Below are positions 1 to 42,865 of a DNA stretch of 42,865 bases, in pieces (position 1 is the first letter of the stretch; every line of letters begins with the position of its first letter). The notes below the pieces were generated by a model. That model worked only from the letters and a program-made list of their open reading frames with translations, made no database searches and was not told the origin of the DNA. The translations under genes and the position numbers were made by a program. This DNA is from a virus: positions 1 through 42,865 of IMG/VR virus record IMGVR_UViG_3300008259_000048; one strand, given 5' to 3'.

Positions 1-275
1 GCACCACCACCACCGCCACCATAAGCAGTTACACGAATACGTTTCAGATCTGTTTTACCAGATTGAGTCCATGTAGTATTAGTAGCAGTAATAAATTCCA
101 ACTTAGTATAACCACGTGGACGATCTTCTCGTAACAATGGAACACCACCAGCAGTTGCTCCATCATGGACTACTACCTGGTTTTTGGTTGTATCAACTGT
201 AAGTTCTGCTTCTGCACCTGTAAATGTAGAGTGCTGTGCAGTCGTACCTCTTCTAAATCTAACTTGTTTTGACAT
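1..275 (-). CDS. Tail fibre / adhesin-like protein, 3' part cut by window edge
   Basis: The 91 visible residues start with MSKQVRFRRGTTAQH and continue into a short beta-rich segment (…ELTVDT…VVVHDG…GGVPLLRE). This resembles the N-terminal domain of phage tropism determinants and other fibre heads. The sequence then enters a run of glycines at the window edge. The protein is a clear paralogue of its downstream neighbour at 298-957: the first 15 residues are identical, and REDRPRG, the TK.E(F/Y)ITAT segment and KTDLKRI are shared. The ATG follows AGAGAGAAAT on the minus strand. By family, such proteins sit at the fibre tip and bind the host surface. The C-terminus is missing from the window, so the full domain layout is unknown. 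Confidence 0.75.
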   Translation of the reverse strand, partial: MSKQVRFRRGTTAQHSTFTGAEAELTVDTTKNQVVVHDGATAGGVPLLREDRPRGYTKLEFITATNTTWTQSGKTDLKRIRVTAYGGGGGG

Positions 276-297
276 TTTATTTCTCTCTCATTCTATA

Positions 298-957
298 TTA
301 AACGAATCCGTAGATTTCTTGGATAATAACACCACCCTGTGAGCCAGCAGCACCATTACCACCACCGCCAGATCCAGTAATACCTTTACCAGCAGTACCA
401 TGGTTACCACCACCGATACCACCACCCTGTCCAGGAGATGCTATTGCAGAACCACTGCCAATACCTGCAGAAGCACCAAGATTGATAACACCAACTCCTG
501 ATGCAGATCCAGGAGCACCACCAGTTGCAGCTGCTGCATTACCGCCACCAGTGCATGTGATAAAACTACCAAATGATGTAGTACCACCACCAGCACCACC
601 AATTGTAACTGTTACGTTAGTAGGAACTGCAGATGCTTCTAGCACAACAAATCCATATCCACCTGCACCACCACCAGCATGAGTACCACTATTACCACCT
701 CCACCCCATGCCCAGACCATAATTCTTTTGAGATCTGTTTTATTAGTCTGAACCCATTGACTAGTTGCTGTAATATATTCTGTTTTAGTCCATCCACGTG
801 GACGATCTTCACGAGCAGTAGGAATACCACCAGCTGTGACACCATTATGTACTACTGTTACATCTTTATCAGTATCAACAGTCACTTCACCTGCTGGTCC
901 AACAAACACTGCATGTTGAGCAGTCGTACCTCTTCTAAATCTAACTTGTTTTGACAT
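298..957 (-). CDS. Glycine-rich tail fibre adhesin-like protein
   Basis: This 219-residue protein has an N-terminal tropism-determinant-like domain (about residues 1-50), a linker with DRPRGWTKTEYITAT, and from about residue 83 a long glycine-rich domain with GGGG runs. It ends in a short hydrophobic strand (GGVIIQEIYGFV). Glycine-rich domains of this kind, closed by a final beta strand, occur in adhesins at phage fibre tips, where loops between glycine-rich strands contact the receptor. It is a tandem paralogue of the truncated gene at 1-275, separated by 22 bases. The role in receptor binding is an inference from family and location. Confidence 0.75.
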   Translation of the reverse strand: MSKQVRFRRGTTAQHAVFVGPAGEVTVDTDKDVTVVHNGVTAGGIPTAREDRPRGWTKTEYITATSQWVQTNKTDLKRIMVWAWGGGGNSGTHAGGGAGGYGFVVLEASAVPTNVTVTIGGAGGGTTSFGSFITCTGGGNAAAATGGAPGSASGVGVINLGASAGIGSGSAIASPGQGGGIGGGNHGTAGKGITGSGGGGNGAAGSQGGVIIQEIYGFV

Positions 958-979
958 TGTTTTTCCTTTACCTTTTCAA

Positions 980-1942
980 TTATTTACCAAGGTATTTAAT
1001 AGTCATTTGCGTTAGATTTGGTGCGTTATAGTCGAAACCATAAACAGTTCTATTAACTGTTTGCCCAATACCATCACAAACGCCAATCAATCTTAGAGTT
1101 TCGTATTTTTGTAGATAAACCACACGATTCATAACAACGATATTTTCTGGAGGAGATGCTGTGAATGTATCAACTGATGAATTTGAACCACCAAGATACA
1201 GATACACGTCCGAGTCTGTGTATGCAGATACTAAAACTTCATACCAACCTTCCCAGTTGGTTACAAAATAACCACCACTAAAAGAACCCATACGAGTATC
1301 TAAAATTCTAGCTACTTGGAAAGGGATAGCTGTTGCTGTACCAAGTGGAATTGTTGTGTGACTATTTTTAACTAGATGACACATACCCTGTAGATTAGCC
1401 TGCATATTATCAAAGTCTAGATTGTTTCTAGTCGCAGCCAAGTGTTTAACACCAGCACGAGTAACACCATCAAAGATTGTGAATGTATAGTATGTTGGAT
1501 CGATGGTGATATCACCAACAGTACCTTTGTTAACCAATGAAAGTTGAAAGTTATCTTCTGAAGAAGATACTGCAGTTGTGATTAAATCCCAGTCTTCTGA
1601 TGTAACTACAGCATTAGTAATTAACGAATAATCTTCAGTGTCTAGGGATTCAATACCAGTTGGAACAATACTGAAGTTTGGATTTTGTGCTGTTGACAAT
1701 GTAATCCAAGTTGATCCATTAGAATAGTAAATTCTTTGAGTATCTGCAACATACACAACTCGTCCAGTTGAAGTAGCTGCTGCAGGTAAGTTTGCATATA
1801 GAGCAACAGAAGTCAAAGTACCATTGTCCAATGACTCCAGTGCTTTTGCAAGATAGATAACTTCTTTACTATCGCTTCCAGAAGTTAAGGCATCCATTTT
1901 TGCTTGGATGACTGTTTCTAGTGATGAAATATTTACGGTCAT
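980..1942 (-). CDS. Virion structural / tail fibre protein
   Basis: This 320-residue protein is among the fibre genes. It starts with a helical segment (SLETVIQAKMDAL) and then a motif common in marine T4-like fibre proteins, where a short segment mentions GRVVYVADTQRIYYSNGSTWI. That motif recurs in many phage fibres as a small beta domain. The remainder is rich in Thr, Val and aromatic residues and looks like a beta sandwich; I recognise no catalytic motif. The neighbours on both sides are fibre genes on the same strand, so it is most likely a fibre or an accessory fibre subunit. Confidence 0.6.
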   Translation of the reverse strand: MTVNISSLETVIQAKMDALTSGSDSKEVIYLAKALESLDNGTLTSVALYANLPAAATSTGRVVYVADTQRIYYSNGSTWITLSTAQNPNFSIVPTGIESLDTEDYSLITNAVVTSEDWDLITTAVSSSEDNFQLSLVNKGTVGDITIDPTYYTFTIFDGVTRAGVKHLAATRNNLDFDNMQANLQGMCHLVKNSHTTIPLGTATAIPFQVARILDTRMGSFSGGYFVTNWEGWYEVLVSAYTDSDVYLYLGGSNSSVDTFTASPPENIVVMNRVVYLQKYETLRLIGVCDGIGQTVNRTVYGFDYNAPNLTQMTIKYLGK

Positions 1943-1961
1943 TTATTATCTCCGATTATTA

Positions 1962-2219
1962 TTAGTATAGACCCATTAGAGCGAAAGTTAATGCATCATC
2001 CGCAATAGCTGCCAGAAGAATCCAAGTAGTTCCACTATAGACTTCAATTGAACCAACTTGGCTGTTATAGCGCAAATCGCCCTGAGATGGTGTTACAGGA
2101 CGTTGTGAACTATTTCCTACTGGGAGTTTTAGACGACCAGTGCCATCTATATTTAGGCTGTTTAGTACACCATTACGAGTATCGTCAATAACTGTACTGC
2201 CTTGAATTTTGATTGCCAT
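1962..2219 (-). CDS. Short fibre-associated protein
   Basis: An 85-residue protein beginning MAIKIQGSTVIDDTRNG. The middle (RPVTPSQGDLRYNSQVGSIEVYSGTTWI) is the short beta motif seen at the ends of many phage fibre proteins, in which a sample-like tag is followed by Y(N/S)…EVYSGT.W. A TATAAATA late-promoter motif lies 36 bases upstream of the start, so this gene probably heads a late transcript running to the left. The function is not known beyond its likely place in the fibre. Confidence 0.55.
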   Translation of the reverse strand: MAIKIQGSTVIDDTRNGVLNSLNIDGTGRLKLPVGNSSQRPVTPSQGDLRYNSQVGSIEVYSGTTWILLAAIADDALTFALMGLY

Positions 2220-2254
2220 CGTCGCTCCTTTTTATGAACTCGGCTTTATATCTT

Positions 2255-2262
2255 TATTTATA
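2255..2262 (-). promoter_or_regulatory. T4-type late promoter motif TATAAATA
   Basis: An exact TATAAATA on the minus strand, in the 44-base gap between two fibre genes. It lies 36 bases before the ATG at 2219. This is the T4 late promoter consensus read by the gp55 sigma with gp33. The gp33 homologue at 32707-32946 supports use of such promoters. Confidence 0.6.
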
Positions 2263-2263
2263 A

Positions 2264-3178
2264 TTATTTGTTTTCCAGATCTTTAACTCTTTGATCTAAT
2301 TCTTTTACTGAGTTAATGAGGAAAGCAATAATACCCAAATAATTAACAGATTTTACGCCATCTTTAGTTTCTACCAGCTCTGGTAAAATCTTTTCGATTT
2401 CCTGAGCGATAACACCATATGATTTCTTACCAGTAGATTTCCAAGTGAAGGAAACCCCATCAATTTGATTAAGTACATCTAATGAATTATTTAGGCTAGT
2501 TACGTTACCCTTAAACTGAATGTCTGATGTAGAATTAAAGTTTGCTGCAGTAATATCACCACTAAACACGTTACTTGATCTATCTAATTTAGCGATATTA
2601 GAACCGACTGATAGTGTAATGTTACCAGCCAAACCACCAGCATTTGTAATATCAATATCGTTTGCTGTAGCTACCAGTGATCTTGTAGTGAATGTATCAG
2701 AAGCACTTCTAACTACAATACCAGTTGTAGAAAGAGCAGAAAGAGATACCAGATCTAGATCGTATGCCTGAACATTAGTTCCAATAGCAACACCAAGATT
2801 AGCTCTTGCAGTTAGTGCATCTGGAAGGTCACTAAGGTTTTTTGTTCGTTCTAATTTATTATTGTTCAAACTCATGAAGTTTGCATCAACTTGACTATTT
2901 GTTAGAGCAACTCCAGCAATAGTAACACCAGGATTCGCAAAAGTGAAAGATGTACCAGAAACTGCAGTGGTTGCATTAGCAACTAAGACTAGTGCAGTAT
3001 CACTGGTAATAGAAGCCACTGTTCCAATAGTATTACCATTATTTTTAAGTACGTAACCTGCTACAAGTTCTGTAGTGAAAAATGTACCTAGACCAGTAAC
3101 AGCAGTGCTAGAAAGACTGGAAGTTATCGTTCCAGTGCCAGCTGTAGTTCCATCAACTCTTGTGGTAATTGAAGCCAT
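2264..3178 (-). CDS. Tail fibre with C-terminal S74 self-cleaving chaperone
   Basis: This 304-residue protein has an N-terminal fibre part with the familiar NLSDLPDALTARANLG motif (about residues 114-129). The C-terminal intramolecular chaperone of the peptidase S74 family starts at about residue 218: TSDIQFK, then a helical segment, SYGVIAQEIEKILPELV, SVNYLGIIAFLINSVKEL and a closing coiled coil. In that family the chaperone drives trimerisation and then cuts itself off just before a serine, using that Ser and a Lys five residues on. S218 and K223 have exactly this spacing. The mature fibre would therefore end near residue 217. A module at residues 126-170 is shared with the fibre at 3623-4873. 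Confidence 0.85.
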   Translation of the reverse strand: MASITTRVDGTTAGTGTITSSLSSTAVTGLGTFFTTELVAGYVLKNNGNTIGTVASITSDTALVLVANATTAVSGTSFTFANPGVTIAGVALTNSQVDANFMSLNNNKLERTKNLSDLPDALTARANLGVAIGTNVQAYDLDLVSLSALSTTGIVVRSASDTFTTRSLVATANDIDITNAGGLAGNITLSVGSNIAKLDRSSNVFSGDITAANFNSTSDIQFKGNVTSLNNSLDVLNQIDGVSFTWKSTGKKSYGVIAQEIEKILPELVETKDGVKSVNYLGIIAFLINSVKELDQRVKDLENK

Positions 3179-3194
3179 TTATTGTCCTATAACC

Positions 3195-3623
3195 TTATGG
3201 TTTTACTCTTCGTAATTCGTCTATTGTGCTAAGAGTATTAACCTTTTTAGTGGCATCTCTTAATCTATCACGTTTGTCTACTGCTGCTTTCAAAGCAACT
3301 TTATTACCAGAAAGCATTGCATCTCTTAAAGCAATATCATTTTCTTCAAATAAGGCTTTTCTTTGATCACGAATACTTTCTTTAGCTATTTCTTTAGCCT
3401 TTTCCATATCTACTTTGATTGATATATTAATAGGGTCATCAAAATTAGCAGAAACTGCGCCATGAAAATCTATAAATCCATCTGGAATGTGTTCGTCATC
3501 GATGACAAGATATGCAGCACCAACTGGTACTGCAGATTCAATAACCTGTTCTAAAGTATACTGTCCAGTTGGAACGATTAAAGCAACTGTGCCATTTTCT
3601 TGTTGATAAATTATTTTTTGCAT
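3195..3623 (-). CDS. Small fibre-associated protein, possible assembly factor
   Basis: A 142-residue protein between two fibre genes. The N-terminal half is a small domain with YLVIDDEHIPDGFIDF. The C-terminal half is a charged, strongly helical segment (KAKEIAKESIRDQRKALFEENDIALRDAM…) ending DELRRVKP. This layout resembles phage fibre-assembly chaperones, where a small beta domain is followed by a helical tail, but I see no specific diagnostic motif. Its ATG overlaps the stop of the upstream fibre gene at 3623 by one base, so the two are probably made together. Confidence 0.5.
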   Translation of the reverse strand: MQKIIYQQENGTVALIVPTGQYTLEQVIESAVPVGAAYLVIDDEHIPDGFIDFHGAVSANFDDPINISIKVDMEKAKEIAKESIRDQRKALFEENDIALRDAMLSGNKVALKAAVDKRDRLRDATKKVNTLSTIDELRRVKP

Positions 3624-4873
3624 TATTCCACCACCACTGCTCTAATGTTACCACCACTACTTGTTATCCATGCATATATGTCAAATCTAGTAGTGTTAAC
3701 ATTTAATATAGAAAAGAGAGTATTATTGCTAATTGATAATTGATTTGTCGCACCTGCAACTATGTAATTGCCATTCGAAACAACACCATTATTTAATGTG
3801 ACTCTAAAAATATAAACACCATTTATGTTATTACCAGTATACAGTCCTTGGTAAGTAACTGCTGTCACACCTAAAGAATTATTAATAGTGATAGCAACAT
3901 TACTTCCCACAGCAACAAAATCAAAGTTTATATATGCCTTTATTCTATTTGCAAGATTGGCAGTAGTAAGTGCTGTTGCCACAGAATTATTAACATAAGT
4001 TGTAAGAGTTGTTGCACTTGTATCCACTGCAGTTTTAACAAATGCAGTAGTGGCAATTTTGGTACTATTATTACCTGTTGGTTGGGTCACTGCAGTTGCA
4101 TTTGTAGGAATTTCTATATCACCAATAGAAATTGTTGGGTTACCAGAAACACCATTAGCATTTGTTAGAGTAAGTCCAGTTCCAACTGCAAGAGATCTAA
4201 TTGTAGCAGTACCGTTTGCATTTCTAACAAGAATACCCAATGAGTCTGATGGAATAGCAGAAAGACCAGTAAGGATAGCTGATTGTGCCTGAACATCAGT
4301 ACCTATAACTAAACCTAAATTTGTTCTTGCTGCATTAACATCGCTACCACCAGTACCACCAGAAGCTACAGCCAATGGAGTGCTCAACCCATTTATAGAG
4401 CCACCAGTAATATTAACTGAATTTGCTGCCTGAGTGCTAAGTGTTCCAAGACTTAATAGTGTTTTAATCCCTGCTACATCACTAACACCAGTACCACCAT
4501 TAACGACTGATACAACACCACTAACATTAGTGGCATTTCCAGTAACATTACCAGTCAAGTTTCCAGTAACATTACCAGTAACATTACCAGTTAGACTTGC
4601 TGTGATTGTATTTGCTGCAAAATTACCAGAAGCATCTCTTGCAACAACTGTAGAAACAGTATTTGCAGTAGCGGTTGTTAATCCATCTAATTTATCAGCA
4701 TCTAATCCAGAACCAGAACCATCTACTGTTAATAGTTTAGCTAATACATCTGCTGCTGTATACGAAGTAGAATCTAGTTTTCCAATTAATTGATCGTTAA
4801 GATACGCAAAGTTTCCATCTGCCTCTGCAATGGAAAGAGGTGAACCTTTTGTTGCTCGAAATATGATTGTCAT
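3623..4873 (-). CDS. Tail fibre protein with NVTGN repeats
   Basis: A 416-residue fibre. The N-terminus (MTIIFRATKGSPLSIAEADGNFAYLND) is typical of marine phage fibres. It is followed by a Leu-Asp segment (DGSGSGLDADKLDG), a run of GN(V/L)TGNVTGN repeats at about residues 94-115, fibre motifs SVVNGGTGV and VASGGTG with RTNLGL, and a C-terminal beta domain from about residue 315. The section VIGTDVQA…LSAI…GILVRNA…TIRSL is closely paralleled in the S74 fibre at 2264-3178. Such repeats form triple beta-helical shafts. The gene starts four bases after the small protein at 4877-5122. Confidence 0.75.
   Translation of the reverse strand: MTIIFRATKGSPLSIAEADGNFAYLNDQLIGKLDSTSYTAADVLAKLLTVDGSGSGLDADKLDGLTTATANTVSTVVARDASGNFAANTITASLTGNVTGNVTGNLTGNVTGNATNVSGVVSVVNGGTGVSDVAGIKTLLSLGTLSTQAANSVNITGGSINGLSTPLAVASGGTGGSDVNAARTNLGLVIGTDVQAQSAILTGLSAIPSDSLGILVRNANGTATIRSLAVGTGLTLTNANGVSGNPTISIGDIEIPTNATAVTQPTGNNSTKIATTAFVKTAVDTSATTLTTYVNNSVATALTTANLANRIKAYINFDFVAVGSNVAITINNSLGVTAVTYQGLYTGNNINGVYIFRVTLNNGVVSNGNYIVAGATNQLSISNNTLFSILNVNTTRFDIYAWITSSGGNIRAVVVE
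4530..4592 (-). repeat. Tandem 12-bp units coding GNVT repeats
   Basis: About five imperfect copies of a 12-base unit (plus strand: AACATTACCAGT and variants) lie inside the fibre gene. They encode the NVTG repeats of the fibre shaft. Being in frame and 12 bases long, they could expand or contract without breaking the gene. Confidence 0.7.
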
Positions 4874-4876
4874 TAC

Positions 4877-5122
4877 TTACCTTTTATCTATTAAGGACAA
4901 TAGCATAGTTTTAATGTCACTTAAATCTTCTTTCATACTATTTATTTCTTTTTTTAGAACTTGAATTTCTTCTGTATTATTCGTCAGTGTTTCATTTAAT
5001 GATGTCTGTCTACTAACTCGATTTATATAATTTAAATATTCTTCTTTGTTAGTATTTATGATAGCGTTACTGGTCATGTCTCTGACCAGTGATGCGTTAG
5101 ATTCTATCTTTACATATTCCAT
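4877..5122 (-). CDS. Small coiled-coil protein between structural genes
   Basis: I choose the ATG at 5122 (81 residues, MEYVKIESNASL…). It overlaps the stop of the giant structural gene as TAATG; an upstream ATG at 5131 would add three residues. The C-terminal half is a predicted coiled coil (EEIQVLKKEINSMKEDLSDIKTML with hydrophobic residues at heptad spacing). The protein is acidic and lacks other motifs. The position between two virion genes suggests a small virion or assembly protein, but no function is recognised. Confidence 0.6.
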   Translation of the reverse strand: MEYVKIESNASLVRDMTSNAIINTNKEEYLNYINRVSRQTSLNETLTNNTEEIQVLKKEINSMKEDLSDIKTMLLSLIDKR

Positions 5123-8100
5123 TATGCACAAGCAATCATACGGAAATCCTTAATGATAGGGACTGCAGAAGTATTAGTCGACTTCATAACAATCTTAACA
5201 GCTGCAGCATCAAATGAAGGTAGATCTGCTAGTGAATATGTTATATCTTGGAAAATCTCTGTAAAATTATCATAGTTTATAATAACAGAATCTGGACTTA
5301 CTAAAGTATAATTAAGCTGATCGAATGGAGTTGTCGAACCAACATTGTTAATTTTATAGTAAACCTCAACTGCAGCTTCTTTAGGAATATTACCTGCAAA
5401 TTGTAATCTTAAGAATTTAGATGGATTTTCAAAATTGATTTTTTTGGTAACATAAGCACTGTATGTACTACCTTCTAATGGCACAATCTCATCTACAAAT
5501 CGTTCACGTTGAGTTAAAGTAATTGCAGTACCAGCAGCAACAGAAGAGAATGTTTTGTTTAATGTTACAGATGATCCATCAGCAGCAACAGCAATAATCA
5601 AGAATGTTCCATTATTACTTGTAGTTCCTGAACCCGCAATTGTTAGATATTTTCCAGGTATTAATGCTGTCAGTATCGCTTTAGTTGCTGTATCAGATGA
5701 AGTAATAGTGTTACCTGCACTAAATGCAATATTAGTATTAGCAGAAACAATCACGTTGTCATCAATACCAGTTACGTTTATATTAGCTTCTGTTGGGTTA
5801 TTAATTTTATTACTAATAGCAATAAAACTTGTTCTATCAAGATCGATAACTGGTGACAATGCAGAATTAGTTGAAGAGATTAAAGCACGTACTGTTAAAG
5901 ATTTAGCAGAACTTAATGCTGAAACCTGTTCATTAATTTCAGAAGCGACCATTCTAGGTGTAGAGAAATAATTTACATCATTTACAACTACTCCATATCC
6001 CTCAACATTATCTAATACATATGGAACCTGTGAAGCACCATCAACTGATTGTCCAGAAGTTGTTCTTATTGAAAAATCACATGCAGTTTCAGAGAATGAT
6101 TGAACTTGAATACTTGGTTGACATACATCAAACTGAATATTTCTAGTAGCTCTAACAGAAGATCCTCCACCAAAACCAGTTGATGTTGGTGTAGTAGTAA
6201 CAGTAATAGTGTATGTATCAATATCAACATTTGATATAACTTTATTACCATTCAACTCAGAAGCTGGAATACCATTGACTGCAGAACCAACTCCACTAAT
6301 AGTAACAGTAGATCCTGGTGTCATGCAATGATCACGTTGCCATACACGAACTGTTGTAGTTCCACTACGAATCTCAAAAGGATCTACATCTAGTGTCTGT
6401 TGTGGTAATTTATCATTAGTGAATTCTACGTTACCTGGATTTGTCACGTCAAATTGGCAGCGGTAAATAGTAAATTTAATATCTTGAGATTGATCTGCTG
6501 TCCATGTAGAAGCATTTTGAGATTTAAACAATACACCAGCATATGGTTGTTCTGATATTGTTCTAGAAGTTCCAGGGACATTATCACCAACCTGTGATAT
6601 CCAAACTTTATAGTTATTAGAGTCAGAAGCTAGCACAAAACAATATTCCCCATTATCTTGTACATATACTGGACTTGGGAATGAGAATTTGGTTGGTGTG
6701 TCATATGATCTTACAGCACTACCTTCAAGTAATACAGTATTATTAGATAGATTAACTTGACTTGGTGTTAGTGTAACACGACTGAATGGAAGAACACGTT
6801 TTCCAGGATATCCATTAACGACTTCACGAATTTCTAATGTTACAGGTATATTTGGATCTTTAGTGGCAAAGAACACATCAATGCTTGATATAAATGCTCC
6901 ACCTGTAGATTGAACCAAGAAAGTTTGAGCAAGAGGATCCCACCAACCAGTATCAGAAATAACTCTTTCTGAAGTTTGTGTGATTGTTTGACTATCAGTG
7001 ACTTGCTCCTCAACAATTAATGCATTACGAACAGAATTGATAGTTGCCTGTTTTGTTTCTAGAACACCAACTGCACTGTAATTAGCACGAGCACGAGAAG
7101 TAAATGGTAGAGTTTCATCAGGTTGATCGACAAGTTTTAACTCACGAGTACCACAGCGGAAACGAGTAATATCTGTGTTGGGGATATTAAATAATAGACT
7201 GACATCTCCAGCAGCGTTCGTTACTAGATCTTGTCCAATAGTTGCAATAACTGGAACAGCTGATACTTTTGCAGTAGCAGCTGATAAAGTGCCAGTAATA
7301 GTTTCATTAACTTGGAATGGTGTTGTACTACAGTTAACAATATGTAATGCATATATTCCAGTATCTGGATTAAACTCAGTACCAACAACTACAGCAGTTG
7401 CTCCAGAAGTTCCACCCGTAATAACATCACCACGATTTAGGCAAACTTGTGAGTCACCAGCAATAAGTCGTGCAGTTTCTGTTACATTAGAACCAACATT
7501 TGTTGTAGAATTAAAAGTACCAGAAGTTCCAGTAGTTCCACCTTGTATATAAAATAACTTAGTTGCAGGAGTGCAAAATGTAGAAATGTCTACATTATCA
7601 AAGAATGGATAAAATCTAGTGCTAGGTTTTAACTTCTTAATTTGCACTAAAATATTTCTTGATCTGATATATGGTATAGCAACACTAGATAAAACACGAT
7701 CATTAACTAGTTGCTGATCTATTTTTTCTTGAATAGTTGTTTTAATACCAGTTCTTGTTTGATTGACAGGAGTTGCAGTCACCTCTGCAGTAATCTGACG
7801 AGCATTACCCCATGATGTAATACCAAATCTTTGGCGTAGTTGGTCTTGATTAAGATATACATCTCCCTGACGAGACGCCCAATTATTACCAGTTGTAAAT
7901 ACTACCCTACCAGCATTAACTGGTGTCCCAGACCAAACAGTTTGCCATGCATTCCAAACAGTACCAAGAACACCAGCTTTTTCTGCTAAATTCTTAATAG
8001 TATTATAATTACCTTCAACATCAATAATAATATCTGGACGACGATCAACTTCGAACCAATCGTCAGAAGATGGATTTATAACTACATCACCAATAAATGT

Positions 8101-11100
8101 AAAAATAGCAAATGGATTGATATTTTCTAGACGTGATGCGTACGGTTGTTCAACTAAAACTGGGTTAGCAACAACTGGTAAAGTGATAACATTACCATAT
8201 AGTTTATAATTTGAACTAGCACGTGCAGTATCTGTAGATTTATTTTCTATTAAATTAACATTATGATTTGTGTAAAAAGGACGAAGATTTCTACCTTCCA
8301 TATCAATGGCACACAAATAATCTCCAGATGTTGTATCACCAATATTGTGTCCAGAAAAATTATCTACAACAAATCCATTTTTATAACGATCTAGTCCAAG
8401 AGAATCAGTTATAGTCATAGATTCTGTTTGTTGTTCAAGCATTGTGAGTGCAGTATAATACTCTAAATTATCAATACGTTTCTCAAGTTTACCAATATCA
8501 CGCATTGTATATCGTTTATTATCAATCTTCTCAATAGATACGCTAGATGATTCAGTTGAAAATGTATATGGTTCTAATATTAGATTGTAAAGAACCATAT
8601 TTATTTGCGTTGTAAGTGGATCTCCAGGTATTAAAGCTGGTACTCCATCAACCACATTAAATTCACCAGCAGTATTTATTGTAATTCTTGATTTTCTTGG
8701 CAAATAGTAAACAAAATCACATACAATATCATTACCACGTTTAGGCATTAATGAAGATGTCTCTGATGCTGGAGTAAAAGTTGTACCATTATCATCAATA
8801 CGAGGACGAAAATCAATACAGTCTCTTAATGGTGTTGTGCCATAAAAAGGGATAGCTTTGTAATCAATATTTGTGTATGATGAAACTGTGAAGAAATCAC
8901 CAGTTCCATTATGAGCAAAAAATTCAAATTCTACTTGAATTGGAGCAACTGGTGGTGGATATGAACTCTTTAAAGAAATAGAAGCCAATCCATAATGAGT
9001 TGATCTTTGTCCATCATCGAAATGATAACGATCTGTAATATCAATACTATAAGTTGCGCCTGGAGACGCAAATGTTCCAGTCTTCATCTTTACAGCGATA
9101 ATTTTAAATCCATCAGCTTTACCAAGATATAAATTTGCAGCAGTAGCAGTAGCCTGTGTAGTAAATGTAACAGGCGTTGCTGTGGTCAATACTTTTGTTC
9201 TTTGAGAATTAACTGATGAGCTAGATTTATTGACTGCAGCCAATACAGTCATAACTTTACCAGCATATGTATTTGCTAATTTTATAGTAATACTGCTAGT
9301 ATTAGTGCCTGTAATATCTGCTGGAAGAACGATCGTTCCACCAGCAGTAGCGTCTGCATAAACTACAACATAATTTGAATTTGAAGCTGATGATGCAAAT
9401 GTTCCAGCTGATGTTGTAATTTGTAAAGTACAGAATCCAGTACCACCTGAATCTGCAGTACCAGCAGTATTACTAAATTTCTGAACTGCTGTATATGTTA
9501 TGTCAGATACACTCTTAATAGCATATTGAGGAAGTTGGAAAATTAAACCAGAATTTTGTGGTTCAAGAAGATCTGTAGAAAGTCTGTCAATAGTCACACC
9601 AGTAACTGTAACTGATGGAGTAACTGTTATCTCTCTCTGTGAAGTAATTGCATCTACACGAACACGTGTAGTGCCAAGATAGATGTAATCACCAATTTTT
9701 AAATCTGTTTGGAACGAAGTACCACTTCCAATAACTGTTTGGCTAGCAGCTGCAGTTGCTGCACCAATTAGTCTTGTTGTATTAGGTTGAATATCAGCAG
9801 TAAAGTTAATGTTAGCGTCTGAACGATCAAAGAAGAAACTCTTAACATCACGTTGGAAACTAAATCCAGAATTCAACTTAACATCAAATAATGATAACTT
9901 ATATTGAGCAGTTTGTGTACCAATAGCACCACCACTGTCATATTCAAATGCTCTAACACGAGCAGTACCAATTAATCCACTGGGAGCGACACCAACTGAC
10001 GCATTGACATAGTTGTACAAATTAACTATACTGAAGTTTTCAATAGGTGGTGCGCCATTAACATTGGTAACCAAAACATAGTTACCTACAGTAGCAGAGA
10101 TAACTGAATTTACTGAAGTATCTTCAGTTCTAGCTTTATTAACATCGATATATGTTGTAGAAACTTTTTCAATTTCATAACCTTCAACATATGCCTTTCC
10201 AGGCTCAAGACCAATAGCTAGTTTAGATTCGTCACCACCATTCTCTGGTGTATAAATTCCACGATTATAGAATACATTATCTACACTTACTTGATATTCC
10301 CAGTTAACACCAAGTGTAGAACCACCATCGTATGATGTTCCAGATGTATGAGTTGGTCCAACTTTCGGGTTACCAATACCAACAGATGTTGCATTGTTTT
10401 TTGCTACGTATATGTATCCGCCATTAGTTACAACATCACCGATAAGGTATGCTTTACCAAAAGCCCATGCGCCACGATTATTATTTCTATGTTCACGAAC
10501 ATCGATATTAAATGGACGAACAGTGTAGTTACCAGATTCATCAAATGTTCTGCGTGCTAAAGTTTTTTCTAGTTCATTGTATTGGGTTGTTTCTACAATA
10601 GATTTATTTTTACCATCAACAACTCTAACAAGTTCAACAAAATCTTCATCTGCAGTAGAATTGATAGCTAATTTAGTTAATGTTAAATCGATGTAGTAAC
10701 GATGAGCACCTGGAGCTGCATAGTTATAAGATTCTTGTGCATTGTCAAGAAGAGTGTTGTCTTCTTCTGGGATAACAATATCTTCTTTAGCTAAAACACC
10801 AACACGATAAGTTGGAGTGTCGCTGTACCTATCAAGAACAATAGTTTGCGCAGTTAGTAGGACAAAATGTCCTTTGATGTAATAAACACCTTGTTGAACT
10901 TGAGCAATAGATCCAATTCCAGTTGGTGCTGTTGCAAAAACTTGAACTGATGATAATGTAGATCCAACTGTTATATCAGTTAGAACATCTCCAGCAGTAA
11001 ACACTTTTGTTGTATTATTATTTGTTTGAGAATTTGTATATTTTACAAATAATGTTGGAGGATTAGTGCCATCTGATCTAGCATAGTAGATGACTTGGGC

Positions 11101-11415
11101 TTTTAATCCATTTGTATTAGAAACTGTTTTACCAACGTATGTGGTTAACAACTCATCAGTTAATACACTATTGTAAGTAGACTCTAACTTAACATAAGAG
11201 ATTGTCGTATCAATAGATATCTGTCCAGGGATAACCATCGAACCATTTTTGAATACATGCGAACCAAGTTTGCTAATTTGGTTATGCATGATGCTCTGCA
11301 TTTGCGTAAGTTCACGTGCCTGAACTGCGTAAGATGGACGATACAAAATTCGATAAAACTTTTTATCTTCATCGTAGTCGTCGTAATATGGCTCAGTATT
11401 AAAATTGATAGTCAT
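5122..11415 (-). CDS. Giant DUF4815-type virion structural protein
   Basis: At 2097 residues this is the largest protein in the window. The N-terminus (NTEPYYDDYDEDKKFYRILYRPSYAVQARELTQMQ…) matches the DUF4815 domain found in large baseplate/fibre proteins of marine T4-like phages. Its hallmark is a short motif followed by QARELTQ and a segment HNQISKLGSHVFKNGSMV. The rest is beta-rich with repeated Thr/Gly/Ser-rich modules, and no protease or lyase motif is seen. It follows gp8 in the baseplate gene order, so it probably attaches fibres to the baseplate or forms a large fibre; gp10-like wedge function is an alternative. A near-consensus late promoter (GATAAATA) lies 32 bases upstream. Confidence 0.75.
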   Translation of the reverse strand: MTINFNTEPYYDDYDEDKKFYRILYRPSYAVQARELTQMQSIMHNQISKLGSHVFKNGSMVIPGQISIDTTISYVKLESTYNSVLTDELLTTYVGKTVSNTNGLKAQVIYYARSDGTNPPTLFVKYTNSQTNNNTTKVFTAGDVLTDITVGSTLSSVQVFATAPTGIGSIAQVQQGVYYIKGHFVLLTAQTIVLDRYSDTPTYRVGVLAKEDIVIPEEDNTLLDNAQESYNYAAPGAHRYYIDLTLTKLAINSTADEDFVELVRVVDGKNKSIVETTQYNELEKTLARRTFDESGNYTVRPFNIDVREHRNNNRGAWAFGKAYLIGDVVTNGGYIYVAKNNATSVGIGNPKVGPTHTSGTSYDGGSTLGVNWEYQVSVDNVFYNRGIYTPENGGDESKLAIGLEPGKAYVEGYEIEKVSTTYIDVNKARTEDTSVNSVISATVGNYVLVTNVNGAPPIENFSIVNLYNYVNASVGVAPSGLIGTARVRAFEYDSGGAIGTQTAQYKLSLFDVKLNSGFSFQRDVKSFFFDRSDANINFTADIQPNTTRLIGAATAAASQTVIGSGTSFQTDLKIGDYIYLGTTRVRVDAITSQREITVTPSVTVTGVTIDRLSTDLLEPQNSGLIFQLPQYAIKSVSDITYTAVQKFSNTAGTADSGGTGFCTLQITTSAGTFASSASNSNYVVVYADATAGGTIVLPADITGTNTSSITIKLANTYAGKVMTVLAAVNKSSSSVNSQRTKVLTTATPVTFTTQATATAANLYLGKADGFKIIAVKMKTGTFASPGATYSIDITDRYHFDDGQRSTHYGLASISLKSSYPPPVAPIQVEFEFFAHNGTGDFFTVSSYTNIDYKAIPFYGTTPLRDCIDFRPRIDDNGTTFTPASETSSLMPKRGNDIVCDFVYYLPRKSRITINTAGEFNVVDGVPALIPGDPLTTQINMVLYNLILEPYTFSTESSSVSIEKIDNKRYTMRDIGKLEKRIDNLEYYTALTMLEQQTESMTITDSLGLDRYKNGFVVDNFSGHNIGDTTSGDYLCAIDMEGRNLRPFYTNHNVNLIENKSTDTARASSNYKLYGNVITLPVVANPVLVEQPYASRLENINPFAIFTFIGDVVINPSSDDWFEVDRRPDIIIDVEGNYNTIKNLAEKAGVLGTVWNAWQTVWSGTPVNAGRVVFTTGNNWASRQGDVYLNQDQLRQRFGITSWGNARQITAEVTATPVNQTRTGIKTTIQEKIDQQLVNDRVLSSVAIPYIRSRNILVQIKKLKPSTRFYPFFDNVDISTFCTPATKLFYIQGGTTGTSGTFNSTTNVGSNVTETARLIAGDSQVCLNRGDVITGGTSGATAVVVGTEFNPDTGIYALHIVNCSTTPFQVNETITGTLSAATAKVSAVPVIATIGQDLVTNAAGDVSLLFNIPNTDITRFRCGTRELKLVDQPDETLPFTSRARANYSAVGVLETKQATINSVRNALIVEEQVTDSQTITQTSERVISDTGWWDPLAQTFLVQSTGGAFISSIDVFFATKDPNIPVTLEIREVVNGYPGKRVLPFSRVTLTPSQVNLSNNTVLLEGSAVRSYDTPTKFSFPSPVYVQDNGEYCFVLASDSNNYKVWISQVGDNVPGTSRTISEQPYAGVLFKSQNASTWTADQSQDIKFTIYRCQFDVTNPGNVEFTNDKLPQQTLDVDPFEIRSGTTTVRVWQRDHCMTPGSTVTISGVGSAVNGIPASELNGNKVISNVDIDTYTITVTTTPTSTGFGGGSSVRATRNIQFDVCQPSIQVQSFSETACDFSIRTTSGQSVDGASQVPYVLDNVEGYGVVVNDVNYFSTPRMVASEINEQVSALSSAKSLTVRALISSTNSALSPVIDLDRTSFIAISNKINNPTEANINVTGIDDNVIVSANTNIAFSAGNTITSSDTATKAILTALIPGKYLTIAGSGTTSNNGTFLIIAVAADGSSVTLNKTFSSVAAGTAITLTQRERFVDEIVPLEGSTYSAYVTKKINFENPSKFLRLQFAGNIPKEAAVEVYYKINNVGSTTPFDQLNYTLVSPDSVIINYDNFTEIFQDITYSLADLPSFDAAAVKIVMKSTNTSAVPIIKDFRMIACA

Positions 11416-11446
11416 TCTTAACTCTTTTTCCTAATGGATTCTTTGT

Positions 11447-11454
11447 TATTTATC
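11447..11454 (-). promoter_or_regulatory. Near-consensus late promoter motif GATAAATA
   Basis: The minus-strand sequence GATAAATA has one mismatch from the T4 late consensus. It fills the gap between gp8 and the giant structural gene. It lies 32 bases before the ATG at 11415, close to the 36-base spacing of the exact motif at 2255-2262. Confidence 0.4.
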
Positions 11455-14406
11455 TTAAAACTTAATGACTGTTCTGAATGTTACAGTCTCACTTTCTGAT
11501 GGGGTAAATCCTGCCTTATTATCAATATACATTAGCTGACCAGAATATTTATCTACAGTAGGATAACCTACAGCCAATGGTTTAAAGGAATTACTGTTAC
11601 TATTTAGTAATGTATCAGAAACAGTAGGAGTATCGTTGTCCAGAGATTGCAACAATACACTGGTTGGAGAAGAAACTACAATTCGATAATATCTTCTCGG
11701 TGTACCAACATACATTAATACTGCAGATCCATTAGATAGATTTCCATATGTATGAGATGGTGCAGTAGAACTTGTAGTTCCATCTTCAGTAACTAGGTAA
11801 AGATTTTCACCATAATACACTTGATCTCCAACATTTAACGCAGTATTAGTGGTCCAGATATTCGCTCTATTAATAAACACTAAAGAATCTTTAGGGAATT
11901 GAGTTGTATCAATCGGAGATTGAATCACGAAACACCCAGAACCTATTAGAGACGTAAATCTATTTGTAGTACCATATGCATATGGATTTTTAACAATAGC
12001 TACCTGTCTGTAGTCGTTATTGATACTTAGTCCTTGATTTAGATCATTAGACATATTTGTGTAGAACATTAGTGTTCTAGCAAACAATTCATCTGGTGAG
12101 TTTCTTCCATGTCCACCGAATGGAGGCATAATTGCTCTAGCCTCAGCACCAAAACCATTACCAGTGATAACAACAGTAGCAAATGTGTAAGCACTACCTC
12201 TGTTTGTTATGTTAATTTTACTAATAGATCCATCGATAGGATTTATAACTGCTTCTGCTGCAGCGTCAGCTCCATCGCCAATAATATTTACTGTGGCTGT
12301 ACCGTATCCATATCCACCACTAACAATTTTAATAGCATCTATAGCACCAGCCACAGAAAGAATCTCATTATTAGCTTGTAATGATTGAATACTACCAACA
12401 GCAAGGTTTGCTGCTAGTGATGCTCCATATCCACTTGTAGAATTTACTGTTATTGCAGCAGTAGTATAACCAACACCACCATCAACGACAGCAACGCTTT
12501 CTATTTGTCCATTTTCAATAACTGGTACTAATTTAGCATTAGACTTAGCAGTAAAAAGAGAATACGTAAATCCTGTTCCAATAGAGACACTTACAGTCGG
12601 AGCCTTTGCATATCCAGAACCAAATTTTCTACTGCATGTGGCAGTAGCTGGTGTTCCAGCGAAGGTTAGGGTAGCCTGTCCATTCACAACGCTACCAGTT
12701 GTATGAGATGGTCCAGTTGAACCAAGAATTGCATTTGTTTGAGATACATCAGATACAGTATATAACTTACCACTATAGTAAATCTGATCATAAAGATGAA
12801 CAGTACCACCAGAAGTCCATTCTGTTCCAAATGTAATAGTTGGGTCAGATGTATAACCTTTACCCTGATTAATTATATCTACATATAAAACAGATGAACC
12901 ATTCATCTGACAAAACGCTGATGCTCCAGTTCCGCCACCATTAGTTATATTAACAGTAGGAGCAGATGTATATCCACTTCCAGCACTAATAACTTCTATG
13001 TCTTTTAAAGAACCAATAAAGTTAATGGCAGAAATTGAGCTTCCAGATAATGTGGCAGTAGCAGTTGCAGTTGTTCCAAGATATTTTAGAACAGCAGTTC
13101 CCTTTGGAGTTGGTTTAACATATACTAGTATAGCTGTCCCATCACTAAATGGAACAGTTGATGTTCCCGTTGGTGGTGTTCCACTAGTAGTTCCAGCTTG
13201 AGTTACTTGATATAAATTATTATTATAATAACGCTGTGCACCCAATGTAACTGCTGTATTTGCTGTCCATAAAACACCTATAAAAGAATCACTTCTAACA
13301 AAACCATTGGTGTGAGAAACTTCTACACCACCCAGAGTTCCAGGACTTGCAACTTCATAAAAGTCTTTGGTAGAATTGAAAATTTTTTGACCAAGAGAGA
13401 CACTGGAACCTCCAACGAATGCAGAAGCATCTGTAAATGGATCAGAAATAGTTACTACAGAAGATGGTGTATAACCAGTACCACCTGTGTTTACAGCTAA
13501 ATTTTGAATATAAATTGGATCTATTTCTCTATATCCATCTCCATCAACAGCGATATTAGCACTAATGTAGTTAGTTCCTTTAGCATTAATAGTTATAGCT
13601 TCTAACTGTCCGTTGCTATAAAATTGGTTGGTTAATGCAGAAATAACTGGCATATGCTCATTTGTCACAAACTTATTTCTTAACCCAATTGGAATATTAT
13701 ACATATATTTCCAGATATATCCATCTGGCATTAAGATTGGATTGGTTTGAGTTCCACTTGGTTTGAATGTAGAAAGAGAATTTTTATTGTTATCCAAACA
13801 CTTATATACATTAAAATCATCTGTCAATACATAAAACTTAGAATTTTCTAATTTATGTGCTCCATTATTTGGAGAAATTTCAACAACTGCAGTCATTATA
13901 CCACCAGTACCACCTCCACCAGTAATAGTTACTGTCGGTATAGAAGTGTATCCACTACCTGTTGCGAATCTCTGGACTCCAATTATTTTTCCAATAGCAG
14001 TGTCAACAATTGCTCCATAAGAAGCACCAGTTCCACCTCCACCAGTAATAGTAACAGTTGGTAGTGATGTATAACCAGAACCACCATTTTTAAGATTTAA
14101 TCCAATAACTTCTCCACTATAACTATCATCATACATATCATAAACTGTATTTGATAACCAGTTTATTCTATCTACAACAAAAGATACATCAGAAGAGTTG
14201 ATAGATTTATATGTTATAGCTTCTGTTCTTGTGGCTCTTTCATATGCATAACTATCAATTGGGTAAGGTGGATCATCATCAGTATTCCATGGAATGGTTT
14301 TACCAAGCATGTAATAGTAATTAGACTTTTTAGTCGTGATGTCTCGATACACACCTTCTGCAAGTGATTTGTGTAGAATTGATTTAATTAAGTATGACGT
14401 AGTCAT
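11455..14406 (-). CDS. 8: Baseplate wedge protein gp8 homologue, greatly enlarged
   Basis: This 983-residue protein has T4 gp8 landmarks spread over three blocks. Residues 30-52 contain YYYMLGKTIPWNTDDDPPYPIDS (T4: FGRSEPW…PPYPTDS). Residues 199-240 contain NVYKCLDNN…PDGYIWKYMYNIP (T4: VYRCLD…GDGYVWEYLFEIP). The C-terminus SGQLMYIDN…ETVTFRTVIKF parallels T4's SGEMIYMEN…EINILFTF. T4 gp8 has about 334 residues, so some 600 extra residues are inserted, mainly Gly/Thr-rich modules with the motif GSGYTS.PTVTITGGGGTGA. The gene follows gp6, gp7 and one small gene, as expected for wedge genes. gp8 joins gp10 and gp7 in the wedge. Confidence 0.8.
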   Translation of the reverse strand: MTTSYLIKSILHKSLAEGVYRDITTKKSNYYYMLGKTIPWNTDDDPPYPIDSYAYERATRTEAITYKSINSSDVSFVVDRINWLSNTVYDMYDDSYSGEVIGLNLKNGGSGYTSLPTVTITGGGGTGASYGAIVDTAIGKIIGVQRFATGSGYTSIPTVTITGGGGTGGIMTAVVEISPNNGAHKLENSKFYVLTDDFNVYKCLDNNKNSLSTFKPSGTQTNPILMPDGYIWKYMYNIPIGLRNKFVTNEHMPVISALTNQFYSNGQLEAITINAKGTNYISANIAVDGDGYREIDPIYIQNLAVNTGGTGYTPSSVVTISDPFTDASAFVGGSSVSLGQKIFNSTKDFYEVASPGTLGGVEVSHTNGFVRSDSFIGVLWTANTAVTLGAQRYYNNNLYQVTQAGTTSGTPPTGTSTVPFSDGTAILVYVKPTPKGTAVLKYLGTTATATATLSGSSISAINFIGSLKDIEVISAGSGYTSAPTVNITNGGGTGASAFCQMNGSSVLYVDIINQGKGYTSDPTITFGTEWTSGGTVHLYDQIYYSGKLYTVSDVSQTNAILGSTGPSHTTGSVVNGQATLTFAGTPATATCSRKFGSGYAKAPTVSVSIGTGFTYSLFTAKSNAKLVPVIENGQIESVAVVDGGVGYTTAAITVNSTSGYGASLAANLAVGSIQSLQANNEILSVAGAIDAIKIVSGGYGYGTATVNIIGDGADAAAEAVINPIDGSISKINITNRGSAYTFATVVITGNGFGAEARAIMPPFGGHGRNSPDELFARTLMFYTNMSNDLNQGLSINNDYRQVAIVKNPYAYGTTNRFTSLIGSGCFVIQSPIDTTQFPKDSLVFINRANIWTTNTALNVGDQVYYGENLYLVTEDGTTSSTAPSHTYGNLSNGSAVLMYVGTPRRYYRIVVSSPTSVLLQSLDNDTPTVSDTLLNSNSNSFKPLAVGYPTVDKYSGQLMYIDNKAGFTPSESETVTFRTVIKF
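13895..14095 (-). repeat. Coding repeats of the GSGYTS-PTVTI-GGGGTG module in gp8
   Basis: Two close copies lie about 130 bases apart, encoding residues 108-128 and 149-168 of gp8. Each reads (G/S)GSGYTS(L/I)PTVTIT followed by GGGGTG. Weaker copies recur further on (SAGSGYTSAPTVNI, VDGGVGYTTAAITV, VSGGYGYGTATVNI). The repeat looks like a short beta-hairpin unit that has multiplied inside gp8. Confidence 0.75.
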
Positions 14407-14425
14407 TAGATCAGCCTGTCTTAAA

Positions 14426-14881
14426 TTAGCTTACTGTGATAACCCATGTAATAGTAATTTGATCGCCTGAACCTTTGTTAACTATTGGGAATACAGTACG
14501 GCAAAGCATTGTTCCTGCAGTAGATGCATTAAAAATACCAGCTTCAGTAATAGCACCATCACCAGTACCTGCAGGAAATGTAGCAGTATAAGTGATTGTA
14601 TTATTTAGAACAGATGAAGATGAAAGAGCGACACGACCAGTTTGTGTCAATGTAGTGTTTGATACATCAGCTGCAGAATTTCCAGTTCCAATACCCATGT
14701 GAGTCATTGAAACTGGTGAATTTGTAGTGGCGACCATTTTAGAAGCGATATAGTTCTTACCAGTTGTAACAACCAAGTTAGACACATAACGCTCATCAAT
14801 TATCTTCCCACTTTTATTAGTTTTAACTAGGTGCACACGACCAGTTACTTTCAAGCCTTCAGCAATAGAATTAATATCCAT
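14426..14881 (-). CDS. Conserved virion structural protein between gp7 and gp8
   Basis: A 151-residue protein with a Thr/Val-rich beta-sandwich look: VHLVKTNKSGKIIDERYVSNLVVTTGKN, MTHMGIGTGNSAADVSNTTL, and a C-terminus GDQITITWVITVS. Proteins with the MGIGTGN…A…..T.L pattern occur in many myophages as small tail or fibre-associated structural proteins. It sits between gp7 and gp8 and has no counterpart at that place in T4. An AAGGAGATC ribosome site precedes the ATG. The exact role is unknown. Confidence 0.6.
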   Translation of the reverse strand: MDINSIAEGLKVTGRVHLVKTNKSGKIIDERYVSNLVVTTGKNYIASKMVATTNSPVSMTHMGIGTGNSAADVSNTTLTQTGRVALSSSSVLNNTITYTATFPAGTGDGAITEAGIFNASTAGTMLCRTVFPIVNKGSGDQITITWVITVS

Positions 14882-14899
14882 AAAGATCTCCTTTTTTAA

Positions 14900-16849
14900 T
14901 TAGCTACTAAATGTAGCATCTCTGTTATTTGAATAATGCTCAGAGAAATAGCTACCATCAGTATAAGAATTTAGTACGACGTAACCACCATCTGATTGTA
15001 TAGTGATTTGATTCGGTAACATAGTATATTTAGTATTAGTATTTAACTCAATTAAGACCAATGTATCTTCTTGGTCTGCTAGATTAGATGATTGAAACTT
15101 CTCCTGATCAATTAAAACTGATTCTAAAGTGGTAAAATCACTAGTTTTAAACAAACCTGGAGCTAATGTAAACTCAGAATCAGTTAAAGTTACTGAGTCT
15201 GTTTTGTTGGTATTATATGATACAGAAAGTACATCAGAACCTTCTGGGAATCCTGTGTATTCTTCTGAAACACCTTTACCAAAAATATTGGTAACAACAC
15301 TAGTTAATGGACTAGTCCCAACCACAAAATTATTAACTGTAGTTTCAGATAAAGTAAAATCATCTGTAGAAAAAGTTTTAAATGTGTGGATTGATTTATC
15401 GTCTGCAATAGTAACACCTGGAGAATCACTTAGACGAAGAATCAGAGATTTAATCATTGATTCAATTTCTAGAGCTAAGTCTACTTTAGTTGTTACGTCA
15501 AACTCACCGAATAGTTCTACACCAGCTGGGTGTAACATAGTCTTAACAGCAGACTTATAATCATTTAGACGCTCATCTAATCTAATAACATATGAAAATG
15601 CTTGATAAAACTCACTGTCTTGAATAAAGATAGAATCAGAGAGGAATCCATTATTCGTTGCGAAATAACCAGGATATTTCGCAACAGCATCTAATTTAAT
15701 CTGAAGAACAGCTGGATCTTGAGTGGCACTTGCTGCATTAACTGATGTTGTTTGAAATTCAGAAAGTAATGTACCAGCATATGATCCATCACACCAGTCT
15801 GGCGTTATATAATCTGGTTTAGAGATGAAACCCTTCTCGTTAAACTTAATAGCAGGGTCTTCCATACCAACATTAAACTGATTTAATCTTAATTCAGCAT
15901 CATACTGTGAGGTTCCAATTGGATAATTAACAGGTGTTGGGTTAAGTCCATTATCAATAGTGGACAATGTGAAAACAGATTCAGTACTGAATGGTCTATC
16001 TGAAGAAGCCAGTGATGTTGTAGGTAACAAAGCAGATGTAAAATCTGTCAGGTAGTTAACGCCAAATTTAATAATCTCTGCGTTTTTAATCCCACCATTA
16101 TCATCTATTCTAGTTATCTTGATTAAAGTGCTGGTTCCAGTACTACTTTGAATTTTAAATAACTGTCCAACTTTAAAACCAGATCCAGCATAAACAACAT
16201 TAACATGAACTGGAATGGCAAGAATTTCTGCCTGAAATAGATCAGTATATCTGATCCTATTACCTGGAGCAATAACACCATAGTACTTTCTATCAATGAA
16301 GAATTCATATACATTACCACCTAAAGCAACAATTCTATCAATCTCACCTTCAATGTCTTGTCTTCTATCAATAGGCACTTTAATAATCGTAGAACCAGTT
16401 TCAATTTCTACAATTTTACCAACGACATCCTGTGGATTTCCATATTGAACTTTAGCAAATAAAGATACATCTTGATTCCATCTACCATCAGAAGCACGCA
16501 ATAGTTGCTGACCAGGATATGATAGTTGTACTTCTTTATTATATAAAAGTTTAAACAACAACTTATATGATGCTTCACTACCTTTAGCTAGGTATAAGTC
16601 TTTAATGCGCTCTATGTAAAATCTATCATCCTGAACAATATTTGGAAGATTATATGCTAACTCTTTCTTAAAATATTGAACAAATTGATCAAGAGTTGTA
16701 TCTAAGTTTCGTGTTTCAGCATAATCTAAAAGTTGGGTTTGTAACCACTCATAGTATGCTTCAACGAAAGCAACGAATGTTGGATAATCTTCTCTGACAA
16801 ACTCAGGAATCTGACGAGAAACTAATGATGATATTTTATTTCTAGACAT
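14900..16849 (-). CDS. 7: Baseplate wedge protein gp7 homologue (short form)
   Basis: This 649-residue protein aligns with the C-terminal half of T4 gp7 (1032 residues). Shared landmarks are the N-terminal helical block YPTFVAFVEAYYEWL (T4: FEAFCEAYIQYL), then KDLYLAKGSEASYKLLFKLLYN (T4: YSTKGIEASYKFLFKVLYN), followed by a segment with DVVGKIVEIETGST (T4: DLVGQTIYTATG). The N-terminal beta-propeller part of T4 gp7 is absent. With gp6, gp7 forms the core of the wedge. Its start overlaps the gp6 stop by one base, which fits coupled translation at the required stoichiometry. Confidence 0.85.
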   Translation of the reverse strand: MSRNKISSLVSRQIPEFVREDYPTFVAFVEAYYEWLQTQLLDYAETRNLDTTLDQFVQYFKKELAYNLPNIVQDDRFYIERIKDLYLAKGSEASYKLLFKLLYNKEVQLSYPGQQLLRASDGRWNQDVSLFAKVQYGNPQDVVGKIVEIETGSTIIKVPIDRRQDIEGEIDRIVALGGNVYEFFIDRKYYGVIAPGNRIRYTDLFQAEILAIPVHVNVVYAGSGFKVGQLFKIQSSTGTSTLIKITRIDDNGGIKNAEIIKFGVNYLTDFTSALLPTTSLASSDRPFSTESVFTLSTIDNGLNPTPVNYPIGTSQYDAELRLNQFNVGMEDPAIKFNEKGFISKPDYITPDWCDGSYAGTLLSEFQTTSVNAASATQDPAVLQIKLDAVAKYPGYFATNNGFLSDSIFIQDSEFYQAFSYVIRLDERLNDYKSAVKTMLHPAGVELFGEFDVTTKVDLALEIESMIKSLILRLSDSPGVTIADDKSIHTFKTFSTDDFTLSETTVNNFVVGTSPLTSVVTNIFGKGVSEEYTGFPEGSDVLSVSYNTNKTDSVTLTDSEFTLAPGLFKTSDFTTLESVLIDQEKFQSSNLADQEDTLVLIELNTNTKYTMLPNQITIQSDGGYVVLNSYTDGSYFSEHYSNNRDATFSS

Positions 16850-18681
16850 TATCTAACAGATGTAAATACGTAATTCTGACCAGCTTCTAAGTTACCACTA
16901 GATGACTTATCTGCGATTACAGAGATATTTAAATACTCTGGATCGATTTGAACAATTTGATTTAGAGCAGAAACAACATCGTAAGAAGAGGGTTTTATAG
17001 TTATCTCGAATGCATCTTCAGCCAAAGAAACGATGTTAAGATTTTTAATGTTAATTAAACCAGTGCTATAAGAGATCGTTCCGATAGTTGCATTAACAAC
17101 TATTTTAGAAAAGTTAGTGTCATAATAGAACAGACGAATATTTCCTTTTTCATCGTCGTCAAGATAGTGCACAACAGTACTGTTAGGAATTAAGAATCCA
17201 GTAGACTTAAATACGTCGCCAAGATTGTTACCCTCTTGGCTGATAGGATTAATCAGATTGATAGTATACTCTGAGTTTAAATTATATTTTGGAACAATAC
17301 GTCTAGTGATAGTTAACTTAGTCACGTTGTTGGTGATAGAACTATCTGATGCATCAATAATGCTACTCAATCTAGAGAAACGAAGAAGACCATCAAATTT
17401 CTTAAGATTGTCATCGTTATAAGAAATTATTGCATTTTTAACAATTGTTGTTAGTTGTGATGGTGTTTTTGAAGTGTTTCTATCATTATAGTAAACAGTA
17501 CAATCAATATTGATATTTAGATAATCTGGATCAACAATTTCTGGTGTTATTGAAACGACATTTCGTTTTAATAAACTTGATACCAAGTACTCTTTCTGTA
17601 AGTTTGTTAGTTTAGTACTAGTTGTTGGTTTTACACAAATAAAAGTCTTACCATAGATCTTAGGGATATTGTTCTCTCCACCCCAAACCTGTACAGTTTC
17701 AGTTTCTGGTAAAATATTGCGAACTAACACTCTGTAATCTTCTGGAGTGACTGCTCTATTCTGTGCAGCATATGTTCTTGGTGCATTAAATTTAATAGAA
17801 GAAATTGATTCTGAAGCTGCACCACCACTAGAATTAGAGACAGTCGCAACTGTTAAATTGCTACCAAGAAGTGTAACACCACCATACAGAAATGATTTAA
17901 CATTATTAGCTTTTTCTAAACTAGAAACAAAATAATCTAAAGTAATAACATTACCTGGACTAAGCGCAGTTCCTACAACACCATCACCAAAATTTAATTC
18001 GTAAAGACCATTATCAATTTCTTTAATAAAGTACACATTTGTACTTTCATTGGCTACAACTAAATCTTCTACTTTACTGAATACTGTATACTCATCACTA
18101 GATGCTGTTTCTTGAACACGAACAGCCAAAGTCGAGAGATCAACATTTGAATTCGGTATAATAATTCTTTGACCATCAGTATAAGTATATTTAAATTTTA
18201 ATGGAGTTCCTTCTACAATAGTTACATTAGGAAATTGATAAACACCTAAACTATTTTTAGGCACTGTCAACGCACCTCTATTATAAAATATGTATGTTTC
18301 ACCATCTACAGTTGCGCTAAATGGTTGATATGGAGGAAGTGTCACAACTGCAGGGTTTGATGTTGGACTAGAGATAGTAATATTAACTGTTGCAGTTGAA
18401 CACTTTGCAGAAACTGGTGTATAACCTAACATCTTAGCCAGAGAAACTACAGAAGATCTTTTACTTGCAGAATCTAAGAACATCTCATTAAATGCAAGAT
18501 TAGTATAAATGTTATTGTAGTGAGTATTATACGCCAATAGATCAATGAGGACTGCCATAGCAGATCCTTCAAAATCATAGTCTGAAAATTCAGACTGTCC
18601 TTTGAGATAGTTCTTAATGTTTAATTTGATAGCGTCAAAGTCTAATTCAGCTACGCTAATTCTTTTATTGTTTATAGCCAT
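16849..18681 (-). CDS. 6: Baseplate wedge protein gp6 homologue
   Basis: A 610-residue protein (T4 gp6 is 660). The N-terminus has the wedge motif LKGQSEFSDYDFEGSAMAVLIDLLAYNTHYNNIYTNLAFNEMFLDSA, strongly conserved in T4-like gp6. The central J-like (baseplate_J) portion includes YELNFGDGVVG and RAVTPEDYRVLVRNI with an A-rich NAPRTYAAQNRA segment. gp6 dimers form the inner baseplate ring. The gene lies directly after gp25 with no gap (18682 against 18681), reproducing the usual 25-6-7-8 order. Confidence 0.93.
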   Translation of the reverse strand: MAINNKRISVAELDFDAIKLNIKNYLKGQSEFSDYDFEGSAMAVLIDLLAYNTHYNNIYTNLAFNEMFLDSASKRSSVVSLAKMLGYTPVSAKCSTATVNITISSPTSNPAVVTLPPYQPFSATVDGETYIFYNRGALTVPKNSLGVYQFPNVTIVEGTPLKFKYTYTDGQRIIIPNSNVDLSTLAVRVQETASSDEYTVFSKVEDLVVANESTNVYFIKEIDNGLYELNFGDGVVGTALSPGNVITLDYFVSSLEKANNVKSFLYGGVTLLGSNLTVATVSNSSGGAASESISSIKFNAPRTYAAQNRAVTPEDYRVLVRNILPETETVQVWGGENNIPKIYGKTFICVKPTTSTKLTNLQKEYLVSSLLKRNVVSITPEIVDPDYLNINIDCTVYYNDRNTSKTPSQLTTIVKNAIISYNDDNLKKFDGLLRFSRLSSIIDASDSSITNNVTKLTITRRIVPKYNLNSEYTINLINPISQEGNNLGDVFKSTGFLIPNSTVVHYLDDDEKGNIRLFYYDTNFSKIVVNATIGTISYSTGLINIKNLNIVSLAEDAFEITIKPSSYDVVSALNQIVQIDPEYLNISVIADKSSSGNLEAGQNYVFTSVR

Positions 18682-19074
18682 TTATCGAGTTCTCTCTAAT
18701 ACTATTTCTACAGAAAGTGGGTTTTCTGTATTTACTATTTTAAATTCTATTGTTACGTTTACTGTGTTTTCATCCCTTAGATCATAAACGATAACGTCTA
18801 TGATTTGAACACGTGGTTCATAGTTATTGATAACATCTATAATGGCTCTCTTAAGAGAAAGAGCAAACATAGGTGTAGGTAGTTCGAACAAAAGTGCTCT
18901 AATTGGAGATCCAATTTCACTATGGAAGGGTCTTTCATAGTGTGCGGTTAGTATCAAATTCTTAACGGCAGATTTTATGGCATTTTCATCAAATTTACGT
19001 GAAATGTCTTTAGTCACTGGATGAGCAGTGAAGTTAAAGTCTAAGTCTGAGAATGTTCTTGTGTTGAGTGCCAT
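18682..19074 (-). CDS. 25: Baseplate wedge protein gp25 (W/lysozyme-like family)
   Basis: A 130-residue protein, practically the same length as T4 gp25 (132). Landmarks are FSDLDFNFTAHPVTKDISRKFDENAIKSAVKNLILT, then ERPFHSEIGSPIRALLFELPTPM and the closing NYEPRVQIIDVIV. This is the conserved sheath-initiator/gp25 family, shared with P2 gpW and type VI secretion TssE. It lies at the sheath-proximal end of the wedge and nucleates sheath assembly. It precedes gp6. Confidence 0.95.
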   Translation of the reverse strand: MALNTRTFSDLDFNFTAHPVTKDISRKFDENAIKSAVKNLILTAHYERPFHSEIGSPIRALLFELPTPMFALSLKRAIIDVINNYEPRVQIIDVIVYDLRDENTVNVTIEFKIVNTENPLSVEIVLERTR

Positions 19075-19088
19075 ATTAGTTATTTAGG

Positions 19089-19391
19089 TTATTCTATAAA
19101 CGAATTTGGAGATCCTTCGCCACATGCATCACCACATGTTATATTATCACCTATTCTGGCTGCAGGATTTGCTTCTATAAAGGTTTTTGATGCCCCAGAA
19201 GAAGGGTTACGTATTGATTGTTCATGCACTACTATTCCACAAGAATGTGACTCATGTTGGCACGCATTACTTACGACTCCTGCTAGTATTCCATTAAAAA
19301 ATGTTTTAGAAACAGGAGTTACAGCCAGTTTTGTGGGTGGAAAACACCCATGGCCAGTGCTCATATCATTAAGTCTAATTACTGCTGGCAT
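19089..19391 (-). CDS. PAAR-domain spike tip protein
   Basis: A 100-residue PAAR-type protein. It starts MPAVIRLNDMSTGHGCFPPT and has the spaced His/Cys residues typical of PAAR (HGC, CQHESHSCG, GDNITCGDACGEGS). PAAR proteins form the sharp, metal-bound tip on the beta-helical spike (T4 gp5.4). The gene lies downstream of the gp5-type spike, with one small gene between. The stop/start overlap with that gene at 19391 suggests co-translation. Confidence 0.85.
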   Translation of the reverse strand: MPAVIRLNDMSTGHGCFPPTKLAVTPVSKTFFNGILAGVVSNACQHESHSCGIVVHEQSIRNPSSGASKTFIEANPAARIGDNITCGDACGEGSPNSFIE

Positions 19392-19837
19392 TATAGAGTG
19401 TATCCTACAAAAGTTTGTAAATTATTTTTACCTTCAGTCCAGTCATTAGAAACAATTATAGTATAAATCTGAGAAGCTGCAACAGTTCCGTTAGTGTTCA
19501 TGGCGTCTGCTCTATATGTGAAGTTTTTATAAAGAACTAAACTGGCTTTGTAGGAAACCATTTCGCTTAACTTATTTAAATCTATTTGCTCAAATTTCGG
19601 AACTGTGATAAATGTGTCTGTTTTAGTTCTGTAAGTTAAAGTATTATCAAAGCTATCGTAGTAATATCCACTTATGGATCCACCAGAAATTACTATGCTA
19701 TTTGGATTAGTCTCTAGCGGAGTTATAATAACACTTAAAGATGCTGGAGGCAATATAGTAGCATAGGTGACAGTGAATGAGAAATTAGTATTTTCATTCA
19801 CTGTTCCTAGAGTTGTTGATATAGGACTAAATGCCAT
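19391..19837 (-). CDS. Unknown baseplate-region protein, beta-rich
   Basis: A 148-residue protein between the spike gene and the PAAR gene, with one-base overlaps on both sides. It is rich in Thr/Ser/Val and looks like an immunoglobulin-type beta sandwich (VNENTNFSFTVTYATILPPASLSVIITPLE…). I do not recognise the family. The tight position between spike and tip suggests it is a structural component of the hub or spike, perhaps an adaptor or decoration domain. No enzyme motif is seen. Confidence 0.5.
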   Translation of the reverse strand: MAFSPISTTLGTVNENTNFSFTVTYATILPPASLSVIITPLETNPNSIVISGGSISGYYYDSFDNTLTYRTKTDTFITVPKFEQIDLNKLSEMVSYKASLVLYKNFTYRADAMNTNGTVAASQIYTIIVSNDWTEGKNNLQTFVGYTL

Positions 19838-22587
19838 TATGTTTTACTTGGTCGCCAGATTCCAACGATACCACCCCTTGCTTGTGTCCATCCGCTCGCC
19901 CAACTAATTGTACAATCACCTGAGTTTGGATTATTGTCTCTAGATTTACCACCCTGATTTCCACCAACAAAAGTTAGTTTACCATTTTGTGCAGTATAAA
20001 CAAAGTTGACATGACCAAAGTCCCACAAGACAATATCACCACCTTGTGCTTCAGCTGGACTAACTTTTGTTGCATTAAACTTACTAGCAGAATCTCTAAT
20101 TGCCCAAGATGACGCTGTTTGATAATAACGGTATCCGCATTGTTTTAATGTCCAAGCCACAAATCCCATACACCATGGAGTTTGATCGTTTCTCCAATAT
20201 GACTGACTTGGGTATCCAAGATCAACCCAAATACGAACAATATTTGGATTGGATGTACCACCATTCATACCTGTTTCTCTCCAGTATCCATTCTTTGCAG
20301 TTAGTTCTAATTGTTTCTGTAAGAATGGTGGTATATCACCAGCAACAGCTTCAGATTTTAAACTCTGTCCAGTACCAGAATCTTTAGGTGTTGGGGGTAG
20401 ATTAGGTTTAACACCATTTTCCTCTGCCCTTGGATTATAATATTTGTCTGGATTTGCCACATAGTCATTAATAACTGCGTTGTTTTCATTTTCAATAACA
20501 TATTTTAGTTGAACTGGTGGTGATGGGCGAACAGGTGTTTGTAGATAACTAAACTGATTTGGTCTAGCTTCTCCTACTTCAATAAAAGATAATCCAGTTG
20601 CTTCGACTACCGCTTTATCTGCAACATTACCAAAGTCACCACGTGCATAGTCAAGACGCATATTACCATCACTTTGAAGCTGCATTGATGAAGATCCAGT
20701 TATCAATGTATTACCATCTGCAATTGCGTTTATATTTCCAGCAGTTTTAAATCCTAAATTGGCTGCTTCAACTATGTAGTTACCAGCGACTCTAGTTTTC
20801 ATATCACCACCAACTGATAGATTTAAATCGCTGGCGACAGATATATCTGCTTGATTCTTAAGATTAATAACAGAGTGTCCTTCGACTTGTATGTCTGCGC
20901 TACCTTCTACTAATATATTAACACCATTACCAACAGTTAATATACAACGACCACCAATATATATTGAGCCATTATTATCAACTATAGTATATCCATCACC
21001 TACAATTTTATTAACCTGTGTACCATTCGCATCAATATCTAAGAAAGTTCCTTGTCGATGATACAGACTTATATTCTCATTATTTGGAGTATCATCCATA
21101 ACAAACAAATGACCAGTTTCAGACTCATAAACTTTAGAATACGGATATTGACCTCCAAATGGAGCAATTGGTTGCTCCCACGTATCAGTATCATTTGCAA
21201 TAGAAATTTGTTTTGTTCTGGTTGAATCTTTAAACTCAATAGCAGTTTCTTTAATAATACCACGAGCAAGACGATTCGTGTCTGGCTCATCAATTAAATT
21301 TCGTAACGGATATTTTTGATTCGGATCTTGAAATCCTATAGATCCTGCAGAAGATCTATCTTCTAATAACGCAGCTTGCTTTAATGGAGGAAGATCTTTA
21401 ACTTCTTCTTTAGTATAAGTTTTTTGGTCATCCGCTGTAGGTTTATTCGTAGGATCAACAGTAACTGCAGCCCCAAGAAAATATTCATAATATTTTTGTT
21501 TCTTTTTATATCCAGTACCATTAGCATCTGCGCCAGTGCGTTTTAATGCGCTTATAAAATAACCTGGATCATTTTGATTATGTTTAACAAATAGAGCATA
21601 AAATGCAACAGTGGCAAGAGCAGCTACTTGTGGATCATCAATTAACGACTTAGGTTTATTTACAAAGTCAACTGCGATTCCTCTTGTTGATAAAAACGCT
21701 TGTAATTTTGTATATAATGCTTTACCTGTAATTTGATTAAATCCACGACCAAAATACTTTGCTCCATCATCTGCACCTTTGTGCCCAACTAATGATCCAT
21801 TTCCTTCAGGTGAATATATCTTTTTAAAGAAATCTTCTCGTGTACCTTGCCACTTTACATATGGTTGTGCAGATTCTACTGTTGGAAATGTTCTACGGAA
21901 AATTTTCGATAAAGTTTCTGCACTACTATAATAGTATCCTTCTTCAACAGGCAACCAACCAGATTCACCACCACAAATACCTAAAATAGCACACTTTGCA
22001 TATTTTGATGTTAACCCAACTTTATCGCATGCAGCAATTATATGTTTAATATTTTCTTCTGCTTTTGTTGGATTTGATGTAGACTGTGGAGGTGGTTTAG
22101 TTGGTATTGCTTGTTTAAGAACATCATCTGAAGGTTTGTTCGCAACAGGCTGCTCTTTTATGTCTGGTTTATTTGGAGTTGGAGGAGATTCAACAGGAGT
22201 ACCTAAGGTAGTTGTTATTGTATTACCAGAAATGTCTGTTAAATTATTATCAGTAGAATCCAATACATTAGTTCTTGAATCATCTTCTGCTAATTCTGCT
22301 GCTTTTGATTGTGGAACACCACCCAGCGTACCCATCATAATTGGTTGCTGTTGATCTACATCTGCAAAAATAATAACTACTGTTGTACCTTCAACTGGAC
22401 CAATAGGGGATGTTCCGATACCATTCATTCCAGCAGATGTTACTGGCTGTAATGGAGTAGACCATGGCAAGTCAGAAGTTGGAAGTATAGATTTATCGTG
22501 TGTATGCAACCCAACTATTCGAACTTGACAACGTCCTATTTTTAATGGATCATTTCTATTTTCTACTATACCATAGTAAAAGTTCAT
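19837..22587 (-). CDS. 5: Baseplate hub spike gp5-type with GH19 and CHAP domains
   Basis: This 916-residue protein has five parts. Residues 1-92 are the OB-fold of gp5 (FYYGIVENRNDPLKIGRCQVRI…). Residues 95-175 are a Pro-rich linker. Residues 178-370 are a GH19-like muramidase with E208 in GGESGW and GRGFNQITGKALY. Residues 525-650 are a spike beta-helix with short repeated V(E/G)GS strands. Residues 745-916 are a C-terminal CHAP-type peptidase/amidase with C806 in PWCMGFVAW and H859 in GHVNFVY. In T4 gp5 a lysozyme sits between OB-fold and helix, and nothing follows the helix. The protein should puncture the outer membrane and locally cut peptidoglycan during entry. gp27 lies just before it and the PAAR tip just after. 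Confidence 0.9.
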   Translation of the reverse strand: MNFYYGIVENRNDPLKIGRCQVRIVGLHTHDKSILPTSDLPWSTPLQPVTSAGMNGIGTSPIGPVEGTTVVIIFADVDQQQPIMMGTLGGVPQSKAAELAEDDSRTNVLDSTDNNLTDISGNTITTTLGTPVESPPTPNKPDIKEQPVANKPSDDVLKQAIPTKPPPQSTSNPTKAEENIKHIIAACDKVGLTSKYAKCAILGICGGESGWLPVEEGYYYSSAETLSKIFRRTFPTVESAQPYVKWQGTREDFFKKIYSPEGNGSLVGHKGADDGAKYFGRGFNQITGKALYTKLQAFLSTRGIAVDFVNKPKSLIDDPQVAALATVAFYALFVKHNQNDPGYFISALKRTGADANGTGYKKKQKYYEYFLGAAVTVDPTNKPTADDQKTYTKEEVKDLPPLKQAALLEDRSSAGSIGFQDPNQKYPLRNLIDEPDTNRLARGIIKETAIEFKDSTRTKQISIANDTDTWEQPIAPFGGQYPYSKVYESETGHLFVMDDTPNNENISLYHRQGTFLDIDANGTQVNKIVGDGYTIVDNNGSIYIGGRCILTVGNGVNILVEGSADIQVEGHSVINLKNQADISVASDLNLSVGGDMKTRVAGNYIVEAANLGFKTAGNINAIADGNTLITGSSSMQLQSDGNMRLDYARGDFGNVADKAVVEATGLSFIEVGEARPNQFSYLQTPVRPSPPVQLKYVIENENNAVINDYVANPDKYYNPRAEENGVKPNLPPTPKDSGTGQSLKSEAVAGDIPPFLQKQLELTAKNGYWRETGMNGGTSNPNIVRIWVDLGYPSQSYWRNDQTPWCMGFVAWTLKQCGYRYYQTASSWAIRDSASKFNATKVSPAEAQGGDIVLWDFGHVNFVYTAQNGKLTFVGGNQGGKSRDNNPNSGDCTISWASGWTQARGGIVGIWRPSKT

Positions 22588-22588
22588 A

Positions 22589-23857
22589 TTAATTCCTATT
22601 CAAATCTATCTGCAATGATTCTTTAATCAATTCGATATTACATTCATGTTTATCTCTATCAATATAGTGATTGATAGCAGATATCAGGTAATATCCTGAA
22701 AACATTTTATCTACAACATCAGTATCTTCTTTTGATATCGGTTCAATCTTGTTAAGTGTCACAGAGACCTTTTGTCCAACTGTGTAATCTATTCTACCCA
22801 TAACAGTAATATCTAAACGATTAGCTTGGGCTAACTTCATTAGAGATAGTCGTTCCTGTATTGTTGAGTAATTAGAAGTATCTCCGAATCCATTAAACTG
22901 CCCATATGTTCTAGGATAGTTTATTATCATAGAATTATTTCTAAAAATAGATTTATCAGAATTAATAGGATAAGGGTTTAGGTGTTTTTGTTTATCAAAT
23001 CGTTGAAACATATTATATGTTTTAACATCATATTTTTTTCTTGTTATATCATAAGATATAGCTTTTGAAGATAACATACCAGATCGTATACGATCCATAT
23101 AATCATATCCCACAGGAATACTTATCTCCATAATACGCTTAAAGTCTTCTGGAGTATTTCTAGAATCTTTTCCGCTTGCATCACTTTCTCTGGTATATCT
23201 GTCATATACAAAATCTTGATACACTCCAGCTTCATATAAAGCATCTAAAGAAACAAAGTAAAAACCATCTCTGTTCTCGAAGAAAGTATAATTAGGAGAA
23301 TTGGCAGATGCATTAGATGTTAGAAATACTAAATTTTCAACTGGTGACCAATAATTAGAAATATATTTTAAACTGTTTACAGTGGGTTCAACATATAATT
23401 GTTTTTTACTCTCAAGTCCATCTGTTGTACCTGTAACAAAAGTTTTAACTATATCTGATATCTTACCACTAAATACCCTACTAATTTTTTTATTTAAATC
23501 TACAATAGCTTCTTGAGATATAAAATGTAATTGATATACTACAGAACGATCTCCAACCAATTCTCTGTTTGTTAGTTTGTAGATATAAAATCTAGACTTA
23601 ACATTACCACGTTCAAGTGATGGAGTTGTTATCTCTAACTCAAGAAATTCTTCACCAATGAATGGGAATAGATTGACTAAATCTAATGATTCTTTAATAA
23701 TCAAACTTCCAGTTAAGAAAGGTGCAAATAAATCTTCATATAACTGTAGTGTAATAATTTGAGCTGAGATATCCTGATAGAATCCCTTTGATGTTATAAT
23801 CTGGGCTTTATCAATGCTGACATCACCAGCAAACCTAATTGATGAACTGGGTTGCAT
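22589..23857 (-). CDS. 27: Baseplate hub gp27 homologue
   Basis: A 422-residue protein (T4 gp27: 391). It has the hub layout seen in gp27: an N-terminal beta domain (AQIITLQLYEDLFAPFLTGSLIIKESLDL), a second tube-like domain (YQLHFISQEAIVDLNKKISRVFSGKISDIVK), and a C-terminal domain with RLDITVMGRIDYTVGQKVSVTLN and GYYLISAINHYID. That last part is the shared gp27/VgrG tail-tube adaptor fold. Direct linkage to the gp5-type spike (two bases apart) makes the call firmer, because gp27 trimers hold the gp5 trimer. Sequence similarity to T4 itself is weak. Confidence 0.78.
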   Translation of the reverse strand: MQPSSSIRFAGDVSIDKAQIITSKGFYQDISAQIITLQLYEDLFAPFLTGSLIIKESLDLVNLFPFIGEEFLELEITTPSLERGNVKSRFYIYKLTNRELVGDRSVVYQLHFISQEAIVDLNKKISRVFSGKISDIVKTFVTGTTDGLESKKQLYVEPTVNSLKYISNYWSPVENLVFLTSNASANSPNYTFFENRDGFYFVSLDALYEAGVYQDFVYDRYTRESDASGKDSRNTPEDFKRIMEISIPVGYDYMDRIRSGMLSSKAISYDITRKKYDVKTYNMFQRFDKQKHLNPYPINSDKSIFRNNSMIINYPRTYGQFNGFGDTSNYSTIQERLSLMKLAQANRLDITVMGRIDYTVGQKVSVTLNKIEPISKEDTDVVDKMFSGYYLISAINHYIDRDKHECNIELIKESLQIDLNRN

Positions 23858-24345
23858 TATAATAGATCTTTAAAGTTTTTCAATATAGTATTTAATAATT
23901 TCGGTGAAACTAACTTTATTCTTCTTTTAGTTTCATTTAGTCTTCTCTCATATTCATTATTAGAAACTGGATATGCATCTGGATCGTCTGAGTTTACAAC
24001 AAACCCATCAGAATTTTCATAGTGATGTATAGCATTAATGTTAGTATACTTGTCCTGTATAACCTTAACCAATTTATGCTCTTCTAATGGAAAATCTGTT
24101 AAGTAATCAACAGCATCATTGGAAAGCATAACTACCCAATGATACTTAGCATCACCATAAATCTTTTCAGCTATGATTTCTGGAGTCTCTCCATCTTCAA
24201 TATCATACTCATCGTATATCGTTACACTGGACAGAATCTCTTTACGTACTCTTACGTTTCTAGTGATGTCAGTAACAATAGAAGTCTTTAATGTATCACC
24301 ATATTTGAAATCATATAAAAAATTTGGAAAATCTTTGAAGTACAT
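23857..24345 (-). CDS. 53: Baseplate wedge protein gp53 homologue
   Basis: A 162-residue protein (T4 gp53: 196). The N-terminus is YFKDFPNFLYDFKYGD, followed by RVRKEILSSVTIYDEYDIEDGETPEIIAEKIYGDAKYHWVVMLSN. This last segment is the hallmark LysM-like core of gp53, in which a degenerate repeat ends with YHWVVMLAN or similar. gp53 links neighbouring wedges around the hub. One-base overlaps with gp27 and the tube-cap gene put it in the same transcript. Confidence 0.9.
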   Translation of the reverse strand: MYFKDFPNFLYDFKYGDTLKTSIVTDITRNVRVRKEILSSVTIYDEYDIEDGETPEIIAEKIYGDAKYHWVVMLSNDAVDYLTDFPLEEHKLVKVIQDKYTNINAIHHYENSDGFVVNSDDPDAYPVSNNEYERRLNETKRRIKLVSPKLLNTILKNFKDLL

Positions 24346-25424
24346 TATAGACCATCCTTAACTTTATCTTTGGTAAGAAGTGCAAGCTCACGGAACGATA
24401 GTGTTACATTAATCTGTGTGGGCATACCATCCTCGAATGTATTGAAAGTACCATTAGGTGTATAGTTAACATTCATTTCTGTTAGAACGCAAGATGTATG
24501 GCGATGAAGATGTAAGTTTTCTTGGGTTCCTTGATAATAGTAAATATCAAATTCAGAAGGGTAGATATAAACGAAGTTATTCGTATCTTTGAACTCTGGA
24601 TGCATATGATACTTAAACTCTTGAATAATCTTCATGACATTCTTAGCCTCAGATTCATTTCTTGGAAAGAATTGATAATCAAAAGAGAATGTTCTAAAAT
24701 CTACACCCTTAAATACTTGTTCCTTTTTAGGGTTTGCAGCAATACCAAGAGCAGCAGAGTTAGCTCCAGCATTTGGTCCTTTGGATAATGCAAAGTTAGC
24801 TAGAACAGCAGCACCAACACCTTTAACATCGCTGCTTTTACCTTCTGAATCAACAGCCTTCATAATCTCTTCAATTCCTTGACCAGCTGCTTGCAGCATC
24901 ATAGTGTCATCATCAGACCACTGCATACCATAACGAATAGCTAATTGATTCGGTGTATGTAAAGCAATAGCAGTTTTTAGTCTTTTCTGTGAACGAGTTG
25001 CGTCTGGTGCCAAAGTTGCAGCAATACCAAGACCAACTGTAGGAATGTTGGCGACAAGAGCACCTTTAACTGGTGTTGCTACAATGCTACCACCAAAAAT
25101 ACCAGCTAGAGTATTGACTGCAGCATTAGCACCAATTAACTGGTCTTTAGATAGATTAGAGGCAATTAAATCTCCACGATCTCTTCCCTCAGTCTGGTCT
25201 AGTTCAACTGTAGCTGCAGCATTAGAACCTTTAAATAATTTAGAATCACTGGCAACATTGATATAAAACACTACATAATTACCACCGTATTTCGAAGACA
25301 TAAGGTCTGCAGGATATGTATAGTTTGTTATATCATATTTCCTTGCATTAAATGTTGTTGCACCACCACGTGGAGTATATAGATTAGGTTTTTGTTGTGG
25401 TTGTTTTTCTTTTGTTGTTGCCAT
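24345..25424 (-). CDS. 48: Baseplate tail-tube cap, gp48-type (gp54 alternative)
   Basis: A 359-residue protein (T4 gp48: 364). The N-terminal part has YPADLMSSKYGGNYVVFYINV and a central Ala/Gly-rich segment. The C-terminal domain carries the tube-cap pattern: FSFDYQFFPRNESEAKNVMKIIQEFKYHMHPEF…YPSEFDIYYYQG…and a closing NVTLSFREL. Such proteins cap the hub and template the tail tube. The length and the linkage to gp53 favour gp48; gp54 has a similar fold and cannot be excluded. A late-promoter-like motif (CATAAATA) lies 40 bases upstream, in the divergent gap. Confidence 0.7.
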   Translation of the reverse strand: MATTKEKQPQQKPNLYTPRGGATTFNARKYDITNYTYPADLMSSKYGGNYVVFYINVASDSKLFKGSNAAATVELDQTEGRDRGDLIASNLSKDQLIGANAAVNTLAGIFGGSIVATPVKGALVANIPTVGLGIAATLAPDATRSQKRLKTAIALHTPNQLAIRYGMQWSDDDTMMLQAAGQGIEEIMKAVDSEGKSSDVKGVGAAVLANFALSKGPNAGANSAALGIAANPKKEQVFKGVDFRTFSFDYQFFPRNESEAKNVMKIIQEFKYHMHPEFKDTNNFVYIYPSEFDIYYYQGTQENLHLHRHTSCVLTEMNVNYTPNGTFNTFEDGMPTQINVTLSFRELALLTKDKVKDGL

Positions 25425-25437
25425 TTTTACCTTTAGC

Positions 25438-25444
25438 CTAAATA
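25438..25444 (+). promoter_or_regulatory. Late-promoter-like motif CTAAATA for the plus-strand cluster
   Basis: In the 44-base divergent gap, CTAAATA lies 25 bases before the gp4 ATG at 25469. It differs at the first positions from the T4 late consensus. It is the only candidate I see for starting the plus-strand cluster. Confidence 0.35.
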
Positions 25445-25463
25445 AGATGATTATTCTATCACA

Positions 25464-25471
25464 TATTTATG
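25464..25471 (-). promoter_or_regulatory. Late-promoter-like motif CATAAATA for the baseplate cluster
   Basis: The minus-strand sequence CATAAATA is one mismatch from the late consensus and overlaps the first codon of gp4. It lies 40 bases before the tube-cap ATG at 25424. The position in the only divergent gap of the structural region supports it. Confidence 0.45.
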
Positions 25472-25900
25472 TTCCATAAAAGACGATACGTCCCTGTATT
25501 TCCAGAAAAGTATAATGGAGACCCAACTAATATCATAATGAGATCTAGTTGGGAGACTAAATTCGCCTCTTGGTGTGATAAAAATCCAGGTATCATTAAA
25601 TGGAGTTCTGAAGAAACAGTAGTTCCATATAGATGCCCAACAGATGAAAAAATTCATCGTTATTTTATAGATTTTAAAATTACAACTAGTGTTGGGAAAA
25701 CATATCTAGTGGAAGTTAAACCAGCTAAACAAACTCAACCACCAGAGTATCCTGGTCGTAGAACTCAGAGATATTTAGTTGAATCTTTAACATTTATGAA
25801 AAATCAAGCTAAATGGAAAGCTGCAGATGCCTACGCAAAAGATCGTGGTTGGGAATTTAAAATTATAACAGAATATGAGTTAGGATTGGCAACTAAATAA
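25469..25900 (+). CDS. 4: Head completion nuclease gp4 homologue
   Basis: A 143-residue protein (T4 gp4: 150), found in T4-like phages as the head completion protein. It has a TnsA-type nuclease core: E29 in RSSWETKFASWCD, D68 in YFIDFKI, and E82/K84 in LVEVKPAKQTQPP. The conserved PEYPGRRTQRYLVESLTF and a W-rich C-terminus follow. In T4, gp4 works with gp50/gp65 and gp2 in finishing the DNA-filled head before tail joining. It is the first gene of the plus-strand cluster, divergent from the baseplate genes. Confidence 0.9.
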   Translation: MFHKRRYVPVFPEKYNGDPTNIIMRSSWETKFASWCDKNPGIIKWSSEETVVPYRCPTDEKIHRYFIDFKITTSVGKTYLVEVKPAKQTQPPEYPGRRTQRYLVESLTFMKNQAKWKAADAYAKDRGWEFKIITEYELGLATK

Positions 25901-25905
25901 CTAAT

Positions 25906-26505
25906 ATGGCCACTTTATCTATTAAAGACGTTTTCGAAAGAAACAAGTACGACTTACAGACAGCTGCTGTTAAGTCTAGATCTTGGTTCGAGCAACAGGT
26001 TTACCAATTGGGTAGGCAGAATTACACACCTCCTAGAATACTAAATGGTAATACAGAACAAAATGTTAGCAATATAATCCCTGGAAATTTGTACATGTAC
26101 ATGTACGATCCAAAACTAAAGGCTACACTACCATACTATGATAGATTTCCTCTAGTCTTTCCATTTAGTAAAACTCCAGATGGTTTTATCGGATTGAATA
26201 TGCACTATCTTCCATACCAACTTAGAATGGTTTTATTGGATAGACTTCTTACCTTTAGAACTAATGCTAGAATGGATGAAACTACTAGGTTAAGATATTC
26301 TTGGAGTACTATAGATGGAGTTTCTAAATTCGCAGCTGCGCAACCATGTATTAAACGATACTTAAATGATCATATTAGAAGTAAGTTTAGAAAAATTAAT
26401 GCAGATGACTGGGCTACTGCAATGTTGCTCCCAGTAGAAAGATTCGTTGGGGCTAGTAAAGAAGCTGTGTGGCAAGAATCAAAAAGAATAATTAGAAGAT
26501 CATAA
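25906..26505 (+). CDS. Conserved T4-like structural/assembly protein
   Basis: A 199-residue protein with the pattern GNLYMYMYDPKLKATLPYYDRFPLVFPF, then DGFIGLNMHYLPYQLRMVLLDRLL. This signature is common in marine T4-like phages next to gp4 and tail tube genes. The C-terminal half is basic and ends with SKRIIRRS. I recognise the family but not its function; a role in neck or tail assembly is plausible from position. There is no membrane segment or enzyme motif. Confidence 0.55.
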   Translation: MATLSIKDVFERNKYDLQTAAVKSRSWFEQQVYQLGRQNYTPPRILNGNTEQNVSNIIPGNLYMYMYDPKLKATLPYYDRFPLVFPFSKTPDGFIGLNMHYLPYQLRMVLLDRLLTFRTNARMDETTRLRYSWSTIDGVSKFAAAQPCIKRYLNDHIRSKFRKINADDWATAMLLPVERFVGASKEAVWQESKRIIRRS

Positions 26506-26507
26506 AA

Positions 26508-27182
26508 ATGATAGAACAATTTATAGCTGACATTAAAACTAGAGGTTTGTCTAGATCAAACAGATATACTGTTTCATTTGTTCCACCTGTCTCTTTGAAT
26601 AACATTAATTTAGGAAGTATCATGTTGCTTTGCGATCAAGCAACACTTCCAGGGGTTTCATTCTCGACAACTCAAATTAGAACATTCGGTGAATTTAGAG
26701 AAACACCATATGAAAAACTATTCGACAATGCATCTTTTTCTTTTTATGTAGACAAAGAAATGTATGTTAAATATATGTTCGACCAGTGGATAAATTCTGT
26801 TCAAGATCCAGAAACAAGAAAATTTAACTACTACGACGCATATACAACAGACTGGTCAATTGATGTGCAAGACTTATTAAATAATACACGATATACATTG
26901 ACTATGTTTGAATGTTATCCAAAGGCTATAAACTCTATTCAATTAGATTATGCTTCTAAAGACATTATGAAAATTAACGTATCAATACAGTATAAAAATT
27001 GGCAAGCTGGAACTCGAAGTGTTTTAGAAGTGGATGATGTTATTGATGCGCAAATTTTGAATGAGTATTACAACAATTTCTATAAGTATCAAAATTCAAA
27101 TAATGGAAATAGCGATATGGAATTCAATGACTCTTCATTTGGACAACAGTTTAATAAATTCGCAACTAAGCTACCAACATAA
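26508..27182 (+). CDS. 54: Tail-tube-fold protein, probably gp54-like tube initiator
   Basis: A 224-residue protein with the tail tube pattern: SRSNRYTVSFVPP, then LLCDQATLPGVSFSTTQIRTFGE, FSFYVDKEMYVKYMFDQWINSV, and the closing strand pair YPKAINSIQLDY…IMKINVSIQYKNW. T4 gp19 (tube) shares the order FQVEISYLG…CKATALP…FVDWQ…WPTNVGELQLDW…FEVTLALDYW. The location next to baseplate genes, away from a gp18 sheath gene, points to the tube initiator gp54 rather than gp19. The C-terminal 40 residues are an Asn/Ser-rich extension. Confidence 0.65.
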   Translation: MIEQFIADIKTRGLSRSNRYTVSFVPPVSLNNINLGSIMLLCDQATLPGVSFSTTQIRTFGEFRETPYEKLFDNASFSFYVDKEMYVKYMFDQWINSVQDPETRKFNYYDAYTTDWSIDVQDLLNNTRYTLTMFECYPKAINSIQLDYASKDIMKINVSIQYKNWQAGTRSVLEVDDVIDAQILNEYYNNFYKYQNSNNGNSDMEFNDSSFGQQFNKFATKLPT

Positions 27183-27197
27183 TGTATAAGGATTGAA

Positions 27198-27617
27198 ATG
27201 AAAATTGATGATAGTTTATCTGAAGTGTTTGATATAGCACCTATTGTTAAAAACGAAGTAGCCATGCAGGAGACTGTAGTTATTGACAACACAGATAACA
27301 AAATTGAATCTGACTATGATATCACTAGAAGTAATCTTCGTTCTCTCTTAACAACTGGACAAGATGCCTTAGTTCAAGCACTTGAAGTAGCCAAACAATC
27401 TGAACATCCACGTGCCTTTGAGGTTGTGGGTAATTTAATGAAACAACTTGCTGACGTGAACCAACAACTTATGGATTTACATCAGCAAAAACAGAAATTA
27501 GACGCACCAAAAGATGGTGTAGGATCTAAGAAAGAAGTGACTAATAACAATGTTATCTTTACAGGTAGCACTGCTGAGTTGAATAAGTTAATCAAGAATA
27601 TGTCTAAAGGAGAATAA
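27198..27617 (+). CDS. 16: Small terminase subunit gp16 homologue
   Basis: A 139-residue protein (T4 gp16: 164). The diagnostic part is DYDITRSNLRSLLTTGQDALVQALEVAKQSEHPRAFEVVGNLMKQLADVNQQLMDLHQQ, a helical hairpin conserved in T4-like small terminases. It is followed by a variable linker and a C-terminal segment NNVIFTGSTAELNKLIKNM, the likely contact to the large terminase. AAGGATTGAA provides a ribosome site before ATG. The large subunit gp17 is not in this window, so gp16 is separated from it and embedded in tail genes. Confidence 0.92.
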   Translation: MKIDDSLSEVFDIAPIVKNEVAMQETVVIDNTDNKIESDYDITRSNLRSLLTTGQDALVQALEVAKQSEHPRAFEVVGNLMKQLADVNQQLMDLHQQKQKLDAPKDGVGSKKEVTNNNVIFTGSTAELNKLIKNMSKGE

Positions 27618-27619
27618 TA

Positions 27620-28342
27620 ATGGCTTTACCATTAAATAGTACACCAGTTTATAGTCTGGTGATCCCATCAACAAAGAAAACCGTAAACTATCGTCCATTC
27701 CTAGTTAAGGATCAAAAAGCATTAATGATAGCACAACAAAGTGAAGACCAAAAAGTTATGGTTAATACTTTAAAAACTGTCATAGCATCATGCGTAACAG
27801 ATCCACTGGATATTGATAGTCTTGCAATGTTTGATTTGGAATACATTTTCACTCAACTAAGAGCTAAGTCTGTAGGTGAAACTGTAGAATTGATTATGTC
27901 TTGTGATGTAGATCATGGCGAACAAAATAAAGCAGCCAAAGTAAAAGTTTCAGTCGACTTGAGCCAGATTCAGGTTGAGTCTAAAGATGATCACAGCAAA
28001 AAAATTAGCCTATGGGGTGATATTGGTGTTGTGATGAAGTATCCTTCTGTTGATATTATCAAAAAATTTCAGAATGTAAGTGAGTCTGATACTGAGTCTG
28101 TGTTTAACATTATATCTCAATCAATAGAGTACATCTATGATGGTGGTGAAGTTTATCATAGTAAAGATCAAACAAAAGAAGAGATGTTGGAGTTTATTAA
28201 CAATCTAACTACAGATCAGTTCTCAAAGATACAAAAGTTCTTTGAAACTATGCCAAAGCTAACATATGACATCAACTACAGTTGTCCAGTTTGCAGTAAG
28301 GCACATCATGTTAGATTGGAGGGTATGGACAGTTTTTTTTAA
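27620..28342 (+). CDS. 26: Baseplate hub assembly protein gp26-type, zero-frame product
   Basis: A 240-residue member of the T4 baseplate (gp26/gp51) family: VNYRPFLVKDQKALMIAQQSEDQKVMVNTLKTVIASC, DLEYIFTQLRAKSVGE, and a C-terminal metal-ribbon-like NYSCPVCSKAHHVRLEGMDSFF. It stops at TAA right after an eight-T run (28333-28340). The -1 frame stays open through that point and adds 60 residues (see the frameshift feature). Tail assembly chaperones of other long-tailed phages sit immediately before the tape measure gene and use the same device. Here the tape measure follows directly. Confidence 0.85.
   Translation: MALPLNSTPVYSLVIPSTKKTVNYRPFLVKDQKALMIAQQSEDQKVMVNTLKTVIASCVTDPLDIDSLAMFDLEYIFTQLRAKSVGETVELIMSCDVDHGEQNKAAKVKVSVDLSQIQVESKDDHSKKISLWGDIGVVMKYPSVDIIKKFQNVSESDTESVFNIISQSIEYIYDGGEVYHSKDQTKEEMLEFINNLTTDQFSKIQKFFETMPKLTYDINYSCPVCSKAHHVRLEGMDSFF
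28333..28339 (+). promoter_or_regulatory. Likely -1 ribosomal frameshift site (T TTT TTT)
   Basis: The zero frame reads AGT TTT TTT TAA at 28331-28342. The heptamer T_TTT_TTT lets both P- and A-site tRNAs slip back by one and keep pairing, and the next codon is then TTA (28339-28341). No stop occurs in that frame until TAA at 28519-28521. The downstream ATG at 28381 has no ribosome site. The call rests on frame analysis; no expression data are available. Confidence 0.7.
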
Positions 28343-28521
28343 TAAACCTTTGTCATGATAGTCTGACTAACTATTACAAAATGAATTTTGCTTTACTACA
28401 ATATCATAAGTACTCGCTAGTTGACATTGAAGATATGATTCCATTCGAACGAGAAATCTATGTCCATATGTTAATCGAGCACTTAGAAGAAGAAAAACAA
28501 AGACTAGCGAGTAAACAATAA
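28339..28521 (+). CDS. 51: gp51-like extension, read by -1 frameshift from gp26
   Basis: This 60-codon reading frame continues gp26 after a -1 slip and reads LINLCHDSLTNYYKMNFALL followed by QYHKYSLVDIEDMIPFEREI and an acidic helix. The pattern NYY..NFALLQYHKYSL(v)(d/e)(i/l)E.M.PFERE(I)Y is the conserved tail of the T4-like hub assembly protein gp51. A stand-alone start at 28381 would cut away the conserved NLCHDSLTNYYK, so fusion to gp26 (300 residues in all) is more likely. It ends in TAATG overlapping the tape measure start. Confidence 0.72.
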   Translation, partial: LINLCHDSLTNYYKMNFALLQYHKYSLVDIEDMIPFEREIYVHMLIEHLEEEKQRLASKQ

Positions 28522-30719
28522 TGCAAGCAATACTAGAACAACAAAGATCTAATGTTATTCAATTTCCAGGCAATAAAGCTGCTGGTGGAGGAGATAACAC
28601 AGGTGGTCTCATACCTGTAATCAAACAGTTAATTTCTAGTATTAATACACTAACAGGTGTATTAAGCGGACAGACAAAGGGTAAAATTACATCAACATCT
28701 ACTAATCAGTCTTTAAATTCTAGTCTAGAGTCAGAAGTTGAGACAGGTAGATATCAAGATGACCAGATAAAGTTATTAAAACAGATAGAAGAAAACACAA
28801 GACCTATTACAGCAGAAAAGGTTAAAGCAGCAGACGAGGGTGGTGGTCTTGGTCTTGGTAGTTTACTGGGAGGACTAGCAACTACTATCGGAATAATTGC
28901 TGGAACTATTGCTGGATTAGTCACTGCATGGGCAAAAACTATTAAATTCTTCGTTGTTAATATCGGTCTTGGCATCGAAAAAATGGTTGTGTATTTGTCT
29001 AGATGGTTTCCATCTTTAAGAAAGATTTTATTTAACATTGAGGTTACAGTTTCTTTGCTGGTTGACAGCATGAAAGGTATTTTTAATAATGTCATTACAA
29101 AAATAGGCAGTATATTTACTGGTGCCATAAACTTCTTCAAAGGAATCTTTGGCGAAGGATCTATGATCGGTAAAGTCATCACTACTATAAAGACTGCTGT
29201 TACTGGATTTTTAGAACCAATTATCGCAGGGTTTAAAACAATATCTCAAGTTAGTGGACCAATTGGTAACGCAGTATCGTTTATCAAAAGTGCTCTTGGT
29301 GGTATGATGGAATTCTTTGGGATGATAGGATCTAAGTTAAGTTCTTTTGGTAAATTATTTTCTGCAGTATCAGGTGTGGTATCAAAAATCGCATATCCAT
29401 TAATGATCATTATGTCTGTATGGGATACAGTTAAAGGTGCGCTTGCTGGATGGGAAGAGGGTGGTTTTGTTGGAGCAATTGGTGGTGCAATCAAAGGACT
29501 ATTCAATGGATTAGTATTTGGCGTACTTGACATGATCAAAGGTGCTATCTCTTGGATTGCTGGCGCACTAGGATTTGATGCAGTAGAGAAATTCTTAGAT
29601 TCATTCTCCTTTGCAGATATGTTCTCCTCATTCGTTGACGCAGTACTGTTTATACCTAAAAAGATTCAAGAATTTATCATGAGTCCTATAGAAACACTTA
29701 AGAGTTTAGGTGAATCTATGATGTCTTTATGGGAACCTATTAAAGATATTATGGGTACTCTCGTTGACGCATTCTTGTTTATACCTAGAACATTGTTTGG
29801 ATTGATTAATGACTATATTGTAACTCCACTCACGGAGGTGTTTAAACCTGTGACTGATTTTTTCAAAGGTATTGCAAACAAAGTCATGGGATTCTTTGAA
29901 GACTTCGGTATACCAGAAATAGGATTCTCTGTTTTAGGTAAAAAATTCTCTTTTGGTCCATACTATCCATTCAGACCAGATGAAGGAACTGTTCGTGTTA
30001 GTTCTAATAGTTCACTAGAGCAAAAATCATCATCTAGTGGTGGTGACACTAGTAACTATAAACAAAATATAGTTTCAAGTGGTACTGGCGGTATTGATGA
30101 AAAGACGATGAGAGCAAATGGTATGAGTGAAGAAGCCATTGCCAGAGCGAAAGCAAGAAACAAAGATGAAACCAGAGTATTGACCCAAACTGAAAAAGTT
30201 GGTAAAGATGGTAGTGCGGTATATAAAGAAGACTTCGCTACATTTGATCCAAAAACTGGTAAGGCAATGTTGTCTGGTGATGCAGCTGCTACTGGAGTAA
30301 CTACTGACGCACAGGGTAATAAGTCTACTAATGGAACACGTGAAATTAGTAAACGTGCTTTTGATCAGATTAAGAAAAGCGCACAAGCTGGTGGTGATAA
30401 TGAAAAAATCGCAGAGATTGTCAAAGAAGATGACGCATACCAGAAACTTAGCTGGTTTGATAAACGTAAAGTTGATGTAGGTTACGCTAAGGCATCTGAA
30501 CTTCTTGCAGTAAGTCAACCTAATACTGCTGATGCGGTTACTAAGAAATCAACAGATGCTGCTTCTCTGAAAGAGAACATCAATAAAGCATCTGGTAACA
30601 CTAACGTGGTTAACTCTCCATTGACAACATACAATAGTCAGAAAGTTACCAATGTTAAAGCACCAATCAGAAACCAAGAGTCCTCTGTTGGTGAATGGTT
30701 AAAGAGCAAGTACCAATAA
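28521..30719 (+). CDS. 29: Tail tape measure / hub protein gp29 homologue
   Basis: A 732-residue protein (T4 gp29: 590). About residues 105-350 are hydrophobic and glycine-rich (LLGGLATTIGIIAGTIAGLV, then VGALAGW-like segments and repeated FF.GI / F..IP amphipathic stretches). The C-terminal third is hydrophilic. Long hydrophobic helices of this kind mark tape measure proteins, which set tail length and are ejected ahead of DNA. The position directly after the gp26/gp51 chaperone frameshift is the classic arrangement. The start overlaps the preceding stop (TAATG). Confidence 0.78.
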   Translation: MQAILEQQRSNVIQFPGNKAAGGGDNTGGLIPVIKQLISSINTLTGVLSGQTKGKITSTSTNQSLNSSLESEVETGRYQDDQIKLLKQIEENTRPITAEKVKAADEGGGLGLGSLLGGLATTIGIIAGTIAGLVTAWAKTIKFFVVNIGLGIEKMVVYLSRWFPSLRKILFNIEVTVSLLVDSMKGIFNNVITKIGSIFTGAINFFKGIFGEGSMIGKVITTIKTAVTGFLEPIIAGFKTISQVSGPIGNAVSFIKSALGGMMEFFGMIGSKLSSFGKLFSAVSGVVSKIAYPLMIIMSVWDTVKGALAGWEEGGFVGAIGGAIKGLFNGLVFGVLDMIKGAISWIAGALGFDAVEKFLDSFSFADMFSSFVDAVLFIPKKIQEFIMSPIETLKSLGESMMSLWEPIKDIMGTLVDAFLFIPRTLFGLINDYIVTPLTEVFKPVTDFFKGIANKVMGFFEDFGIPEIGFSVLGKKFSFGPYYPFRPDEGTVRVSSNSSLEQKSSSSGGDTSNYKQNIVSSGTGGIDEKTMRANGMSEEAIARAKARNKDETRVLTQTEKVGKDGSAVYKEDFATFDPKTGKAMLSGDAAATGVTTDAQGNKSTNGTREISKRAFDQIKKSAQAGGDNEKIAEIVKEDDAYQKLSWFDKRKVDVGYAKASELLAVSQPNTADAVTKKSTDAASLKENINKASGNTNVVNSPLTTYNSQKVTNVKAPIRNQESSVGEWLKSKYQ

Positions 30720-30725
30720 TGAAAA

Positions 30726-30748
30726 AGGGCTACCGCAATGGTAGCCCT
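30726..30748 (-). terminator. Rho-independent terminator after gene 32
   Basis: A 9-bp perfect stem (AGGGCTACC / GGTAGCCCT) with loop GCAAT on the plus strand. On the minus strand the stem runs into CCCTTTTTC, giving a T-run, so it ends the leftward gene 32 transcript. A second smaller inverted repeat (AATACT…AGTATT, 30750-30766) may serve the plus-strand cluster. Confidence 0.8.
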
Positions 30749-30768
30749 CAATACTTAAGCAGTATTAA

Positions 30769-31677
30769 TTAGTCTTCTTTAGCAATCTTCTCAAAGTAAG
30801 ACATAACATCATCGTCATCATCGTTAATCTCAGGCATCTTTGGTGCTGGCTTTGACGCTACATTAGGTGCAGATGCTACTGGACGATCTTCTTGTTCAGC
30901 AATCTCTGCAGCAGACTTGCTTGCAAAAGAATCACCAGACAAAACTTCATTGAGTTTCTTTTTCAACTCATCATAAGACTTGAAGTTTTTACGATCTGTA
31001 AACTCAGACAACTTGTGTTGTGCATTTACGATAGCCAATAGTTTTTCTTCATTATCAGAAACTACTACTGGTTCGCTGAAACCTGACTCATCATAGTTTG
31101 CGTAACCATCTTTCTTACGCATACGAAGTTTGAAGTTTGCACCTTCCCACAAATCAAAGACATTAACTGGCTTCTCGTCTTCAAAAGTTGGACGAGCCTT
31201 GTCCATAATCTTATCAAAGATTTTCTTGCCAAATTTAAACAAGAATACCTTACCCTCGTTTTCAGGATGCTTAGGATCTGATACAATCAGAACATTGGCA
31301 ATGAAAGAGAGTTTACGCTTTTGCTTGCGTGCGATTTCTTTGTTGGCTTCAGAACCAGAGTTCCAAAGAGTGGTGTTTAACTCACCAACAGGATCGTTTT
31401 CGCCAAGAGTGGTTAGAGAGTTTTCAATATACCACTTACCAGTTGGACCTTGGAAGCCATGAGAAAAGATTCGAACCCATGGGAGTTCATCACCTTCTAC
31501 ACGTGGAAGAAAGCGAAGTGTGGCTGTGCCATTACCTGCTTTGTCACCTTCCAATCGCCAAAAGCGATCATCGACATATGACTTGGTTTCTGTTTGGGGG
31601 TTTGCGACTTTCTCGAATGCATTAGAGATTGCACCAAAGTCTGAGTTGCGCATTTTGCGGAGTGCTTGAATATCCAT
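30769..31677 (-). CDS. 32: Single-stranded DNA-binding protein gp32 homologue
   Basis: A 302-residue protein (T4: 301). Shared segments are FWRLEGDKAGNGTATLRFLPRVEGDELPWVRIFSHGF, PENEGKVFLFKFGKKIFDKI, WEGANFKLRMRKKDGYANYDESGF and an acidic C-terminus (EINDDDDDVMSYFEKIAKED) that in T4 recruits partner proteins. The zinc site is altered: H73 remains, but the three T4 cysteines are replaced by S87, V97 and L100. The protein coats ssDNA in replication and recombination. AAGGAAATACGAA precedes the ATG. It ends the leftward 33-59-32 transcript, and a terminator follows. Confidence 0.95.
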   Translation of the reverse strand: MDIQALRKMRNSDFGAISNAFEKVANPQTETKSYVDDRFWRLEGDKAGNGTATLRFLPRVEGDELPWVRIFSHGFQGPTGKWYIENSLTTLGENDPVGELNTTLWNSGSEANKEIARKQKRKLSFIANVLIVSDPKHPENEGKVFLFKFGKKIFDKIMDKARPTFEDEKPVNVFDLWEGANFKLRMRKKDGYANYDESGFSEPVVVSDNEEKLLAIVNAQHKLSEFTDRKNFKSYDELKKKLNEVLSGDSFASKSAAEIAEQEDRPVASAPNVASKPAPKMPEINDDDDDVMSYFEKIAKED

Positions 31678-31704
31678 TTCGTATTTCCTTTGTATAAAAG
31701 TATG

Positions 31705-31926
31705 TTAAGTATTTTTAGTATGTTTAATTGTAATTTCATCATTTATTTCAATAGCATCATCAAATGGTGTATCGTCAAAATCATAATCTTCTTCAACATA
31801 ACTATTTAGCGTTTTCATTCCGCCAGTCTTTCGACCATTAGAATGTTTCGGTTGTTTTCCAGAACGCTCACTGGAAAATTCATCAATGTGTTTCTTGTAT
31901 GTCTTGCCCATAATATCACTATGCAA
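31705..31926 (-). CDS. Small acidic protein between gp59 and gp32
   Basis: At most 73 residues; an alternative start at 31911 gives MGKTYKKHIDEF and 68 residues. The N-terminal part is basic (KTYKKHIDEFSSERSGKQPKHSNGRKTGG) and the C-terminal part very acidic (EEDYDFDDTPFDDAIEINDE). I do not recognise it. The position inside the replication operon suggests an accessory role, but function is unknown. The start overlaps the gp59 stop. Confidence 0.5.
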   Translation of the reverse strand: MHSDIMGKTYKKHIDEFSSERSGKQPKHSNGRKTGGMKTLNSYVEEDYDFDDTPFDDAIEINDEITIKHTKNT

Positions 31927-32527
31927 TTTCTTCTATGAAGTGATTAAAAATCTTTTCGATCTTAATCTTATCGTATTTAACAAACCCAGTCAACTTTTTT
32001 ATTCGTCTTAGTTCGTTATCCCAAATATATTTTACTGATACATTTTGCATCCACTTCTCTATTAAAGGATAAAAATCGTCTATAATTCTTAGTGTTTCGA
32101 TGGATATCTTACCACCAATAAACATGTTTAGAGTTATTGGATATTCATTTTCAGTAAATTCAAATATTGCACTGTGTTTAAGTTTGTTCATCTCAACATA
32201 GGTTAGCATTGCAGCTAGGTCGTCAACGAACACCTTTGTAATACTTTGTTTACGTTTCATCCACTGAAGATAATTGTCTTCAGCTTCCTGTCCAGCATAG
32301 ATTGCATTCTCATTACCATAAGCAAAGTTAGAAGTAAAGAACTGGATGATGTCTTTATCTTCTGGATGCTTGATGGCAAGTTTCTCAAATATGTATCTAT
32401 CATTCCTAGCATTAAATGCTTCACGTGTACCACGAACATTGCCTCTGTTTTCAAAGACATTAAATTTATCGGTGGTGAAGTGAAGTTTAATTGCTAAGTA
32501 ATAACGATATGCTTTAAATCCGTCCAC
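31919..32527 (-). CDS. 59: Helicase loader gp59 homologue
   Basis: A 202-residue protein (T4 gp59: 217). Matching segments are FKAYRYYLAIKLHFTTDKFNVF (T4: YKLYLMIKQHMNGKYDVI), RNDRYIFEKLA (T4: RRDKYFFQKLS) and the helical C-terminal half with YPITLNMFIGGKISIETLRIIDDFYPLIEKW (T4: YIFKLLQSNIISFETFILLDSFLNII). gp59 loads the gp41 helicase onto gp32-coated forks. The start is a GTG at 32527, preceded by AGGAAATTGAAAA. Order gp33, gp59, gp32 is as in T4. Confidence 0.87.
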   Translation of the reverse strand: MDGFKAYRYYLAIKLHFTTDKFNVFENRGNVRGTREAFNARNDRYIFEKLAIKHPEDKDIIQFFTSNFAYGNENAIYAGQEAEDNYLQWMKRKQSITKVFVDDLAAMLTYVEMNKLKHSAIFEFTENEYPITLNMFIGGKISIETLRIIDDFYPLIEKWMQNVSVKYIWDNELRRIKKLTGFVKYDKIKIEKIFNHFIEEIA

Positions 32528-32714
32528 TTTTCAATTTCCTACACTGTTCTTTCATAGCTGGAGTATAATCTGGAGAGATCTCCGCTATACTACAATTATA
32601 AGTTTTTCCACTAGGTGAATGGGTGATCAAAAATATCATGAGAGAAATATAACAAATAAAACCTATTAGGAAAAGAATCCATACTCTTATACTAATAGTA
32701 TCATTATCAAACAT
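32514..32714 (-). CDS. Small membrane protein, conserved in phages
   Basis: A 66-residue protein with one membrane segment (WILFLIGFICYISLMIFLI, about residues 12-30) and a short outer tail with GKTYNCSIAEISPDYTPAMKEQCR. The tail pattern NC.IAEISPD…..K..CR is a signature I know from many aquatic phage proteins of unknown role; the two cysteines may form a disulfide outside the membrane. It lies between gp33 and gp59 and overlaps both. No function is known. Confidence 0.65.
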   Translation of the reverse strand: MFDNDTISIRVWILFLIGFICYISLMIFLITHSPSGKTYNCSIAEISPDYTPAMKEQCRKLKSGRI

Positions 32715-32946
32715 CTAATTGTGCCTGTTTAGGTAAATAGTTCAATTCACGAAAGTCCATTTCAATCTTATCCTTCAGCGACTTATTGATAAGCTGGCAA
32801 ATGTCTTCTGGTTCCAAGTAATTGATGCGGCAGTATTCAAGAACCGCATCCATATATGTCATCTTACTTTGGCTAACTTTCTGCTCAATGTGTAGAGAAA
32901 AATCGTTAGCATTTTTAAACAGCAAAACTTCATTATCTAATTTCAT
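32707..32946 (-). CDS. 33: Late transcription coactivator gp33 homologue
   Basis: A 79-residue protein (T4 gp33: 112). The match is the helical core FSLHIEQKVSQSKMTYMDAVLEYCRINYLEPEDICQLINKSLKDKIEMDFRELNYLPK; T4 has IIEKMVEEFGMSYLEATTAFLEENSIPE…..KIQSEAIDENLLR. gp33 ties gp45 sliding clamp to RNA polymerase and, with gp55, drives late promoters. The order 33-59-32 is conserved from T4. Short length (the N-terminal 30 residues of T4 gp33 are missing) fits marine relatives. It is the reason the TATAAATA motifs in the window are believable. Confidence 0.78.
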   Translation of the reverse strand: MKLDNEVLLFKNANDFSLHIEQKVSQSKMTYMDAVLEYCRINYLEPEDICQLINKSLKDKIEMDFRELNYLPKQAQLDV

Positions 32947-32950
32947 AATA

Positions 32951-33406
32951 TTAATCTAGTTTCTCTGGATCAGGATTATAAACTTCATGAAATACAGTCG
33001 GATCCCAATTTTTAAATTCATCAGTGTCCTTATATGATTCATCTGTTTTAGATAATCTTTCTAACTTAGCAGCTTCAGTTTCAAATGTGCCAGCTGCAAT
33101 AGCTTCTTCTTTAGCTTTCTTCTCAGCAGTGACTGCGTCTGCTCGTTCTTTAGCTGCATTAACCTTTTCTGTGTCAGCCTGTTTCAAGTCTGCCTTCTTC
33201 ATCCAATATTCAGCTTCTTTAATTGAACGAGAAACATTATCATAATCTTTTAGTTTGGCTTTATATAATTTCCAAACTGGCGTATCAGTATTATCTGAAT
33301 CCATCTGGTCACCATACTGGTCTAAGAACATAGAGAAAAACTTGTCGAGTCTCATTTTAACTCCAAGCAATTCCTGATACTCATTGATTTTACTAGTTGT
33401 GCTCAT
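32951..33406 (-). CDS. Unknown protein, helical and charged
   Basis: A 151-residue protein with long charged helices: RSIKEAEYWMKKADLKQADTEKVNAAKERADAVTAEKKAKEEAIAAG is a likely coiled coil at about residues 60-105. The N-terminal part is LLGVKMRLDKFFSMFLDQYGDQMDSDN. The C-terminus is acidic with a WDPTVFHEVYNPDPEKLD tail. I do not recognise a family. It is the first gene behind a sigma70-like promoter and lies four bases before gp33. Confidence 0.55.
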   Translation of the reverse strand: MSTTSKINEYQELLGVKMRLDKFFSMFLDQYGDQMDSDNTDTPVWKLYKAKLKDYDNVSRSIKEAEYWMKKADLKQADTEKVNAAKERADAVTAEKKAKEEAIAAGTFETEAAKLERLSKTDESYKDTDEFKNWDPTVFHEVYNPDPEKLD

Positions 33407-33452
33407 TTAATTTCCTTATTGTTGTGGGAGTAATAGACACAGTTATTTATCT

Positions 33453-33481
33453 ATTATACAGTATTTATTATTGCAAGACAA
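33453..33481 (-). promoter_or_regulatory. Sigma70-type promoter for the 33-59-32 operon
   Basis: On the minus strand TTGTCT, 17 bases, TATAAT. The consensus -10 and ideal spacing lie in the 80-base gap before the ATG at 33406. Same architecture as the promoters at 35617-35645 and 36380-36408. Confidence 0.65.
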
Positions 33482-33486
33482 GCTAT

Positions 33487-33816
33487 TTATCCTCGTCGCA
33501 TCCTTGCAATGTCCATAGCTTCTTCGTCAGAGAAGATAGGAACAGCATTGGACTTATGCATCGTTCCAATTCCTTTAACCTTAGTTCCTGTGTAGACTGG
33601 ACTAGGTTTCTTACTACAGTCATGGTACCCAGAATTCAGACTAGGATACTTTACAGTTTCTCGCTGATATGGTTTCTGTTGCTTAACAACCACAGTTGCA
33701 GAAATATCCTTAGTTGGATACTTCTTTAGCATAGCTTCCCAGTTAGCTCTCAACTCTCGCTGTTTGGCATTTGGTTTAGACTTCTTTTTACTAGAATTTT
33801 TCACGTAAATAAACAT
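33487..33816 (-). CDS. Small basic protein, conserved in phages
   Basis: A 109-residue, Lys-rich protein beginning MFIYVKNSSKKKSKPNAKQREL and ending FSDEEAMDIARMRRG. The middle contains YPSLNSGYHDCSKKPSPVYTG. I know this layout (a basic N-terminus, a central YPSL..G segment and a C-terminal EEAM.IA..RR motif) from many phages of aquatic bacteria, but no function is assigned. The ribosome site overlaps the preceding gene's end (AGGTGA). Confidence 0.6.
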   Translation of the reverse strand: MFIYVKNSSKKKSKPNAKQRELRANWEAMLKKYPTKDISATVVVKQQKPYQRETVKYPSLNSGYHDCSKKPSPVYTGTKVKGIGTMHKSNAVPIFSDEEAMDIARMRRG

Positions 33817-33819
33817 AGA

Positions 33820-34815
33820 TCACCTAAGAAAAACATTAACATTTGACACATTTCGGATAACATCATTACTTACATTAAACGCTATGGGAATCGTCTGTTG
33901 TTTCTCATCAATCAACAACGCTGGCTGATTATAACGAACATTGTAACTTCTAAAGATAGAGTTATTGACTGATTCTCCAGATTCAACATATCGATACAAT
34001 TTCATATCTAAGTAATTCTCATGTAGGACTACTTCTTGTCCACCAACATCAGCTACAAGAACTAACTTTGGATTGCGTGGTAGATTCATATCAACATTAA
34101 TGCTGGAACACTCATTACCACTAAAGCAGACCATCATATTGTTATTGATTGGTCGTTCTGGTGGTTTTGTAGCAGAGTAAACACCAAGAGAAGCCAATGC
34201 ACCAATAGCACCAAAATTAGTCATTGAATATGATATCGCTCCACCAGTAATCATGTCACGAATGTTATTATTCGTATCTCCCTTTTGATTAACTACACTG
34301 GCAAATGATTTCATATCACTTATCCACTTCGGTTGCCATGATAAAGTTATATTTGCATTTACAGTAGTCTCATACGCTCCAACTTTAGTAGAAACTGAAG
34401 ATGCATCAGCCCTAATTGCAGAAGTAACATTGTTTAGATGCCTTACAATCTTCTCTCTCTTGTCATGTTCGTCAAAATCAATATTCAATGAAGTGCCTCG
34501 ATTCTTCTTCATCGAATTGTTTTTCGGAACAACATCTGCAATGATCTCTACCTCATAGCCAATAGGAGTGGAGTTTTTCGAAACAACTTTATATGTTTTA
34601 ATAACTCCACCATTGTACTGGTCAATCTGCTCAGTGACACTTCCATTCTTAGCATGGTTTTCACCGATGATGAATGTGCTTGCACCTTTCTCAAGTGCTT
34701 GTGTCTTTGCATTCTCTAATGCAGAAGCATAGGTAGCACCATAACCAGTCACACGCACTTCTTCGGCAGAAGCAAACGTAGATATCAATAAAAGAGACAG
34801 AAGTGTTTTCTTCAT
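33820..34815 (-). CDS. Exported protein with signal peptide, FlgT/LPP20-like N-domain
   Basis: A 331-residue protein with a signal peptide (MKKTLLSLLLISTFASA/EE). The following segment VTGYGATYASALENAKTQALEKGAS resembles the N-terminal domain of FlgT and LPP20-type envelope proteins, where a small alpha-beta domain has A…A…A.. repeats. The rest has no catalytic motif; a Gly/Ser/Ala-rich segment at about residues 185-210 could insert in a membrane. Its ATG overlaps the stop of the lipoprotein gene as TAATG. Exported proteins of this size are unusual in T4-like genomes, so the pair looks like an acquired (moron) unit. Function unknown. Confidence 0.65.
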   Translation of the reverse strand: MKKTLLSLLLISTFASAEEVRVTGYGATYASALENAKTQALEKGASTFIIGENHAKNGSVTEQIDQYNGGVIKTYKVVSKNSTPIGYEVEIIADVVPKNNSMKKNRGTSLNIDFDEHDKREKIVRHLNNVTSAIRADASSVSTKVGAYETTVNANITLSWQPKWISDMKSFASVVNQKGDTNNNIRDMITGGAISYSMTNFGAIGALASLGVYSATKPPERPINNNMMVCFSGNECSSINVDMNLPRNPKLVLVADVGGQEVVLHENYLDMKLYRYVESGESVNNSIFRSYNVRYNQPALLIDEKQQTIPIAFNVSNDVIRNVSNVNVFLR

Positions 34816-35489
34816 TAGAAACCATTCATTTGAGTACGAACAACAGATGCAGCATTGATACTTTTCTTGGAAACCATAAGTGTCACAGCAACCATATTAG
34901 ACTCACGATCAATACTACGATTGGAAATATAAGCACCACGTAGAATACCCTGAGAGTTATCATTAATATTTTCAGTTACAGACTGTGAAATTTTACTGGC
35001 TCTGTTACGCTCTTCCTGACTATATTGAGAGTGGTCTACTTCTGTGTCACTTCCGAACAATTCATCAGACTTGGTATCTTTACTTCGTTTACTGTTTTCA
35101 GAGCCATTAGATGTAACGATGTCTTTCAATGCAGTCTTTGTCACATTCTCGACTGCCTTACCAGACTTGATGTCGTTGTTTAAAAACTCAACTAGATTAC
35201 GCTTTGCACGCATCGTTGCTAACAGGAATGCGTCTTCACGACCCTGAGCATGGTTGAAGTTGATAGGTGCTGTACCTGATGTTTTGATTAACAGCCAATC
35301 ACCCTCTTCTGAGAATTGCAACTGCACTGTTCCAGCTGTCTCAAGAAATTCTGCTTCTGCTTTCCTGATATCTGGTTTCATCTCCAGTTTATTTTCTACT
35401 TTGGCAACAGGTGGTGGACTCTTACTCGTGGATGCACATCCAGTAAGAAATACAGCAAGAACTGCCATTGATATAATACTCTTCTTCAT
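34815..35489 (-). CDS. Lipoprotein with LPP20-like domain
   Basis: A 224-residue lipoprotein. The signal sequence MKKSIISMAVLAVFLTGC ends in the lipobox LTGC, followed by AS, which predicts outer-membrane sorting. A later part (FLLATMRAKRNLVEFLNNDIKSG…) is the LPP20/VNP20-type alpha-beta domain seen in envelope lipoproteins of Campylobacter, Vibrio and others. The C-terminus has GAYISNRSIDRESNMVAVTLMVSKKSI. AAGGAG eight bases before the ATG is a near-perfect ribosome site. It sits between a 41-residue membrane protein and the exported protein at 33820-34815. Confidence 0.7.
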   Translation of the reverse strand: MKKSIISMAVLAVFLTGCASTSKSPPPVAKVENKLEMKPDIRKAEAEFLETAGTVQLQFSEEGDWLLIKTSGTAPINFNHAQGREDAFLLATMRAKRNLVEFLNNDIKSGKAVENVTKTALKDIVTSNGSENSKRSKDTKSDELFGSDTEVDHSQYSQEERNRASKISQSVTENINDNSQGILRGAYISNRSIDRESNMVAVTLMVSKKSINAASVVRTQMNGF

Positions 35490-35611
35490 TTCACATTCTC
35501 CTTAATTACAATTTTCGCACTGTCAAGTTGACGATCTGCAAAATTAGCAAAATTACTAAATCCTACAGTTGCAACAATAACACCCATAATAAATCCAATC
35601 AATAATTGCAT
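35486..35611 (-). CDS. 41-residue membrane protein at the head of the lipoprotein cassette
   Basis: The frame starts ATG at 35611 and reads MQLLIGFIMGVIVATVGFSN and then a polar tail ending IKENVK. The first 20 residues form a single membrane helix. The stop overlaps the lipoprotein start as ATGA. A strong promoter ends five bases before this ATG, so the transcript would start at or next to it; translation would then be leaderless or begin at the inner ATG at 35587. No function is recognised. Confidence 0.5.
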   Translation of the reverse strand: MQLLIGFIMGVIVATVGFSNFANFADRQLDSAKIVIKENVK

Positions 35612-35616
35612 AATAT

Positions 35617-35645
35617 ATTATACTCCATTTATGTTTAAAAGTCAA
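35617..35645 (-). promoter_or_regulatory. Strong sigma70-type promoter for the lipoprotein cassette
   Basis: On the minus strand TTGACT, 17 bases, TATAAT: one mismatch from the full sigma70 consensus and ideal spacing. It lies in the 39-base gap behind the GP88-like gene and directly before the 41-residue gene. It would let the exported-protein cassette be made by host polymerase alone. Confidence 0.8.
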
Positions 35646-35650
35646 TCAAT

Positions 35651-36349
35651 TTATACAACGAATCCAGACGTGTCTTTCTTCGCTTTACCTTTGGCTTTGA
35701 GTCCAACGATAACACCTTTGGGATCCAAGAAACGCAAGTCTGTTTCATCCCCATTAATCACTGGGAGACCAAGATAAGTCTTCGGTAATTCTTTCTTGAA
35801 AACAACAGCAATGTTCAATCCTGCCTGTATTGCAGCAAGAACATCATTGATGTTTCCATCGGCATTGGAGAATGTTAGGTGGTAGTTTGGAATGTCACCA
35901 ACTTTACGACCAAGCACCTTAGTGTAGTCATAAAATTGCACTTGTGGGAACATCTGGAAAATATTGCGTCCTTCCAGAATCTCATACTTCTCCCATGACA
36001 AGTCACTGGTGCCATTCAATCGAAAGACAGGGATTAGTCCCTTCTTTTCTGCATACTTGATGGTCTTGACGATATCGTTAAGCAACTGTGACATGAATGC
36101 TGAGCGATTCTCAAAAAACATCTTTGTCTTGCGTATACGTGCCTGCTGAATCACATTAGTGGATTCACCTTTCTTGAAGATGCCACCACGTCCAGCAAGA
36201 TTTAAGCATGCTTCCGTGCAACCCTTCGTGCGCTTCGGGCAGACTTCTTTTCCAGACAAGTCTGCTGGCGCAAAGTGCAGTACTGAAGACAAATATCCCT
36301 GTGCCTGTCCCTTTAGCAATTTTGGATTACCGACTGTTAGAAGACTCAT
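35651..36349 (-). CDS. GP88-family protein with conserved cysteines
   Basis: A 232-residue protein of the phage GP88 family (mycobacteriophage gp88 type). Landmarks are LTVGNPKLLKGQAQGYLSSVLHFAPADLSGKEVCPKRTKGCTEACLNLAGRGGIF, then NVIQQARIRKTKMFFENR, and LIPVFRLNGTSDLSWEKYE. The three cysteines of CPKRTKGCTEACL could bind a metal or Fe-S cluster. The family occurs widely in phages and mobile elements and has no proven function to my knowledge. A promoter (36380-36408) lies 31 bases upstream. Confidence 0.8.
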   Translation of the reverse strand: MSLLTVGNPKLLKGQAQGYLSSVLHFAPADLSGKEVCPKRTKGCTEACLNLAGRGGIFKKGESTNVIQQARIRKTKMFFENRSAFMSQLLNDIVKTIKYAEKKGLIPVFRLNGTSDLSWEKYEILEGRNIFQMFPQVQFYDYTKVLGRKVGDIPNYHLTFSNADGNINDVLAAIQAGLNIAVVFKKELPKTYLGLPVINGDETDLRFLDPKGVIVGLKAKGKAKKDTSGFVV

Positions 36350-36379
36350 AATAAACCTTTCTTAATCACGATAAGGTAT

Positions 36380-36408
36380 ATTATGCTCCAATAGTCAATT
36401 AAAGACAA
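36380..36408 (-). promoter_or_regulatory. Sigma70-type promoter before the GP88-like gene
   Basis: On the minus strand TTGTCT, 17 bases, CATAAT. The -10 region is preceded by TGGAG, as in the promoter at 35617-35645 (TGGAGTATAAT there, TGGAGCATAAT here). The -35 equals that of the promoter at 33453-33481. Confidence 0.6.
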
Positions 36409-36448
36409 CAACTTTCTGGACACTCGTAAGTTGTTGATTTATAAAGGA

Positions 36449-36478
36449 AAAATAACCCCTAGACTAGAGGGGTTATTT
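36449..36478 (-). terminator. Rho-independent terminator after the small membrane gene
   Basis: An inverted repeat of AAATAACCCCT and AGGGGTTATTT with a 7-base loop lies right after the stop at 36481. On the minus strand the stem is followed by TTTCC and TTTATAAA. It separates the ClpP-side transcript from the promoter at 36380-36408. Confidence 0.75.
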
Positions 36479-36480
36479 CC

Positions 36481-36696
36481 TTACTTTGGGCGAACAGCAG
36501 TCCCATAGGCGATACAGATGGTATCAGTTTGCTTTGCATATGCACATCTAACTGCAACTGGGTCAATACCCTTAACGATTGCAGACTCTACATTGCGTTC
36601 AAGTGATTTTAATTCAGAGTACTGGTAAAATGTAAATGAACCAATCGTAGTAAGAATAACTAACGCAATAGAAACTGTGAGAACATTATCATTCAT
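36481..36696 (-). CDS. Small membrane protein, conserved in phages
   Basis: I choose the ATG at 36696 (71 residues, MNDNVLTVSIALV…) because AAGGAATTTATA lies just before it; an ATG at 36732 would add 12 residues without a ribosome site. Residues 5-25 form one membrane helix (VLTVSIALVILTTIGSFTFY). The outer part (KGIDPVAVRCAYAKQTDTICIAY) has two cysteines that may pair. I recognise the type from many aquatic phages, with no known function. A terminator follows. Confidence 0.65.
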   Translation of the reverse strand: MNDNVLTVSIALVILTTIGSFTFYQYSELKSLERNVESAIVKGIDPVAVRCAYAKQTDTICIAYGTAVRPK

Positions 36697-36712
36697 TATA
36701 AATTCCTTTATT

Positions 36713-36901
36713 TTAGTAAGTACCATTATCAATAACCATTCTTAACCAGAATGGACCAAAGTTAGCATATAATCCATGTTGTTGTGGATCCATATCTGTT
36801 GGTTTCAATAGTTGAAATCGAAAACTCCAGTGATATGGATTGAAAATAATTCCTATCCATACACCAGAATATTTTAAGTAGTTAATTAAGTTCTTTAACA
36901 T
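36713..36901 (-). CDS. Small conserved phage protein
   Basis: A 62-residue protein with NPYHWSFRFQLLKPTDMDPQQHGLYANFGPFWLRMVIDNGTY. The pattern P…..W…..P.D.DP..H….FGP.WLR..IDNG is a signature of a small conserved phage family of unknown function. It overlaps the clpP stop by 20 bases and lies before the membrane protein gene. Aromatic-rich; no membrane helix stands out. Confidence 0.6.
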   Translation of the reverse strand: MLKNLINYLKYSGVWIGIIFNPYHWSFRFQLLKPTDMDPQQHGLYANFGPFWLRMVIDNGTY

Positions 36902-37442
36902 CGTCGCATAGTCCTAACTTTTTAGCTTCTAATGGGCTCAACCACATATCCTGTGGCGGTAACAATAACTCTTTAATTTTCGCCTCAGACAATCCACTAC
37001 ACTTTTTATAGTGAGCAATCATCTTCTTAGTAGTCAAATCAAACTCTTTAACAGTTGCAAATAACTCATGCTCTTTTCCAAACGCACCCCATGAATACTG
37101 GTGCGATAAAATCGATGTATTGGGTGTCAGAAGTCTCTTACCTTTTTCACCAGCAATAAAAATCATAAGTCCAGCAGAAGCAATCTGACCAAGACCAATT
37201 GTACGAATTGGAATGGCAGAGCCACGCATGGTATCAATAATAGCAAATGCTGCATTCAAGTCACCTCCAGGAGAAGTGATAATCAAATTTAATAGATCAG
37301 GTCTTTCTTCTTGGAAGTTACATTCAAAAATCCACTCAACTGTTTGTTTAGCAGTTTGAAGGTTAATTTCTTCCATCAGCAAGAAGAACGAGTGTTGTGC
37401 GTCCTCTGTCTCGTTCAACTGTAGGTTTAATTTGCGCATCAT
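36882..37442 (-). CDS. clpP: ClpP-like serine protease
   Basis: I choose the ATG at 37442 (186 residues, MMRKLNLQLN…) because AGAGGAACAT precedes it; a more upstream start at 37478 is possible. ClpP/crotonase fold landmarks are ITSPGGDLNAAFAIIDTM, GQIASAGLMIFIAG and TPNTSILSHQYSWGAFG. The catalytic triad is intact: S89, H114 and D165 (in PPQDMWLSPLEAKKLGL). Phage ClpP may work in head maturation or host-protein turnover with the host ClpA/X unfoldase; which is not clear. No prohead context is nearby. The 5' end overlaps the SleB-like gene by 80 bases. Confidence 0.85.
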   Translation of the reverse strand: MMRKLNLQLNETEDAQHSFFLLMEEINLQTAKQTVEWIFECNFQEERPDLLNLIITSPGGDLNAAFAIIDTMRGSAIPIRTIGLGQIASAGLMIFIAGEKGKRLLTPNTSILSHQYSWGAFGKEHELFATVKEFDLTTKKMIAHYKKCSGLSEAKIKELLLPPQDMWLSPLEAKKLGLCDDVKELN

Positions 37443-37950
37443 ATGTTCCTCTTTCTCTATAAAATATATGTCTTCCAATAACTACAGTCTTCTGCAGTTT
37501 CCATCTAGGATTCACGTAATCGGCATGATAATATAATGCACCTTTTGTGATATCTTTCAATTTTTCATAATTAGCGTATACATACAACGCTGCTTCACGT
37601 GATAGTTCATACTGTTGTTTCTGTCTATTAGTAATTTTATTTTCACACATCCATGTGAACTGACATGTGTAGTTATTCTTTTGTTTAACTACACTGCAAA
37701 TATCTTTTGGGAATCTTGGGTCTTGTACTCTATTCAATGTAACGAATGCCACCGCCATTCGTCCCTGTTCTGCTTCATAACCAGCTTCATGATACACATT
37801 GTCTGCGAGACAATCAATTTCTTTTCTTGCTTCTTTTGTTAGTTGATGATATTCAATATCTAGTACTTTATCTGATGAGAACGATGTTGTTGATACACTT
37901 AAACAACTGACGATTAATAATGTTATTAGTATTAGTATGCGCTTATGCAT
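37363..37950 (-). CDS. SleB-like cell wall hydrolase, exported, possible lipoprotein
   Basis: A 195-residue protein of the hydrolase_2/SleB family: DCLADNVYHEAGYEAEQGRMAVAFVTLNRVQDPRFPKDICSVV, then CQFTWMC and ALYYHADYVNPRW…IGRHIFYR. E55 in YHEA is the likely catalytic acid. The N-terminus is a secretion signal (MHKRILILITLLIVSC) whose end, IVSC, also fits a lipobox, so the enzyme may be anchored to the outer membrane. It would cut glycan strands of peptidoglycan, acting in lysis besides the GH19 endolysin. AAGGAG precedes the ATG. Confidence 0.85.
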   Translation of the reverse strand: MHKRILILITLLIVSCLSVSTTSFSSDKVLDIEYHQLTKEARKEIDCLADNVYHEAGYEAEQGRMAVAFVTLNRVQDPRFPKDICSVVKQKNNYTCQFTWMCENKITNRQKQQYELSREAALYVYANYEKLKDITKGALYYHADYVNPRWKLQKTVVIGRHIFYRERGTYDAQIKPTVERDRGRTTLVLLADGRN

Positions 37951-37972
37951 ATAATCTCCTTAATTAGTTAAA

Positions 37973-37996
37973 GAGAAGTGCACGAATGCACTTCTC
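37973..37996 (-). terminator. Putative terminator hairpin
   Basis: A 10-bp perfect stem (GAGAAGTGCA / TGCACTTCTC) with loop CGAA lies between the 91-residue gene and the SleB-like gene. On the minus strand it is followed only by TTTAA, so termination may be weak. It could instead protect the 3' end. Confidence 0.55.
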
Positions 37997-38006
37997 CAAT
38001 CCCGTA

Positions 38007-38282
38007 TCAGGTTGACTTTTTGCTTATAGTCTTTGTATCTTGGGGGATATTTGAAACGAAACCATTCAAGACCTGAGCCTTTGCAATGATGTCGAGTTCG
38101 GATGGGATAGCAGGGAATCCTGGATGATCAGGAATAGTGCCACCATTGAGTTTAGCAGATTCGACTTTCATATGCCAGTCGTTGCTAATTTGTTCACGCT
38201 TACCGTAGTACTCATCGTTAAGCATGTCTTTCGCCATTTTTAATAGTTCAAGGCGAATCTCGAACGGTGTCAAATTACTCAT
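38007..38282 (-). CDS. Small conserved phage protein
   Basis: A 91-residue protein of a family common in aquatic T4-like phages: TPFEIRLELLKMAKDMLNDEYYGKREQISNDW, then PDHPGFPAIPSELDIIAKAQVLNGFVS. The first half is helical and the second carries a conserved PGFP motif. Function is unknown. AAGGAGTAACAC precedes the ATG. A short inverted repeat (AGGGTT/AACCCT, 38328-38343) lies upstream. Confidence 0.7.
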   Translation of the reverse strand: MSNLTPFEIRLELLKMAKDMLNDEYYGKREQISNDWHMKVESAKLNGGTIPDHPGFPAIPSELDIIAKAQVLNGFVSNIPQDTKTISKKST

Positions 38283-38351
38283 GTGTTACTCCTTGTGTGT
38301 TATGAGTTGTGTGTATGGTGATTTTGTAGGGTTCACCAACCCTCTGTACAA

Positions 38352-38573
38352 TTATTTAGGTGTTTCTACCTTTTTCTTTGGAGTTGGTTTGTTACCTTTT
38401 GGTGGTGGAGGACATTTACCTTTCTTATCCTTTTTGACGCAGTTATCATTCTCAACAGGTTTACCTGCATCTGCTTTAGTGACAGCTGGTGTTGCAACGA
38501 CTGGTTTGGTTTCTGCTGCAGATGCAACTGTCATCAAACCGATTGATAAAAATAAAACGCTTAGTAATCTCAT
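38352..38573 (-). CDS. Small exported Lys/Pro-rich protein
   Basis: A 73-residue protein with a clean signal peptide (MRLLSVLFLSIGLMTVASA). The mature part is rich in Lys, Pro, Val and Thr, with CVKKDKKGKCPPPPKGNKP holding two cysteines. It would be a short, positively charged periplasmic peptide. AGGAGAACAT precedes the ATG. It lies just downstream of the tmRNA and may be read through from its promoter. No family is recognised. Confidence 0.6.
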   Translation of the reverse strand: MRLLSVLFLSIGLMTVASAAETKPVVATPAVTKADAGKPVENDNCVKKDKKGKCPPPPKGNKPTPKKKVETPK

Positions 38574-38589
38574 ATGTTCTCCTGTTAAT

Positions 38590-38891
38590 AGATGGTAGCT
38601 TATTCTGTTACGAGGAAAGCTACCGAAACCCTAAGCAGTGTTTAGGCTGCTAATGCGAACAGTTCGTCGTTTGCGTTTACGTTGTTTTACTTTTAGCGAG
38701 TATCTGTCTCGAGTTGTCCATCTTCTTACTTATTGCTCTGTCGAAACCTAGTCACCCCCATCAGAAGTATATTCTGTCATCGTTTTTGCTACGCTGGTAA
38801 CGACCAAGACCTCAAAGAATACGCTTCTGGTGGAGGTGGGGAGAATCGAACTCCCGTCCAGCACACCTTTCGGTCAACTTCAAACAACCAT
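38590..38891 (-). ncRNA. ssrA: Circularly permuted (two-piece type) tmRNA, ssrA
   Basis: On the minus strand the 3' acceptor part comes first, ending in an encoded CCA (3' end at 38828) after a T-arm with a GGGAG/CTCCC stem (38836-38858). An intervening segment follows (38760-38827). The 5' part then begins at 38759 with GGGGGTGACTAGG and carries the tag frame at 38642-38674 (ANDELFALAA, stop TAA). The acceptor stem GGGGGTG pairs with CACCTCC, with one G·U pair at position 3, the alanine identity mark. A downstream stem (38594-38624) closes the 5' part. This order is the permuted arrangement, matured into two chains. tmRNA rescues stalled ribosomes and tags the incomplete protein. Confidence 0.88.
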
Positions 38892-38897
38892 ATCACT

Positions 38898-38926
38898 ATT
38901 ATACATCATATATTCTTACAATTCAA
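38898..38926 (-). promoter_or_regulatory. Sigma70-type promoter of the tmRNA
   Basis: On the minus strand TTGAAT, 17 bases, TATAAT. It ends seven to eight bases before the expected start of the acceptor part. It lies in the gap between the tmRNA and the exported-protein gene at 38932-39246, so the tmRNA has its own promoter. Confidence 0.65.
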
Positions 38927-38931
38927 ATTAT

Positions 38932-39246
38932 TTATCGTTGAGCACTGACACCAAACGATGGATCACTGCCAGATTTTTCTTCACCAGCACCCAATACACA
39001 TGCTAATCTGGAATCATATTCCACCATAGTCCATGAACGAGTTTCTTTGTTCATTAGTAGTGTCATGTGAGTATTGTGCACTGTCTTTCCAACCCAAACT
39101 GGTTTCTCATTATGGGTATTTGAGAAGTAACCCATTACTGCTTCTACTTCAGAGCACTTCATTGGTTTAGTTAAATCGACAATGCTCTGTGCTGATGCTA
39201 AAGTGTTGAAGCAAAATAAAAATGCTATCGTTGAAATGTATTTCAT
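38932..39246 (-). CDS. Small exported protein
   Basis: A 104-residue protein with a signal peptide (MKYISTIAFLFCFNTLASA). The mature part has MKCSEVEAVMGYFSNTHNEKPVWVGKTVHNTHMTLLMNKETRSWTMVEY and C at LACVLGAGE. The two cysteines may form a disulfide in the periplasm. I recognise a small envelope-protein type that appears in phages and aquatic bacteria, without a known function. Confidence 0.6.
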   Translation of the reverse strand: MKYISTIAFLFCFNTLASAQSIVDLTKPMKCSEVEAVMGYFSNTHNEKPVWVGKTVHNTHMTLLMNKETRSWTMVEYDSRLACVLGAGEEKSGSDPSFGVSAQR

Positions 39247-39253
39247 TTGATCC

Positions 39254-39970
39254 TTAGATATTGTATTGGTTTCGATAGTCCATTCTCAATTTCCTAAATC
39301 CAGCTATCCAATTATCACGTTTCTCTATGAACAATCGAGGGAAGTCGTTGTCAACTCCCATTATAATCACAAGTCTTCCAATTGGAATTCCTGTGCGCTC
39401 TTCAAAAGCTACTGCATATGCAGCAGTTTGCATAAAGTACTGATGGATATCATCTCTGTCTTTCGGTTTTGATGATGTCTTAAAATCAATAACAGATAAC
39501 TTACCTTGGAACTCTGCAATACAATCAACTGTACCAGCAACCTGTAAAAAATCAGAGTAGAGTGGTGTTTCTAAACAATGAATGTTATCAATGTCATCTA
39601 ACCATTCTCGCATCGACCCAAACATCTCTGCATCAGATATAAGTGGGCTGGCATCTCTTCCAAGCAAATAGTTTTCACAGAGTGTATGGATTCTTGTTCC
39701 ACGTCCTGATGCTTTTGCAGATACTCTGTTAGCTTCTTCTTCACCGACTCTTCTTCGCCATTCCATGATTCCTTTTTTTGTTTGGAGTCCTGTAACTGTG
39801 GTGACGCTAGGATAGGCTTTACCTGATGGTGTTTTGTATAGACGTGTTCCATCGGATTGTGTGTCACGTTCAAGTTTATCCCAATCATGATGTATAAAAT
39901 TCTTTAATTTAGACTGAGAAACTGCTTCCGCAACCACATGTGGATTTGGCGTTTGGATTTGATATAACAA
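39254..39970 (-). CDS. PD-(D/E)XK exonuclease
   Basis: A 238-residue nuclease of the PD-(D/E)XK (Cas4/RecB-like) type. Motifs are H95 and E99 in GRGTRIHTLCENY, D149 in GTVDCIAEF, and D162/K164 in LSVIDFKTSSK; Q181/Y185-like residues follow in the QTAAYA segment. The family is frequent in marine T4-like phages and may act in recombination or host DNA breakdown. It starts with TTG at 39970, with AAAAGGA seven bases upstream, all inside the iscA-like gene (62-base overlap). No unambiguous partner is seen. Confidence 0.85.
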   Translation of the reverse strand: MLYQIQTPNPHVVAEAVSQSKLKNFIHHDWDKLERDTQSDGTRLYKTPSGKAYPSVTTVTGLQTKKGIMEWRRRVGEEEANRVSAKASGRGTRIHTLCENYLLGRDASPLISDAEMFGSMREWLDDIDNIHCLETPLYSDFLQVAGTVDCIAEFQGKLSVIDFKTSSKPKDRDDIHQYFMQTAAYAVAFEERTGIPIGRLVIIMGVDNDFPRLFIEKRDNWIAGFRKLRMDYRNQYNI

Positions 39971-40220
39971 ATTGTGATCCTTTTAATTTATCGCTAGTAA
40001 AATCTATAGTAGCATTTTCAAAATATTGCATACTTAAAGCATCAACCAAAAGATTATCAATAACGAAATCATCTTCTTCTTTATTTTCTTCAAGTGTAAA
40101 TCCATAGTTAAATCCAGAACATCCACCACCTTCTATAAATGCTCTTACATATTTCATAGATGGCTCATCCATTAAGATCTCATCTAGTTGAGTCTTTGCG
40201 GATTCTGTTAAAGTGATCAT
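39909..40220 (-). CDS. IscA/HesB-type Fe-S cluster carrier
   Basis: A 103-residue A-type carrier with the three conserved cysteines: C34 in GGGCSGFNYGF and C95/C97 in TCGCGSSF. The length and the MITLTESAKTQLDEIL start match IscA/ErpA. Such proteins pass Fe-S clusters to apo-proteins and are a known auxiliary gene in aquatic T4-like phages. It lies between endolysin and nuclease genes. A cluster-needing phage enzyme, perhaps the Cys-rich GP88-like protein, is a possible client, but that is speculation. Confidence 0.92.
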   Translation of the reverse strand: MITLTESAKTQLDEILMDEPSMKYVRAFIEGGGCSGFNYGFTLEENKEEDDFVIDNLLVDALSMQYFENATIDFTSDKLKGSQFVISNPNAKSTCGCGSSFSV

Positions 40221-40221
40221 A

Positions 40222-40842
40222 TTATGTCAATAAATGAATTGCTTCATTATAGTGTTTGATACGATCTTCCAAACCGATATAACCACCATTGATCTTTCTG
40301 GTCATTGTTTTAATATCGCCAGCATCTGCTTCACGATTTAAATTAGATCTATTCCAAAACCAAATTGCTGACATAAGAGCAAAATCTCTATCTGCAGTAA
40401 CCCAGTCTGGATTATCAACTACATTTTGCCAGTCATCAAACATATCTTTTGCGAATTGCATGTAGTTTGATTTTCCAGTCAGTTGAATTGGTCCACGTCC
40501 ACGATACTTATATCCATCACCAGATTCTGGTGCGCCATTACCCATGCGGTTTGCATAGATTTTGTTGGCAATCATTTCTGGTTTTCTGGCATATGGTTCA
40601 GCTGATTGAAGAGTAGGGAAATACTTTTTAAATAAACTATGTAAACCCTGCGCTGAATAATTTAAGTTCTCTTCAAAAACTGTCCAACCGCCAGATTCGT
40701 GTCCACATTGCGCCAAAAAAGCAGCTACACGTTCTGGTGTGTTAATGTTATAAGTTGGGAATACTTCGTTCATAGAAGACGCCCAACTCTCTGGATCTTG
40801 AGCACGAGGGAACAAGTGACGGAATTGATCTGCTGTAATCAT
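40222..40842 (-). CDS. Endolysin, GH19 family
   Basis: A 206-residue single-domain GH19 (chitinase-like) muramidase. Key segments are VAAFLAQCGHESGGWTVFEENLNYSAQGL with catalytic E49, then DGYKYRGRGPIQLTGKSNYMQFA, and a C-terminal MTRKINGGYIGLEDR. There is no signal peptide, so a holin or other route is needed for export. The ATG overlaps the stop of a 37-residue membrane protein (ATGA). The spike protein at 19837-22587 contains a related domain. Confidence 0.92.
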   Translation of the reverse strand: MITADQFRHLFPRAQDPESWASSMNEVFPTYNINTPERVAAFLAQCGHESGGWTVFEENLNYSAQGLHSLFKKYFPTLQSAEPYARKPEMIANKIYANRMGNGAPESGDGYKYRGRGPIQLTGKSNYMQFAKDMFDDWQNVVDNPDWVTADRDFALMSAIWFWNRSNLNREADAGDIKTMTRKINGGYIGLEDRIKHYNEAIHLLT

Positions 40843-40952
40843 TTTTTGAATATTGATTTAATTTTTGTTTCTAAGGCAATTGCCCAGTTAGGTTGTGGGA
40901 AATGCCACCCAATAAATGCACCAACTAAAACTAAAAGTATTGTTTCTATCAT
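40839..40952 (-). CDS. 37-residue membrane protein coupled to the endolysin
   Basis: The frame reads MIETILLVLVGAFIGWHFPQ and then a basic tail (KIKSIFKK). Residues 3-16 form a single short membrane helix. A perfect AGGAGG lies seven bases before the ATG, and the stop overlaps the endolysin ATG as ATGA. Small single-helix proteins of this type occur in many phages. Position suggests a holin-like or lysis-regulating part, but the family is also found away from endolysin genes. Confidence 0.6.
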   Translation of the reverse strand: MIETILLVLVGAFIGWHFPQPNWAIALETKIKSIFKK

Positions 40953-40953
40953 A

Positions 40954-41736
40954 CTACTTTCCTCCTATGTTTTCTATTTTATCTTCATATCTTAATTTTG
41001 CTAAGATATAATCTTTTACTAAAGAAGAACGAACAATATCATCTACAGTAAACTCAATACGAGTGAATGCATTCATATGTTGAGCTATGTCAAAGAATTT
41101 TAAGATTCCAGTAACATCGTTCTTCCTTTTATTTAGATCTGTCTGACGATAGTCACCACACCAAATAATCTTTGATCGATAACCAACACGTGTCATTACA
41201 GTATCTATTTCTTCATAAGTCATATTTTGCATCTCATCAACAATGATGATAGCATCATCAAAAGACATACCACGAATAAATGATGTTGAGATAAACTCAA
41301 TGTGGTGCTGTTCTTCTAATCTATCCCATGCGTCTTTGCGACCAAATAAAGTTTCGCAGATCTGACGATATGGTTGTTCATAAATTTCCATCTTCTCATT
41401 TACATCGCCTGGAAGATGTCCAATCTCACGTCCCTGTACTGCTGAACGAACAACAATAATTTTATCAAAAGGATTGCTTTTATCTAAAACTTCTTCTATT
41501 GCTTTATACAGTGCACAAAAAGTCTTTCCAGTTCCAGCTACTCCATGGAGTGCTACAAAATAATCTCCTCGTTTATATGCATCAAAGAATAATTTCTGAT
41601 TATCTGTCAACGGCTGGAATGTCTTCAGATCATCGATGCGCAATCTTAAATGATTGCTTACTGGTTTTCTTTGATTATTTTCTTTTGGCTCACTTTGTTC
41701 ATTATCTACTACCTTCAGTGCTGCTTTACGAGCCAT
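40954..41736 (-). CDS. phoH: PhoH-like ATPase
   Basis: A 260-residue P-loop ATPase of the PhoH family. Walker A is GVAGTGKT at residues 65-72, and Walker B is IIIVDEMQN with D167 and E168. The C-terminal part has IIWCGDYRQTDLNKRKNDVTG, a conserved PhoH motif, and IDDIVRS-like FTVDDIVRSSLVKDYI. The family is very common in aquatic phages; the activity is probably RNA-linked (helicase/nuclease cofactor), but the role in infection is open. GAGGGG precedes the ATG. Confidence 0.93.
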   Translation of the reverse strand: MARKAALKVVDNEQSEPKENNQRKPVSNHLRLRIDDLKTFQPLTDNQKLFFDAYKRGDYFVALHGVAGTGKTFCALYKAIEEVLDKSNPFDKIIVVRSAVQGREIGHLPGDVNEKMEIYEQPYRQICETLFGRKDAWDRLEEQHHIEFISTSFIRGMSFDDAIIIVDEMQNMTYEEIDTVMTRVGYRSKIIWCGDYRQTDLNKRKNDVTGILKFFDIAQHMNAFTRIEFTVDDIVRSSLVKDYILAKLRYEDKIENIGGK

Positions 41737-41749
41737 TCGTACCCCTCTT

Positions 41750-41998
41750 TTATAATTGTGATGATGATTGATTTAATTGACTTCCTGGAGTTTTTTCGTG
41801 GATTCTTTGTAGCACCTCCTTAAATCCTGAATCATATTTCTTTGATGCAGAAAGTTTAGTTGGATCACCAAGCATTGGTGCACCAATGATGGTCTCTAGA
41901 TGCGGATTGGCAGATCGATATGGATCGAGTTCAGCAATCTTCATGACAACTTCAGTAACTTCACCTGTGTCTGTGTTTTTAAAAGTATAGGTAGGCAT
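41750..41998 (-). CDS. Small conserved phage protein
   Basis: An 82-residue protein beginning MPTYTFKNTDTGEVTEVVMKIAELDPY and containing SASKKYDSGFKEVLQRIHEKTPGS. The start recalls FmdB-type zinc ribbons (MPTYE…), but the metal-binding cysteines are absent, so it is a phage family of its own. It is often found beside phoH in T4-like phages. A TATAAATA motif lies five bases before the ATG. Function unknown. Confidence 0.65.
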   Translation of the reverse strand: MPTYTFKNTDTGEVTEVVMKIAELDPYRSANPHLETIIGAPMLGDPTKLSASKKYDSGFKEVLQRIHEKTPGSQLNQSSSQL

Positions 41999-42003
41999 AA
42001 TCT

Positions 42004-42011
42004 TATTTATA
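42004..42011 (-). promoter_or_regulatory. Exact late promoter motif TATAAATA before the phoH-endolysin cluster
   Basis: The minus strand has TATAAATA overlapping the stop of the gene at 42007-42321. It is only five bases from the ATG at 41998, so a transcript from it would start at about that ATG. It might serve phoH and the endolysin, which need late expression. The tight spacing is the weak point. Confidence 0.35.
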
Positions 42012-42321
42012 AAGGAATCATCTTGAATTTGACTTTATCTTTCTCTTTAATCGCAATTGCTTTATGGTTTCTATTACGCAACTCTTTTACATACCACTCT
42101 GGTATAGGTCTATTCGTCCAAACAGCGAATGGTTGCTTATCATTGATGTAATAGTTATGGTATGCTTGAATAGAATCACCTGAGACTTTGTATTGGTCTG
42201 GCATACATTGTGGCATCAGTGTTGAAATTGTTTTCGTAATATTATTTGGCGGAGAAGAAAGAAATGGAATCAGTTTCTCAGCGACGTGATGTTTACCATA
42301 ACGAAATGTATATTCTTTCAT
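42007..42321 (-). CDS. C-terminal part of a split conserved phage protein
   Basis: This 104-residue product begins MKEYTFRYGKHHVAEKLIPF and contains PPNNITKTISTLMPQCMPDQYKVSGDSIQAYHNYYINDKQPFAVWTNRPIPEWY. In many aquatic phages this sequence forms the second half of one protein whose first half begins MNIFYL…DKHVVKMILEYAQLLSTAHR. Here that first half is the separate gene upstream (42321-42497), and the middle region with a (T)H.NHPS..W motif is not found. The start overlaps the upstream stop as TAATG. Function of the family is unknown. Confidence 0.65.
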   Translation of the reverse strand: MKEYTFRYGKHHVAEKLIPFLSSPPNNITKTISTLMPQCMPDQYKVSGDSIQAYHNYYINDKQPFAVWTNRPIPEWYVKELRNRNHKAIAIKEKDKVKFKMIPL

Positions 42322-42497
42322 TAGTTCTCGCCAGAGACTCGCCCAGAAATGGACTTACCTTCATACTCATATCCATCAAGAAGCCGATGAGCAGTTGAGA
42401 GAAGTTGTGCATATTCCAAAATCATTTTTACGACATGCTTATCAAGATGTTGTTTTGCACATTCTTTAGTATCTGTATCGAGATAGAAGATATTCAT
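42321..42497 (-). CDS. N-terminal part of a split conserved phage protein
   Basis: A 58-residue product: MNIFYLDTDTKECAKQHLDK, then HVVKMILEYAQLLSTAHRLL and a tail ending SGRVSGEN. The HVVKMI.EYAQLLSTAH helix is the signature of a roughly 180-residue aquatic phage family. Its C-terminal half is in the next gene. The stop overlaps the following start (TAATG), so both halves can be made by coupled translation and may associate. The start overlaps the upstream stop as ATGA. Confidence 0.65.
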   Translation of the reverse strand: MNIFYLDTDTKECAKQHLDKHVVKMILEYAQLLSTAHRLLDGYEYEGKSISGRVSGEN

Positions 42498-42736
42498 AGT
42501 TTCACCTGTACACGTGGGACATCATACCAAACACCATGCATTTTGATATTTCCATATTGATCATGAGTGTTTTGTTTAACTTGTAATGCAACTTTTGTAA
42601 TCTTTTGATCTTGCATATATTCAACTACCTGAAACTCATAACTGATTGGATCAGGTAGTGTGAATGTAGGTGCTTGTGGTGTTGGTGGTGGAACATATGG
42701 AATAGTGCCAGTAAATGTACTTGTAGTTAATATCAT
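42494..42736 (-). CDS. Small conserved phage protein
   Basis: An 80-residue protein with a Pro/Thr-rich N-terminus (GTIPYVPPPTPQAPTFTLPDPISYEF) and a C-terminal beta part (ITKVALQVKQNTHDQYGNIKMHGVWYDVPRVQVKL). I know the VEY.QD.KI.KV.LQVK pattern from related phages, but no function. Stop/start overlaps on both sides (ATGA at 42494, TAATG at 42736) put it in one translational chain. Confidence 0.55.
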   Translation of the reverse strand: MILTTSTFTGTIPYVPPPTPQAPTFTLPDPISYEFQVVEYMQDQKITKVALQVKQNTHDQYGNIKMHGVWYDVPRVQVKL

Positions 42737-42865
42737 TACAAATTCTCAGGGTTGTTGTAGAAGTAATTATACACTAATTCTTTGGCTTCGTCAAACGACT
42801 CTGCAACTAATGTAACAAATGCAATACTACCAACAATATGAATGTCGTATGGAACAGATCCTGTG
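42736..42865 (-). CDS. C-terminal end of an unknown gene, cut by window edge
   Basis: An open frame runs in from the right edge and ends at TAA (42736-42738), overlapping the next ATG. The visible 42 residues include YDIHIVGSIAFVTLVAESFD and a C-terminus NYFYNNPENL. Its tight coupling to the next gene supports it as real. The start and most of the protein lie outside the window. Confidence 0.5.
   Translation of the reverse strand, partial: TGSVPYDIHIVGSIAFVTLVAESFDEAKELVYNYFYNNPENL

Follow-up and report, generated by a model that had tools for sequence, protein, structure and literature searches.

A complete beta-type two-piece tmRNA upstream of a ClpP gene in a T4-like phage lineage, whose relatives have candidate protein genes inside the intervening segment

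tmRNA releases stalled ribosomes and marks the incomplete protein for degradation, and its two-piece form is already known from phages. One was described in 2022 in the OM43 phage Melnitz, and the same study counted 53 two-piece molecules among 133 unique phage tmRNAs (2021 count), 50 of the 53 being aquatic (PMC9004378). Older phage tmRNAs have been listed (PMC4131195), and 79 phage tmRNA sequences are given in a further study (PMC11915505). Methylophilales phage Melnitz and Pelagibacter phage Mosig resemble the virus studied here in being T4-like and aquatic and in carrying a complete permuted tmRNA, for which, as here, a role in keeping translation going has been proposed (PMC9004378). The one-piece tmRNAs of mycobacteriophages Bxz1 and Wildcat and of Bacillus phage G are likewise phage-borne and contain a tag frame, but they have the standard gene order and a single chain (PMC4131195). 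The bacterial counterpart is the betaproteobacterial two-piece tmRNA (RF01850), which shares with our locus the gene order, the tRNA-like domain, the tag type, the last pseudoknot and a TTGA...TATAAT stretch.

We analysed a 42.9-kb record of an uncultured T4-like virus (hereafter the window). Its minus-strand gene at about 38594-38926 is a complete circularly permuted (two-piece) tmRNA of the beta type. The only tmRNA gene that ARAGORN found in the window is of the permuted kind (38551-38920, minus strand) and encodes the tag ANDELFALAA. In cmscan, RF01850 (beta_tmRNA) scored 135 bits at 38586-38940 (gathering score 84, E 3.4e-41) and RF04321 (tmRNA_permuted) scored 128.8 bits at 38642-38889 (gathering score 47). 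A preliminary description, made by reading the sequence, had proposed a permuted tmRNA with the acceptor half first, and the covariance models bear this out. From 5' to 3' the gene consists of the promoter, the acceptor half, the intervening segment, the mRNA half and the last pseudoknot (Table 1). The acceptor stem has seven pairs, GGGGGTG/CACCTCC with G3:U70, and its two strands lie in the permuted order; the T-arm and the tag frame with its stop are also as first described. The tag has a GCN resume codon, an (A)LAA end and an in-frame stop. The ends of the intervening segment pair with each other and prolong the acceptor stem, and the fold together with both acceptor strands has a predicted energy of -33.7 kcal/mol.

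Given the published phage two-piece tmRNAs, the window gene belongs to an already known kind. The preliminary description had called such a gene rare in phages; the published count of 53 and the permuted tmRNAs in 197 IMG/VR loci that we fetched by tmRNA-pattern, ClpP and gp32 searches speak against rarity. The window gene differs in detail from each described system. The Melnitz tmRNA is of the alphaproteobacterial type and tied to a glutamine riboswitch, whereas that of the window is of the beta type and gave no riboswitch match with cmscan. In the window an endolysin and a ClpP follow the tmRNA, and ClpP is unmentioned in PMC9004378. Compared with the betaproteobacterial tmRNA, the identity is about 0.7, the terminator hairpin is missing, and the intervening segment is 68 nt long versus 25-43 nt in the sampled Burkholderiales hosts where it was readable.

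Table 1. Features of the tmRNA locus in the window, and coordinates of the endonuclease-bearing tmRNA loci among its relatives.
Feature	Position	Strand	Basis or remark
Sigma-70-type promoter, TTGAAT-17 nt-TATAAT (probable)	38898..38926	-	Scan, 10/12 matches; relatives; RF01850
Acceptor half: P2 5' strand, T-arm, acceptor 3' strand, encoded CCA	38828..38889	-	RF01850 and RF04321 alignments
Intervening segment, 68 nt, expected to be excised	38760..38827	-	Sequence; fold; closing helix
5'/mRNA half, from G1 of the acceptor stem (38759) to the last pseudoknot helix	38594..38759	-	ARAGORN, cmscan, alignment; 3' end inferred
Tag reading frame GCA..TAA, ANDELFALAA*	38642..38674	-	ARAGORN
Last pseudoknot: AGGG (38632-38629)/TCCT (38616-38613) and GGTAGCT (38624-38618)/AGCTACC (38600-38594)	38594..38632	-	Alignment
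73-aa ORF with signal-like start, Shine-Dalgarno AGGAG	38352..38573	-	Starts about 20 nt past the tmRNA helix, no terminator between
Cell-wall hydrolase (endolysin)	37363..37950	-	PF07486 E 4.7e-24; phrog_938 endolysin
ClpP-type serine protease	36882..37478	-	PF00574 E 2.3e-30, 106 bits; solved ClpPs, best 2f6i E 3e-18
HNH-bearing tmRNA loci of relatives	L423 5886-6538; L494 9721-10373; L510 7507-8159; also L469, L512

The structure is maintained among viral relatives. An alignment was made of the window with 39 non-redundant relatives, 40 viral sequences in all, and pairs were scored for the structure derived from the window sequence. Paired cells amounted to 95.8%, versus 86.4% in shuffles and 46-59% (maximum 58.7%) with slid partners. 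Two-sided changes occurred at 23 of 41 pairs, and the covariation score was 0.286 against 0.114 in shuffles, a test that relatedness can inflate, and at most 0.085 in the slid controls, which preserve relatedness. Helices 1-3 of the acceptor half covary in this alignment. The acceptor stem (helix 3) was paired in 99.3% of cells with two-sided changes at two pairs, and G3:U70 was kept in 40/40 sequences. Eight sequences have GGGGATG/CATCTCC in place of GGGGGTG/CACCTCC, a C-G to U-A change on both sides, and another group has GGGCCTG/CAGGTCC (L645), G3:U70 being retained in both cases. The helix closing the intervening segment carries two-sided changes at all five of its pairs. The two tmRNA halves covary across the intervening segment.

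Disruption of the pseudoknots had been named as a finding that would speak against a functional tmRNA; the last pseudoknot is preserved. Its GGTAGCT stem has two-sided changes at 5/7 pairs and its AGGG stem is invariant except for one cell in 40 sequences, so that this pseudoknot is supported in part by covariation and in part by invariance. In the PK1 region before the tag, a hairpin is paired in 83.8% of cells and shows covariation, a result that covers a single hairpin of PK1. The tags are similarly constrained: among the 197 viral permuted tmRNAs, a set partly gathered by tag pattern and hence including loci selected on the tag, 180 tags begin with AND and 181 end with ALAA. Atypical tags were seen in L195 (ANDAFFGEVRLAA), L193 (ANDAFYFEDLRLAA), L085 (ANVSTFKFWQSPVSVAANDEAFALAA) and L067 (ANAANDEVYALAA).

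The promoter assigned to the gene in the preliminary description fared less uniformly. The scan by itself is no better than chance (9 found versus 8.6 expected). The promoter is supported nevertheless, because TATAAT is kept at the equivalent position in 27 of 40 relatives and the RF01850 model itself includes the TTGA...TATAAT stretch. The window tmRNA therefore probably has its own promoter. A 3' terminator hairpin is not essential for being a tmRNA. The intrinsic terminator hairpin of the RF01850 consensus is absent in the window, being deleted in the Rfam alignment and not found by scan, and no minus-strand terminator was found by scan between the tmRNA and clpP.

The tmRNA heads an operon-like run on one strand, in the order tmRNA, small ORFs, endolysin and ClpP. 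The 73-aa ORF next to the tmRNA had no Pfam or PHROG match. The ClpP gene lies about 1.1 kb downstream on the same strand with the endolysin between. Aligned to 2f6i, its product has Ser, His and Asp at matching columns with the motif positions intact; its best PHROG match is phrog_94. The preliminary description had suggested a link between the tmRNA and ClpP in degrading tagged proteins. Among 95 viral loci that contain the pair, a set partly selected by ClpP, all but one (94) have ClpP downstream on the tmRNA's strand, at a distance of 0.1-2.6 kb save one at 6.6 kb. Of 70 loci found by tmRNA pattern only and having at least 3 kb downstream, 24 had ClpP within 3 kb and 46 did not. These counts indicate that the linkage is a trait of one phage lineage; with 24/70, ClpP does not accompany the permuted tmRNAs of phages universally. 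A few close ClpP loci have no nearby tmRNA (L242, L245, L251); together with the tmRNAs without ClpP, they show that the two genes are separable. The conserved synteny gives the ClpP link a firmer basis than the preliminary description could offer; degradation of the tagged proteins by this ClpP is a putative function. No report of tmRNA-ClpP synteny was found in the open-access literature searched. Also on the minus strand of the window, at 39909-40220, is an iron-sulphur cluster biosynthesis-type protein (PF01521) adjoining an exonuclease and a GH19-type hydrolase.

The partners needed for trans-translation were sought in 15 long relatives (103-174 kb) drawn from loci found by the tmRNA, ClpP or gp32 searches. 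The tmRNA was present in 15/15 and ClpP in 14/15, whereas SmpB was found in 0/15 and ClpX in 0/12 tested. The absence of both from these relatives suggests that the phage would depend on host SmpB and ClpX.

We consider it very probable that the gene is a beta-type two-piece tmRNA, inherited in a T4-like phage lineage and acting in trans-translation with host factors; alanine charging, ribosome rescue and proteolysis of the tagged protein are what its anatomy would predict. Transcription from the sigma-70-type promoter would give a precursor containing the acceptor half, the intervening segment and the mRNA half. Host tRNA-processing enzymes would then excise the intervening segment and leave two chains joined by the acceptor and P2 helices, steps that are established for the family and presumed to apply here. 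The stem with G3:U70 would be charged with alanine by host AlaRS, and host SmpB would deliver the tmRNA to stalled ribosomes, which would resume on GCA and add (A)ANDELFALAA. The LAA end would route the tagged product to ClpXP. The phage would contribute the RNA and ClpP from one operon-like gene run and leave SmpB and ClpX to the host. The benefit would most likely be that ribosomes are kept cycling when phage nucleases and fast mRNA turnover generate many non-stop complexes; more proteolysis may be a second benefit. Why phages carry tmRNA becomes testable by deletion in any cultivable relative.

Another proposal, which we regard as possible though doubtful, is that the main purpose of tagging is the breakdown of proteins of the host, or of selected ones of the phage, by a phage-adapted ClpXP in which phage ClpP would replace or mix with host ClpP and receive tagged proteins from host ClpX. 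The conserved order on one strand and the intact Ser/His/Asp positions of the window ClpP are what such a system would predict, and a recycling role has been put forward for the Melnitz tmRNA (PMC9004378). Trans-translation, however, tags anything that is stalled and does not choose host proteins, the 46 tmRNA-selected loci manage without ClpP within 3 kb, and phage ClpP-fold proteins are often head-maturation proteases, to which the phrog_94 match is relevant. It is improbable that the RNA is a decoy that titrates SmpB, EF-Tu or AlaRS and blocks host trans-translation instead of performing it. There is a precedent in mycobacteriophage DS6A, whose tmRNA consists of the tRNA-like domain alone and reportedly inhibits that of the host, possibly through titration of SmpB (PMC4131195, PMC11915505), but a decoy needs no tag frame, and the resume codon, tag, ALAA end and stop are conserved in the phage genes. 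Least credible, and already contradicted, is the view that the gene has no function for the phage, having either been acquired recently from the ssrA of its present host or entered the contig as host DNA in a chimera: the beta-type model does fit best and the promoter layout is like that of bacterial beta ssrA genes, yet identical or near-identical loci exist in other viral contigs, the synteny with phage genes is conserved, compensatory changes are present, and the host tmRNAs form a separate group.

The comparison with host ssrA bears this out. Beta permuted tmRNA was above cut-off in 15 of 399 Burkholderiales genomes, and all of these sampled tmRNAs cluster apart from the phage ones, with at most 0.74 identity to the window gene, in a tree built from some 300 nt and a restricted sample of hosts. 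The closest viral loci are 100% (L179) and 93% (L180) identical to the window tmRNA. The separate grouping and low host identity do not support the recent capture from the host that had been suggested at first, and with the near-identical viral relatives they indicate that the gene has long been resident in phages. The window tmRNA used as a query against the 399 genomes gave matches of about 30-50 nt only, the tag pattern ANDELFA had no match in the bacterial genome collection, and the T-arm pattern was found there at only 13 scattered loci. The region had no near relative among the named phages: the sole megablast hit was a 1% match, with Marine virus AG-345-L05, and a distant blastn search with the tmRNA yielded nothing beyond short matches. 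ARAGORN additionally called permuted tmRNAs at places with no annotated tmRNA in Synechococcus phage BUCT-ZZ01 (L680, 1286-1704), Ruegeria phage RpAliso (L682, 1441-1784) and Stenotrophomonas phage DLP_6 (L684, 1478-1821). The window tmRNA is a genuine, selectively maintained gene, as its anatomy, the selection on it and its synteny attest. Rather than being a chance capture, it has long belonged to a large lineage of phages in which selection preserves its pairing and its tag, and the phage keeps it beside ClpP while leaving SmpB and ClpX to the host. The first interpretation is partly supported overall: it identified the gene correctly, overstated its rarity and its capture from the host, and offered a reasonable conjecture on the link with proteolysis.

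The intervening segment varies among the relatives from about 25 to >480 nt, and in some it appears to hold a protein gene; the 68-nt segment of the window has no nested ORF. Typically, an AAGGA Shine-Dalgarno abuts the CCA, and an ORF starting with ATG then occupies the segment, its TGA stop usually lying one base ahead of the mRNA half. We found it in 49 loci, with 30 distinct peptides in 18 families (blastp, E 0.001), including L190, L195, L204, L185, L419, L447, L588, L444 and L555. These loci are IMG/VR viral contigs, nearly all metagenomic, and the nested genes are known from sequence alone. In unselected loci the pattern occurred in 7 of 81 distinct segments, whereas 200 dinucleotide shuffles gave 0.2 on average and never more than 2. 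Purifying selection was measurable in two families (L190/L419, pS 0.71 and pN 0.27; L525/L596, pS 0.52 and pN 0.05). The surrounding gene scored above the gathering score as permuted tmRNA in 15/15 loci tested first and 10/10 tested later. Many nested peptides are short and hydrophobic (L045, L283, L431, L435, L555). Their relatives were sought with degenerate DNA patterns, and the small proteins had no acceptable Pfam or PHROG match. It is likely, judging from these patterns, that protein genes have come to nest in the intervening segment of the relatives, with a single transcript yielding both the tmRNA and a small mRNA. If confirmed, this would be a new gene arrangement, with protein genes in the discarded part of a non-intron stable RNA gene. 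No report of protein genes in tmRNA intervening segments was found in the literature searched; PMC11915505 mentions one intervening sequence with a tRNA gene, called unique, and one with a repeat, and no protein genes. By eye, no Shine-Dalgarno-led nested ORF was seen in the segments of the cultivated phages RpAliso, DLP_6, JWDelta and BUCT-ZZ01. The pattern CACCTCCACC-AAGGA-ATG was found at four places in the 399 Burkholderiales genomes, with an ARAGORN permuted tmRNA at none.

In predicted folds the nested Shine-Dalgarno was paired in 24/24 segments examined, fully in 22, in part because the segment ends must pair. The Shine-Dalgarno would lie in a helix continuing the acceptor stem, where folding of the precursor may mask it until excision of the tmRNA exposes it; expression of the nested protein would then be coupled to tmRNA processing. 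Alternatively, it could be used before the second tmRNA half is made. The MFENWHW family, a small W-rich membrane-like protein, departs from the usual ending. Inside the segment (L525, L544, L576, L596, L533, L609, L666) its ORF continues into the mRNA half, where it terminates after 30-66 nt, so that cutting would leave the ORF without a stop codon; in L647 and L650 the protein is encoded just upstream of the tmRNA. Altogether, two nested families also occur outside the segment, directly upstream of the tmRNA (L647, L650, L667, L668, L671) or elsewhere (L677).

One nested gene encodes a 156-aa HNH homing endonuclease inside a 483-nt intervening segment, found as one identical sequence in five contigs (Table 1). 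The protein matched phrog_655 (E 6.7e-15), with Pfam HNH just below cut-off, and the tmRNA around it scored 62 bits as permuted tmRNA in the three contigs tested. The arrangement recalls the group I intron-bearing tmRNA, in which the removed segment likewise hosts an endonuclease gene, although there the endonuclease gene sits in a self-splicing intron of the T-loop, and in L423, L494 and L510 it sits in the intervening segment that separates the halves of a permuted gene (PMC11915505). The endonuclease, together with the two families found both inside the segment and outside it, suggests that the segment may be a safe landing site for mobile genes. Two further intervening segments are tRNA-like, that of L240 (6251-6648), where ARAGORN called a tRNA-Tyr (gta), and that of L256 (5815-6212), which contains a T-arm-like sequence.
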